From assembly GCA_958510825.1 (NCBI GenBank), contig OY294044.1:77174895-77238894 (forward strand): a stretch of 64,000 bases of DNA, in the 5' to 3' direction. A program made the position numbers and the translations under genes. Under the pieces are notes generated by a model. It did no database searches. It was not told where the DNA came from and saw only the letters and a list, made by a program, of their open reading frames with translations. Of the stretch, positions 1 through 64,000 are shown piece by piece. Positions within the stretch are counted from its first letter, which is position 1; the number at the start of each line of letters is the position of its first letter. This DNA is from Brachypterus glaber (Eukaryota; Arthropoda; Insecta; Coleoptera; Kateretidae).

Positions 1-164
1 TAGTGTAGACGTAAGTGAAAATTCAAAAAAAAAACAATAATTCCACGCGTATTTTAGTAAAAAAACAAAAAAATTACATTTTTCCGACCAAAAATGGGTA
101 AAATACACTGCCCAGTAAAAGAGCTTTCCCATTTTACAACTCCGCGCATAAAATGGATTTTTTA

Positions 165-670
165 TTATTAGATTTACTTTTAGCAACCTTAAAAATATAC
201 CAATTTTCACGAAAACTACCCCCCGCCTCTTTGGGGTGCAGTTAGAACTTTTTATTATCAGCAACCTTTAAAATCCCAATACATCAATTTTCACAAAAAT
301 TACCCCGCACCCCTCAGGGGGTGAAATTAAAAAAAATTTAGAATAAATTTATTAAGATTCAGTTTTAGCGACCTCAAAAACCCCAATATATATATTTTCA
401 AGAAAACTACTCCTTGTCCCTCAGGGGGTGGAATAAGATTTTTTTTATTATCAGATTCACTTTTAGCAAACTAAAAAATCGCAATTTACCATTATTCAAG
501 AAAACTACCCCCCGCCCCTTTGGGGGTGGAGTTAGAATTTTTTTATAGTCATATTCAGTTTCAGCAATCTCAAAACCCCCAATATACCAATTTTCACGAA
601 AACTACCCCCCACCCCTCTGGGGGTGGATTTATAATTTTTGTTATTATCAGATTCACTTTTAGCAACCTC
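165..670 (-). repeat. Tandem array in left arm of family A element
   Basis: About five units of 95-105 bp, each with a C-rich box (ACCCCCCGCCCCT-like), TTTTCACGAAAACTACC, and TTTTAGCAACCTC. They are the reverse complement of the units in the right arm. Open frames seen across them come from the repeat period and are not genes. Confidence 0.85.
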
Positions 671-939
671 GAAAAGCGATAAAGAAAGAACTATTTAACA
701 TATTGACTTAAATCTTTAGGTATTTTGTCGAAAATCATAATGGCAAGTTCGCTAGTGTAATTTTTTTTTCAAAGGCTTGTAATTTATTTTTTAGTCCCCC
801 TTTTGTTCCCATTTTAAAATTTTTCAAAATTTCGAAAAGCCTTGTATTCGTGCAAAAATTTTCAAATTCTTTTTTGCGTATTTTTGCGTTTTATGACGTT
901 TTATGTCCATATAAATCATTTTCAAGCAAAAAAAAAATT

Positions 940-962
940 GTCGGTCGGTCGGTCGATCGGTC
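940..962 (+). repeat. (GGTC)n microsatellite
   Basis: GTCGGTCGGTCGGTCGATCGG lies in the centre of the family A element. The same tract, longer, is at 23579-23618 in the second copy, so it is part of the element. The text after it (GCACGATAACTTAAGAACGC) is shared by both copies. Confidence 0.85.
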
Positions 963-1079
963 CGGAAAATCTTATGTGCACGATAACTTAAGAACGCTTT
1001 AAGCTAGACACTTGAAATTCGGCATACAGGTATGTTACCAAAAGTTCTAGCTCGGGATTGTTTTTGGTGAACATTGGGG

Positions 1080-1925
1080 TGCGGCAAGGCTATAGAGGGA
1101 TTTTTGAGGTTGCTGAAATTGAATCTAGTAATAAATTTTTTCTAACTACACTCCCGAGGGGGTGGGGGGGTAAATATTTTTAAATATTTTCATCAAAATT
1201 TGTATATAAGGGTTTTAGGGGTTGACGAATATGAATCTGATAATAATTTTTTTCTAATTTCACCACCTGAGGGGTGGGGGGTAGTTTTCGTGAAAATTTA
1301 TATATTGGGGTTTTTGAGGTAGGTAAAACTGAATCTTTTAATAAAATTTTTCTAATTTCACCCACTCAGGGGTGGGGGGTAGTTTTTGTGAAAATTGGTG
1401 TATTGGGGTTTTTGAAGTTGCTGAAAGTGAATCTCATAATAAAAAAAAAACTAAATCCACCCTTGAGGGGTGGAGGTAGTTTTCGTGAAAATTGTTATAT
1501 TGGGGTTTTTGAGGTTGCTGAAAGTGAATTTGATTATAAAATATTCTAACTCCACCCCCAAAGGGGCTGGGGGTAGTTTTCGTGAAAATTTGTATATTGA
1601 GGTTTTTCAGGTTGCTGAACGTAAATCTGATAATAAAAAAATCTTACTCCACCCCCTGAGGGGCAGGGGGTAGTTTTCTTAAAAATTTATATATTGAGGT
1701 TTTTAAGGTAGCTAAAACTGAATCTTTTAATTAGTTTTTTCTAATTTCACCCACTGAGGGGTGGGGGGTAGTTTTTGTGAAAATTTGTGTATTGGGGTTT
1801 TTAAGGATGTTGAAAGAGAATCTGATAATAAAAAAGTCTTAACTCCACCCCCTAAGAAGCGGGGGTAGTTTTAGTGAAAATTGGTATGTTTTTAAGGTTG
1901 CTAAAAGTAAATAATAATAATAATA
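1080..1925 (+). repeat. Tandem array in right arm of family A element
   Basis: About eight units of 95-105 bp built on GAGGGGTGGGGGGTAGTTTT, GTGAAAATTGGTATATTGGG and GTTGCTGAAAGTGAATCTG, then an A-rich stretch. The units differ by point changes and small indels, so the array is not freshly amplified. It is longer than the left array (about five units). Confidence 0.85.
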
Positions 1926-1987
1926 AAAAATCCATTTTACGCGCGGAGTTGTAAAATGGGAAAGCTCTTTTACTGGGCAATGTGTTT

Positions 1988-3030
1988 TAAAGTATATGTA
2001 TAAATTTTAAACAAGACAAATTTCAAAATATAAAAAAGCAAAAAAAAAAAAATTTTTAATCGAAAAACCAGAACAACCCTTTTAAATAGAGTTACTTGAT
2101 ATTTTTTTCCATTCAAAGGTCGAGGAATAACCACCCTATCGGTCTCTTTACATAACTTATAACTATATTTTTAAGTTTTACATAATATATTGTGTATTTT
2201 CACATAATAAATTATGTATTTTTGACAAACAAACAAACAAACAGAATATGCTCGGTAAAATTTTATCACATAACTTATTATGAAATTATACAGAACAAGT
2301 TCTGGAAAACTCACACTGTCAGCATATTTTTTTATCAGTGTATTTTAGTGTGCCCAGAATTTTAAAACTTTTTTAAAATTTTAAAGGTCCTAACCCCCAA
2401 AGTTGGTGATGGTGATTAGATTACCACCCTAATTTATCAGAATTAAAAAAAAAAGAGGTGGCGCACAGCCATTTTTTGTAAAAAGAATCGTTTTTCCAGA
2501 TTTAATTTGTTTTCTATAGATTATAAATAAAGAGTTTGCACAGAATTGTGATCTTGGATAAATAGGGAGAAACCCCAATTTTTTTCAAAAAAAAATCATC
2601 AACAAACGGCCTTGTTGTGACCTTGGAAAATCAAATTTTGAAGTTATATATAATTCTGATATACCAGAACACTGTTAAGTGTTACATGTATTCTGACTTA
2701 AAAGCCATATATAAATATTTGATTCCTTTATACGGAGTGTTCGAAAAACAACTTTTTTTTTAAATTACACGATTTTTCTACACTTTTTTACACTTTTTAT
2801 TTCTTTAGTACCCATGACTAATAAAAAAATACATTTTTTTGTGCAAAAACGTGTTTTAGGATAACAAAGTAATAACTTTTTTCTTTTTTCAGAAACCGTA
2901 GATCGAATACCCAATACCGAATATAAAGGACCACGTACATACACACCTTATGAGAAATGTCTCCGGCTTAAGATTAAAATATGTTTTAGTTCTCAACTGA
3001 TTGTAAAATCTACATGGGCACCAAGCTTTA
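1988..3030. other. AT-rich stretch without recognised gene
   Basis: I see no coding signal. It holds a short (CAAA)n run near 2225-2241 and a few short A/T runs. Some text is probably old repeat DNA, but I cannot name a family. Confidence 0.5.
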
Positions 3031-3312
3031 AGGGTTGGTGTAGTGGACTACCGCGTCGTACTTGACGAGTTTACTACCCAAAATAGCGTGAGTTCGGTTC
3101 TCACCGGCGCCGATTTGCCTTTTTCAGTTAATTAATAATTGAAATTTGGCGAAGGCATAAGTGAAGCGGACACTCCCTATAAATTGGTTCGAAAATCAAT
3201 TAAAGCCGGTGGTTCCCTCTACTACTAGCCCACACAAGTCCTGGGCTTAGGGGATGCTTAATTAAGTAGAATAGTACGAGGTTAAACAAAAATGTAAATG
3301 TAAAATGTAATT
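3031..3312 (+). mobile_element. tRNA-derived SINE, copy 1 (full head)
   Basis: The 5' part resembles a tRNA with internal RNA polymerase III promoter boxes: box A-like TTGGTGTAGTGG (about 3035-3046) and box B-like AGTTCGGTTCTCACC (about 3091-3105). The body includes AAAGCCGGTGGTTCCCTCTA and ends GTACGAGGTTAAAC, followed by an ATGTAA-type tail. Copies on the minus strand at 42084-42275 and 54575-54810 share the body. The tRNA of origin is not determined. Confidence 0.8.
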
Positions 3313-3599
3313 GTTGTGATAGAGCTTAACAAAAAAATTATTAATAATAAATCCCGAACAAAACAAGGTATTTAGATGGAACTTGAACTGAATTACTAAG
3401 AATAATAAAATCTTAATTTTAGAAGGGCGTCCAAAAGGGGGTTATTTTTTTATTTTTTATTTTTGCTTTTTGCTTTGGTTCGCTACTGACTTTTCTAAGA
3501 CTTTTTGTACAATATTGCGGCCCTAAAATCAAAAAAAAAATTGTTTTCATTTTCAGGTTTAGAATGTCATGAAACGTCGAGAAAATGTGAAAAAAGTGG

Positions 3600-4275
3600 G
3601 TGTTAAAAAAATGTATGTCGGTCTGTCTGCATGTAAACCTTATAACTTTTGAACGGAACGTCCGATTCAAAAAATTCTTTCACGAAAGTATTCAGGACCT
3701 TTTCTATTTGCGTCACATCAAATATGGTCAAAAACTATAATTTTTAGCGATATCTCACTTATTATTTATGGTAGGCCAATTTTTTTGCAAATGAAAATAA
3801 CGTTTTTGCACGACCTCAGGACTAAACGTGGCTGTTTTAGTCCCTTGCACTCATGCAGCGGGACTAAACAACCAGTTTAGTCCCTTGTTATATAAATAAC
3901 TATTAATTCCCTACAAAAACACATGTGATCATTTTTATCGTAGGACTGTTAGTTTCCGAGATATAGGCATTTTAATAAATTTTGATATATTTATTCATTT
4001 TTAATTAGATGTCAAATTTTGACACTAGTAAAAAGTCAGTCAGGTAAAATAAAATTTTGATTAAATTTATACCTGATAATGGCCTCATGAAAAAAGACAA
4101 TTCTAAAAAGCTAGAAAGAAAAAACAAAAGAAAATTATCAAAAAATACAGAACAACTAACGAATCCGTGAAAAACGAAAACAAGAAAATTGCTGATAGAC
4201 TTAAACTTTTACCATTAGTTTAAAATAGGTAACAAGATTACCACCCGTCTAGAAAAGGTACCCGTTTCACATTTT
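3600..4275 (+). mobile_element. Dispersed repeat family H, copy 1
   Basis: The segment contains GTCTGTCTGC, then AACCTTATAACTTTTGAACG, then a long AT body and an end at ACCCGTCTAGAAAAGGTACC. The reverse complement of the same order is at 14370-15000, and the start recurs at 38050-38240. Such modules next to GTCTGTCT tracts are common in insect non-autonomous elements. No TIR was resolved. Confidence 0.7.
3829..3888. repeat. Four alternating inverted GACTAAAC motifs
   Basis: GGACTAAACG, GTTTTAGTCCC, GGGACTAAACA and GTTTAGTCCC occur within 60 bp in alternating orientation, so two nested hairpins can form. They sit inside the family H repeat and no function is evident. Confidence 0.6.
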
Positions 4276-4523
4276 TCGTATTTTAGCCCAAGTCCGACTA
4301 AATATCTTGTTTCGTTGGCGAGATATCAAAAGTAAAAAAAAAAACCACAAAAAGTAAACCTAGATTTTTAATTGTCTTTTCCGTTATTAAGACATCAAAA
4401 TACATAAAATATTTTTTTTTCGCAAATATTAAGAAAATCATGCGGTAAGGGGTCAACGTGCTTCTCTTTGTTTTAAATTATTATTAAAAAATTTGCGCGC
4501 TACAAAAGCAGATGTTTATATAT

Positions 4524-5337
4524 CGTCGGCTTACAAGTAAAAGGCACTAAGTCACTTTTTTGCAAAAATGGGATTTTAATGGCACTGTAATTAATTTTTG
4601 ATGATCTATGTATAGGTACACCGAACTAACTTCTAGGTAGACTGCCAAGGGAGTTACCCACTATACAAAACGCACCAATTTGATTTTGATTAAAATTTTA
4701 TCTGGCAATAGGCACTAAGTCACTTAGTGCACTTAGTGCGTTTTACTTGTAGATTATTTCAAATGTTTCTGCACTAAGCGACTTTCTAAAAAGAGTTAAT
4801 TTATAAAAATATGATTGCTTGAATCAATTATATGATACAATATCGCGTTATTTATTGTACTGACAAACGCATTCAAATTTTGCTATGTTAAAGTTGATGG
4901 AATAGAGACAGAACAGAAATAACAAGAATATAAAAAAATACTAAAGTTCGCGGCAAGTTCGGACAGCCCTTAGAAATGCACCCTGAAGTGTTTTATCATT
5001 AATAATGATTCATTAAAATTATTGACTTTAGGAGATGCTTCTTTGCCGGCACAGCCGATGGCTTCTGAAAACTGTCTTAGTTCTGGCATAGTAAGCAGTT
5101 TCATATAATTAATACTAATTAATTATTATTATTAATTTTGAAAACTTTCTTTAAACAATCAAAAAGTCCAAACCCTTCTTTTAAAAATCTATTTTTTGAA
5201 AATTTATGTAAATATCTTATTTTCTACTTATATTACGTTACATTACATTACGTTTAATTAATAGAAGGGTTTTAATTTTAAATAGTTGTTTTTTATATTA
5301 TTTTATTGACTTAGTGTTCTTTACTTGTAAGCCGACG
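4524..5337. mobile_element. MITE family B, unit 1
   Basis: The TIR is CGTCGGCTTACAAGTAAAAG at the left and its complement CTTTACTTGTAAGCCGACG at the right. An internal relic of the same end (CACTTAGTGCG...TTACTTGTAG) lies near 4720-4750, suggesting a compound element. It has no coding capacity. The flanks read ATAT on both outer sides of the two-unit block. Confidence 0.75.
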
Positions 5338-5587
5338 TCGTGGGCCTACAAGTAAAAGGCACTAAGTCCATGTCTTTTTTCAAATTTAGTTGAATTAAAC
5401 TACTTCAATTTTTCTTTATTTAACTGCAAATGGAGCATTATTATGTCCAAAAATGTCATTGCAATTTGCGGTAGTTTTTTTCCAAAAACAATTATTACAA
5501 AAATTAAAAAACAACAATGAAAGTTAAATTTGTGAATATCTCAAAACCATGTTTTTGGACTTAGTGCTCTTTACTTGTAAGCCGACG
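5336..5587. mobile_element. MITE family B, unit 2
   Basis: A shorter unit shares its left junction with unit 1. Its left end is CCTACAAGTAAAAGGCACTA and its right end is CTTTACTTGTAAGCCGACG. The two units sit back to back, so the block may be a tandem or solo-end derivative. Confidence 0.7.
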
Positions 5588-6363
5588 ATATATGCTCTGT
5601 TAAATTAAATAAACAAATACGAAAGGTTATCACCTATATCTTTATTAACAAAATCCAGTTCTGATTTGTTTTCGGGAAAATACTTTGACCTTAATAATTG
5701 TTGTATTATTTATTTTCGCTAAATATTTTCCCACTGATAATTATCAGTATAATGTATAGCAAAATATGTCTTATATTCATCTAAACGCATTTGCTTTGCC
5801 ATATGGGTACTTTTAATCAGGCGCGTCCTCTCTAGCGGATGTAATTTAGTCAAAACCTCAAAACCTTTTAGGTGTTTGAATGATCATGCCCCCCCCCCCC
5901 CCAAGTAATCTATATGACCGTCCTTGCTCTTAATACACCCCCACTTAAGTACCTACAAAAGAAAGAAAAGAAAGAAGAAGAAGAAGAAGAAAAAAAAGAG
6001 TATAGCAGTACAAAAAATATAAAAGTAAAAAGATACAAAATCTTACCCTAGAAATCCAAGTTGGGATCATCCAGCATCTTAAATACTCGGGATAGGGCCT
6101 TTTGGCTCTTTCCCTTCTTCTTTTTTATGTACTTTTTGTAGTTTTTTTAGCCCATGCCTTCTCGGCAAATCGAAATGTCCCAATCTTGGGAGTAGCTTGT
6201 TGGTTGATTTGGCAAACCAATGCCGCATGAAAAGAAAGAATAAGAACAACAAAGGATGGGCGGAACTTCCACCGAGGAAGTAAAATTATATTTTCAGTTA
6301 TAATTTATTACCAACCTGAAAGTTTCCATATTACCGATAAGCTCCCCTTGAGAATTTGGAATA
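5588..6363. other. No gene recognised; poly-C and GAA tracts
   Basis: A run of 14 C lies at 5889-5902, and an AAGAAAGAA / (GAA)n purine tract is at about 5944-6000. The remainder shows no coding signal or clear repeat ends. Confidence 0.6.
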
Positions 6364-6365
6364 TA

Positions 6366-7491
6366 CAGGGTTATTCAAAAATAAGTTCCAGAAATTTAAT
6401 TAAAAAAATTTGAACAAAAGTTCCTATAAATTTTGGTCCGGAAATGAGTCCTAAGGCAGCTACGACCCTTCTAAGGGTACATCTAAAAAGTAGTTTTTAT
6501 TTAATATTTCTGGAACCCTATAAACCACAAAAACGATTTTTGATAAAGGCTATCATTTCATGTAATTTTTATTTAGTAATTTTAACCAGGGACGTGCAAA
6601 ATGAGGGGGCGATGTCAGTTTTTTTATCCGTAGATTTTTTGACATTTTCTCAATAAAATATTAATATTAATTAAAAATATATAAAAACGGTACTCTTGAT
6701 GTAACACCGTAGGGGCAATCCTCGGGGAAATCGTTTTCCATAAAATTGCAATTAAAGAGATAATATCACGTTCTGGGCATCAAAAATAGGAACTAAAAAA
6801 TGCACAAAAAAAAATTAATACTAAAGAGTGATTCTACATTAAAAACTGTGAAAAAAGGATCATATACATCTAGGTTCGAAAATCAGTTTTAAGAGTACTA
6901 CAGAGTAACACTTTTTAAGGGACCGTAACTCCCTTAAAAGCGATTTGTGGATATTTGTGTATGGGAAGTTTTTTTCGTGGTTTTTAATGTAGAATCTCTC
7001 TGCAGTATTGAAATTTTAATTGGTGCATTTTTTAGTTCCTATTTTTGATGCTCAAAACGTGAAATGGCCTCTTTAATTGCAATTTTCTCGAAAACGGTTG
7101 GCCCTACAGTGTTACATAAAGCAAACCTTTTTATGTATTTTTAATTAAAGATTAATATTTTATTGAGAAAATGTCAAAAAAGTTAAGGATAAAAAAGTTT
7201 GGGGCAAAAAAGTGACCTCGCCCCACATTCGCAAGTCCCTAGTTAAAACTACTAAATAAAAATTGCATGAAATTACCTTTATCAATGTTAAGGCATGTGC
7301 AAAAATTCGTTACTGTGGTTTATAGGGTTCCAGAAATATTAAATAAAAACTACTTTTTAGATGTACCCTTAGGAAGGTCGTAGCTCCCTTAGGGCTCATT
7401 TCCGGACCACTCTTTATAGGAAGTTTTTTTTCATATTTTTTAACGTAGAATCAACTCTTAAATTTCTCGAACTGATTTCTGAATAACCCTG
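6366..7491. mobile_element. Foldback element, family C, complete copy
   Basis: The element is palindromic over almost its whole 1126 bp, with its centre near 6930. The ends are CAGGGTTATTCA and TGAATAACCCTG, flanked by TA on both sides (6364-6365 and 7492-7493). The TA duplication suggests mobilisation by a Tc1/mariner-type transposase. Arm pairs such as GGACCAC/GTGGTTTATAGGG stay recognisable throughout. Degraded relatives lie at 16205-16450, 19600-19725 and 59270-59900. Confidence 0.8.
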
Positions 7492-7493
7492 TA

Positions 7494-7929
7494 TATAGTA
7501 TTTGGATCGTAATCTCGTGAGTCCTCTAGAATTTTTCATGACTAAGGGCCTGCATGCCTCGAGTGCTACTCTGGATTACGAATAGTTATTTACAGAAGTT
7601 TGGTTGATTGATCAAAGGTTTGATTTTAGTTTTAGCCAAAGGGGTAGGAAGCGCTCATTAAGGAGTAAACAAGTCTTGAAGATATGTAATGCTACGCATT
7701 CCATTATATACTATTCACAGTAAATGGTATATTGCATTTTCCCAAATACTTAAATATTATAATATTATTGAAATAAAATATTTAAAAAAAAAATTAAAAA
7801 AAATTCAAAAGATCTTTTTTTGAAAAACGAAAAATTTTTTTTCGAAAAAAAAAAACATTTTTATTTTATTTTTCCCAAAAACTAAATTTTTTGAACGAGT
7901 TGGGATATCGACTTTAAATTTATAACTCA
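7494..7929. other. No gene recognised
   Basis: AT-rich. The text GCATTCCATTATATA...TATTGCATTT near 7697-7740 recurs in inverse context at 50015-50055, so part of this is dispersed repeat. Confidence 0.5.
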
Positions 7930-8420
7930 AAAATAAGACAACTTAAACTATCTTTTTGGATTTATTTGATATTTTTAGCTTTAAAAATGTAGGCAAGGGG
8001 CATGGGGGGCAGCAATTTTTTTAATAGATAGGGTGTCTTGTGATACATCATTTTAAAGCCTTTAAATTTCTCTATTCGACCACATATTTTTTATTTTTTT
8101 GATACAATTTTTGAGTGTTGAAAAAAAAAGTCAAAATTTCTTAAAAAAAAAAACAGTTATTGAAAAATTGCTTATTTCATTATGCAAATACGTCAATTAT
8201 AGTTTTAAACTAATTTTATAGATATAAATAAAATATAACAAAAAAAAATCGCATTTTTTAGTAAAAAACATTGAAAAATAAAAACCTTAAAAAAAATGTT
8301 TAATAAATTAAAAACTATATGGTCTAATAGATAATATTATTTGCTTTAAAATGATGTATCGCACGATTCCCCTTTCCATTAAAAAAAATAACCCCTTTGC
8401 ACCCCTGACCACATTTAAAA
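7930..8420. mobile_element. Foldback, family N, copy 1
   Basis: The left arm carries GTGATACATCATTTTAAAGC and the right arm its complement GCTTTAAAATGATGTATCGC, with AT-rich sequence between. Related foldbacks are at 24340-24720 and 52050-52560, and a single arm is at 20990-21120. There is no coding capacity. Confidence 0.7.
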
Positions 8421-9557
8421 AACTAGATGAAACGTTGCAAGCACCCTGTCAAAACATCGGCACTATTGTACACTAGAGCCATCTAGTTAGCAAATTTCAA
8501 ACTAGGTGTTCTGTTTGATTTTAAATTCTGTATCTTTAAAACATTATATTCTAGCAAAACACTGTATATAACATTTTTTATAGGGCTCAACCCTTTATAG
8601 GTTTTAGGTTGAATAATTTCCCACCCACCTTGCAGAGAACGCTCTTTGGAATATTACTTTCCCATGTGCGCAGATGACGTATTTAGAGTCGTACAAAGTC
8701 AAGCATACGCTTTATCGATCAGTCGCATATATTTTTTCGATGCGACCGCATGATCTACCTTTACAGGAAATTATTAACCCAGTTTAGATATCGGAAAATT
8801 GGAAAAAAAAAATAAATTATATTTTCATACGTGATTTTTAGATAGTGAAAAGTAAAATTGAAAATTCTTAATAAGTAAGTATACTCATATATGATTACTT
8901 ATTACAAATAGGGTATTAATTTAAAGTATTTTTTCTTTTTTCAATTTTTTTCATACCTATTTTTATATAATTACACAATGTTAGGATTAAAAAAAAATAA
9001 CAACGCAATTTGTTTTTATTTATAAAAATAAAACTAAATAAAATATCATGACTTTTTAACAATATCTGGATAGGAAAATTCTTGTTATACCATTGTTTTA
9101 TAAAAAATATATAACTTGTTATTTGAGCTATTTTGCGCTCTATGTAAATGCCCTACATATATTGTGAAAATGGCGTAATGACACTAGTGTACAAAAGGTT
9201 TTGAATGTAGTTTCGTTTACTAAAAACTAGTTACTGCTGCAGTTTCATGTGTTTTAGACGGATTTGACCCACCTGAGTACGAAAATATTAATCATTTTTT
9301 GCGGAAATGTACCTTTCGCCCGTGGTCGACAAAATATTTTTTACAAAATGTTTGCTATTTTTGCCATAGAACATTACTTATACTGACTTATTTTTATAAA
9401 CTAACGCTAGAATTAAAAAGAGGCGGGCTTGGGGAAAGCCTGACTACAATTCAGCCGCGAGCGCGTGCGGCTGAACTACCGTACTACCCAATTTTTTGCC
9501 ATTTCAACAATTTTTGATCAAAACTTTTACTTCAGGGTAATAATTTTTCAGGACAAT

Positions 9558-9842
9558 ATGGAGTATCTTTCTGAAAGAGAGTTAGAAAAACTAATCAATG
9601 AGGCAGTTATTCAATTGCACGAAATAACTGATGAACAGGCAGAAAACTCTGAAGTAGATGGTGACTCTGATGCAGAGGATATTTTACCCGTAAATACTCC
9701 TTCTTCAACAATAAATAAAACACCCACATTATCATCATCTATTTTATCTGAAACCTCCAAACCAAACCTCTTATTCAGAAAGCCCATCAACATTAAGATA
9801 CGGAATACGTCCACGGAAAAGAACTTTAAGTTTGTCAAGTAG
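9558..9842 (+). pseudogene. piggyBac transposase, N-terminal acidic part
   Basis: The ATG at 9558 follows a splice-acceptor-like TTTTTCAG, suggesting a leader intron. The frame reads MEYLSERELEKLINEA, then an acidic stretch (DEQAENSEVDGDSDAED) and a Ser/Thr-rich tail. It is out of frame with the downstream part: near 9780-9840 another frame continues with a basic then Ser/Asp-rich string. Acidic N-terminal tails are usual in piggyBac transposases. This is inferred to be the start of the same broken gene. Confidence 0.65.
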
Positions 9843-9850
9843 TTCCAGCG

Positions 9851-11122
9851 ATGATGATCATCGATGAATCTCGTGAAAATGATCAGAATATTTTAAATAT
9901 GCCACATGTAACTGCTGAGAAAGTTTATGGCCTTGAGGGCGAAAGTGAGGAAACAATTGAAGAGGAAAATGAAGAAATCGAAAACACCCAAATGCCAAAA
10001 AGAGGATCACCTACCTTTGACCGTTTATATAAAGTCAGACCTCTCTTAGAATATTTGGGCAAAAAGTTTAAAGAATATTATTCTCCCTCTCGATATATTT
10101 CAATAGATGAGAGCATGGTAGCATTTAAAGGTCAAACCAGCTTGAAACAATATATGCCCAAAAAACCTATAAAGCGTGGTTTTAAAATTTGGGTCATGTG
10201 TTGTGCTGCTACTGGCTATATGCTCGCATTTGATGTATACAGCGGAAAGGATATCGATGGCATGGTTACTGGAAATTTAGGTGAAAAAGTAATTTTAAAA
10301 TTATCAGAGGCTCTTAAAGGTATATTTTATTGCCTTTTCTTTGACATTTTTTTCAGTTCTGTCGCCCTATTATTTAGAATTCTAGAAAAAAATTTGTTTG
10401 CCTGTGGAACTGTACGTAAAGACAGAAAAAATCTTCCAGATAACACAATTATCTCTAAAAATAAGCTAAAACTACATGCTATGGAATGCGCAATGAGCGG
10501 TGATATTTCCTTTGTAAAGTGGATGGATAGAGGAAAAAAACCTGTGACAATGTTAAGTTCAATGCACAATCCTTCTAAACTAACTAAAGTAAAGAGAACT
10601 AATAAAAGAGGCGAAATTGAGGATGTATCTTGTCCAGTAGCTATATCTGATTATAACAGTTATATGGGGGGAGTAGATCGTATGGATCAAATGATAGCAG
10701 CCTATTCTGTAGCCAAAAAATCTCGTCGGTGGTGGATGAAGCTTTTCTATTATTTTCTGGATTGTGCTATTGCTAACAGTTTTATTCTGTACAAACAATC
10801 AATGAAGAATAAAAATCAAAAGGCTCTTAGACATTTGAATTTTAGATCAACCCTGGTTAATGAACTTATTGGAACATTTTGTTCCAAACTCAGAAGAGGT
10901 TATCAGCCAATGAAAGGATATGCCAAAAAAAGAAACTCTGGAGTTATAACTGTTGCCAATACAATTAGACATTCGGCAGGAAAACATTTGCCCGAATTAA
11001 TTAAAACATATAGAAGATGTGCAGAGTGTAGTACAACTAAAAAGGAAAAGCGTAGCAATATGATTTGCAAGGAATGCAACGTAGCTCTATGCAAAAAATG
11101 TTTTCACACTACTATTAATTAA
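9851..11122 (+). pseudogene. piggyBac transposase, catalytic and zinc-finger part
   Basis: The 423-codon frame carries the DDE core of a piggyBac transposase, which cuts and joins at TTAA sites in the nucleus. The catalytic aspartates are visible: SIDES (D86), FFDIFFSS (D165, usually DNFF) and GGVDRMDQ (D276, with D279). The spacing is like that of the family. RLYKVRPLLEYL begins the recognisable core. About 100-150 residues that normally precede it are missing after the acidic stretch at 28-46, so the gene has an internal deletion. The C terminus (about 389-420) is a cysteine-rich zinc finger ending CKKCFHTTIN. A frame break also separates it from the N-terminal part, so no active protein is expected. 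Confidence 0.88.
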
Positions 11123-12234
11123 TTAAGTAATTAATTAAGTAATTAATTTAATTTTTTTTAAATTTTATTTAACTTTAATGTTTTATTTTTATTTTTTTTT
11201 TGTTTAAAAGAAAAAAATCGGTTTTATTTTGATATCTGTAATAAAAAAAAAGGTTTTTAGAAGTTTTACCCAGTTTATAATAAAAATATATGTAAAATAT
11301 ATAAAACAAAGTTATTTTTTATTATATCTTTTAATATGGGATATTACTCACCCAATGCCCAATTCTAATTTGTTATTTTTCTAAATAGTCTTTGGGATAA
11401 TATTTTCCCACCCAAAATTTTGGCTTTTAGGGCACTTTTTCACAAACAAAATATGAAAAATATATCAGTATGACCTCTAATGTATCCCTGTTAAATTTGA
11501 ATCAAATCGGAATGCAGGAAGTCTTTTGCCCTATAAAGGGTTAAAAAGAAATCGGGTTATAAATATGTGAGATATGCTAAAAAAACCTTTTACTGCTTTA
11601 AACGCCAATATCTCGAATACAATGCGTTTTAGGAAAACGTTGTTTATAACATTTTTTGACCAATTTAAAATTATCTTTTATATAAGTGCTAAATTAACCA
11701 AATACAATAATAATTATAAACATAAAACGCTAAAAATAGGAGTTTTACCCTATTTTTACCCCCTTACCCCCAATCGTTTACCCCCAAAATCTAATCAGCT
11801 CTTCGGAATACGATAAGAAACAATATGCAAAAAACTGCAAGTCGATATCTCATGTAGAAATGGAGTTAGAGAGTTTACACCCAGACAGACAGACAGACGC
11901 AAAAATTTTTTTTACTGATTTCGACTCAGAATGTTCTAAAACGTCGAGAAATGTGAAAAAACGTGGTCAAAGATTATGACTTTTCGGCGAAGATTTCAAT
12001 ACATCGGCACTCTTAGTAGCACTAAGTGCCGATGTAATTACAAATATATGCCAAAAGATAGTTTAAGTTGTCTTATAAGAAAATAATAAATTTAAGTTTT
12101 CCACATTTAAAGTTTGGACTTTTGGGTGACTTTTGGACCACACAGTATGTGTCTATAATAAAGTTGTTTAACTATACGTCTCATACTTAAACTTTGAAGT
12201 GAAAAGCTGAACAGCTTTTATTCACCTAATTAGG

Positions 12235-12310
12235 TGAGTAGCCTTATTTTTCATTCTTAAACCACTAGTTAGCTAACTAGTGGTTTAAGAATGAAAAATA
12301 AGGCTACTCA
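12235..12310. repeat. Perfect 76-bp palindrome
   Basis: Two 38-base arms are exact reverse complements with no spacer. The arm starts TGAGTAGCCTTATTTTTCAT and ends CCACTAGTTAG at the centre (12272/12273). No TIR or target duplication is obvious at its borders. It can extrude as a cruciform. The lack of any mismatch suggests recent formation or template switching. Confidence 0.9.
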
Positions 12311-12592
12311 AATAGAAAATGAATTGATTTTATTATAAAAGTTTTTTACAAGTTGAAAATAAATCAATAAAATAACTTAAAACTATTATATAAATAAATA
12401 ATACTTTCATTGTACTTTGTACAATTATGTTGTTTAAAAAAGTAAAGTTCAAAACTAATTCTACTCTATTACAAAATCAATAACAAACATTTTTATATAT
12501 AACTAACAAGTAAAACACATTTTTTTAAGGTTGCGATTATGTATAAATTATAAGTACTTAATAAAAAAACATAACAATAGTAAATTCATGTC

Positions 12593-12840
12593 CAAGATGC
12601 AGTGGATGTAAACAAAAGAATCGCGCACGACGGCAGAGGGAGCGTGCTTTTATTGGTTAAAACACTCGAATGTTGCAAGAGTAGGGATGCAGAAAATTAA
12701 ACAGGTCAGTACGTGAGCACTTGCGATGAAGCGTAAAATGCATTGCAATGGACCGTCATATAGAAATATTTTATTTTGAGTCCTACCCTGTCACTAAATC
12801 CGTGGTATTCAGTGCGTTTGTTTACACCTGCTGCATCTTG
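12593..12840. mobile_element. MITE with about 24-bp TIRs
   Basis: The left end is CAAGATGCAGTGGATGTAAA and the complement of the right end is CAAGATGCAGCAGGTGTAAA, giving 22 of 24 matches over the full TIR. It is 248 bp, non-coding. I could not define a target duplication. Confidence 0.75.
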
Positions 12841-13600
12841 AAGTTGAATATACTATATTACTTTTTAGTGAGGCTCAAATTTTAACAAAAAAAAAATAGA
12901 TTAAAAGTATGTGAGTTTTCAGACTTCGCTAATGAGTTTGTGTTTAGTTTTGAAATACAATTTTTTAACATATATATACCTCCTACTGAAATAATTTAAA
13001 TTTGTATGCCTTTATGGACCTAATTTACTTTCTTCCACTACTAATATGATAGGTACCTGAAAAAATAATAATGAGTCATTATCAATAATAATATATTATC
13101 ATTAATAATGATAAATATTATTATCATTATTATTTTTTTAGGTATTCTAAAGAACATATAAAAATCGTTTATTTTAAAAATATCACTTACAGTGAAAAGA
13201 AACAATATTACTTATTTTTCTTGAATGCGTACACAGACTACTAGAGCTACAGTGGACTGTGTCAACTTAATAATATATTATTAAGTAATAATGTATTATT
13301 AATAATTATACTCTAAAATATATTCTTTAAAATAATATTGTTTCTTTTTTCATAGAGTTCTGTAGGAGAACATGATGTTTTTGAAATCGAATCACATTAC
13401 AAAAAGTTTTCTTTGTTTAAATTATAAAAAAAAATACGAATTGATACATAAAGAGTACAAACCACAATAATTGAACCAGACATTTCAACAAACAAAATAT
13501 ACAAAAAAAATATGTTAATATATTAAAAAAATAAAAGATTTACCATATTAGCTATAGCACTATTATATCACTTGTATATTACAGCAGCAAAAAAAGCAAA
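12841..13600. other. AT-rich palindromic DNA, no gene recognised
   Basis: AT-rich inverted repeats occur at about 13030-13145 (TAGGTACCTGAAAAAATAAT against ATTATTTTTTTAGGTATTC). An IR of GAAAAGAAACAATATT lies at about 13194-13210 against 13331-13350. This is downstream of the minus-strand gene at 13611-13925 and would include its 3' end. The nearest AATAAA on that strand is far off, near 13168. Confidence 0.5.
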
Positions 13601-13610
13601 AAATCAGATC

Positions 13611-13925
13611 TTAATAACAAATGGCCATCATTGTTGCTGGTCCAAAACATTTAGATTTTTTTTTGTGACGTAAAGGTTCAATTTTAACAATATCCTTTTT
13701 GTTGTGTATCTCTTCATTTTCTTTTAACATTTCTTGTCTAACATAACCCTCGTCTGACAAAATAACTTCAAACTCTAATGGCTTGTGCTCTTCAACCTGC
13801 ATACCCAGAAGATTATTTCTATTTGCTGTTAAATCGTAATAATTCTTGTTTATGTCTAGAGTTCTTGCAGTAGCATAACTAACTATTACCACCAAAATCA
13901 AAATATTAACTATTTTTTTAAACAT
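13611..13925 (-). CDS. Small secreted protein, peptide-precursor-like (unknown)
   Basis: A 104-residue single-exon frame. Residues 1-20 (MFKKIVNILILVVIVSYATA) form a clear signal peptide: basic start, hydrophobic core, small residues at the cut. Then follows a hydrophilic, acid-rich middle. The end is a basic cluster RHKKK and the tail SKCFGPATMMAICY, with the only two cysteines, nine residues apart, just before the stop. This is the layout of a peptide precursor with a convertase-type site and a disulphide-closed C-terminal peptide. That role is inferred; the sequence does not match allatostatin C (six residues in the ring) or any family I recognise. A TATA box and initiator sit at the right spacing upstream, which supports a real gene. 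The spacing leaves a leader of about 48 bases. Confidence 0.62.
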   Translation of the reverse strand: MFKKIVNILILVVIVSYATARTLDINKNYYDLTANRNNLLGMQVEEHKPLEFEVILSDEGYVRQEMLKENEEIHNKKDIVKIEPLRHKKKSKCFGPATMMAICY

Positions 13926-13973
13926 GTTGATGTATATTGAAAAGTGCTTCTCTGAAAGCTCTCAAAGTTAAAC

Positions 13974-14004
13974 TGGGAAGTGTATGCACCGATTTAAGTT
14001 TATA
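13974..14004 (-). promoter_or_regulatory. TATA box and initiator of the secreted-protein gene
   Basis: On the minus strand TATAAA lies at 14004-13999, and the initiator-like CCCAGTTT has its A at 13974, exactly 30 bases downstream of the first T. This is the usual arthropod core promoter spacing. The start codon follows 48 bases later. Confidence 0.6.
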
Positions 14005-14029
14005 TTAATTAAATTAATTAAAATTAGTT

Positions 14030-14369
14030 AAATAAGTATTTTTTTTTGTTGACCCCATTGACCACGTTTTGAATGATAATGTTTAAGTTTCTCTTAAGAT
14101 AAAGATACGCAAAGTTCAAAATATTTTTTTAGATCTTTGTTTATTTAGTACGCATCATAAATTTTACTTATTATCACTTAAATAGTCATTAAGGTTTTCT
14201 TTATCAAAATAAGGATACTTATTATAATAGTAACATCTTTTTAGGAAGTCATGAATCAAGAAAAGGCTTACAACTTTCTGTAAAAAATCTTGCTATTAAT
14301 AATTATAATTAATAACAGGATAATAATTATTATTAAAAGAAAATGGTCTAAAGTAAATATTCATATATG
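14030..14369. other. No gene recognised
   Basis: AT-rich DNA upstream of the minus-strand gene. It may hold regulatory sequence, but no motif stands out. Short inverted TTAATAATTATAATTAATAA occurs near 14296. Confidence 0.4.
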
Positions 14370-15000
14370 TGAAACGGGTACCTTTTCTAGACGGGTGGAA
14401 AAATGAGGAAGTTAGGACTTTTTATAAAATAAGATATCCAATTGACTTCACTCTTCCTGTACTTTTGGACCTTTTCCTTTAGTTTTTTCTTTGTAGCTCT
14501 ATCGGATTGTTTTTATTGCTGCATCTTTGTCAGAAATTTATTAAAAGAAAAATTTATTGAAATTCATTTTACCTATGATTGAAATTTTACTTGTGTCAAA
14601 ATTTGGCACCTAATTAAAAATGTAAAAATAAATCAAAATTTATTAAAATTCCTATATCTTGAGAACTAATAGTCCTACGATAAAAATGGTTACATGTGTT
14701 TTTGTAGGGAATTAAACATTATTTTCATATACGCAAAAAAAAAATGTAATACTATAAATAATAAGTGAGATATCGCTAAAAATTATAGTTTTTGTCCATT
14801 TTGCCCCCCTTGCCCTAAGCTTATGTCACATTTAATGTGACGCAAATAGAAAAAGTCCTGAATCGGTGAAAGAATTTTTCAAATCGGACATTCCATTAAA
14901 AAGTTATAAGGTTTACATACAGACCGACAGATCTGTCTCCACCCAGACAGACAGACATTTCTCCAACACCCACTTTTTTCACATTTCTTTTCACAAAAGT
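14370..15000 (-). mobile_element. Dispersed repeat family H, copy 2
   Basis: This is the reverse complement of 3600-4275 in the same order: GGTACCTTTTCTAGACGGGT at the left border, a middle with GATATCGCTAAAAATTATAG, then GTTATAAGGTTTACATACAG and the GACAGACAGACA tract near 14945. Divergence is substantial. Confidence 0.7.
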
Positions 15001-15225
15001 CTCGAAAACGTTACGCCGTGTTACAGAGGGGGGTGGGTGTCAGTAAAAATGTTACGTAACACTTAAAAAATTATAAACTTAAAAAATGTTTAATGGATCA
15101 CGTTTTTAACAATGATCTAGGCTTAAAGAGACGGATTCCTTGCAAATTTTATTGCACACGGCGTAGTTAACAATTAACTAAATCCTCTAAACAAAAACAA
15201 TTATAGATCGAATACCATAGCCAAT

Positions 15226-15312
15226 AACCGGTTTTTGGTTAACCGGTTTCTGAAATTACATCAGACCGGTTTTGGATTAAAACACGGAAGCATAACCGGT
15301 TATAAACCGGTT
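15226..15312. promoter_or_regulatory. Cluster of five AACCGGTT-type sites
   Basis: AACCGGTT occurs at 15226-15233, 15241-15248, 15294-15301 and 15305-15312, and GACCGGTT at 15264-15271: five 8-bp palindromic sites in 87 bp. AACCGGTT is the known core of Grainyhead/CP2-family factor sites. It may be an epidermal enhancer or a remnant of a short repeat. It lies 1.2 kb upstream of the secreted-protein gene. Confidence 0.5.
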
Positions 15313-15329
15313 TAAACCATAAAGCAAAA

Positions 15330-15393
15330 TAGGGGGGGGGTGGGGGTAAAAAATGGCCAAATTTTGCTTTACGTAATACTTGAACGCTCCCTA
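15330..15393. mobile_element. Family P MITE, right-half fragment
   Basis: A G-run followed by TTTACGTAATACTTGAACGC, matching the right half of the element at 15738-15897. Confidence 0.65.
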
Positions 15394-15737
15394 AGTGACC
15401 AAAAAAATTTTTTCAACTTTTAAAAAAATTAAAATATAAATAAATAAAACACCTAAATCTAAACTTTTACAAGTTAAGCCTCAGAAACCGTAACATATTT
15501 TTTTTTTAAACACCTCTTTATCATAGTAGTTTTTTTTTGCTCAAACTCTTACTATATATTTACCATTGATACGGTTTCTGTATCCTATCCACTGGATAGT
15601 ATCCAGCTTATACAATTAAATGACCCGTTTTATATTATTAATATTGGCAGCTTAGCTTGACAGCTTTTTATGCTGAATCCAAATCTGAAAAAAACCGTTC
15701 CATTTAAAATAATTTTAAACTTAACACCTGCCCCGCC

Positions 15738-15897
15738 TAAGGGAACGTTCAAGTATTACGTAACGCTCCTAGGGGGGGGTGTGGTCATTTTGGAGTGTTA
15801 CGCCCTGCTAATGGTATAGGGTTACATGGGGGGTGGGGGTCCAAAATGATCAAAATTTGCGTTACGTAATACTTGAACATTCTCTAAGAGTTTGGAT
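15738..15897. mobile_element. MITE family P, complete copy (about 160 bp)
   Basis: The ends are inverted: GAACGTTCAAGTATTACGTA at the left and TACGTAATACTTGAAC at the right. The interior has G-runs and GTGTTACGCCC. Other copies: 18889-19007, 25518-25640 and the half at 15330-15393. Confidence 0.75.
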
Positions 15898-16025
15898 GAA
15901 AAAAAAGCTGCTTCGATAAAATGGAGTCACCCTTGATTTTAAAGCTTATAAGCTTAATAAATGGTTATACGTAAATTTAAAGGAACAACAAAATTTTAGT
16001 TTTAAAGAACATTATAAAAAATATT

Positions 16026-16140
16026 ACCTATTTAAAAATTCCATTAATCTATTTTCTAATCGTTGTACAGGGTGATATTGGTAGACAGTTTCGGGCTACT
16101 GGCCCTTTTCAGTACCAAGAGCCAACCCTGTACGCGCGTA
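16026..16140. mobile_element. Fragment of the 34003-34428 foldback family
   Basis: ATTCCATTAATCTATTTTCT, GGTGATATTGGTAGACAG, TTTCGGGCTACTGGCCC and AACCCTGTACG match in order the left half of the element at 34003-34428. A short inverted GTACAGGGTT / AACCCTGTAC pair lies within. Confidence 0.65.
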
Positions 16141-16204
16141 CAGGGTTAATACGCTGATCGAGAAAATTTTTTTCGACTTTATTAATGAAATAAATAAGGT
16201 CATC

Positions 16205-16450
16205 AGATTGATTTATCCTTGTGCGCCACCTATAAAAAAGTTTGGGGCAAAAATGTGTTAAGCCTCACACGAGGCCTCACATATTTTTTCTTCTAGGCAC
16301 GCTTCAGGAAAAATTAAATTGGTCTTATTAATACTAGTATACATGCAAAACCTCGTCGCTTTAGCTCAAAAGGTACCAGAGTTATTAATTAAAAACCTTA
16401 TTTTTCGTACAATTTTACATGGTGGTATCTCTCTTAGGATTCGTTTCCGA
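16205..16450. mobile_element. Foldback family C fragment
   Basis: AAAGTTTGGGGCAAAAATGT, GCCTCACA, CTAGTATACATGCAAAACCT and the TTAATTAAAAACCTTATTTT block match 59590-59780 in the same order. No intact ends. Confidence 0.65.
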
Positions 16451-16529
16451 ACCCTATGTTCCTATGCTGGTTTTTCATGTTTGGTGATGTGTTAGGGTGG
16501 ACCTTATATATTTTTATTACCTTAAATTT

Positions 16530-17285
16530 TTTTTTAAATGTAACTAGAAAATTCTAAAAATATGAGAGTGATTAAGCTTTTTTAAGGGTCCTAATTGAGC
16601 CCCTAAAATTGGTAAAATAACTTATAAATCCTAAAATTTTCAGTAATTTTTATATAGTGAAAAATGGGCTCAAAATCATATTTTTTTTCCTTTTGAGCTT
16701 AAAAAAATAGGTGCCAAATTTCAAAATGATTACCCGTGCCGAAAATCTGCTTAGGTTGCCCCTAACACCAAAATTTACGAATTTCTACCATGCGTGTGAG
16801 TCAAATGGTAAACAAACATTTAAAAAATGTATCAAATATATATAAATATATGTATATTATAAATAAATATCTGATCATTTTTAAAATATTTGTTTACTGT
16901 TTGACTCTGACAAATCACGTTTATTTGTTACCCAATGGGCTAACGACCGAGGTCTTTCTGCCCACTCACATTTATGGTGGATATTAGTAAATTTTAGTAT
17001 TAGGGGCAACTTTGCCGGATTTTCGGCACGGGTTAGAATCTTTTGATCATTTTGAAATTTGGCACATAATTTTATACATTCAAACGAAAAAAATAAGATT
17101 TCAATCCAATCAATCAAATTTTTCACTTATACAAAAATTACAGACAATTTTCAAAAAAATTTTACGATTTATGGGTAATTTTACGAATTCTATGGGCCCA
17201 ATGAAACGTCTCTAAGGGTCCTACTTAGAGACGTTTCATTACTCTCATATTTTCAGAATTTTCTAGTTACACCTAAATGAAAATT
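16530..17285. mobile_element. Foldback element, about 750 bp
   Basis: The left arm begins GTAACTAGAAAATTCT and the right arm ends AGAATTTTCTAGTTAC. Inner pairs such as GTTGCCCCTAACACC against GGTATTAGGGGCAAC-like text and GTCAAATGGTAAAC against GTTTACTGTTTGAC continue the symmetry. Frames at 16790-17215 lie in the arms and are not genes. Confidence 0.75.
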
Positions 17286-17599
17286 TTTAGATATTAATGC
17301 AAATAGACTGAAAACACCGCGAATACGTTTTTAAATTTTGAAATTATCAAACTTCAAATCAAGTAAATTTTGAATTTCTTTCGAGGTTACTACTAATTTT
17401 TCCTTAACACTTAAGGAATAAAGCATCGACCTAGACAGATCGCAGATAGCATTGAAGTGATTTCAGGGTCAAGTTAAAGCAGGAAGGACCACTTGACCTA
17501 CATTTTTGATCGGATGCTGCGCATTTTCGTTGCAGGAATTCTCTTTAGATTTCGATATTTTAATGAATTACCTAGAATATTACAAATTTAGAGCTAGCG
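17286..17599. other. No gene recognised
   Basis: No repeat ends or coding signal that I can support. Confidence 0.4.
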
Positions 17600-17746
17600 G
17601 TTTACATACAGGTCGATTTGGAAAATAAATAGTACCTTTCTGAAACCTTATTAATGGTTGAGGCACGAAGTGCTACTGTTTTTATTTAAAGATAAAGTTC
17701 TATTTTTTTTTTGAAACCTTGAATTCAAATGAATAAAATAATACTA

Positions 17747-18170
17747 CACGGAAAAAAAAATTATAGCTAGGAGCGCTATAACACACATACCAAGCAAATT
17801 ATAATCGCTTATTATATAAATACAAGGCTTTCTCTTACAATTATGGCAGTCAGTGTAAAAATTTATATGAAATACTTTAATTGTTTAGTGAATAATAAAA
17901 TATAACAAATAGTATGGCATTTATAGCTTAAATAGATTTAATTATTGTCCGTGCTAATAATTTTTATAATATAATAAAATTTCTGTAAATTTATAATAGT
18001 GCCTGTAATAAATATAATCGTGTCTGTAATATATATAATCGTTTCCAATTTATTTTTAACATTATTAGTTATTGTGTCCCTTATAATCTATAGCTTAAAT
18101 CACTATAATTTGCCACTGTTACCAAATATCTTATAATGTATAGCGCAGAGCCCACTAATTTCTTTCCGTG
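17747..18170. mobile_element. TA-flanked MITE, 424 bp
   Basis: The ends are CACGGAAAAAAA and TTTCTTTCCGTG with TA on each side (17745-17746, 18171-18172). The paralogue at about 55378-55384 has a single TA at the same point, so the insertion and its TA duplication are confirmed by an empty site. Tc1/mariner-type mobilisation is inferred. The interior repeats TTATAAT motifs. Confidence 0.85.
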
Positions 18171-18189
18171 TATAATGCTTTGTTTTTTA

Positions 18190-18436
18190 GTTCTTTTCAT
18201 AATTTCTTGTTGTTCTTGTTCTATAAATGTATTTCATATTTTTTTTCTTGTTTTATTAGAACAGAAAATAATTAAAGAATAAAGTAAATCTTTTTTTATT
18301 TTTGCCAACGTTTCGGTCTTTATTGTAAGGCCATCTTCAGGGCTTGTTAGATAAATATTGTAAAATTATATTTATTTATTCTTTAATTATTTTCTGTTTT
18401 AATAAAACAAGAAAAAAATATAACGTTCTTTTCATA
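18190..18436 (-). mobile_element. Penelope-like element terminal remnant with target duplication
   Basis: A 223-bp insert (18202-18424) is flanked by GTTCTTTTCATA direct repeats (18190-18201 and 18425-18436). The paralogue near 55398 lacks the insert. The insert is an inverted arrangement of TTTCTTGTTTTATTAGAACAG with its complement, around a core that on the minus strand reads CCTGAAGATGGCC...GACCGAAACGTTGG. That core is the hallmark of Penelope-like element termini and resembles the end at 44876. Confidence 0.7.
18306..18343 (-). ncRNA. Hammerhead-like ribozyme motif (candidate)
   Basis: On the minus strand: CTGAAGA, a possible stem GGCCTT / AAGACC with one mismatch, then GAAACGTTGG. This follows the CUGANGA - stem - GAAA order of hammerhead ribozymes, which are known in Penelope-like terminal repeats. 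Folding was not tested. Confidence 0.4.
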
Positions 18437-18888
18437 TTTACCACAAATCATTTTTCCTGCATTTCACAAGAGAAGCACAATCATATAAAACTGAAGTTTC
18501 ACATACGCGTAACCCAAAAAAACAACCACAAAAAGCATTTATTGATAGCTCAAAAGGCACCGTGTATTTATTATCCTTTTTAGTCTCAAAAGTAAAAAAC
18601 ATTGACTAAAACTGTACATTTAGGTTTTTTTAACAAAATGTATTAGATTATATTCGTGTTTATCACAGTACTTTGGTGTTTATCATAAAAACAGCAGTTC
18701 AGCCATTTTGACATTTTAATCGGTGGCGCCATCTAGCAAAAATTAATGAATTGTAATGCAGACCAGTAATAATTAGTTTACTGGTCTCTATTTTTCATTA
18801 TAGGTCAGGTCCAGGCGTGGAAAACAGTGGGACACAAGAAATCACGTACTTCCCAAACTTTATTAATACATGTAATGTATGTATTAGG

Positions 18889-19007
18889 GAACGTTCAAGT
18901 ATTACCCCCTCCCTGTAACGCCATTTTCCTATACCATTAACATGGGCGTAACACTCCAAAATGACCCTCCCCCTAGAAGCGTTAAGTAATACTTGAACGT
19001 TCACTTA
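18889..19007. mobile_element. MITE family P copy
   Basis: GGGAACGTTCAAGTATTA at the left and TAATACTTGAACGTTC at the right, with CATGGGCGTAACACTCCAAA inside. The same interior is at 25518-25640. Confidence 0.75.
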
Positions 19008-19104
19008 CAATGTACGGCTTACATGTACAGTTGCGAATAAAATTCTTATCGCTATTAGGGTATTTTAAAAAACATGTTTTTTTACTTTAAGTTTTTAAAC
19101 TTAA

Positions 19105-19571
19105 CCCTTTAAGATGCAATTTTTTTTTTTGAAAAATAGTTTTTTTGTTACCTTTAGCTCAAAAAACTAAATGAATTAATTTCGACACTTTTTCGATTAG
19201 AAAAATATACATTTTTTTTGTGATGGGTGATCTCTATAGGGAGAACTATGTTATTTACCTATGAAAGGGTTGAAAGAATGAAATACACAAACCTAAATTA
19301 GATTCGGAGCATATCGAGGGCTTCAGTGTTAACCATATATACGATACGCCCCTATGTTATGATGCCCTCGATATGCAATGGTGGTCCCTTTTGGAACCAC
19401 TTGTTCGCTTTTTGCATGTCATAAAGTAGCATGCGCAATGAGTGGTCTAGCATAGTACTACATCGACTTTTAATATCCTGAACCATCATTAAAAGTGAAA
19501 ATCGTGCAACCATTCAGCCTACTATGACCTTAAAAGGAGGTGGTCCATATAGGGACCACCATCACTAAGGG
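19105..19571. mobile_element. TTAA-flanked MITE (piggyBac type), 467 bp
   Basis: TTAA lies at 19101-19104 and 19572-19575. The ends are CCCTTTAAGATG and, complemented, CCCTTAGTGATG. The interior carries an inverted pair GCATATCGAGGGC / GCCCTCGATATGC and a GGTGGTCC...GGACCACC hairpin. TTAA duplication and a CCC start are typical of piggyBac-mobilised elements. No gene inside. Confidence 0.75.
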
Positions 19572-19599
19572 TTAAAAGTATTAAATTTAGGTGTTCTGA

Positions 19600-19725
19600 T
19601 AAAGAATACTTTCTTGCAGTTTTAAATGAAGAATCGCCCTGCAGCATTAAAATTTTATTTGTGCTTTTTTGTTCCCCATTCAATATGTACATCTTCGAAG
19701 GGCCGTAGCTCCCCTAGGGCTTATT
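19600..19725. mobile_element. Foldback family C fragment
   Basis: GAATCGCCCTGCAGCATTAA, ATTCAATATGTACATCTTCG and GGGCCGTAGCTCCCCTAGGG match the complement of 59275-59350 and the arms of 6366-7491. Confidence 0.65.
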
Positions 19726-19727
19726 TA

Positions 19728-19739
19728 TATTTATATTTA

Positions 19740-19772
<33 letters not shown>
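19728..19772. repeat. (ATTTAT)n/(TA)n microsatellite
   Basis: ATTTATATTTAT units pass into an uninterrupted (TA) run. Confidence 0.9.
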
Positions 19773-19775
<3 letters not shown>

Positions 19776-20219
19776 CTTTTTGTTCAAGTCCAAATCCTTG
19801 AAATAATTGTTTTATCAAGTATTCTGACAAACATATTTCTAATGACAAATTATAATATTTTTGTAGGTAACCTTACATTAAAAACACTAGACAAAAATAT
19901 GATAAAATAGTAATTTAACTAATTAGTTGTATTAATAGAATCCTTGAATTTCTTTGTAATAGGTACATAAATACCGGCCGAGACAAGTAAATTTTTATTT
20001 TAAGGGGAACATGTTTTGTCATGTAACCAATAATGGACGTAACTACCCCCACCACTCTGGAGCTACCAGTTCGAAAATCTTAAATGGGAATGTGGGACAT
20101 TTAATACATTATTGAAAAGGTTATCTAATACTGGTTATAACAAAGCTTTATGTTTTAAAATCGGTTCAGTAGTTTTCGAGAAAATGTATAACACAAATTG
20201 AAAATGGCATTCATTAATT
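19773..20219. other. No gene recognised
   Basis: AT-rich. The text GGTTCAGTAGTTTTCGAGAAA near 20160 looks like dispersed repeat, but I did not find a second copy here. Confidence 0.4.
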
Positions 20220-20450
20220 TAAAAACATAATATTTTTACATTTATGTTTTTTTTTTAATAATAATTAAAAAGCACATAATACCCGTTTGTGGCAGGTAAA
20301 ATTAAAAAAAAAACAAAATTTTTGGTTTTTACGGGTTTTTCGGGTTTTTCGAAAAAAGAAAAAAATGCCACAAACGGATATTATTATGTGTGTTTTTTTA
20401 ATTATTATTAAAAATAAAAAAACATAAACTTAAAAATATTATCAAATTAA
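20220..20450. mobile_element. Foldback, about 230 bp
   Basis: TTTATGTTTTTTTTTAATAA...AATACCCGTTTGTGGCA is mirrored by TGCCACAAACGGATATTATT...TTAAAAATAAAAAAACATAA around a centre of ACGGGTTTTTCGGGTTTTTC. No coding capacity. Confidence 0.7.
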
Positions 20451-20574
20451 GAAATTCTTGATCCTTTTTTCTATGGTTTAAAAATATTATATTTTTAAAT
20501 TAATTAATGAATGCATAATTTAATGAGGCGGATAAATTCAAAACCGATTAATGAATTTTTATAAATTAAACTCA

Positions 20575-20665
20575 GGTCTGTGAGGTGTGGTGAGGTAACA
20601 AGGCGGCTGCATGAGGACGCAAAGCTTATATGGCTTTTTACTTTTGAGCGACATAGAAGAAAAGA
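20575..20665 (+). repeat. Dispersed repeat family L, copy 1
   Basis: GTGAGGTAACAAGGCGGCTG, GAGGACGCAAAGCTTATATG and GCTTTTT recur at 22330-22400 as GTGAGGTAAGAAAGCGGCTA, GAGGGCGCAAAGCTTATGGC. Confidence 0.6.
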
Positions 20666-21482
20666 AAATATTGCTGTGTCGAAAAATTATTTCTCCAGAT
20701 TTTGAAATGTTTGCCCGTTTTAAAATCTGTAGGTACATTCCGAAAACACGATTTTTCGATATGCCTCTGTCCGTCCATCCAGAGGCATGCAGATAACACC
20801 ATTTAACAGTCCCATGCCAAACTTTAAACTTAACTTAGGCGTGTTTTAGTTACGAGTTTTGTCGCGCGGTCTACACTAGACCATTTTATTTTTTGTTAAA
20901 AAAAAATATTTGTATTTTTGAAAACCAAATATCCTATATCGATACCCCCAAGCAACAAAGCCGTAACTCATATATTCTCATTTTTCACGACAGCTAAATT
21001 TCTAAAATATTTTTTTTTGTATTTAAGGGTGGGCTAATGATTGAAGTAGAAAAGGTAGCCACGTGATACATCATTTGAAAGCTTATAAAATTCTCTATTT
21101 AACTGTATAAGTATTTATTTTTTATTTATTGTTTGTTTCTGATAATATTCAAGTTTAGAATTTCCTACTTTAGTGTTTTTAGGTAAACATTTGGTTAAAA
21201 TGGCCTGTGGAGAAATCGTACCACTATGTGTATCTTTTTTCAAGACGTTTACCAATGAGTATAAATCAAAACGGGTCTAATTTGAGTTACATCCTTGTTG
21301 GATGGGAGTGTCGATATTATTTATTGGGTTATATTTAAAACTATTTTACATATTTTTTTCAAAGTATAATTATTAAGTAACTGTTAAGGGTAAAAGGAAA
21401 ATTATATGTAATTTTAACATATTTAACATCTGTAAGGCTATATGTAAAAAAAATAAAAAATAACTTAAAAAACTTTCTGAAA

Positions 21483-21484
<2 letters not shown>
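20666..21484. other. No gene recognised; single arm of family N
   Basis: GTGATACATCATTTGAAAGC at about 21063 is an arm of the family N foldback (see 7930-8420). Nothing else recognisable. Confidence 0.45.

Positions 21485-21514
<30 letters not shown>
21485..21514. repeat. (TA)n microsatellite
   Basis: About 15 TA units. Confidence 0.9.
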
Positions 21515-21516
<2 letters not shown>

Positions 21517-21619
21517 TAAACATAATATACATATTATACATTTATAAAATAAAAATAAAAAAAATAAATAAATTTAAAAAAATGATTATACAATTTGACA
21601 AAATAATGCAATATTTTAG

Positions 21620-21846
21620 TCAGTGATGTACTGTAATCGTAAAACTAACTGGCACCTGTGAGCTGAGGCAAGGGGAAGAGAAGAGTAAACAGCACCTTGT
21701 ACATATATCCATCATATACTCTTCACAAGCATAGTTATAACATTTTGCGCAATATTTTCTTGTCGATTTATTTTTACTTCTTGGGCATATTTTGCAGCGT
21801 CTAACGTAATTTTCTGTTCTACTGGGAACAGTCGGTATGCTTTTTT
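21620..21846 (-). pseudogene. piggyBac transposase C-terminal zinc finger, remnant
   Basis: The minus-strand frame between stops (about 74 codons) reads RRCKICPRSKNKS, then RKYCAKCYNYACEEY and MMDICTRCC. This is the C-x2-C, C-x2-C, C-x2-H, C-x2-C layout of the cysteine-rich domain at the end of piggyBac transposases, which binds subterminal DNA. The histidine is replaced by tyrosine (CEEY) and the final CF by CC. No start codon and no catalytic core are adjacent. It is distinct from the 8591-11540 element, whose finger sequence differs. Confidence 0.75.
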
Positions 21847-23429
21847 ACATCGCCAGTCGGCAAATTTTACCTTCACACCCCCCCCCCACCCCCCACAACA
21901 AACAAAAACCTCGAAATGCCCTTGATTGTATCTTTAATCTATCTTTAAACTAAAAACAAACCTTGAAAAACCATATTCACAAAAAAAACATAAAAACTGT
22001 TGACACAAAATATAAAATGCGAAAAATTTAGTAAATCAAAAAAATTCGATTTTTGAAAAATGGCAATTTTGCACTATGATAGTAAATTATAAATATAACA
22101 ACATGTCTTTAATAGTTTTCTCTGGAAAAATCGCATAAGGAAGGAAAATATTTTTTTTGCAATTTTGGCCAAGGTGAAATAAAATTTACATTTGCAGGTT
22201 ACTTTTTTTAGGAACCGAAAATAAATTGATTATAAAAATAAAAAAATAATAATAATAACCTTAAAACTTGCCTGAAACTTTTGTCTAAAAGTTAAGTGTG
22301 GTGGAACCGTACCATTTTCAATTTAATATAAATTGAGCTTCGGTCTATGCGGTAAGGTGAGGTAAGAAAGCGGCTACCTGAGGGCGCAAAGCTTATGGCT
22401 TTTTCATCTAGTTGTCGACATTTTTTTAGGCAACTTTTAAATTTGTGTGGGGAATGTTGATTAATTTTAAACTTACTAGTATATTTAAGGCAAATCAATG
22501 ATATTAACCCTTGACTGGGTCAAAAGAAACACCCCACTCATACTGTTAAACGGAGGTTATTAATTTTTTTTTTAATTTTTGATATAATAGAAATATTATT
22601 TATTATTTTATTTCATAAATTAAGTAAAACTTAAGTTAAATTTAAAATTAATTTATTGTACTCCAAAATACCAGTTGCCTGAAAAAACATTAGTATTAGG
22701 TAAAGGTTAACAAAAAAAAATAGGCAATAATTTCATTACACCAAACGAGTTAAATACATTTTTTGTTATTAAAGAGAGAGAGAGAGAGATAGAGAGAGAG
22801 AGAGATATAAAGACAAATACAGATATAGATATAGATATAGTTTATCTCCAAGTTTTGCCTCAACACTTTTTGTTCCTAATAATTTTCACTTCTGTATGTT
22901 TAAAAAACAAACTAATATAATTAGTAAATACCTTGTTATACGAGTTTAAAAAGATAATTGTATGCAAAAAAAAAACTTTCAAAAAGTTGCAAATGCAGGC
23001 GTGAGCAAAAAGTAGGAGGTTTTTGAAGGAATAGCTTCAAAAATTATGATTCATAATATATTAGGCCTTGCCATGAGTATCTTACAACTTTGTTAATTTA
23101 CGAAAAACCCAAAATTTTTATTAATCAGGGTATTTATTTATATTGCCTGTTTGACCTATTTAAATTTAAAAAATTACTGTAAAAATTCATATTATTGAAT
23201 TTTCAAAATATTTCCAATAATTATAAGATGCAACAATTATTATTCATTACATCATTAAAAAAAATGATTATTAAGTAAATTTATGATTTCCTAATATACA
23301 GTGAAAATCAATCTAAGCAAATCATGAGACCAAAGCGTCTCCTAAATGTCAGTGAAATTGGCATGCTAATCACCATGCCGGTCACCACGTGAACCGAAAT
23401 TTGTATTTTATTTACATGAGAGCAATGCA
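21847..23429. other. No gene recognised; family L copy and GA microsatellite
   Basis: The second family L copy is at 22310-22420. A (GA)n then (GATATA)n microsatellite is at 22773-22842. The C-run near 21878-21896 is low complexity. The rest is AT-rich without coding signal. Confidence 0.5.
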
Positions 23430-24276
23430 CTTTTCCTTTTGCTTTCCCATTTTAAAAATTTTCAAGATTTCGGAAAGCCTTGTATTCGTGCAAAAATTTA
23501 AAAAAAAAATTTTTGCGTATTTTTGCGTTTTATGACGTTTTGTGTCGATATAAATCAATTTCAAGCAAAAAAAAAATGTCGGTCGGTCGATCGGTCGGTC
23601 GGTCGGTCGATCGGTCTGTCCGGGAAATTTTGTGGGCACGTTAACTTAAGAACGCTTTAAAAAATTTGGCATACAGGTATGTTACCAAAAGTTCTAGCTC
23701 GGGATTGTTTTTGGTTAACATTGGGGTGCGACAAGGGGCAAATGAGCAAAAATATATTTTTTTTAGAAAAATTTGAAAATTGATATATAGGGATTTTTGA
23801 GGTTGCTGATATTGAATCTGATAATAAAAGTTTTTTAACTCCACCCCCAAGGGGGGTGAGGAGGTAAATATTTTAAAATATTTTCAATATTTTCCTCAAA
23901 ATTGGTATATAGGGGCTTTTGGGGTTTGAATCTGATAATAACTTTTTTCTAATTTCACCCCCTGAGGGGGGGGGTAGTTTCCTTGAAAACTGGTGTATTG
24001 GGGTTTTTGAGGTTGCTGAAAGTGAATCTGATAATAAAAATATTCTGAATGCGCCCCCTGAGGGGCAGTTTTCGTGAAAATTGGGGTTTTTGAGGTTGTT
24101 GAAAGGGAATCTCATTAAAACAACATTCTAACTTCACTCCCAAAGGGGCAGAGGGTAGTTCTCGTGAATACTAAGGTTTTTATGGTTGCTGAAAGTGAAT
24201 CTGATAATAAAAAAAAAACATTTTACTGGCGGAGGTGAAAAATGGGAAAGCTGTTTTACTGGGCAGTGTATTTTTT
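23430..24276. mobile_element. Foldback family A, copy 2 (centre plus right arm)
   Basis: Starts in the shared centre (CCTTGTATTCGTGCAAAAAT), then (GGTC)n at 23579-23618, AGAACGCTTTAA, the array of about 100-bp units (about four), and the shared end CTGTTTTACTGGGCAGTGTA. The left arm is absent. Frames here are repeat artefacts. Confidence 0.8.
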
Positions 24277-24339
24277 CCTATTTATATGTTGTATAAAGTT
24301 CGTGTCAAAATTCCGAGTCCTTTTTGACATCAGCTTAAA

Positions 24340-24720
24340 ATTTTGAATAAATAAATAACATAACTGGAAATGCATGGGGGTCGTGTGATCTTTTTAAAGC
24401 TCATTATATTCCATATTCGACCATGTATTAAAAAAAATTGGAACCTTTTTTTGTGGGGGTTAAAAAAGTGCTGAAAATGGGAATTTTCGTTCAATGGTCG
24501 AAAATCAAGCAATTTTTGTTGATATAAAAAAAATCAATTTTTTTAAGATTTTTTAGGGAAGAAAATTAAAAATTCAACACAAAAAAAATAATTTAAAATT
24601 ATATGCTAAAGAAAATAAATAAGGTTTTTAAAACTTTTTAAAAAATTATGTAACACACGACCTCCCTTTCCATTTAAAAATCCCTCTTTGCCTCCCACCT
24701 CCATTGACTCCTAAAAATAT
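24340..24720. mobile_element. Foldback family N, degraded copy
   Basis: GTGTGATCTTTTTAAAGC at the left and AATTATGTAACACACGACC at the right recall the arms of 7930-8420. The centre is AT-rich. Confidence 0.5.
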
Positions 24721-24794
24721 TAAATGCCAAAAAAAATGAGTTATGTTATTTAAGTGTTTCAAAGTTAATATACTTAAGTATTTTAAAAGTTAAA

Positions 24795-24830
24795 GGAGGG
24801 CGGACTTCAACGTTTCGGCCTTATTAATTA
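24795..24830 (-). mobile_element. Penelope-like terminal motif, fragment
   Basis: On the minus strand AAGGCCGAAACGTTGAAGTC, the second half of the Penelope-type terminal motif seen at 18306 and 44876. The CTGAAGA half is missing. Confidence 0.4.
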
Positions 24831-25199
24831 AGAAAAAAATAATTAATTTTAAATTTCTAAAAATATAAAAGTAAAAAAATAAAGTATTATTTTACACATA
24901 AACCTTATAAGGTTCCTATAGGAATTTTATTCTATTCTTTAGGCATTCTATTTTATTCTAATTTTTAATATTTTAATATCACACGTGTGCTGCACAGGGT
25001 TGCACACTAGGGTATTTCAAAAAACTTGATTTTTAACATTTTAAGTTGGTCCGTCGCATAGGCGTAACTAGGGGACTTATGGGGCCAAGCCCCCCCCCCC
25101 CCCGAAGTTTTGTATTTTGTACCCCAGATATATTTTATTAAAAAAAAAAATTTGCTTTATAAAAAATAAAGTGGGGCAGACATTATTTTTTTTTAGCAC
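24831..25199. other. No gene recognised; C-run
   Basis: A C-run at about 25090-25103 follows GGCGTAACTAGGGG, text typical of degenerate non-autonomous insect elements. A CACACGTGTG palindrome sits near 24984. Confidence 0.4.
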
Positions 25200-26160
25200 A
25201 GAATTTTTCTTATGGTACTCTTACGACACGAGCAGAGTACCTAGCCCAGAAAACCAGCTTGAGAGTCTAGTATATAGCATCCTAAACTTTCTTTCATATA
25301 GCAAGGAAAAAAGAAGAAATTATTGAGACGTTCAAAATATTTCTCAAAAGTTGAATGAAAAATGGACGCTATAATTGTTCGTCTAAAAACACTGCATTTA
25401 CTAAGGTCACTTTTATTTTTGTTCTGTACTTCTTTACTTCTTAAAAAAGCTAAATTATCAAAAAAATTATTTTTTCGACGATTTTTGAAAGATCTGAAAA
25501 GAATTTAGAATTCGTTAAGGGAACGTTCAAGTATTACGTAAAGCAAATGTTGATAATTTTGGACCCCCCCATGTAACGCTATTTTCCTATACGATTAACA
25601 TGGGCGTAACACTCCAAAATGAACCCCCTCCCCCCAAATTTACAAATCGGCGTGCATCCATTCTGAAAGCTTTGTTAAGAAAACAAAAACAAAATAAATA
25701 CTATTTTGAAATATTTGCTTGCATTTAGTGCAAAAAATAGAAGCATTATTAGCGAGCTAAATTGAGACTATATAAGCAGTATATTTTGGACTTAAAATAG
25801 TTTATAGCACGTTCTTAATTAAACCAATATAAACTATATATTTTTGACATAAATTTGGTCATTATTAGGTCGTCGTAAATTTTATCAAATAAAGGCGTAT
25901 ATTATCGACCTAAAATAGTGTATTAATTTACCGTCTAAAACTAGTGAGCATTTAATATTAAACATGAACCTTAAATTAACATAAAATAGCATACACATTT
26001 CGATATAATTATGAGTGCTTTTAGATATACAACAGCGTCCATTTTTCATTCCACTTTTGAGAAATATTTTGAACGTCTCAATAATTTCTTCCATTTTTCT
26101 TCAATCTGCTTTTCTGGGATAAGGGGTACTAAAAATGTACATATGTACATAATATGTACT
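25200..26160. mobile_element. Foldback, about 960 bp, hosting a family P MITE
   Basis: The left arm (about 25235-25370) has AGACGTTCAAAATATTTCTC and AAAAATGGACGCT; the right arm has their complements AGCGTCCATTTTT and GAGAAATATTTTGAACGTCT (about 26033-26075). Frames in the arms are not genes. Confidence 0.7.
25518..25640. mobile_element. MITE family P, right-truncated copy
   Basis: GGGAACGTTCAAGTATTACG at the left, CATGGGCGTAACACTCCAAA inside. The right TIR is lost after a C-run. It lies in the loop of the surrounding foldback. Confidence 0.7.
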
Positions 26161-26463
26161 ACGTATGTACTATGTAGTATTTTTTATCTAACTGATTAGA
26201 CAAAATGTTTTTTTTTATTCAATTATTTTTTTAACAGGTACAAATAAAATTTTACATCATTATTTGCGTTTTTATAAAAATATATTTTTAATAATTATAT
26301 TTATTTTGAGTTAGTAAGTGTTTCCGAAAGAAATATATTCCTTCTAGTGACTTAAAATTTTATTAATATTTATTAATATGGATAGTACGATTAATTAGGT
26401 TAATTTTATTACTATTTTTTTTTTTTTTTCAATCAAATGGTCTTTTTTATTAAATTGGATTTT

Positions 26464-27068
26464 CAAAAATGCCTCCCTTTGCCACTCTTCTAATTATTTT
26501 TTTTATTATTATCTATAAATGTCCCTTTAAAATATTGTTTAGAATTCAGCTGCTGATTTTTGCTCTTTTTGAATTAATAATTATTTTCAGTGACCACAAA
26601 TAGACACATTTTTAAAATATGGAAAAACATGAAAAATAGTTTAAAAAGAAAAGATATTTGAATATTTAATGGAAAAGTTAGATTTTTGTCATTAAACTAA
26701 AACAATATATTATTAGGCTAAGTGCTAAAGTAAATACAAAAATGGGAACAAGTCAGGAGTATAGCAAATGCATTTTTAATGGATTTTGAAAAGTGGCATA
26801 CAAATATAGCTTTACCATAATGATGGTAAGTTGTTTAATGAACTCTTCTTCCTAATAAAAATCAAAATATACAAATATATTTTCTTTTTTTTTCGATTTT
26901 TCATGGTTTTTCCACATTTTAAAAATCTGTCTATTTGTATCACTGAAAATAATTATTATCTCAAAATACAGCAAAAATCAGCAGCTGAAAACTAAACAAT
27001 ATTTTAAAGTGACATTTATAGATAATTAAAAAAAATATTTCGAAGAGAGGCAAAGATCGGCATTTTTG
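26464..27068. mobile_element. Foldback, about 600 bp
   Basis: The left end CAAAAATGCC...ATTATCTATAAATGTC and the right end GACATTTATAGATAATT...GGCATTTTTG are mirrored. Inner pairs include AATAATTATTTTCAGTGA against TCACTGAAAATAATTATT. Confidence 0.75.
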
Positions 27069-27295
27069 AAAAAAAATAACTAGTTCATCTCGTTTTTATA
27101 CGATAAAAACGAAAACAAAAAGAAAAACTAAAAAAAAACAGTTTTTTATACTTATATAGAATTTTTGGCTTAATTCAAAAATGTAAAAAACTACCGGGTT
27201 TTCCTTTAAAAAAAACATATTTATGCCCAACCGGAAGTGAAACAAAAAAATTAAATCTGCCATTTTATAGCCAATATAATAGTAATTATATACCA

Positions 27296-27405
27296 AGGTA
27301 GAGAAGACATTTTTTATAACCGAGGGAATTAAATCCCAAGCTGCGTAGCAGTGAGGGATTTAAGAGTGCGAGGCTATAATAGTCTTCTCTGCCGTAATTT
27401 ATATA
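27296..27405. mobile_element. Short hairpin element
   Basis: GGTAGAGAAGAC and GGGAATTAAATCCC at the left; AGTCTTCTCTGCC at the right, with GAGGGATTTAAGAG. An imperfect inverted repeat of about 110 bp. Confidence 0.55.
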
Positions 27406-28402
27406 TTAGTTTTTTCACTACTAGCACTATTTAACTATTTTTATTCAAACAATAAAATAAATTATTAACAGAAATGTTATTTCTTGAAATTTCATAAAAA
27501 TCAAGTAGCCTTGATCAATGACATTGGCTTAAATAAATACTTTGAACTGACGTTTAAAAAATTAGTTTTTTTTTAATTTTTTCATAATATTTAGCTAATT
27601 ATTGATTGTATTAATTGGTAATATTTATAATTAGTTATATTTAATAAAATTTATTATTATTATTTAATAATAGTTATTTAAAGCTATTTTCTTGGGTTTA
27701 ATTAGTAAAAATTGCCAGTAAAAATTGCAAGCAAGCAAAGAACTGAAACATCTAAAGTGACAGAAATCAATTGTTTATAAAATTTACTCCTACTAGGAGA
27801 GAAAAAATTATTATTGCTATAGTGAAGAAAATTGATTTCACAGTCTGAAAACATGATAAATAATGGTATGATCTAAAGCTAGTAGTGAAAAAAATTCTAT
27901 AATTCACCAAAGTTTTGTTTTTATCGAAGATTAATCTTAATTTTGGGGATGCACATAAATAAAACTCACCCGGTATACCAATCTTTATATGAAATTTTAA
28001 AATTTTACAATCTGAATGCAAAGTAAGTAAACTACTGAAAACGTCCCTGTTGTCGTAATGAAGGTATCAACTCTGTTAATTACTTATTATTGTCCAGAAT
28101 TTTGAGTTGACCCAATTAATATATTGGATAATGGCGAAAAAAATGGAACGGAAGTGTCAAAATAAATTCTGCAAATTTTATTTATGACCTCTAACATTGA
28201 AAACACTTTACTTGAAGGATATTGTACCTAATGATAGTAGGCGTGTATAGTCGCACTCTTCATTTAAATCTAAGGTAAGCTGATAAAACAGTTGAATTTG
28301 ATGTGATTTCATCACTATAGTGTGAAATACTAAACGTATAGTGACACTAATATTTTATAGACTAAGTGACAATAAATAGTTTGTGTATAAATTAGGTTTC
28401 AG
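27406..28402. other. No gene recognised; upstream of transporter exon
   Basis: AT-rich. It should contain the promoter or a leader exon/intron of the gene that starts at 28404, but I cannot point to a TATA box or start site with confidence. Confidence 0.4.
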
Positions 28403-28403
28403 G

Positions 28404-28441
28404 ATGTATTTGGACAGCAAATCTGAAAACAGTGAAAACAG
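28404..28441 (+). CDS. Tret1-like: Sugar transporter gene, first coding exon (probable)
   Basis: ATG at 28404 follows an acceptor-like AGGTTTCAG, so a leader intron may end just before it. The exon encodes MYLDSKSENSEN plus two bases AG, then the donor GTATAC. Joining to the exon at 32390 completes a serine codon and keeps the frame, giving a Ser/Glu/Asn-rich cytoplasmic N terminus like the text that follows. The link is inferred from phase and composition. The exon is very short and the intron is 3.9 kb, so it is less sure than the next two exons. Confidence 0.5.
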
Positions 28442-28648
28442 GTATACTTTAGTTTCATAGGCTCGATAATAAATTTATTTTATTTTTAAGTATTTTTTTA
28501 CATATTTTATTTATCTTTACCCTATTTTTTTTATTGATAAACAAATAGATTTTATAATAAGCTTTAATAAGACAAACATAAACAAATAAATGTCGTGTTT
28601 CTGTTGAAATTTTTAACTTAAGTACATATGCGCATATACAATTTATAT

Positions 28649-28785
28649 TAGGGCATATCCAAAGCCTCGCATAAGAACATAATACACAACAATGCGATAT
28701 CGTGATTGGCTTGATGTGCCGCCATGTATCTTGTATCGCATTCTTATGTTTTATGTTTTTATGCAAGCTTCTGGATAGGCCTTTA
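28649..28785. mobile_element. Foldback MITE family M, copy 1
   Basis: GGGCATATCCAAAGCC at the left, mirrored by GGATAGGCC at the right. The centre TGATTGGCTTGATGTG(C/T)CG and GCATTCTTATGT are shared with 60410-60545. Confidence 0.7.
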
Positions 28786-29094
28786 TACATATGCATTGCC
28801 TATCCATATGCATATGCCTATTTATCTTATTTTATCAAAAATAAAATAGCACAAGAAACTAGTTTTTTAAATTCAGACTTTTTCTTTAAAATCTTATCCA
28901 AAAAAACTTTTTTTTTAACTTGATATAACCATATTTTTAATTATAACACGGTGTTGTTCACACATCTTTAATAAAAATTAAAAAAAATATATTTATAACC
29001 TACTATATAACTTTTTCCTGAATTTAGCCTTACACTAGTGTAAGTGCAGTTTTTATAAATGCAAATAACCTTTTCAAATAATAAGTTTGAATTC

Positions 29095-29480
29095 TTATAC
29101 TATTTACAACGCTTAAGCGTTAGAATTCTATAATACGATAGTTTCGAATTATCTAAAGTCTCCAACTACGTCCTAGACAAATATTTCTTGGATACAATTT
29201 TTTTTCGTGAAAAAATAAGAAAGTTTGAAAATTTCCGTCTGTCCATCTATCCATGCGTCGGTCCTTCCGATGTCACGTTTTTTGTAAGCACGAAAACTCA
29301 AGAACGAATTATCCGATCTACTCGAAATTTTTAGTAAACATTAAGTTCTATGATAGATATCCCTATTTTTATGAAAATAATTCCCCCAAAAGCCAGAAAC
29401 GTTATTAGGGGTTAAACTTTTGAAAAAATCGAAAAAAAAAACTGTATCAATTTTTTTTTAATATTTTTTTTTTTTTTTTG
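29095..29480 (+). mobile_element. Dispersed repeat family J, copy 1
   Basis: TACGATAGTTTCGAATT, CGTCTGTCCATC, GTAAGCACGAAAACTCAAGA and GATCTACTCGAAATTTTTAG occur in the inverse order and strand at 49975-50480 (there with GTTATCGTGCCCATAAAAAC). A GTCTGTCC tract is part of it. Confidence 0.65.
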
Positions 29481-29581
29481 GCAACAGAATTTTTTCTCAA
29501 TTTTTTTTTAACTTAAAAAAATCGAAAACAGAGCTTTTTTTAGTGTGGTTATTTTATAGTTATCTGCTATACCCAATTAGT

Positions 29582-29746
29582 AATTGAGGCGGCAAGTGGA
29601 TGAAGGTGTTATGTAACATTTTTTAGATTTTGAAATTATGGTTGATGTACCTATTATAGAAGGGTCTTATACCCCTTAATTTATAGAAAATTTCAAAATT
29701 TAAAAAGAATGTAACATAACACCTTCATCCACTTGCCGCTTCAATT
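29582..29746. mobile_element. MITE, 165 bp, with about 58-bp TIRs
   Basis: The left end is AATTGAGGCGGCAAGTGGAT and the right end ATCCACTTGCCGCTTCAATT. The arms run through GAAGGTGTTATGTAACAT and its complement to AAATTTCAAAAT. TA flanks both ends. Non-coding. Confidence 0.85.
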
Positions 29747-30517
29747 AACAATAGCTAGTATTCAAATTAGATTATTTTGAACCTAGGTCAGTGTTGGACC
29801 AGTTTTCTAAGTCTCTGAGATGTCAGTTTCTCTTTTCTTCACTTTATTATCCACTGAGAATTTATTACAGTATTAACTGAAAGATTTTGTATGTTATTAA
29901 ATAAAATTTGTTACAGAAAAACATAACGTTCTGTCATTGCTACTACAACTTGTACTTAATAACTAGGGTTGCTGGGGATCCCAAAAAATTCTCAGTGTAG
30001 ACTTTTCTATGCATCCACAACATATTATGAGCTACATCTTGGACATCACAAAGCTTTCGTTGCACCAACACGGTGGGCCTTAAAATTTTTAAATCAAAAA
30101 TCAAGCACCACCTTTTTTTTATTTTTGGATTTTCTAGTCTAGAGCTTACTGAGTAAATAATGGTAAAAATTAAAATAGTCTTTAGAGTGCTCACTTTTTG
30201 AGAAAATCAATTTTCAATTGGTTTTATATTTTTTTCAGTGTACGCTAAATTTTTCTTGGGTATATCGAAAGAATACTTTTTTCTAAGCAAGATAATTTTA
30301 ATTAAATTAGGTGAATCGTTGTCTTTTAGTCAAGCCTGCCGTGATAACCTAGGGAAATATTTTAAAAATTAAAATAATTTAAAATATTCTTGATACATTG
30401 AATGTATTATTATTAATTAATATTATTTACGAAGATTTTTTATTTTAAATTAGCCATAAAATGGTTCTAAGTACCAAAAACACAATATCTATATCAATTT
30501 AAATAAAATAAAATAAG

Positions 30518-31158
30518 TTGGCTTTGATGGTTCAATCAGTTAAGTTTCTAGGCGTTCACTTGGACCAAAAATTGTGCTGGGACAACCATACCGATTCTGT
30601 AGCATCTGGACTACGAAAATCTATTTTTAGTTTGCGTACCCTAAGTAATCATGTTTCCCAATCAACGTTACTCACAGTTTACCACGCTTTATGTCACTCT
30701 AAAATGATCTACTGTCTGTTATGCTGGGGTCAGGGGTCGGGATGGGATAGAATTTTCAGGTTACAAAGGCATGCACTCAGAATTATTGATAATTTAAACT
30801 ATAGAGCTGATTGCAAGAGTGCGTTCATTAAACACAAAATTCTCACCTTCCCTTCTGCATACATTCTGGAATGTCTTCTTTTTATTAAAAAAACGAAGAG
30901 AAATATCAGAAGCATGCTGATGCTCACAGATATCCAACTAGACAAGGTCAAAACATTGTGCCTAATTCCCTGAGATTAACTAAATCCCAGAAAAGCTACG
31001 AGCACACAGGAATAAACTTATTTAATGTTCTACCTGAAAATGTCCAAATACTTCCTCTCACCAAGTTTAAGCACACTGTAAAGAATTTTCTGCTGCAAGA
31101 GGCTTTCTATTCTCTAGATGAATATTTGTGTTTTGATTTTAGAAATTTTTCAATGTAG
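30518..31158 (+). pseudogene. LINE reverse transcriptase C-terminal remnant
   Basis: Two overlapping frames (30518-30973 and 30958-31158) together match the thumb and tail of a LINE reverse transcriptase. A frameshift near 30950 separates them. There is no endonuclease and no RT motif A-C, so it is non-functional. Confidence 0.75.
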
Positions 31159-31310
31159 TCGATAATGTTTTACATATGTATAGTAACGTTTTAATTTATA
31201 TTTTTTATGTTTTTTAAGAAATGTGTCAGTAATGTACTAGTTATACAACTTTTCTGTATATTTTTTTTGACTTGTGTAAGTGCACTATTTCTGCACACCA
31301 GCACCAATAA

Positions 31311-31538
31311 ATTCTATTCTATTCTATTCTATTCTATTCTATTCTATTCTATTCTATTCTATTCTATTCTATTCTATTCTATTCTATTCTATTATATTCT
31401 ATTCTATTCTATTCTATTCTATTCTATTCTATTCTATTCTATTCTATTCTATTCTATTCTATTCTATTCTATTCTATTCTATTCTATTCTATTCTATTCT
31501 ATTCTATTCTATTCTATTCTATTCTATTCTATTCTATT
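31311..31538 (+). repeat. (ATTCT)n tract, about 45 units
   Basis: A nearly pure pentanucleotide tandem repeat with one ATTAT variant near 31391, starting right after AATAA at the LINE 3' end. Open frames reading FYSILFYSIL are artefacts of the period. Confidence 0.95.
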
Positions 31539-31829
31539 ATAACTTAAAGTTATACGTCAATAGGTTATAGCGGCAGGCTTGATTAAAACACGGCGATTTG
31601 CCTACTTTAATTTAAATTATCTTGAAAACATGAAAATAATATCTATTTATATTGAATATGTAATTTAGCTTATAAAAACACATTCTTTCGATATTCACCA
31701 TCAAAATTTAACATACGCTGAAAAAAATATAAAAACAATTGAAAATCGATTTTCTCGAAAAGTGCTCTAAAGATTATTTTAATTTTGACAATCTTTTACT
31801 TAGTCAGTGTAGAGTCTTATGAACCAACG

Positions 31830-32065
31830 TAAGTTGGCCAACCTTAGGCCAATGATAAATTTCCAACTTGAAATTTCAAAAAAAATCGTCGTCTTCGAGC
31901 GGCCAATGTAGGGCCAATGCAGTTTTGCCAACATTGGCCCGTCTAATGCTGATGTCACCTCAGTATGTAGGCGCAATGTGATTTGCCAAAATTGGTCAAA
32001 TGTAGGGAACATTGGTACGCCAAAGGCCAACGGAAGGCCAACGAACCAATGTTTGCTGGGTTGGC
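31830..32065. repeat. GCCAA/TTGGC-rich repeat
   Basis: About ten GCCAA or TTGGC words occur in 235 bp, e.g. AAGTTGGCCAACCTTAGGCC, GGCCAATGTAGGGCCAATGC, TGCCAACATTGGCCC. This may be a MITE or an NF-I-like site array. No ends were resolved. Confidence 0.45.
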
Positions 32066-32389
32066 TCGCTTTGATTTTTTAGTATCACTAACTATTACTC
32101 CATTTAATCTTAAAAGATGGTTTAAAGGGGCCCAGTTTGATTTCATTGCAAAGGGCCTGCCTAAAAATACTGTTCGAAAACAGGAATTCTTTTTTTTATT
32201 TTTCTTTTTCTTTTTAGGGATGAGAAAAACTGTTTCCTTTGCGGTCCCCCCTGGTTTCATTTTAATTTTAAATTTAAAATTTTAAAATTAATTTGTGCAA
32301 TATTTCTATCACGTCAGATTAACTGCTTGTCTGTATTTTAGACAACACGAAAACCTTATATTTATTTACCTTGTTATTTTCTTTTTCAG

Positions 32390-32492
32390 TATCGAGGATG
32401 ACAGTGAAATCAGCGAGAACAACACAGATTACAGGCCATTACGTAGCCCGAAAAAGGAAAAAAAGTCTGCTGTAAAACGAATTCTGGCTCAG
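32390..32492 (+). CDS. Tret1-like: Sugar transporter gene, exon 2
   Basis: The acceptor TTATTTTCTTTTTCAG precedes the exon and the donor CAG|GTTAAG follows it. The first T completes a codon from the previous exon (phase 2), and the end is phase 0. The exon encodes 34 residues: an acidic start (IEDDSEISENN), then SPKKEKKSAVKRILAQ. Continued by exon 3 it gives KRILAQ-TLVTGAV, the cytoplasmic N terminus leading into the first membrane helix of an insect Tret1-type transporter (major facilitator, SLC2-like; facilitated trehalose or sugar movement across the plasma membrane). The frame upstream of 32390 is intronic. Confidence 0.78.
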
Positions 32493-33789
32493 GTTAAGCA
32501 TCACACTTTTCTTATGATTTATGGATCTCCGAAAAGAAAATAATACGATCTTGAGTGTCAGACAAAAAAAAACGCAATATATTTTAATACCATTAGAATG
32601 ATAATGTGTTATATTGTGTTCTTTTGACAGCGGAGATAATTTGTAAATAAATAATAACACTTTTTCCTACGACTACCTATGAAAACGACAAATTTCACAC
32701 AATTTGGAGGGTAAGAAAGTGTAATATTTCATACGCCTTCGAAATAATATTATACATGTGTGGAAAAGCTATCATGATTCTGTTTTTCAAAATATTTAGC
32801 ATTTTATCAGACATTTTTTCATTACATTATATATACAGCGTGTCCGGTAACTCACGTTGGAGCGGGAAACCATAGAATCTTCTACCAATGAAAAAAAGTT
32901 CCATCTTGAACGGATACCGAGATATTAATATTTTCTTTGCACCAATACCAGAAAGTGTTAAATATACCTAAAAACGTGAGATAATTACATAATTCGTAAC
33001 TAAGCAACCATAGCGTACGTAAATAAAAGCCACTTTGACACTAATATCAAATTAGAAATTTGTAAAAATCACTTTTGAGTTATTTCTTTATAATATTATG
33101 GATTTATAGTTAAAATGTAATATGTGATATAAAAATAAGTATAAAAAAGGTATGCAGAAACAAGAAAAGAATATTCACTATTTGTTTATCGGTTAATTAA
33201 TGCAGAAAATTAAGAAAATCCGAGAAAAATCGAGAAAATCTGAAAATGTAGAAACCCAGTTCAAAGTAAAGGATTTATAATAAAATAAATTAATTCCTTA
33301 TAACATAATACAAAAAGAAGTTTAATAAATACGAAAAATGGTTTTTACCCAACCTAAATTCAACTGGTTTACTGTTTATGCAAAAATTACAAAAAAGAAG
33401 ATATGTGAAACACCAGATTATTGTTTAAATATTTTATGGAGTGAGAATTAAACCAATTAAAAACACAAAAACAAATTTTATTCTTTAATAATAATATAAA
33501 TTAGGTACCAACAGATTTACAAGTATTCCCAAAAGCCCAAAGATTTATTGAAAACCGCCTGGAAATCGTGGAAATCCTGGAAATTATTGCATGAGGATTC
33601 TCGTGGGCATAAAAGTGATAGTTTCTTGAGTTGAAAATTCTATTTCTCCCAAAAGTGCACTCATATGATAACACAATATGATTCGCAGTCTTGAACATTT
33701 GGCTGTTCGTGGATCCATCTGCAAAACTTCATTCTGGGAGCCTAGTCTTTAGGCAATAAATTTTGTACGCGATTCTAGTGGTATCAGTT

Positions 33790-33965
33790 TAATACCTTTA
33801 AATAATGATAATTTTATTTATCTTTATTTACAGAAAATAATATTTATTTTAAATTATTTTATTTTTCTGGAGTCGTAGGAAAAACAGTGTACATAAGCTA
33901 TCGGAAGGTATCTTTATTACATTCGCTCATGCGAGTTAAGTCACTTTCCGTACACATTATGTTAC
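33790..33965 (+). mobile_element. Dispersed repeat family Q, copy 1
   Basis: ATAATTTTATTTATCTTTAT, GGAAAAACAGTGTACATAA, TCGGAAGGTATCTTT and CTTTCCGTAC match the complement of 49130-49290 in order. Confidence 0.65.
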
Positions 33966-34002
33966 ATTCAAATAATATAATTATTATTAATAATAAAATA
34001 TA

Positions 34003-34428
34003 GTTTAAATATTCCATCAATCTATTTTCTAATCATCGTACAGAGTGATATTGGTAGACTACAGTTTCGGGCTTCTGGCCCTCTTGAGTACCAAGATTCA
34101 ACCCTGTACGCTAATTAAGAAAAAATTCTTCGACTTTATTCACTTAATGAGATTGATGTACTCTTGCGCGCCATCTATTGCTAGATTTAGACAACTACTC
34201 ATTTATTCTCCTAATCCTGGAGACTTTAAATAGTAGCAAGTTGAAAACAACTTGTATGTCTCAAGCACATAGTACCCACTAAAACGTGTGGTAGACGTAA
34301 ATATTCCATCAATTTTTGTTTTTAAATCATAGTACTGGGTTCACTTTTGGTATTGAAGCCCAAAACTGCAGTCTACCAATATCACTATGTGCGATGATTA
34401 AAAAATAGGTTGATGGAATATTTAAATA
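34003..34428. mobile_element. Foldback MITE, 426 bp
   Basis: The left arm is TTTAAATATTCCATCAATCT...GTGATATTGGTAGACTACAG and the right arm its complement (CAGTCTACCAATATCAC...TTGATGGAATATTTAAA), about 70 bp each. A third internal copy of the end starts near 34300. A fragment is at 16026-16140. Confidence 0.8.
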
Positions 34429-34482
34429 ATATTTTTATAGTTTTGTTTAAAATTAAAAATGTCTATTAAAATAAACTAGGTA

Positions 34483-34690
34483 CAGTGGGTGAGGCTAAAT
34501 GTGGCACCCAGGGTAATTGTGACATGTCCTGTTATAATTCTTCTAAACAAGTTTAAATCAAATCGAAATTTTACGCGAAATATTTAATACTGTCAAAAAC
34601 CTAATGCCAGGGTTGGATTGGATATAAACTAGTTATTATAACAGGACATGTCACAATTACCCTGGGTGTCACATTTAGCCTAACCCACTG
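34483..34690. mobile_element. TA-flanked MITE, 208 bp, in intron 2
   Basis: The TIR is CAGTGGGTGAGGCTAAATGT at the left and ACATTTAGCCTAACCCACTG at the right. It extends about 50 bp, through CACCCAGGGTAATTGTGACA and its complement. TA lies on both sides (34481-34482, 34691-34692). A Tc1/mariner-mobilised origin is inferred. Confidence 0.85.
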
Positions 34691-34763
34691 TATAGTTTTA
34701 GACTTTAAAGCATTCCATATCTGCACTGCTTTTTATTTGATTAAATTTTCCATTTTATTTTAG

Positions 34764-34899
34764 ACGCTTGTAACTGGGGCAGTAATGCTGAGCTCAGCAA
34801 GCTGTGGTATGCCAGTGGGTTATTCGGCCATTCTCTTGCCTCAGCTAAAGTATCCAAATGAATCCTTGCAGATAGATGACGATATGGGATCCTGGATAG
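34764..34899 (+). CDS. Tret1-like: Sugar transporter gene, exon 3 (first TM helix)
   Basis: Acceptor TTTTATTTTAG, donor GATAG|GTAAAT (phase 1). It encodes 45 residues: TLVTGAVMLSSASCGMPVGY is the first membrane helix; SAILLPQLK is the usual start of the outer loop; YPNESLQIDDDMGSWI carries an N-glycosylation sequon (NES) and ends at the SWI that precedes helix 2. This is diagnostic of Tret1-like insect sugar transporters. The rest of the gene (about 400 residues, eleven helices) is not seen in the following 29 kb, so the next intron is very long or the gene is truncated. Confidence 0.85.
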
Positions 34900-35099
34900 G
34901 TAAATATTATTCTACACTAAACTAAGTCCAAACCAAATACCAACGCTGACAAATCAAACCGTCTAATTTAAAAAGCAACACTCTAAAAAGACACTACATG
35001 TTCAGTTGCAAATGGATAGAAAGTTATTATCCTCTAAAATTGTACTTTAATTTTTGTTAAAAACACGCAACATTTTATGACCGTCCTTAAATATTAAAG

Positions 35100-36153
35100 T
35101 ACACTTAATTTCATATTAATTAAATGAAAAAGTGGGGTTAACTAAAATTCCATGTTTTCTATAAAATTTAGTTGTGTGAATGTGGATTATTTAAATGGGG
35201 TTATTTCTGTTTGACATTGAGGTAGAGTGCATTAAACCAGCTGAACAGTTGTAAGCACCTTATCAAAACATCGGCACTAGGCACTTATTTGAAAGGTTAT
35301 AAAAAGGAAAGTTGTGTTATCACGTGAATACATTAATACACCTGCATAATTTATTAAAATTTGAAAAAGTCTGTATCTCTAAAACGTTAGCAAAAAACTG
35401 TATATAGCATTTTTTATACTACTTTAAAACAGCTTTCATATAAAATATATTTTTTTGAAATCGGGTTATAAATAAGTGAGATATGCTAAAAAAACCTTTT
35501 ACTGCTTTAAATGCCAATATCTCGAAAACAATGGCTTTTAAAAATAGTTTGTAACATTTTTTGACCAATTTAAAATTATCTTTCATATAAGTGCTAAATT
35601 AATAAAACGCAATAATAATTGCCTTAATTATAACCAAAAAACGCTAAAAATAGGAGTTTTACCCCATTCTTACACGCTTACCTCCAATCGTTTACCCCCA
35701 AATTCTAATCAGCTCTTTGAAATACGATAAGAAACAATATGCAAAAAACCGCTTGCCGATATCTTATTTAGAAATTGAGTTATCGAGTTTACAGACAGAC
35801 AGACAAGACAGACGAATTTTTTTTTACTGATTTCGACTCAGAAAGATCTAAAACGTCGAGAAACATGGTCAAATATTTTGACTTTTCGCCGAAGATTTCA
35901 ATACCTCGACACTCTTAGTAGCACTAAGTGCCGATGCAAAAAAATAAGTTTAGTTTATCCATGTCAAAAATCATGTTATCTTATTAATACACCAAAATTT
36001 TTGACTTTGACGTAGATGTGACAATAACAATATTGACACTTTAACCTAAATTTAATGACAAATAAACAAATATTTGTCAAATGGTAAAAACTCCTCACAA
36101 TGTAATAATTTTTTTATAACCCCACTTTTCCATTATTTTTGAAACCAAGTGTA
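35100..36153. mobile_element. MITE family R, copy 1, split by element D
   Basis: The left part (AAAAGTGGGGTTAACTAAAA, GTGAATGTGGATTATTTAAA) and right part (CATGTCAAAAATCAT, TATAACCCCACTTTTCCA) align with the uninterrupted copy at 36979-37580. The block 35215-35937 is an insertion. Confidence 0.8.
35215..35937 (+). mobile_element. Element D, copy 2 (complete), nested in MITE R
   Basis: The insertion limits come from comparison with 36979-37580. It contains CATCGGCACTAGG near 35268, TGAAATCGGGTTATAAATA, GACAGACAGACA near 35792, TGATTTCGACTCAGAAAG, and the end hairpin with AGTGCCGATG. It matches both parts of 8415-12035 and shows the state before the piggyBac insertion there. Confidence 0.75.
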
Positions 36154-36978
36154 CGTGACTTTAGAACTAAAGTGTTTTTAACAAAAAAGTACATTTGTAT
36201 AAGATCATAACTTCTTATCCATAACTTCTTATCCATTTAGTTTGTCAATTTGAGGTTATGTGTTTGAAGTTTACTAATTTTTTGACAGCAGATATGTAAA
36301 ATTAGCTGATTTCCACTTCCCAACCGTTGCCATAGGGTGGGAAATATGCACTAACTATTATCAGGGTCGTAAGAAAATAGTAGTTTTCGTAACGAGTAAG
36401 CGACTTTAGTCCTTAGTGCACGAGAATGAAGTTTTTTTGACGACGCGAAGCGAAGTGCACTAAGGACTTGTCTCAAACGAGTTGTAAACAACATTTTTCG
36501 TTCGATCTACAGTCTAGACTCTTTAAAAATGTATATTTTAAAGAATTACCTGTGTTTAATTTTGACATTTCAAAATTTTATAAACTTCAAATGACTTTTG
36601 TCAAAATGAAAGCTATGTGTACTCGTTTGGATAAATGAATGTGCATAGTTTCATTCAAATATGCACTATGTACTCTTGCGATAGAAATATATCCTAACCA
36701 GGATGTATAGTGAACATGCATTTTACTTTATTTCGTGTACACTAGGTAGTACGAAAAATAACTACTTTTTCATGCCATGGGAGGATAGTTTTTATTAGTT
36801 TTATATTACAGTAAAAATTTGATGGAAAATGATTTGAAAAAAATTCCTACTTTAAAATTTTGCGCAACCATTTTATCCACGCAGGCGTTTATGAGCTACC
36901 ACTCTCTAAATCAAAGAGCTAAGATTAATATCACTAAGCAGAATACGCGCTTATCCCGTGTATGAATATACAATTGTA
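36154..36978. other. No gene recognised; hairpin at 36408-36468
   Basis: GTCCTTAGTGCAC and GTGCACTAAGGAC form 13-bp arms around a GAAGCGAA-rich loop. A direct repeat ATAACTTCTTATCC occurs near 36206-36235. The rest is AT-rich. Confidence 0.5.
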
Positions 36979-37580
36979 CAGTTGGTACTAACAAAAGTGG
37001 AAAAGTGGGGTTAAGTAAAATTGCATGTTTTCCATAAAATTTAGTTGTGTGAATGTGGATTATTTAAATCGGGTTAAGCCTGTTTAAAAAATAACGTTAG
37101 TTTAACCATGTCAAAAATCATATGTTATTCTATGCATTTGTGTTTAGTAAATACTATTTGGATTTTGAAGCGTATCTGTATTACTGTATTTCTGCTCTAA
37201 AATATCCCTATTCTAAAATGTCTATTATTAAATCCCCTTATCAATATATTTTGTATCTAATAAACTTGTTTTAAATACCTTTATTTTTAAAAAACACTAC
37301 TAGTATATTGGTCTCCTACAACTAGCTATTCCTCATAGTTCCTTAATTTAAAAATTATAATTATGGGTTTTACACCAGTATTCTTCGAGTATTCTTGTTT
37401 TTCTGCTTTACCTCTCCCAATTTTAAAAAAATACACCAACATTTTTTGACTTTGACATTGATGTGGCAATAACAATATTGACACTAAATTTATTAACAAG
37501 TAAACAAATATTTGTCAAATGAAAGATAGTTCACAATTTTTTTTATAACCCCACTTTTCCAGTTTTGTTGGTACCAACTG
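36979..37580. mobile_element. MITE family R, copy 2 (complete, 602 bp)
   Basis: The TIR of about 35 bp starts CAGTTGGTACTAACAAAAG and ends, complemented, CAGTTGGTACCAACAAAAC; both run on into GGAAAAGTGGGGTTA. TA lies on both sides. Tc1/mariner-type mobilisation is inferred. No gene. Confidence 0.85.
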
Positions 37581-37582
37581 TA

Positions 37583-38415
37583 GGTATTACGGTAAATACC
37601 ACCAAATTTTGGTCTGGGATTATCTCAACTAAACCGAGTTTAAGTTAGAAATGTTGCGTTCTGATTGGTCGGCCGTCAACTTAATCCAAGTTTAAAGTTA
37701 AACCATCATTGGTGCAAGTGGCCCTTATGAGGTTAATTTACAGGAAACAAGTTTCTGATTTTTAAATTATAAAAAATAATACGACAAAAAAATTTATGCA
37801 AATAAAGTTTTATTAATTATAACAATTTCCTGATTTAAATATATAGGTAGACATGTCTGTTTAATACAAATTCAAGGTTCGGAATCTTAAATCTACGTAG
37901 ACATTGACATTGGTTCAGTTTAAGGTAAATGCTTGACCTACAGATAATTTTACATATAGAAAGAAAAACTTTTTAATAAAAGTCATCAATAATATATTTT
38001 TCACCGGCAATTTCAGAAAGGACTCTTCATAAAATTTTATATTTATTGTGTTATTGTGTCTGTTCTCTGACTATAAACCTTGTAACTTTTAAACGAAAGG
38101 TCCGATTTAAAAAAAAATCCTTCACTGTACTATTCAGGACCTTCGTAGTTTACCTGACGTCAAATATGGTTAACATTGGAGAGGAGCAAGGGCAAAAAGG
38201 AGTCAAAAACCAATATTTTTGGCGGTAAATGGGTTATTATTGATCGAAAGATAACAATTCTTATCCTACCACAAAATTAATTAAAATTTTAGTGGAAAAT
38301 AAAAAAAAATACTTTTTATCTACGCAAGAATTTTTATCCTACGATCAATAATAAGCGAGTTATAGCAAAACATATTAGTTTATGCCCCCTTTATCATTTT
38401 CATTTTCATTCGTCA
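37583..38415. other. No gene recognised; family H fragment
   Basis: 38050-38240 holds CTATAAACCTTGTAACTTTT, ATTCAGGACCTTCG and GACGTCAAATATGG, a fragment of family H (see 3600-4275). The remainder has no clear repeat ends. Confidence 0.5.
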
Positions 38416-39037
38416 ATTTCACCCCCTGAGGGGTGGGGGTAGTTTTCGATAAAGCTGGCATATTGAGGTTTTTTAGGTTGCTGACAGTGAATCTGATAAT
38501 AAAAAAATTCTAAATCCACTGCTTGAGGGGTGGGGGGTATTTTTCGTAATAGTTGGTATATTGGGGTTTTTAAGGTTGCTGAAAGTGAATCTGATCATAA
38601 AAAAATTCTAACTTCACCCCCAAAGGGACAGGGGGTAGTTTTCGTAAAATTGGTATATTGGGTTTTTTTCAGGTTGCTGAAAGTGAATCTGATAATAAAA
38701 AAATTCTTACTCCATCCCCTGAGGGGCAGGGGGTAGTTTTCCTGAAAATTTATATATTGATGTCGCTAAAACCGAATCTTATAATATTTTTTTCTAATTT
38801 CACCCCCTGAGGGGTGTGGGTAGTTTTTGTGAAAATTGGTATATTGGGGTTGTTAAAGTTGCTGAAAGATAATCAGATAATAAAAAAGTTCTAAGTCCAC
38901 CCCTTAAGAGGCGGAGGTTAGTTTTTGTGAAAATTTTTATATTTTTAAGGTTTCTAAAAGTAAATCTAATAATAAAAAATCCATTTTACGCGCGGAGGTG
39001 TAGAATGGGAAAGCTCTTTTACTGGGCAGTGTATTTT
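38416..39037 (+). mobile_element. Foldback family A, copy 3 (right arm only)
   Basis: About six units of the GAGGGGTGGGGGTAGTTTTC type, then the terminal GCGCGGAGGTGTAGAATGGG and GCTCTTTTACTGGGCAGTGT. The unique centre and left arm are absent, so this is a solo arm. Confidence 0.8.
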
Positions 39038-40275
39038 TCTGCTTTTAAGTTATTATAAAGATCACTAGCCTGGATTGAACATATTTTCTAGTTATATTTT
39101 AAAAATTGCGTTACAAGTTGTAACTTACAACGGAAATACCATAAAGTAAGTTAACAATTAAAAAAACATAAACCAATATATTTTGACATGAAGACTTTAT
39201 TATAAAGTTTAATTTTATCAATTTATAAAAGCTTAAAAAAGTGTACTGTTTATGTTCGCTTTTTTTTCGATTTTATTATTTGTTGACGCTGAGTCCTACT
39301 ACAGATTTAATTTCATATGTAAAAAATTGTTTTTATTCTTAGCATTTCTTCGACCTAATGTTTGGCTTTTACATCCTTAAAAATATGTTTTATGCTATGG
39401 CAATGGACAGCAGTCCAATACGTTAGGCTACATAAATTAAGGTCTTCAATACCAACCCAAAAAGAATTCCCTAAAAATATTGTATTTGGATGTTGTCACA
39501 GTGCAACAAAAAGTGTGCATTATATGCAAAATTATTTAAAAATACATAAAACATTAAACACAAAAATAAGTACAAAATCTTCACACACAACGGGATATTA
39601 TCAATGACTGTCAAATTAAGGAGTAGGTCATAAGTTCTCTAGGAAACCTTAGACCTACTGTACACATAGCTGTGTTATAAAATTAAAAAAAAATATAGTT
39701 ATTTACTTAAAAAAAAACAAATATCTTACCTTCATGTAAAAATATAATCTAAAATGTTATTTTTACCTAAAATATGCATAATTTTATTTTAAAACAATAT
39801 AAATTATACTTTTATCTATTTCTGTAGAACTTCTCTCTTTATCTAATCTAAATAGGCGGCAGTCCATTGAAAAAAAGAGACGTTTATTTATATAAATTTT
39901 AAAATATTTTGGAAGCTAATAAACCGATAAAAAGTATAACAGTATTAAAAGAATTTTAAAATAATGTATAAAAGAATTTTAAAATAATATAATATAATAA
40001 AAATTATTATATTATAATATGAGTTATTTGGTGCAAAACTGGAAATAAGGTAAAAAGCAAGTTTTTGTTTGAAAGAAAATGTTCTCAATTATATTGAAAA
40101 TATGTCAAATATATCATTAAATATATAATTTAAGAAAAAGTTGTTTAGTTTATTATTATGAATATTTCAGTATAAAAACAATATGAATTATTTGTAAAAC
40201 TATCAAAAAATTGAAAATAAATAAATGACTGAAACTAAAAAAAATAAAAAACAATTATTTAAATTTTAACGCTCC
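39038..40275. other. No gene recognised
   Basis: AT-rich; low-complexity ATAATATAATAAAAATTATT palindromes near 39985-40020. A frame at 39362-39607 has no family features and no supporting splice or promoter context. Confidence 0.45.
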
Positions 40276-40408
40276 ACCCTATTGAAAATGACGGGTCTGC
40301 GAGGGTATAAATGTTGCATACACCGGATTTGAGCGGGTGAATTTCATCCGCTCAAGTCCGGTTTATGCACCATTTATACCCGCCCAGACCCGTCATTTTC
40401 AGCAGGGT
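40276..40408. mobile_element. Near-perfect hairpin element, 133 bp
   Basis: ACCCTATTGAAAATGACGGG ... CCGGATTTGAGCGG is mirrored by CCGCTCAAGTCCGG ... CCCGTCATTTTCAGCAGGGT, arms of about 60 bp. It is much richer in GC than its surroundings. Confidence 0.8.
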
Positions 40409-41126
40409 AGAGACACTAGTAAACGTTATTTTGTATGCAAACTTTTTCAATAAAAAGAATCAGAATTCAGGGTAAGCCCGTTAACATAAAAAAAATGAAG
40501 CATCCTAACGCACGGTATAAATATTAAAACAAAACTAAAAATGTATTACATTCAGTTATTTTTTGACAGTGTACAAGTGAACCTCACTTACTATAATGAG
40601 GTCTGGAAATGCGTTTTTATTTTTAAATACTTTCAAAGATATTTAATAGGAAAGCGTTGTTTTTCAGAAACAGAATTTTACTTAGTAAATTAACTTTATT
40701 TCAGTTAGGGAAAAGATTGTTTTATCCCTCAACGCAGTTAAAATTTATGTTTTTTTAATATTTTCAGTAGCAGTTTTATTGTTTTTCTTGGTGTTCTATA
40801 TTTCAGCATTTCCATTAAAAAGACATTTAAAAGCATTCTGCGTGGAGAAACATTTTAAAGAAAATTTATGCTCAATTTATTGCGGCTTCCTAAAAGTAAT
40901 GCATTTAGAAATTAGAGCTCGACCCATTCGAAATATAAGATATACGTAAATATTTTTTTTTTCTTTATTTTGGAATAGGTTTTACAGGGTTAGTCTAAAC
41001 TACATAGTAGGTAGTAAAAAAAGGCATTTTTAACTTTTTACAGCAATTTTGTTCTCGTAGAAAACTAACCCTGTCTGAAAAAGTCGCTTCACACAGGTAA
41101 AAAATCCCAAAAAAAAACGGAAAAAA
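40409..41126. other. No gene recognised
   Basis: AT-rich, no repeat ends resolved. Confidence 0.4.
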
Positions 41127-41830
41127 TGCATCAAACGTCGAATGTTGTATATTTATAAACCTTATATGGTCCTCTAAATGATTTCAATACATTTTTTTGA
41201 AAATGTTATCGACCTTGCGTAAAAAAGTGGCACATTGCATACCGGTTGGGCCATTTAAATGGTTACAAGTCGATATCTCAGAAACCGTTACAGATAGGTT
41301 TTTCAAATTTGGTACCAAGCTTAAATATCAAGAGGGGCACCTTTTTATTAAAGCAGATTTTTTGCATCTACACCCATAGGCAGGAACGAGGGTAACTTAA
41401 AAATTTTAAATGGAATGGGGGTGTTTTTTATCCAGATTCAAATGCAGTATAAAAATTGACCAAAAAGTTTTTTTTTCAACTGTCAAATTTAAATTTAAAA
41501 AATTTGAAAAGTTTGAATGTTTTAGTAGTTTTCTATCTTTTAGGTTTGTTTAATTATTTTAAACCTAAAAATATACAAAAGAAATTAAATCTGAGTTTTT
41601 TCCACAAACAATTTTTTTACCTTTTACCTTTTTACGCTTCCGGATATGGAGATAATACCTTTCTATGATTTGATACCCCATATTTGTACGATGTTTTAAA
41701 ATTTAAAAAATACAGCCTTAAAGAAAATTGAGTGTGAGATATTTTATATGCAATGTGCCACTTAAATTGTATTGAAATCATTTAGAAGATATAAGGTTTA
41801 TAAATATTCAACTTTCGACGCTTGATGATT
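41127..41830. mobile_element. Foldback, about 700 bp
   Basis: GCATCAAACGTCGAATGTTG...AACCTTATATGGTCCTCTAA at the left is mirrored by AGATATAAGGTTTATAAATA...CGACGCTTGATGATT at the right. GTGGCACATTGCAT pairs with GCAATGTGCCAC further in. Confidence 0.75.
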
Positions 41831-42004
41831 TTTTAACTGCGTGTACTGTGTTTCGTAAGACCACCATTCTTATTCGTATTAGACTTATACAATGCACTAA
41901 TACTATTAGTGCATGTGGGTCTAATAATTATAATTTTAAAGAAAATTGCAAAAAAATAATAATAATCAGATGTCGTGGAATTTTCATTTAAAAAGTCTAA
42001 TAAT
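41831..42004. repeat. Short hairpin near the edge of element E
   Basis: TGCACTAATACTATTAGTGCA (10-bp arms, one-base loop, about 41895-41915) just outside the large foldback. Otherwise AT-rich. Confidence 0.5.
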
Positions 42005-42083
42005 TACACGGTACGACAGCAAAAAAATTTCTGGCATCGGACCAACTTTTTTTAACTAATTTTGTGTCGTAGATTTCGAATCT

Positions 42084-42275
42084 TATGTTTATGTTTTATG
42101 TTTGTTTTTAACCTCGTACTATTCTACTTAATTAAGCATCCCCTAAGTCCAGGACTTGTGTGGGCTAGTAGTAAAGGGAACCACCGGCTTTAATTGACTT
42201 TCGAACCAATATATCTAGGGAGTACGCCTTCGCCAAATTTCAATTATTAATTAACTGAAAAAGGCAATCGGCGCC
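42084..42275 (-). mobile_element. SINE copy 2, 5'-truncated
   Basis: The minus strand begins in GGCGCC (tRNA head lost), carries TTAGGGGATGCTTAATTAAG and GTACGAGGTTAAAA, and has an AAACATA-type tail. The opposite arm of element E (47425-47450) reads GAATCTGTAATCAG without it, which gives the insertion point exactly. Confidence 0.85.
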
Positions 42276-43389
42276 TGTAATCAGATTTTTTGGGTCACGT
42301 CAGGATTTTTTTCTCTGTGTACTTAAAGTTGTCAATTTACTTTACAAGCTATTTTTGTTCGTTTTCTGGGGTAATTTGATACGGAAAAAATTCAAGATGA
42401 AAAAATAAAATAAACAGGTTTTAAAAATATATTATAGTATTTTCAAAATAATTCGGAACCGCTTTAAGCTAAAACTTGGCATGAAAACGTGACAGGTCAG
42501 TAAATCAGCTAGTTCAAACTATTTTTGTGTTAAATGGGGCGTAGACGGGGAAAATTAGTACCTATTAGTATTTTGCGATAATAAGTTAATTAAGTAATAA
42601 AATATTTCACTTATGTAATTTAGTACTAAGAAAAAAAATTGTTTTTGCAAACCCTTTTATTTATTTATATTTCAATACAAAAGTATAGGTATAATAAAGA
42701 CAAAAGTCAAGAAGGTTTGTATACAATAACTTGTACATCAATTTTATTGTTTAGCTTTTTTTATTTGCTAGATCAGGCGGTATCAGAATATCACTAAAAA
42801 TGATAATTTCACTATGCGCATAAAATCAACCCTGTGCGTAACTTTTTATATAATAAAATATTGCAAAATCGATAAAATTTTCATGTTTTTTCTCCTTTTC
42901 GTGCATATATCTCTGGAACTGTTCATTTCAGACAAATATTGTAAGGAAAAAAAGTTTTGGAATTAAATTTTAAAGTATACGTAGGACCTTCAAAATTGGC
43001 ACAAGAAAACTTTATGGTGTGCTAAATCATCACACCAAATTTCATCAAAATCGTTCTGACAGTTTTTGCACAATTATTTTGCAATCCGGATTAAAAAAAA
43101 AATAAATGCAAATTTTCAAAATCATACAAAATTGAACATAAAGCCCTTAGATACTTAAAAGTTTAAACACATATAGAAGAGAGCTCAAACTTTCAAATGA
43201 TTTTTGAAAAATTAAAATCCGTTAATTTGGAGAGCCTAGGCACTTGTTTAAACATTTATCGAATTTTTGCGCTTATAAACAATTAGAATAACTTTATTTT
43301 CAATGAATTTGTTCTTTTTTTAATATATATTGAAAGTACTCGAAAAGACGCTTTCTTAAAAACAAAATACACCTCTTGATATTTATAAT

Positions 43390-44834
43390 CTAACCCCCCG
43401 AGACTCCCGCGTACCAAAATTATATGGTTTACCTAAAATTCACAAGGACGGTGTCCCTCTTAGACCAATTGTCAGCACAATAGTACGTATAAACTTGCCA
43501 AACACCTTGCCCAAATCTTAAATCAGTTAGTTGGAAAAACGAGGTCTTATGTAAAAAATTCCACACACTTTGTACAAACCTTATCGACAGTGACCCTGGA
43601 CCCCTCGGACATAATGGTTAGTTTCGACGTAGAATCTTTATTTACTAACGTTCCCGTTCCCGATACAATAAATATTATACGAGACCTACTTACAACTGGA
43701 AATCTTGACCCTAAGTTATGTAAATTATTTGAAGCTTGTCTGACATCTACATATTTTCTGATACAGGGAGAGTTCTATGAACAAGTGTCAGGCGCCGCAA
43801 TGGGATCCCCATTATCACCTCCTGCGGCCAATGCTTTCATGGAATACTTCGAGAAAAAAGCTATTGAGTCATTTCCATTAAAACCTAAAATTTGGCGCAG
43901 ATACGTAGACGTCTATGCTATTTGGCCCCATGGCATGGAAAGCCTTCAAGGTTTTCTAAATCACCTCAATTCCCAACATAAATCTATACGGTTTACGATG
44001 GAAATTGAGAACAACGGATCACTTCCCTTTTTGGACGTTTTGGTTTACAAAACGGAAAATGGCTCAATAGGACACTCGGTATACAGGAAGAAAACCCACA
44101 CTGACAGATACCTAAAAGCATTTTCACATCACCATCCCTCTCAAAAACGCTCGGTAGTTAATTCACTTGTTCATAGGGCTTTCATGATTTCAGACAAGAA
44201 TTCCCTAGACACAGAACTCCTTAAACTAACCAAAGCCTTGACCATGAACGATTATACCAAAAAAGACATTAATAAGACCATATACAAATACAGAAATCCC
44301 AGACCCAAACAACAGGACAATAGTGACAATGACAGACAGACACAAGTTATACTTCCCTATGTAAGCGGTATCACGGATAAAATAGGTAAACTTTTGAAGA
44401 AGTCAAATATTAAGCCTATATTTCGGTCCAACCAAAAATTAGGTCAATGTTTGACTTCAACAAAAGACAAAATACCCCTGAGTTCAGAAGGCGTATATAA
44501 AATACCCTGCTCCTGTGGTACGGTTTACATAGGTGAAACTAAGAGAAAAATTTCTACAAGACTTCAAGAGCATGAGCGCAATATAAGAAAGAAACAAATT
44601 TCCTTATCGGCAGTAGCCGAACATGTACATGAAACAGGTCATAAAATCAATTTGTCTGAAACAAAACAAATATTAACAGAAAACAGAAAAATGCCAAGGA
44701 AGATACGGGAATCGATAGAAATCATCAAGCATCCTAACAATATCAATCGGGACACTGGTTACCACTTACCTGCAATATGGAAGTCTTTGATAGGAAAAAC
44801 CTCGTCACGGGTAAATAACCACAACTCGTCATAA
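43390..44834 (+). pseudogene. Penelope-like retroelement, RT and GIY-YIG endonuclease
   Basis: 5'-truncated. The first piece ([20 protein letters not shown], 43415-43478) is in another frame, broken near 43480; the main frame then runs to 44834. Within the 415-codon part from 43590: motif A SFDVESLFTNVP (11-22), motif B SGAAMGSPLSP (67-77), motif C YVDV (105-108). Motif C should be YVDD, so a catalytic aspartate is lost. The C-terminal domain GVYKIPCSCGTVYIGE (301-316) with RLQEH is the GIY-YIG endonuclease with its Cys-rich linker, the combination unique to Penelope-like elements. It sits in the loop of foldback E. Confidence 0.9.
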
Positions 44835-44875
44835 ATAGTGACACAAGTTGATTCGAAACTTAGTTTCAGATTAAT

Positions 44876-44914
44876 CCCTGAAGATGTCTCTAGTAGTAAG
44901 AGACGAAACGTCGG
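44876..44914 (+). ncRNA. Hammerhead-like ribozyme motif of Penelope-like element
   Basis: CTGAAGA (44878-44884), stem GTCTCT / AGAGAC (44886-44891 and 44899-44904) with a 7-base loop, then GAAAC (44905-44909) and GTC. The order and spacing resemble the hammerhead core, with one extra base before the stem. Hammerhead motifs are documented in Penelope-like terminal repeats. Lies 42 bases after the stop codon. Confidence 0.55.
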
Positions 44915-45067
44915 AAAGTGAAAATCCATTAACACGGTCTAAACCCGAAAGTGAAAGTTCTTTATAAAATATGATGATTCGTTCATTAGTTTCGAAGTTA
45001 TGATCGTTCAAATTTAACCGCCATTTGCACTGAAACTGAAACCTAGCGAGAGATGGACACCTGACGC

Positions 45068-45240
45068 AAAAAAAACTGTATATAGCATTTTTATAGGGCT
45101 TAAAAAAGGCTTTTATTTGAAATACATTTTTTTTAAATCGTTTGGACTTTTTGGTTTGGACTTATTGGTTTAGACCAAACCAAAAAGTTCAAACCAAAAA
45201 GTTATGCTACAAAAACATTTTACTGATTTAAACGCTAAAA
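45068..45240 (+). mobile_element. Element D fragment
   Basis: CTGTATATAGCATTTTTATA, AGGCTTTTATTTGAAATACA and TTTTACTGATTTAAACGC match 8560-8590/11545 onwards and 35395-35520. It also contains the hairpin TTTTTGGTTTGGACTTA...AGACCAAACCAAAAAG. Confidence 0.6.
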
Positions 45241-45643
45241 CAAAGAACAAATTCATTGAAAATAAAGTTATTCTAATTGTTTATAAGTATCTAAGGGCTT
45301 TATGTTCAATTTTGTAAGATTTTGAAAATTTGCATTTTTTTTTTATCCAGATTGCAAAATTATTGTGCAAAAACTATGAGACCGATTATGATGAAATTTG
45401 GTGTGATGGTTTAGCACACCATAAAGTTTTCTTGTGCCAATTTTAAAGGTCCTACGTATACTTTAATTATCCGAAAAAAAAATCCAAAAAAACTCGATTT
45501 TTCTAACCCTTTTTTGTGATTTTTACTATTTTTGTATAATAATAATTATTTTTTCGATTTGCAACTAATTTTATGATATATAAAATTCAATTGCAAAACT
45601 TTTTTTCCTTTTCAATATTTATCTGAAATGAACAGTTCCAGAG

Positions 45644-47082
45644 CACGGTTCGCAAAAAAGGTCAAATAAAATAAAAAATTGCCCAAGAACTTTGTAAATA
45701 AAATTTGATTCCTTGCCCTTTCCTTAAATAGGAAAAGCAAAAATTAAAAAATTTCAACGACAAAATTTTTTTTTATCGCACTTTTTTGTTTTGAGTATTA
45801 TAAAATAGATACACGCTGATTTATAATTTTCCCAATTCACCAATATTTGCTACAGTTTACTTTTTTCTGCTTAAACCTTTTACCTGTAACTCAAAAATTA
45901 AATTTTAAATAATATCTAACAAATAGGACCCCCTTGGGGGGCCTTAAAGAGGACGAAAGCCTAAATTTTTAAATTTTCTTGGGTTTATCTTGTATGCTCT
46001 ATTTATATACCAATATAAGCTTTTCTAGTAGTATATTAAATATTTTTTTTAAATAGGGAGCTATTTCCAGAGGAAAGGCAATAAATTAAAAGCAAATAAA
46101 GTTATAAGTGGAAATTATATTTTGTATTAAACAAAATTGAAATATAAAAGTACAGAAAAAATAAAAGCAAAAATTTAATTAATTAATGAATTAAAAAATC
46201 CCTTCAAACCTTTCAAAAAAAAATTGATTTGTAAAGTAAGTTTTAAAATGTTTTTTCTTTTCCTTCCGATCGTCTGATATCTCTTCTTTAAGCCGATAAT
46301 AGAGATTTTAAAGTTTTAGGCATAATGTATTATAGAAATATTATGTACATAATTATGTATGTATAATTATTAGATATAGTAAGTCTCTTATAAGAGACTT
46401 CCTTAACAACTTTCAGGAGAAATATAAACCAAATTTGACACGTACGCGTACATAATAATATTATTATTATATATCTTTTTTATATTAATATATAATAATA
46501 ATAATAATAATATACATATAATATAATATATAATAATATATATTATATATTATATAATAATTAACCCCAAAACCGACATTTTAAACAATATCTAGAAAAT
46601 ATTTATAATATTATAATATTTTTTGTACATTAAAATTTAAAAAAAAATCTGAAAATTGGCTCAAGACCCCCCAAAGCCCCCTATTTAAAAAAAATATTTA
46701 ATATACTACTAGAATAGCTTATATTGGTATATAAATAGAGCATACAAGATAAACCCAAGAAAATTTAAAAATTTAGGCTTTCGTCCTCTTTAAGGCCCCC
46801 CAAGGGGGTCCTATTTGTTAGATATTATTTAAAATTTAATTTTTGAGTTACAGGTAAAACGTTTAAGCAGAAAAAAGTAAACTGTAGCAAATATTGGTGA
46901 ATTGGGAAAATTATAAATCAGCGTGTATCTATTTTATAATACTCAAAACAAAAAAGTGCGATAAAAAAAAATTTTGTCGTTGAAATTTTTTAATTTTTGC
47001 TTCTCCTATTTAAGGAAAGGGCCTTTATTTACAAAGTTCTTGGGCAATTTTTTATTTTATTTGACCTTTTTTGCGAACCGTG
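45644..47082. mobile_element. Nested foldback, 1439 bp, with 4-bp target duplication
   Basis: The ends are CACGGTTCGCAAAAAAGGTC and GACCTTTTTTGCGAACCGTG; arms of about 420 bp remain highly alike (e.g. GACCCCCTTGGGGGGCC against GGCCCCCCAAGGGGGTC). AGAG flanks both ends (45640-45643, 47083-47086). The opposite arm of element E shows TCCAGAGATATATG uninterrupted, confirming a 4-bp duplication. The centre is AT-rich with TAATAATA runs. No gene. Confidence 0.88.
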
Positions 47083-47511
47083 AGAGATATATGCACGAAA
47101 AGGAGAAAAAACATGAAATTTATCTCGATTTTGCAACATTTTGTTATATACAAAGTTACGCACAGGGTTGATTTTATGCGCATAGTGAAATTATTATTTT
47201 TAGTGATATTCTGGGCCCATTCATCCAAAAATATCGGATGGTATACGATTTACCCAAACATAGGTGTTTTAAAACAGATACCGCCTGGTCTATGCCTACT
47301 ATACTGGGTTACGTCTGTGTCATTTTTAAGAGCCCAGCAATATACTGCCAGCATATGCGATCTTATCTTTTGTTTTTATAACTTATAAATTGACTTAAAA
47401 ACCTTGGTTTGGACTTTGACCCAAAATATCTGATTACAGATTCGAAATCTAAGACCCAACATTAGTAAAAGAAGTAGGTAGATGCCAGAATTTTTTTTCT
47501 GTCGTACCGTG

Positions 47512-49129
47512 TTATCCGACAAGCCTGATATCATGATCAGTACTCGGCGAATTTCCAGTACTCACATAGGCACCGCGTCGACTCTATCGTTGACGCGAGG
47601 TTTTAGATATTTACATTTTTTATCTTTTTATCTTGATTTTTTTTATGATTCCATTTAAACGAGTAAGGTGGGAAAAAAATTATCAATAAATAAAAATTAA
47701 AAACTTTCGTATTCGTAAAAGATAAAAATCGATAGTCGGTTTTTTCTTTGAAAAGCACCGATATATATACATATGTATAGTTAATATGTATAGTCAATAT
47801 TGTTGTGTGTAACAAATTAGTAGTCAAATGTTTTAATTTAGTGACCCTTATAAAAATTTCCCTCATAATTCGGCAAAATTATTTCGTAAGCCTTTCTTTC
47901 TGTGTTTATTTTCAACGTTGATAAGTCATAACTGAGTTTACGCCGACTACTGATGATACGACTCGAAGACATACTTTTTAACTGAAAATTCTACGATATC
48001 TGATTATTATTTAATTTTTTTTGCAAAGAATAAATTCCAACAGGAAAAGGTTTTTTTTATCTGGAGACATTTTGATCTAATTTGTTTGGCTTTTTGCTCG
48101 GCTTTCTGTCATTGGAATAAAAAAATATATATCATAAAATAATGTTTGAAACCTTTTTTCGAGAAAAGTGCTTTAAAGGGATAGTTCATTTCCAAGATTT
48201 AAAGCATAATAGAAAATCCCCCTATGAAGTTTAGTGGCTAACCAGTGGATGATTATTGGTGGTACGATACCCTTTCAATGTTGGGCAGTTGGTACTTTTT
48301 TTAGTCAACAAAATTAATGTTAAATCGTAAAGTTTTTTTAGATGAAGTCGAGTTGGAAAAATATTGAACGTACAGTTGGAAATTTTTGTAGACATGATGG
48401 TCTGTTTTGTCATCAAAATTCTTGCCAGAGTAAAGCTTTTTTTCAGAGGTAATGACACAGTTCAGTAAATTTTAGGCAGAACTGCAGATAAGTTGGAAAA
48501 TTTGAATAAAATTTTGATATTTATGTCCCTCATATTGGATCCGCCACTTTGTATTAAAAAAATATATTAACGTCAGATTCTTAACCTTTTGGTTTCTTAA
48601 ACTTTTAAATATGGTTATTAATGTGTTGGCTAGATCAATTTTAGTTAAAAAAAAATCCAATTTTTAAAAACTTTGTAAATATGTCGGCAGGGGTAAATGA
48701 TCTTTAATCAATCTCAAATTTTTAGAAGGTTTTTAGAGGATCCCAAAGAATAATATTTTGCTCGTTTCCTATTTAAATTTAAAAAATGTATTTTTTTTTT
48801 CGCTACCACCCCACCTTTTTTCGAGACAAGTGCTTTAAAGGGATAGTTCATTTCCAAGCTTTAAAACATAATATAAAATCACCCTGTATGAACTATGAAT
48901 ATTTGAACTCTTAAATAGTAAATTTACTGCTGAGCAATCTCTATTTGAGTCATAAAAATAGTACGATGGTTTAAATTTAAAGCTTCCTTTTCATTTCAAC
49001 TTTATTTTCAATGATTTTCCCAAACGTATACGGAGAAAATTGGTAAAAATATTTATGGTTTTTTCGTAAATAAAATATATAGCTAAAAAGAATAAAAACA
49101 GTTAATTAATCACAAAAAGCACGAGCCAC
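47512..49129. other. No gene recognised; direct repeat pair
   Basis: AAGTGCTTTAAAGGGATAGT and TCATTTCCAAG occur at 48167-48201 and again at 48827-48861, 660 bp apart and in the same orientation. They might be a short solo-LTR-like pair or a duplication. Nothing else coding. Confidence 0.5.
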
Positions 49130-49290
49130 GCAGCGGATAGTACGGAAACGTCGCAAATGCAAGAAAGATACTTTCCGACAAGTTATGTACACTATTTTTC
49201 CTGTGACCCCAACAAAAACAAAATAATTTAAAATAGTTAGATATTATTTCGTGTAAATAAAGATAAATAAAATTATCAGTATTTTAAATT
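49130..49290 (-). mobile_element. Dispersed repeat family Q, copy 2
   Basis: Complement of 33790-33965: GTACGGAAACGTC, AAAGATACTTTCCGACAAG, TTATGTACACTATTTTTCC, then AATAAAGATAAATAAAATTA. Confidence 0.65.
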
Positions 49291-49584
49291 ATTAGGTTGA
49301 TTAAAATTAAGTAACTATTAAAAAATAAAAAAATACGAGCACTTCACGGAAAAATAAATAATTTAGCAGCTATTTTTGTAAAATTCCTGAATTTGTATGG
49401 GTCAACCTTGATAAATCAATTCAAGTTTACCTTAGAGTACCTTAATGTGACGTTTTCTGTCAGTAAACGCACTTTAAGGCTCTCTAGTTTACCTTGGTCT
49501 CTTTTATTTTTTTTATTCAGGTTAGACTTTGACAGTTAGGTTTTGTTCATTTAAATTGTTATCTTATATAAAAAAAAAACTCTA

Positions 49585-49905
49585 CTGGCGTTACGTCAGG
49601 AGAGCTTGGTGGCCAAGAAATTTCTCCCCTAGAAACATGACGGAAGTAATACCATGAGGTAGAAATGTGATGGCAGCAATACGGCGCTCCCCCTCATGGT
49701 GTTAATTCAACCACTCAACATTTAAATAATAATAATTTTCCAAAAAAATGGATTGGGAACAGGGGAATAATTTCTTGGCCACCAAGCTCTCCGGACCTAA
49801 CGCCACTACATTTTTTTATGAGGAAGGAATAGTTTACCAAAAATAACCAACTGACCTAGAGGACTTAAAGAGACGCATTACTAATGCTTGTGAGACTATT
49901 ATCCG
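49585..49905 (+). pseudogene. Mariner-family transposase remnant inside a short foldback
   Basis: On the plus strand 49770-49830 reads SWPPSSPDLTPLHFFMRKE, the block around the last catalytic aspartate of mariner/Tc1 transposases (typically WPPxSPDLTPxDFF). A shifted frame then reads TDLEDLKRRITNACETI, the typical next part. At 49575-49610 the complement again reads SWPPSSPDVTP, so this block is duplicated in inverted orientation around a 170-bp loop. Stops and frameshifts make it non-functional. I infer a foldback derivative of a mariner element. Confidence 0.72.
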
Positions 49906-49974
49906 AATATGCAGAAGAAAATTAATTAATTAATTTGAATAGTGAGAAAATTATCTTCTAAATTTTAAATATTT

Positions 49975-50480
49975 TGTTCAAAGCGTTCTCGAGTTATCGT
50001 GGACAAAAATTTCCCGCATTCCATTATATATGTAAATGATATATTGCATTTCCCAAGCACTACTACAAAAAAAAAAAACATAAAAAAAAATTTCAACATT
50101 TTTCAATTTTTTTGTAGAATTGATCCTTATAATAAAAGTAATTTTTCCTGAAAAAAATAAGTTAATTTTCTTTAAGCTTTTTTCGATTTTTTCAAAAGTT
50201 TAACCCACCATAACTTTTTTGTTTTTGGGGAGATTGCTTTTAAAACAATAGGGATCTTCTCCTCATAGAACTTGATTTTTTCTGAAAATTTCAAGTCGAT
50301 CGGATTATTCGGTCTTGAGTTATCGTGCCCATAAAAACGTGACATAAGAACGGACGGACAGACGGACATTTGAAAAAAAATGCTTATTTTTCATGAAACA
50401 ATCCAAGAAATTTTTTTCTAGGAAGATTTTTGATTTTTTTTGAAAATTCGAAACTACCGTATAATATTATTCTAGCGCAG
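49975..50480 (-). mobile_element. Dispersed repeat family J, copy 2
   Basis: Complement of 29095-29480: CGAGTTATCGTG at both ends, CGGACGGACAGACGGACAT, AAAATTCGAAACTACCGTAT. It extends to TATTCTAGCGCAGGCGCTGTG, which recurs at 59930-59955. Confidence 0.65.
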
Positions 50481-50934
50481 GCGCTGTGAATAATATAATA
50501 AACAGGCCATTTTCTCTGTGTAGTAGGGACAAAATTTAATAAATTGAGCGAAATAAATTTTAAATATTTGCATTTATGATTATTTTAGTTCTAACATAAA
50601 GAATTTTGATTAAATTTTTAAATGGACATGTTAGAGAATATGCATAAATATGTTCCCTGCCGGCTAAAAATGGTCCTGCTTGTTCTGCAAATGTGGTTCG
50701 CATGCATTGGAAATTTTATAGTTTGAAATATTATGTTTGTACTTACGCTAAAAAAGACATTGTTTGAAAGTTGAAAACAATTTAAGTACCTGCCACTGCA
50801 CGATTTTTAATATATCAGCAGTAAAAATTCTTAATTTCCGGCATACCGCAGGTGAAAAATTGTAGAACTCCTAAGGACGCGCATTTTCCAAACCCATCTG
50901 AATTTTAAAAGAATTCATAAAAAATTAGCTTAGT
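50481..50934. other. No gene recognised
   Basis: Mostly AT-rich; no repeat end or coding signal that I can support. Confidence 0.4.
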
Positions 50935-51185
50935 TAACTTAAACGTGGGAAATAACGTTAGAACGACTTGATCTTACGTTAGATGATTGTGATTTGAAAG
51001 TTAGATGCCTAACATTAGGGTGTAATGTTAGTATAATATTTACCTAAAATTAGGATTTTTTCAAGCGTCAGTTTAACGTTATTCTAACTATAGTCCCTAA
51101 CATTGGATGCCTAGGCCTCTAACGTTAGACTCCTAACTTTAGGCTTATAACGAGACATTTATAATTTAAGAAACGTTAGCTCAGA
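50935..51185. repeat. Cluster of TAACGTTA-type palindromic motifs
   Basis: Around ten words of the form TAAC(G/A/T)TTAG occur in 250 bp: ATAACGTTAGA, TTACGTTAGA, CTAACATTAGG, TAATGTTAG, TTAACGTTA, CTAACGTTAG, CTAACTTTAGG, AACGTTAG. Spacing is irregular (about 15-30 bp). It could be a decayed simple repeat. Confidence 0.55.
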
Positions 51186-51229
51186 ACCAATTGGTTAACC
51201 AAACATCTATTTTACCACCAACCACCAAC

Positions 51230-51930
51230 CGGAAAATGCACTTTTTAATTACATAGGGGTCTTTCTACCTTAGAAATGACATATATATTTTTTTAAACAT
51301 TTTTTTTATATAGAAAGATATCATTGTGAAAATTTGTAGTATGTTTATTTATATTCAAAGAATACAAATAAAATTTCTTTAGATTTTAAAGTGCTATTTT
51401 CTGGCCATAATTAATTTTTTTTTTTTGAAAAAAAAACACAAAAACGGTAGTCGCCATGATTCCGGCCGTTTAGATCGACTAAAAAAAAACAAAACAGGAT
51501 ATTATTCAGTATTGAAGTCGCTAATGGCGAACGTTTTTAAAAAATTTTCAAACATTTTCAAACAAAAACGTTCGCCATTTTTTCATTTTTTGGCCAAAAA
51601 TGTTTCTTCTGGATAGGGCTTTAGCGACTTTACTGAATAATAACCCGTTTGGTTTTTTTTTTTTCAGTCGATCCAAACTGCCAAAATCATGGCGACCACC
51701 GTTTTTTGATGTATTTTTTTTTAATTTTATGGCCAGAAAATAGCACTTTAAAAATCTAAAGAAATAAAATTATATTTGTATTCTTTGAATATGAATAAAC
51801 ATACCTACAAAATTTCACAATGGTATCTTTTTTCTTTCTATATAAAAAAATGTTTAAAAAAAGATTATTTTTTATTTCCAAGGTAGAAAGACCCCTTAAA
51901 CAGTAATTTCCTGAAAATGTACTTTTTATA
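51230..51930. mobile_element. Foldback, about 700 bp
   Basis: AAAGTGCTATTTTCTGGCCAT, GTCGCCATGATTCCGGC and GAAGTCGCTAATGGCGAACG at the left pair with CGTTCGCCATTTTTTC, GCCAAAATCATGGCGAC and GGCCAGAAAATAGCACTTT at the right. Ends near GGGGTCTTTCTACCTT / AAGGTAGAAAGACCCC. Frames inside are arm artefacts. Confidence 0.78.
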
Positions 51931-52049
51931 ATTTTAAACTTTAAAAGTAAATTATACATTGCTGTCCAAAAGCGACTTCTCCCCTCTGAACTTTTAAACA
52001 AGTTAAAATATTGACTTTTAATTTGAAACACTTAAATAAAACAACTTAA

Positions 52050-52560
52050 ACTATATTTTGCATATATTTGATATTTCAGTTTTAAGCGTGCGGGCAGTGG
52101 GACATAAGGGCGATTTTTTTAATGAAAAGGACGGTCATGTGATACGTTATTTTAAAGCTTATAAAATTCTCTGTTTGGTGAATAATTTTTAATTTTTTTT
52201 TTGACGGTTTAAAATAATGTAGAAAATGGGAATTTTCGAATTTCTTTAAAAAATTAAAACAATTTTTGAAAAATTAGTATTTTCATGATGTAAAAACATA
52301 AACTAATTTTAAATAATATAAATAAAAATTTACAAAAAATAAATGAAAAATAGCATTTTTTAGCAAAAACAATTGAAAAACCAAAACATTAAAAAAAATA
52401 GTAAAAAAAAAATAAAAAAATATATGAACGAATAGAGAACTTTATTTGCTTTAAAATGATGTTTCACACGACCCTATTTCCATGTAAAAATATTCCCTTT
52501 AAAAAGGATTTTAAAAGCTAAAAATATTAAATATATGCCAAAAGGTAGCTTAAGTTGTCT
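52050..52560. mobile_element. Foldback family N, copy 3
   Basis: GTCATGTGATACGTTATTTT at the left and AAAATGATGTTTCACACGAC at the right. Same layout as 7930-8420, including the preceding ACAACTTAAACTAT text. Confidence 0.7.
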
Positions 52561-52853
52561 TATTTACGTGTTTTTATTTTAAAGTTAATATCTCACTGTA
52601 AAAAATATATAAATATATAAATAATAAATAATCCTTTAAAAAGTTGAGCAATATGTCAATTTTTCTTCCTAGTTTTCCTTCATATCCTATTTTTCATAGG
52701 AACGAAGTTTACGTAATGTTTAATATGTACATATTACTGATTCGACAGGCATGGGTAATTTTATTTAGGTATCTAAAAAAAATATATATTTTTTAATATT
52801 TCTTTAATGAATTTCCTTGATAATTTATATAAACTTGTTACCTACAAAACTAT
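52561..52853. other. No gene recognised
   Basis: AT-rich spacer between repeats. Confidence 0.4.
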
Positions 52854-53295
52854 TTAACACTGGTATGGCAGAGTCAGTTTAGACCGAAAAAAAAAATAAA
52901 ACCGGTTTCGCATTTTAGAAGTTGATGTACCATTTTGGACTACCCTGTATATTTTTGTGGGGAAATCTTTAAAACATATTTTTTTGTAACTTTTTTTAAT
53001 TGATATTAATACTTCCCTTATTTTAATGATTTATTATTTTTTTTTTTAATGTACGAGTTTAAATTTGACCGTACCTTATGAGTATAGGAAAGTTGCCTAA
53101 TTTCGGATACCATTTACAATTTATCCAATATTTAATACGGGGTATTACTTTTTGATTTTGTTTTTTATATAACAACATAAAACTTATTATAACGAACCAT
53201 GATTTATTGAAAACAATTTTATCGCAGTTTTTTTCCACAAAACACGGTTAAAAGAACTTAGCACTTTTGTGCATTTGAAAAAGGGGTCCTAATTA

Positions 53296-54383
53296 ATCAA
53301 ATCAAATCAAATCATTTATTTTGTGTTATCCTGGTAGTTACACACGTCGAAGTTGGTACATAATAAAAATATAATAGATACAGAGAAATTATTTAAGAGA
53401 CACAAATACATAATTACAAATACAGATAAAAATATAAATAAATAAAATTATAAATATGACTAGATAAAAAAATAATTAAAAAAAAATAAATTAAATTATA
53501 TGAAAAAAATCATCAAAATTATTTCTTAAAAATTTGTCAAAATTGTAGAAAGCCTTTTTAAGCAAATACTTTTTGATCTTAGCCTTAAACAAATTTATAT
53601 TTAGCTTTTTGACCTCCACAGGTAAAACATTATAAAATTTAGGGGCAAAGTAATTTATGCCTGTCTGATTTTTTACTAATCTTGTAAAATCAGGACAAAC
53701 TGCAGCTTTCTTCCTTGTTTTAAAATACTTAAGAGCTTCTAGGATATAAAGGCAGGGCAGGGTCAGAATTTCAAGCAAAATAAAATGAGCCTTACAATCT
53801 TCACTGTAACTTAAATTACCCAATACTCTTATTGCTCGCCTTTGCAGCCTAAATATTCGGTCTTTAATAATAGAATTACTCCAGGCTAAAAGACCATATG
53901 TCATTATGGACTGTATAACCGAGAAGTACGCCGTTCTCAAGATTACTGTTGAAAGGTTTTTCGAAAGTATACGTAACAGATATATGTTAGAGGTTAATTT
54001 AGAAGCTGTTGCCTCGACGTGATTGCTCCATGTTAGTTTGGTGTCAATATATACACCTAGAAATTTTACGCATTCAGTTCTTACGGGTTCAGCCCGAAGC
54101 GAGAGAACAATTTTTTCAGTTTTTGCTGAGTTTAAGCTTAATTTGTTACTATGAAACCACTGCTTAGCATGTAAAAATATTTCATTGCTTCTTTTAATGG
54201 CTTCAGCAAGTGATTTATCTTTTGTGCCATATGAACTATCATCAGCAAAGAGTTTTAGGATTTCGGCTAACTCGAGGAAACCAGGGAAGTTATTTATGAA
54301 AATCAAGAATAGTAATGGTCCAAGGATGGACCCTTGTGGTACACCGATCCTTAAGAGAACTTCGGAACTATCCGAATTTTTTT
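53296..54383 (-). mobile_element. LINE 3' fragment with RT core, pentamer tail
   Basis: A 5'-truncated non-LTR element read on the minus strand. It ends AAATAAATGATTTGATTTGA (53296-53320), a short (GATTT)n tail right after AATAAA. The coding part is described at 53491-54383. Confidence 0.82.
53491..54383 (-). pseudogene. LINE reverse transcriptase, C-terminal two-thirds
   Basis: An open frame without its own start codon; the true protein started further upstream. It contains RT motif B (VPQGSILGPLLFLIFINNFP, about 54285-54345) and the catalytic FADD box (LKLFADDSSY), then CVKFLGVYIDTKLTW, IFRLQRRAIRVLGNLSY and the tail KAFYNFDKFL. No frameshift is visible from motif B to the stop, so this copy is much fresher than 30518-31158, which it resembles throughout. 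Motif A, the endonuclease and ORF1 are missing. Jockey/CR1-like; the clade is inferred. Confidence 0.85.
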
Positions 54384-54574
54384 AGATCTGGATCCCATTA
54401 CTTATGTTTCTTGTTATTCCTTGACATTTAGTTCTGCAAATAAAAGTAATTTAATCTCGAATTTAATCATTAAGAATTTTTTTACGAATACTATAAAGCT
54501 CTAATTTTGCCTTTTGCGATTCATACGATTTGTGCTGCAATTTAACGGACAAAAGCTACCGTTACCATATTACA

Positions 54575-54810
54575 TACATACATACATGTTTGTTTAACCT
54601 CGTACTATTCTACTTAATTTCGCATCCCCTAAGTCCAGGACTTGTGTGGGCTAGTAGTAGAGGGAACCACCGGCTTATACTGACTTTCGAACCAGTTTAT
54701 AGGGAGTGTCCATTTCACTTATCGCCTTCGCCAAAGTCAAATCGGCGCCAGTGTGATAGTAGGTAGGCTTGCTATGTACACGCGCTAGCCACTACGCTGT
54801 GCCTCCTGTT
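54575..54810 (-). mobile_element. SINE copy 3 with tRNA head
   Basis: The minus strand begins GGAGGCACAGCGTAGTGGCT (box A-like GCGTAGTGGCT), then GGCGCCGATTTGAC, the shared body AAGCCGGTGGTTCCCTCTA, and GTACGAGGTTAAAC with an (ATGT)n tail. The head differs from copy 1, so two SINE subfamilies may share one body. Confidence 0.8.
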
Positions 54811-54965
54811 AAAGAATGAATTTAGTTTGACTTTTGGCTTTACATAAAAGTAGGTTTCTGTTTGCCTCTGCAGATAGTATCTTATATACACTACTATCCG
54901 AAATTAGGAAACCATTCGAAATTAGGCGTCTTTCCTATATTACCGCCATACCAGTTAAGGGTTAA

Positions 54966-55234
54966 ATGAGCGTTCCTGAGAGCATCTCTTAATGACAAAA
55001 TCCTCTAACAGAACTAACCTTGACCTACAAAATAAATAACAACAAATAAAATAATAAGTAGGTTATACTTATACAAGTATTAATATAAGTTTATAAATAT
55101 ATTTACAAGTGAACGACCTTAGAGTAATTGGGAAATTGATCTCTTTTTATCATTCAAAGTCACAGAGTGTCATGATCAACGAAGATTAATGCTCTTTCAA
55201 AATAAAGCCTTGGGGCGACATTGAATAGTAGATA
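54966..55234. other. No gene recognised
   Basis: AT-rich; nothing supported. Confidence 0.4.
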
Positions 55235-55850
55235 ACAGGTCGACTCGGAAAATAGTACTTTTCCGAGACCATTTATAGGTCGAGAAAAACTACAATTTTT
55301 CGGGAAACCTTCGCAAAGTTTTTATTTAAACATAAAGTACTAAACCTAGATGTTTGAATTTAAATGAAGAAAATAATACTATAATACTTAGTTTTTTAGT
55401 TTATTATTATTTACCACAAATATTTTTTCCTGCATTTCACAAGAAAAGCACAATTATATAAAACTGAAGTTCCACATCTGCGTAATCCAAATAAACAACC
55501 ACAAAAAAAACATTTCTTGATAGCTCACAAGGCCCCGTTTATAACATTGATTATCCTTCTCAATCTCAAAAGTAAATAACATTGACTAAAACTGTACATT
55601 TAAGTTTTTTAACGAAATGTATTAGATTATATCACAGAACTGAAGGTCTTTCTGTTCTATGGATTATATTCGTGTTTATCATGACAGCAGTTCGGCCATC
55701 TTGCTATAAGCATTAATAATGATATTTTAATCGGTGGTGCCATCTAGCGAAAATTAATGATTTAAATTTCAGACCAGTAACAATTATTTTACTGGTCTCT
55801 ATTTTTCAATACAGGTCAGGTCAAGGCGTGGAAAACAGTGGGACAACATA
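55235..55850 (+). repeat. Dispersed segment K, copy 2 (uninterrupted)
   Basis: Colinear with 17600-18850 but without the MITE and the Penelope remnant found there. It contains TTTCACAAGAAAAGCACAAT, ATTGACTAAAACTGTACATT and, at 55737-55747, a GTGCCATCTAG motif, and ends GGCGTGGAAAACAGTGGGAC. Confidence 0.8.
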
Positions 55851-57958
55851 TTATTGTATGTAAAAATTTTACCAAAATGTACATTATTCATTGGGGGAGT
55901 CAAATTTAAATTTTAGTTTTAAACCTTAACGTTATAACGCGTTACTACAGACGAGGCTTAAAAATAACACCTACGCATAGCAAGGGGAGGTAGGGAGGGG
56001 CGCAACCCCCCTCGCCCAATCATGCTTGAGTTGGGAAAATCCACTGTTCAGTTGGGAAAATCCACTGGGCTTAACTTCCCTTTAGCCGAAATCTGTTGCA
56101 AGAAAATTTAACATACAGATATATTCAAAAGGAAAAAAATAAGGTATGAAACCATTTAAATTTTTTACTTATAGAAAAATTACAGATAATATATTTCAGA
56201 ATTGTTTAGTTAAAATTAAATATCAATCAATCAGTCAAATATTAACGGATTCTGGCTCTAACTAATGCCTATTATAGGCCCATATATAGTTACTATAGTA
56301 ACTAGGCAACAAAGTTTCTTGCCCTGATTGTAGTCATGTGTTTTTTAACTAATTTTGGGTCGCTGAGGCCGAATCTGGCCTCAGAATACTTCTATTACCT
56401 AAGTTTTCTGAGAAAAATGAGATGAAAGTGGTAAAAATCATTATTTTAGCTTTCTTTTGTTCTAAAGACAATCAAAAATATTAGATTCGGCGACTCAAAA
56501 TTACTTAGCTAAAAAATGCCCAACATAGAATATGGAAACTTTAAATTCATAGGTAGAATAAATAGGGATATTATGGAAAAAATATTTAAAAAAAAATGGA
56601 TCCTGTGACAAAACTAAGTAGGGGTGGAGGGTAATGAGAGGGGTTAATAAGGGGACAAGCTTATCGCCCCGTACTCATGCTAAATATCGTCAAATATCAT
56701 CACTAGGGGTCAAAAATAAACTAAAAATATGCAAAAACATGTATTTTTCCTGTGGGCCAAGAGAAAAGTTTCAACCCATTCCTCTTCTCTTAATGCACGA
56801 ATAATATATATATCGAGGTTATAATCAAAAGCACAAAATGATGGAAGGTGGATTTATTACAAAAAACACAAAAATATACAAAAAATTGAAAGAATTTAAA
56901 TTGTCAACATTAGGCATGACGAATTTTAAATGATGCATTGTTGTCAGGTTTACGATAACACAAAAATGTAAAATATTTTTTTATGTAATATTTTTTTCTT
57001 GAAATAAACTTTGTAAACAGTTTTTTATCATTTTTTTTTTTTTTCATAATTTTGCACTGTTTTAAACAAAAACATATTTTTCTCATTTAGCTCAAAACTC
57101 GCCTTTAAAACGATATCCTTCTTTACTGAAAAATTACATTTTTTTTAAAGGCTTGTATTAATCAAAATAATTACCACTGCAATAAATTTATTTTAAATGT
57201 ATACACTAAAAAATTATAATTATAAAAATCCATAATTATTTATGTTAAATTATATCCCAAATAATAAATATTTACTTTAGAAATACGGCTACACAACAAG
57301 AAGCACAAATCCACAAAAAAGAAGATTCAGTTTAGCTGACCGCCCTCAGCGTTCATAAAAAACATTTTCTACGAACCCTGGACCACCGGAACTTTTGGGT
57401 GATTGGAGCGATGCATGCGTGGGATTATTTGCCCCACTTAGTTTGCTTAAGTTTCTACCATTTTTTTTACCTAAGGTGATTTTTCGAAAACTCCACTTTT
57501 GGCCCCTAGTGAGTCGGTTAATGAACTTTACTGAATAACAATTAACGCAACAAAATAAACTTTATAGAATAAAATTAAAAAAAAACGATTATAATTTACA
57601 CAACAACAAACATAAAATTCTTCAAAACATTTCCTTAAGACGTATTTTTTATGCTTCCTGATTTTATATAAACACGACTTCACATGACATGATTTTATAT
57701 AAACACGACTTCTCTTTTCAAATTTAGGAGTTCAGAGAATACTTATTTTTATCTTAATCAATTATTATATTAATAACGAAAGTATGGATCCATAGTGCAC
57801 AACCCCATGGGGTTATATTATAATAATAAAACGAATAAGGTCCTTTACCCCATATATTTATCAAAAACACCGACCGGTTTCGAGCCCTTATTAAACTGAG
57901 CTTATTTTCAAGGTGGTAACTCACAGAACACTAGTACTGGTAACACTAGTGGTAACTA
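55851..57958. other. No gene recognised; several small repeats
   Basis: Direct repeat AGTTGGGAAAATCCACTG at about 56031 and 56051. A foldback of about 175 bp at 56341-56514 (TTTTTTAACTAATTTTGGGT against ACTCAAAATTACTTAGCT), whose end text recalls element E. A hairpin CTGAGGCCGAATCTGGCCTCAG. A tandem duplication of GATTTTATATAAACACGACT at 57658 and 57690. No coding signal. Confidence 0.5.
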
Positions 57959-57966
57959 CAAGAAAA

Positions 57967-59131
57967 TAGGGACCCTAAATAAAGTGACATTTAACTTCAC
58001 ACAAAGGGTTGAGACACGCTTTGATTTTGAGGTTAAAATGGCAACCAAGCACTAGTATTGTTAAACAATGAAAGACAATGGTTTTATCCAAAGTGCTTTG
58101 GTGCCAAATCTAAATCTAGTAATAATTATGTCTAAATTTAATACAATTCTGTCAGATACAAAATCTGAGGTTATAGTTAAATGTCAACCCGAACAGAGGC
58201 GTCGATATTAATTAATATAATAATATTGTCATATTTAAGTGTCAGTGTCAAACTGAATATTTGGTCATCAAATTTATTTATTTACGAAATTATGGTTTAT
58301 AGTTTTATTATTGTACTTTTTTAAAGTGCCTACGAAAATACCTGTACAATTTAAATCAAGATTTACTTATGGAATATACTGAATATCTTTAATCAAAAGC
58401 ATTTCTATTTGGTTTTTGTTGAATGTACCTCCCAATGATAAAATTAAATTATTATATTGATTTTTGCGCAAATTTTGATTATTTTTCAAACTAAAATTCT
58501 CTTCTTCCAAGGTTTTTATGTATATATTAAGTGCTTTAAATTTTTCTTCATTTTCTACAAGTATTTTCTCAATTTCCAAAATATTTTTATCTTTCTCCAA
58601 AATAATTTGTTCCTTTTCAAAAATAATTTTTTCATAATTCGATAATTTAGAATGAATTTGATTACCATCTAGAACATTTAATTTTCTATTAAAACTACAA
58701 TTTTTTTGAATTTTTGGAATTGCGGTTTCTTTTAATTTTAAAATAAAATCTTCCTCTGAAAAGTGTGCCTACAAAAGTTACAAATTTAAAAATTTTAAAG
58801 TTCATTTTTTCATATTTTTACTTCGCAAATTTTTGATTTATCGAAAATCTTCCAATTCGGAAGATACATGCTTCTTTTCCATTCATTTAATAATGCATTG
58901 CATTTGGGGAATGGAAATAATATATATCCTGCATGGATAGAATTACGACAGTAATGAACATTGTCGTGACATTTTTTCAAAAAACACGTCTATGGATATT
59001 TTGACAAGTAATGTCACTTCTACTATACCAAAAGTGCCAATTCGCAAAAAAAACATAACCCTGCAGAAATTACTAAATTGGTGTCTCAACCCTTTGTGTG
59101 AAGTTAAATGTCACTTTATTTAGGGTCCCTA
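57967..59131 (-). mobile_element. P-element-like transposon, 1165 bp, internally deleted
   Basis: The terminal 51 bp are identical inverted repeats (57967-58017 and 59081-59131), starting TAGGGACCCTAAATAAAGTG. CAAGAAAA lies directly outside on both sides (57959-57966, 59132-59139), an 8-bp target duplication, the size typical of P elements. Inside, the minus strand encodes a THAP domain and coiled coil (58367-58972) but no catalytic domain. Identical TIRs imply recent movement. Mobilisation in trans by a full-length relative is inferred. Confidence 0.88.
58367..58972 (-). CDS. THAP plus coiled-coil protein of the P-like element (two exons)
   Basis: Exon 1 is 58972-58822, a 53-bp intron follows (58821-58769, GTAAAA...TTTTGTAG), and exon 2 is 58768-58367. 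Exon 1 opens MSRQCSL; one extra base near codon 8 then shifts the frame to CRNSIHAGYILFPFPK ... NEWKRS ... KSKICE, and exon 2 continues AHFSEEDF. The zinc ligands fit C-x2-C-x40-C-x2-H, the THAP DNA-binding signature, with the conserved W, FP and TAIP (AVP box). Exon 2 then gives a coiled coil (LEKDKNILEIEKILVENEEK ... YIKTLEEENFSL) and ends LGGTFNKNQIEMLL...IQYIP-stop, where full transposases continue into the GTP-binding and catalytic parts. About 183 residues once the shift is allowed for. A KP-like repressor role is inferred. The frameshift may be real or a sequence error. Confidence 0.78.
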
Positions 59132-59269
59132 CAAGAAAACAGTCATAAGTAAAAAAAATTACATAAAAAAAGTCATATAATGACTTTTACTTATAAGTAC
59201 AAAAAATTTCATACTAAGTAAAATACAAAACATGAAACCTATATAAACAAATGCTATTCACATTTGTGA

Positions 59270-59900
59270 TTTGCGGCCCTTCGAAGATGGACATATTGAA
59301 TGGAGAACAAAAAGAGCACCAATAAAATTTTAATGCTTCAGGGCGATTCTTCACTTAAAATTTAGCAAAAAAGTATTCTTCACCAAAACACCTAAATTTA
59401 ATATTAAAGGAGTTATAGCCTTTTAAAAAGTAACATTTTTAGTGGCACAAAATGTTACTTCCTCTTAATTGCATTTTTTTTTAAACGGTTGCTCCTACAG
59501 TGTTACACTAATTGGACTTTTTATGTATTTTTACTGAACGAATCTATATTTATTACAAAAAATCCAAAAAAAAATACACATAAAAAAGTTTGGGGCAAAA
59601 ATGTGTTAAGCCTCACATATTTTGTCCGTGTAGGCACGCCTCTGGATAAATTAAAAAAAAATAAATTAACATAAACTTATTTCCCTTATTAATATTAATA
59701 TACATGCAAAAGATCGTCGCTCTAGCTTAAAGGGTACAAGAGTTATTAATTAAAAACCTTATTTTTATTACAATTTTAGAGAGCAGTATCTCCCTTAGGA
59801 CTCACTTCCGGACCTACCTTAATAGGAACTTTTTTTCATATTTTTCAACGTAGAATCACCTCTTAAAATTCTCGAACCTTTTTCTGAATAACCCTATATA
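59270..59900. mobile_element. Foldback family C, half copy
   Basis: CGGCCCTTCGAAGATGG, TTTAATGCTTCAGGGCGATT, AAGTTTGGGGCAAAAATGTG, AGCAGTATCTCCCTTAGGAC and the right end TTTCTGAATAACCCTATATA match the arm of 6366-7491 and the fragments at 16205 and 19600. Confidence 0.7.
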
Positions 59901-61453
59901 TGTTTATCAGTGTACCGTATATTATTCTAGCGCAGTCGGTGTGAATAATACAACAGGCTTTTGAAAAAAAAATGTACATTAGCTAACTTAATATTTTGTA
60001 ATAAAAATTTAAAGTAAGATTATATTATATTATATTTGGTATGATGGCTGTGAGCAGATATAAAGAAGACGAGAATAATTGGAAATGGAGGTGGACTGTG
60101 AGGGAAGGAATTTAAAATTTTCATGTGAAGATGTCAAATTTGGAACTATATTTTTTTCAAAATTAATGTAGAGCTCCTAGCACAAGCCAAAAGCTTATTT
60201 AGGGCTCTCCATGCTTATGTAGAATTTTCAACAAATAAACTAATAAATAATAACTCTCCAACGTGATTTTCGACAAATTGCCGAAAGATTTAAGTCAATA
60301 TTTTAATAGTTTTTTGTTTATCGCTGGAACCGTTTTGAAAAATGGCATTTTGAGAAAAAAGCGTTTAAATTTTTCTTATGTAAATAAATAAATCTGTTAT
60401 GTCGATTTGCCCTTAGGGCATATCCACAACCCCGCATAACATGCATAATACATAAGAATGTAATGCCGTGATTGGCTTGATGTGTCGTCATGTATCTTGT
60501 AAGCCAATCAAGGTATCGCATTCTTATGTACCGTAAAACCTTGCAACGTTGCCCAGGTAAATGTGGTTTATTACTAATAACATTTTTGTAAAAAAAAGTC
60601 GGTAAAAGTAATTAAGCCAAGTTAATCAAGTCAAAGTGTATAATTTCTAGCTTAACGATAATTAGCATCCAAAAATTGCAACTTTGCCCACAATACAAAA
60701 AAATACTGTGATGCAATTTTAACGATGCTTAGTACATCCTTGCCCAGTGTATACGTTTAAAAAAAAGTTTTTTACTGTATAGGGATGCAATAAAATAATT
60801 AAAAATTGAGGAACATATTTTTTATTAAAAAAACTACAAAAATCCAAAAAATCATTCTATGACAAGTGTAACATAACATCAAAGCTTAAAACTAATAAAA
60901 CATAAACGACTTCTTTCTTAAACAGAATTTGAACATAAAAAAAGGAGAGTGTTTCTTCTTAAAAATATTTTGACACAAAACAGCACTTGTTTTTAACATG
61001 AAAATATCTAATTTTATTTCATTTTTTCTTTTGCAAAGGCCGCCCCCTTAATATGAGCTAAAATTTTATATAACTATTTTGGTAACAATATGTAAAGGAA
61101 TACCTAGTCCAATTTTCAATAAAATTTTGTTCAAATAAAGTCACAGCAAACCTTAGGTTTTAGTGCTAAAACCGCCAAAATATCGCCGATATTTACTTAC
61201 CTGATTTTGAAGCACAACAGAACAGTAGGGCAGCTGTTGAAGTACTGAGCCACAAAGAAAATATATATAAGAACTTTAGCTTCCGTGTTAAACGTAGGCA
61301 ACACAGATTACCAAAAGGTTGCTGGCGCCATCTAGCACGTAAATTGCGGACTATTGTCGGTATAGTCGGTTTCTGTAAAAACCCCTAGTGACATCTAGCG
61401 GAAATTTTAAGTAATAGAGATGGCGCCAATTTCAAATCCTTAATAAAATTGTT
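59901..61453. other. No gene recognised; family M copy and CATCTAG motifs
   Basis: 60410-60545 is a copy of the family M foldback (TGATTGGCTTGATGTGTCG). TTGCAACGTTGCCCAGG near 60541 and TTGCAACTTTGCCCAC near 60677 are related words. GGCGCCATCTAG lies at 61324-61335 and GACATCTAGCGGAAATT near 61390. Confidence 0.5.
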
Positions 61454-61555
61454 AATTAAAACACGTTAAAGGACAATGACGCCGTCGAGCGGTTTGCCTG
61501 CATTTTTGCAGACATACCGCTGGGCAGCGTCATTGTCCTTCAACGTGTTTTAATT
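61454..61555. mobile_element. Hairpin element, 102 bp
   Basis: AATTAAAACACGTTAAAGGA, CAATGACG and GAGCGGTTTGCCTGCA pair with TGCAGACATACCGCT, CGTCATTG and TCCTTCAACGTGTTTTAATT; the loop is TTTT. GC-rich relative to surroundings, like the hairpin at 40276-40408. Confidence 0.8.
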
Positions 61556-62107
61556 ATTACTTTGAATTCTCCATTCAAAGTAATAAAAGAATGAAATAAA
61601 AATGCAAAACAAAAATAAAACAATTTATTTCATTTAAAAAAAGTACATACAAGAATAATTCTTAATTACCTATACATAAAGAATAATTTTTTATCAAATC
61701 AATGAAAATATTTTACTGGACGAAATCCGAAAATTGTTTTTTTTATCACCCTCAGCTTTTACAACATAAAAATAATTATATTATTATATTATTATTATTA
61801 TACACCGTTTTATAAGAGAATATATTCTCGTATACGAATCGCACGTCACAGTGCGTAAACTAAATATCACTCTGTATGGATATTGGCAGGGGCGGATTTA
61901 TTTCATTTTAAGGGGAGAAGGGGCATCCATAAGGAAAAAAATTGCGCATTCACCAAAAATATAACTTTGAAGGTATTTCTAATAGAAATTTTCTGCTAAT
62001 ATATCTCGCTGGGAGGGGGGGGGCATGGGGCTATAAAATTTAAAAAATAGAGTTTTTACCCACATGAGTTAAAACTAAAACTGGGGTACATACTCGTAAT
62101 ACTAATT
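61556..62107. other. No gene recognised
   Basis: AT-rich; (ATT)n near 61770-61800. CAGGGGCGGATTTATTTCAT at about 61892 looks like the end of a non-autonomous hAT-like element, not resolved further. Confidence 0.4.
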
Positions 62108-62520
62108 GAATAATCGCCACTGACTGTTTCCAAAAACACTAAAAACGCATGAAAGCATAATTAATATTTTATTTAATTGTTTTGTATATCAATTACTCAC
62201 TTTTAAAAGCTTTGCTGACATAAACTTTCGACCCTCCTTAAGAGTGTGGATCGTTGGTTAATAGCCACTGATTGGTTTCAAAAACACTAAAAACATGAAT
62301 GGATCATTAATATTTAGTTTTATTTGTTACGTATGTATATTACTTACTTTTAAAAGCTTCACGGAAAGAAACATTCGACCCTCTTCAAAAGTGTAACCAA
62401 TTGGTTAATCGCCACTGATTGGTTTCAAAAACACTAAAAATACATGAAAGCATAATTATTATTTAGTTTTAATTGTTGTGTACGTATATTTATTCAAATA
62501 ATTACCTTTTCCAAAGTTAT
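62108..62520 (+). repeat. Satellite-like tandem repeat, about 148-bp unit, three copies
   Basis: GCCACTGA(C/T)TG(T/G)TTYCAAAAACAC starts copies at 62116, 62264 and 62411 (spacing 148 and 147). The shared text CTTTTAAAAGCTT and TTCGACCCTC recurs in each. The third copy is partial. Confidence 0.85.
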
Positions 62521-63190
62521 TAAAATTTTTCGTCGCACACCAATCCAAGATTTAGATTTTTTGAGGTTAGAAACACGGAAACCACAGAACACTAGACGGA
62601 AACCCCCGCTTTATATATATTTTTTTTTACAACAAAGTAAGTCTAATACTTTCAATGGGATTTTGTTTTAAATATGGTCAATATGCAATATAGAATCATT
62701 CTTAATAATATTATCTTAAAATATTTACTATTTTTTAATTTATTATTATTTTTAATACGATGCCATCTATCAGGATAAATGTAAAGCTTTACATGAAAAG
62801 ATAAAAGAAACCTATCTGTTAAAAATTACAAAAAATAACGCTAGCGACATCTAGCACGTAAATTGCGATGCTATGGCGGCCATTTTTAGCTGTGTTGCAA
62901 GGTCACCTACTTAAGGCTGGCCCCCCCTGCTGAGCCATATAAGAAATACACTATAAGAGAAAGTCAAATACGTGACCGTGAAAAGTATTCAGGACCCGAA
63001 CCTGTGTTTTGGCTTCTAGGTACGACTGAGCGATGGCGCCAGCTGTATATGAACTTGATTGTTTAGTGGGAGTGGGGTGAGGGGTAGTATATCTGTCAAA
63101 ACAATTGAAATTTTACTCGTGAAATTTTACTCGTGATTTGCAATTTATTGTGCTTTTATACCGAACTTTTATTGTGATGTCTAATACAAA
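62521..63190. other. Upstream of THAP frame; CATCTAG motif
   Basis: GCGACATCTAGCACGTAAAT at 62844 matches 61325-61345. The direct repeat GAAATTTTACTCGT occurs twice near 63108-63134. No gene is recognised before 63191. Confidence 0.45.
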
Positions 63191-63325
63191 ATGTGTATTG
63201 TACCGTTTTGCAAGGATCAGTTAAGTAAACGTCACCGTTTTCCTAGTGATGCAAACTTATTTAATGTGTGGGTCAAAAACATTAATAGTGCCAAGTTAAA
63301 AAAAATGACTAAAGGCAGGGACTGA
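63191..63325 (+). pseudogene. THAP-domain protein, N-terminal half
   Basis: 44 codons from ATG: MCIVPFCKDQLSKRHRFPSD, then NVWVKNI, then a stop. This matches the first half of a THAP zinc finger: two cysteines at the start, RFPSD and the conserved W. The second zinc pair (C-x2-H) and the AVP box are missing. The stop at 63323 lies within the first unit of the tandem array, so the array seems to replace the rest of the gene. No splice donor is obvious near the break. It could be a piece of a P-like transposase or of a host THAP gene. Confidence 0.65.
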
Positions 63326-63660
63326 CCCTGTCTTGAAAAGCTTCTTATTATTTTGACTGAGCTATTTAGGGCAGGGACAGCCCCTACACAAAAAAACTTA
63401 TTGATTTGACTGAGCTGTTTAGGGCTGGGACAAATGCCCTAAAAAGCTTCTTACCATTTTTACTGATATGTTTAGGGCAGGGATGGCCCCTATCGAAAAG
63501 AGCTTATCAGTTTGACTGAGCTAGCCTTAAACAGCTGTTTAGGGCAGGGATGGCCCCTATCGAAAAGAGCTTATCAGTTTGACTGAGCTAGCCTTAAACA
63601 GCTGTTTAGGGCTGGGATAGCCCCTGGCCAGAGAAGCTTATCGGTTTAACTGATTCATAT
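63310..63660 (+). repeat. Tandem array, 53- to 67-bp units, about six copies
   Basis: Units start GGGCAGGGA(C/T) at about 63312, 63369, 63422, 63475, 63542 and 63609, and include AGCTTAT and TTTGACTGAGCT. The last two intervals are 67 bp, through an added AGCCTTAAACAGCT. Two neighbouring units are identical, so they expanded recently. Confidence 0.85.
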
Positions 63661-64000
63661 TGTTTATCTGTTAAATGTAGGAATACTAATTATAAAAACT
63701 TTGCAAATGTGCTCTGCCCTTATATTGTGTATGACACTCAATTATATATGAAGGCAAATGTTTACTCCTCATATATATTTATTTATAATAAAAAGTTAAC
63801 TGTTAAAAGTACGACATAATTGTTTTAATTTCCTATTTACGTTTAAAATAAAATATATAAAAATCAAAGCCAAGTGTTTTTTTTTAATTATATAGGTTTA
63901 TTTAGCAAAAGATAAAATTTCATATTTTTAAAGTTTAACAAATTTTACATTTAATTAAAATTTCGATTCATATATTGTTATTTTTAATTAATGTGAGGGT
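63661..64000. other. No gene recognised
   Basis: AT-rich, nothing supported. An AATAAAAAG near 63788 could be a poly(A) signal, but no transcript is defined. Confidence 0.4.

Follow-up and report, generated by a model that had tools for sequence, protein, structure and literature searches.

The window analysed here, a stretch of 64,000 nucleotides from the genome of the beetle Brachypterus glaber (contig OY294044.1), contains a transposable element of 1165 bp (57967-59131) whose gene lies on the minus strand. As originally predicted from the sequence, the element is bounded by two 51-bp terminal inverted repeats (TIRs), which are 100% complementary to one another, and carries the 8-bp target site duplication (TSD) CAAGAAAA on both sides, while the 53-nt predicted intron that divides its reading frame has GT/AG ends (Table 1). 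Within the window, the TIR's first 26 nt find a match (up to 3 mismatches) at 2 places, namely the two element ends, with a shuffled expectation of 0. A 12-bp stretch of the TIR, AGTTAAATGTCA, is repeated inside the element at 58175-58186 and is a candidate binding site.

Table 1 Features of the 1165-bp element and its target site, in window coordinates
Feature	Position	Strand	Remark
Left TSD, 8 bp	57959..57966	.	CAAGAAAA
Left TIR, 51 bp	57967..58017	+	Identical to the right TIR in the window copy
Remainder of parent 3' end	58018..58382	-	With the TIR, parent 4582-4997; non-coding except for the tail of the new frame
Deletion junction	58383..58383	.	1 base joining parent 755 to parent 4582
Exon 2	58367..58768	-	THAP C-x2-H end, predicted coiled coil, FNKNQIEMLL, new tail IQYIP + stop
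Intron, 53 nt	58769..58821	-	Prediction; GT..AG ends, within the THAP domain
Exon 1, from ATG (58972)	58822..58972	-	N-terminal THAP; frame broken in the window copy
Right TIR, 51 bp	59081..59131	-	5' of the gene
Right TSD, 8 bp	59132..59139	.	CAAGAAAA

Searches with a 42-mer of the TIR in viral and in genome contig collections returned 0 matches each, a phage tblastn gave no match and a literature search for the TIR start TAGGGACC together with 'terminal inverted repeat' gave 0 results. Elsewhere in the window a 430-aa open frame (9830-11122) looks by eye like a piggyBac-type transposase, and two further open frames (43464-44834, 456 aa and 53491-54381, 296 aa) look, again by eye, like pieces of reverse transcriptase; the first of these has an end resembling GIY-YIG.

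The two joined exon frames of the element match the THAP domain (PF05485, E=9.6e-9), followed downstream by a Lys/Glu/Ile/Leu-rich, coiled-coil-like stretch. The original prediction had proposed a THAP finger and a coiled coil; the domain itself stands, whereas the C-x2-C spacing given for it does not, because it was read from the damaged window copy. Among the 11 copies of this element described below, the finger reads C-x4-C-x40-C-x2-H (CSVVNC...CEAH) in 9 and is interrupted in the other 2, by a deletion in the window copy (L001) and by a stop codon in L005. The coiled coil is plausible, a simple heptad test being suggestive and short of significance (P=0.068 against 1000 shuffles). We take the FNKNQIEMLL stretch of exon 2 to resemble P, and the C-terminal tail searched alone against Pfam and PDB gave nothing above cut-off. 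A homologue search with the 183-aa read-through returned 183 candidates and 0 at E<=0.01, in a collection that is perhaps poor in animal proteins.

We searched the genome (648 Mb, 842 contigs) with the element. The similarity search scored the best 40 of 418 candidates and its copy list is thus a lower bound, exact counts being taken from pattern searches. It found longer copies in which the two parts of the window element are separated. Six of these (L032-L036 and L038) were read end to end and measure 4556-5845 bp with the same kind of TIRs, and 6 of 7 near-full-length copies have an exact 8-bp TSD, the seventh (L031) being without its left end. A protein search with a P-type catalytic query hit nine places (L031-L036, L038, L039 and L080), with 86-100% identity in the best piece of each. 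Translated pieces of these parents match the RNase H domain of P transposase (PF21787, 5.4e-26) and its GTP-binding insertion (PF21788, 1.9e-8), neither of them present in the window copy, and the solved Drosophila P transposase (PDB 6p5a, 262 residues, 1e-19), and the family therefore belongs to the P superfamily. The right 51-bp TIR is the same in L033, L034 and L035, has one change in L036 and is altered in its inner part in L032 and L038. Parents that combine such TIRs with a P-type transposase, the check originally suggested, do exist in the genome.

All nine transposase places look broken, and an intact transposase of the parent family was not seen in the assembly. The transposase region carries at least one frame-changing indel in 7 of 7 aligned copies; L039 is split by foreign DNA and L080, which was partly read, changes frame. 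An intact parent copy could be present in other individuals. A second group of P-like transposases, 36-38% identical, was also observed (C18:10248776, C15:41208463, C2:28239273 and C4:20160357). Their frames stay open for 515-581 aa, the matched stretch is free of stops, and the group could represent an active relative.

Aligned to the parent L033, the window class consists of parent positions 1-755, one base and 4582-4997. Approximately 3.83 kb is missing, the catalytic domain included, and both ends are kept, as was foreseen for a 1.17-kb KP-like element lacking that domain; we regard it as near certain that the window element is an internal-deletion derivative of a P-superfamily parent. Genome-wide there are exactly 11 matches to a 38-nt pattern spanning the junction (up to 3 mismatches; 5+6; control 0), the same 11 that were found by similarity. 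TSDs are exact in 10 of the 11 copies and all different, the terminal bases of L007 being damaged. A single junction at sites with different TSDs identifies the class as an amplified derivative. In 11 of 11 copies the sequence of the left TIR is that of the right end (51/51), while the two TIRs of L033 differ at 4 of 51 positions, and the left end of the window class therefore seems to have acquired the right sequence by conversion.

The intact protein predicted for this class has 185 aa, of which approximately 179-180 correspond to the start of the parent's protein. An uninterrupted THAP and coiled-coil frame of 184-185 aa is kept by 5 of the 11 copies (L003, L004, L006, L008 and L011, the last with 184 aa), which answers the question raised at the outset as to whether every 1.17-kb copy is disabled. 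The remaining 6 are damaged: L001, L005, L007 and L010 by a stop or a frame change, L009 by loss of the splice donor and an 11-bp insertion, and L002, whose frame is open, by the replacement of the THAP Trp33 by Arg. The lesion of the window copy was first thought to be a one-base frameshift near 58950; in fact 5 bp are deleted between 58953 and 58952, adjoining one substitution, a lesion that no other copy of the 11 shares. A one-base sequencing frameshift can thus be ruled out, the 5-bp deletion being absent from the ten siblings. As a result of the deletion the frame stops after 9 codons, and this copy most likely yields no THAP and coiled-coil protein of its own. One of the uninterrupted copies, L011, contains approximately 180 bp of foreign DNA just inside its right TIR, with the frame still open.

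The window class is part of a larger population of derivatives. Genome-wide, 413 places match a 32-nt TIR pattern (up to 3 mismatches; 200+213; control 0). From 100 listed exact-right-TIR places of these 413 we sampled by place 40 loci on C1 and C2, a sample that omits listed TIR places already in the similarity-search copy list and in which L069, a second TIR with its element beyond the fetched stretch, was not counted. The 40 loci comprise 16 remnants consisting of TIRs only, 22 deletion derivatives that break off at parent 159-516 on the 5' side, one longer copy (L080) and L058, the only sampled derivative to keep the coiled-coil end, with part of its THAP domain deleted. Sampled derivatives without the coiled-coil end are thus far commoner (22 vs 1 of the 40 loci). 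Recurrent junction classes are 195/3545 (6 loci), 183/4225 (3) and 488/4394 (3).

A 36-nt pattern for the coiled-coil end (up to 3 mismatches) was found at 28 places, compared with the 413 TIR places. These are the 11 copies of the window class, 10 further derivatives that have lost the catalytic domain (L012, L013, L015, L016, L019, L020, L021, L023, L058 and L091) and 7 near-full-length copies (L031, L032, L033, L035, L038, L039 and L080). An open THAP and coiled-coil frame of 179-263 aa, with some amino-acid changes, is present in 6 of the 10 (L012, L013, L015, L016, L019 and L023) and is not open in L020, L021, L058 and L091. Coding derivatives of KP-like design therefore arise with several junctions, yet are a minority of all derivatives. 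We also observed that junctions 756/4345 and 516/4344 share ends with each other and with 755/4582 (L015, L016, L019, L020, L058 and L075), as if derivatives had shrunk stepwise from one another.

Incomplete repair of an excision gap is the usual account for deletions in P elements, and the deletion in the window class would have arisen in this way. While it was intact, the parent transposase would then have moved the shortened copies in trans, a step suggested because copies without a catalytic domain sit at 11 sites with different TSDs. The 185-aa protein of the uninterrupted copies would be made, dimerise and occupy the element ends, and the bound dimer would block the transposase or its promoter and so restrain the family. 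We consider it likely overall that the window element belongs, as a damaged copy, to an 11-copy subfamily of a P-superfamily parent of approximately 5 kb, moved in trans, whose intact members' predicted THAP and coiled-coil protein would act as a repressor in the manner of KP. For repressor function of the window-class protein taken on its own, the sequences leave us about evenly divided, and against such a function today is the broken appearance of all nine transposase places, which leaves no seen target.

Selection on the frame bears directly on this question. Substitutions in the 11 frames number 13 missense, 2 stop and 7 silent, against a neutral expectation of approximately 73:10:17% (P=0.06 for an excess of silent changes), and silent changes make up 12 of 42 in pooled KP-like copies compared with 7 of 39 in 14 other copies (Fisher P=0.30). 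Neither the 11 frames nor the comparison with the 14 other copies gives a clear sign of purifying selection on the THAP frame. For this reason the originally proposed convergent formation of a repressor stands as a statement about structure, the KP-like architecture, and not as one about an element formed or kept for repression. The possibility that the window class is especially young was rejected: its copies differ from their own consensus by 0.45%, similar to the other classes compared.

The near-neutral decay of the frames also fits a passive non-autonomous derivative that hitch-hiked on the transposase with a leftover THAP frame of no role, a possibility we place only a little short of even. 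Other junction classes (195/3545, 183/4225 and 488/4394) were amplified at about the same time, with divergences of 0.34-0.53% across all five derivative classes compared and 0.62% in the parents, and the 5' breakpoints in 22 of the 40 sampled loci, at parent 159-516, fall inside or before the coiled coil. Set against hitch-hiking, yet compatible with it, are the position of the window class as the largest (11) among the 28 places that keep the coiled-coil end, the 5 frames that are uninterrupted and the open THAP and coiled-coil frames of the six other derivatives. It is also conceivable, and in our view rather doubtful, that the element acts mainly through titration of the transposase by its ends or through small RNAs and not through a protein. 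Both of its TIRs are intact and identical, deletion derivatives in Drosophila are said to titrate transposase in the available portion of PMC5427502, and the Drosophila cytotype is now credited to piRNAs according to the excerpted text of PMC4938643, but titration would hold equally for every derivative in the family. An 11-copy derivative of almost the same design as KP in a separate family, of about the age of its parents, poses the question of whether such derivatives spread by repressing or by being short.

The TIR-only remnants offer a separate view of the family's activity. Donor scars of Drosophila P keep TIR ends as a result of a staggered cut. In Drosophila P one strand is cut at the element end and the other inside the TIR (PMC7776569, in the part available), and the accessible sections of PMC7776569 and PMC10983969 give the excision stagger as 17 nt. 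In the present genome a pattern of a right end, a gap of 0-30 and a left end occurs at 75 places (for example C2:37557425, C2:41945101 and C4:39119226; control 0), a lower bound because the gapped patterns allow no mismatch. With a pattern that would have admitted approximately 46 nt per side, the 75 remnants retain at most 40 nt per side of the 51-bp TIR, with a mode of 38 on both sides (27 and 26 of the 75). A pattern with a gap of 31-61 was found at 1 place, the composite L052, and a pattern for short retained ends at 2 places; the edge of the retained length is therefore sharp on both sides. From the 16 sampled remnants a script parsed 14 (all except L072 and L078): thirteen measure 72-90 bp, and the fourteenth is the 67-bp inner part of the 108-bp composite L052. 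Exact 8-bp TSDs flank 12 of these 14, L060 matching at 7 of 8 and L052 in its outer flanks, and the 14 centres are all different. Across the full set of 75 the number of distinct centres is 46, and the most frequent one is present 5 times.

We regard the 75 remnants as probable excision scars. Because the ends of inserted copies are complete, one strand must be cut at the terminus, and scars keep 38-40 nt per end, which would place the cut in the other strand approximately 38-40 nt inside. On these lengths, a stagger of approximately 38-40 nt in the family of the window element seems somewhat better than an even prospect; alternatively, the fixed length of the scars may come from repair copying to a fixed stop.

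A quite different and, we judge, improbable origin would make the remnants a mobile MITE family or products of slippage. They are indeed numerous (75), exact 8-bp repeats lie at the ends of 12 of the 14 parsed and some centres recur, up to 5 times. The 46 distinct centres show, however, that the remnants are not clonal, and the one clonal internal sequence of a MITE was not found among them. Slippage between 51-bp arms should often retain more than 40 nt, but only L052 was found with a gap of 31-61 and only 2 places with short ends. Footprints of the window class itself were looked for and rejected, a right-right TIR pattern giving 0 places, which is weak evidence given about a dozen such copies.

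Taking the remnants as footprints, we lean towards the broader reading that this lineage cuts its strands with an offset of approximately 38-40 nt, over double the 17 of Drosophila P, and leaves MITE-like palindromic scars, that the same burst gave several THAP and coiled-coil classes, a repeated KP-like outcome, and that the transposase copies in the assembly all look broken. A P-type stagger above 17 nt was not found in the open-licence literature searched. The scar population would provide a natural read-out of the position at which the transposase cuts, a stagger of approximately 39 nt would, if true, set it clearly apart from the Drosophila enzyme, and the case warns that what is called a short palindromic 'MITE' with an 8-bp duplication can be an excision scar.

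KP is the textbook example of how a transposon derivative can restrain the family it comes from, and is a close analogue of the window class. Like that class, whose dimerisation region is a predicted coiled coil, KP of Drosophila melanogaster is an internally deleted, multi-copy P element that keeps both ends, the THAP domain and the dimerisation region and has lost the catalytic part. As given in the available text of PMC4938643, the deletion in KP removes P positions 809-2561, and its product has 207 aa, of which the start of the transposase contributes 199, compared with the 185 aa of the window class. The TIRs of Drosophila P have 31 bp (PMC7776569, in excerpt), compared with 51 bp and TAGGG ends here, and the parent of KP has 2.9 kb, compared with approximately 5 kb. 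Further differences are the predicted intron inside the THAP domain and the frameshift of the window copy, and repression by the present class is a prediction made by analogy. The Anopheles gambiae P-MITEs and P subfamilies, as far as the accessible portion of PMC1562414 describes them, are likewise non-autonomous with P-type TIRs, 8-bp TSDs and multi-kb masters nearby, some of them broken by frameshifts and stops; the centres of those P-MITEs are unrelated to P, whereas most of the derivatives read in the present genome are simple internal deletions or TIR pairs with little between them. Zebrafish Pdre2 / THAP9 also belongs to a P-type transposase family with 8-bp TSDs and multiple internally deleted copies, and differs, in what is available of PMC10983969, as a vertebrate element with 13-bp TIRs starting CATACC, subterminal repeats and a protein shown to be active. 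With respect to excision, the 17-nt stagger of Drosophila P (PMC7776569, same excerpt) contrasts with retained ends in Brachypterus glaber that have a mode of 38 and a maximum of 40 nt.
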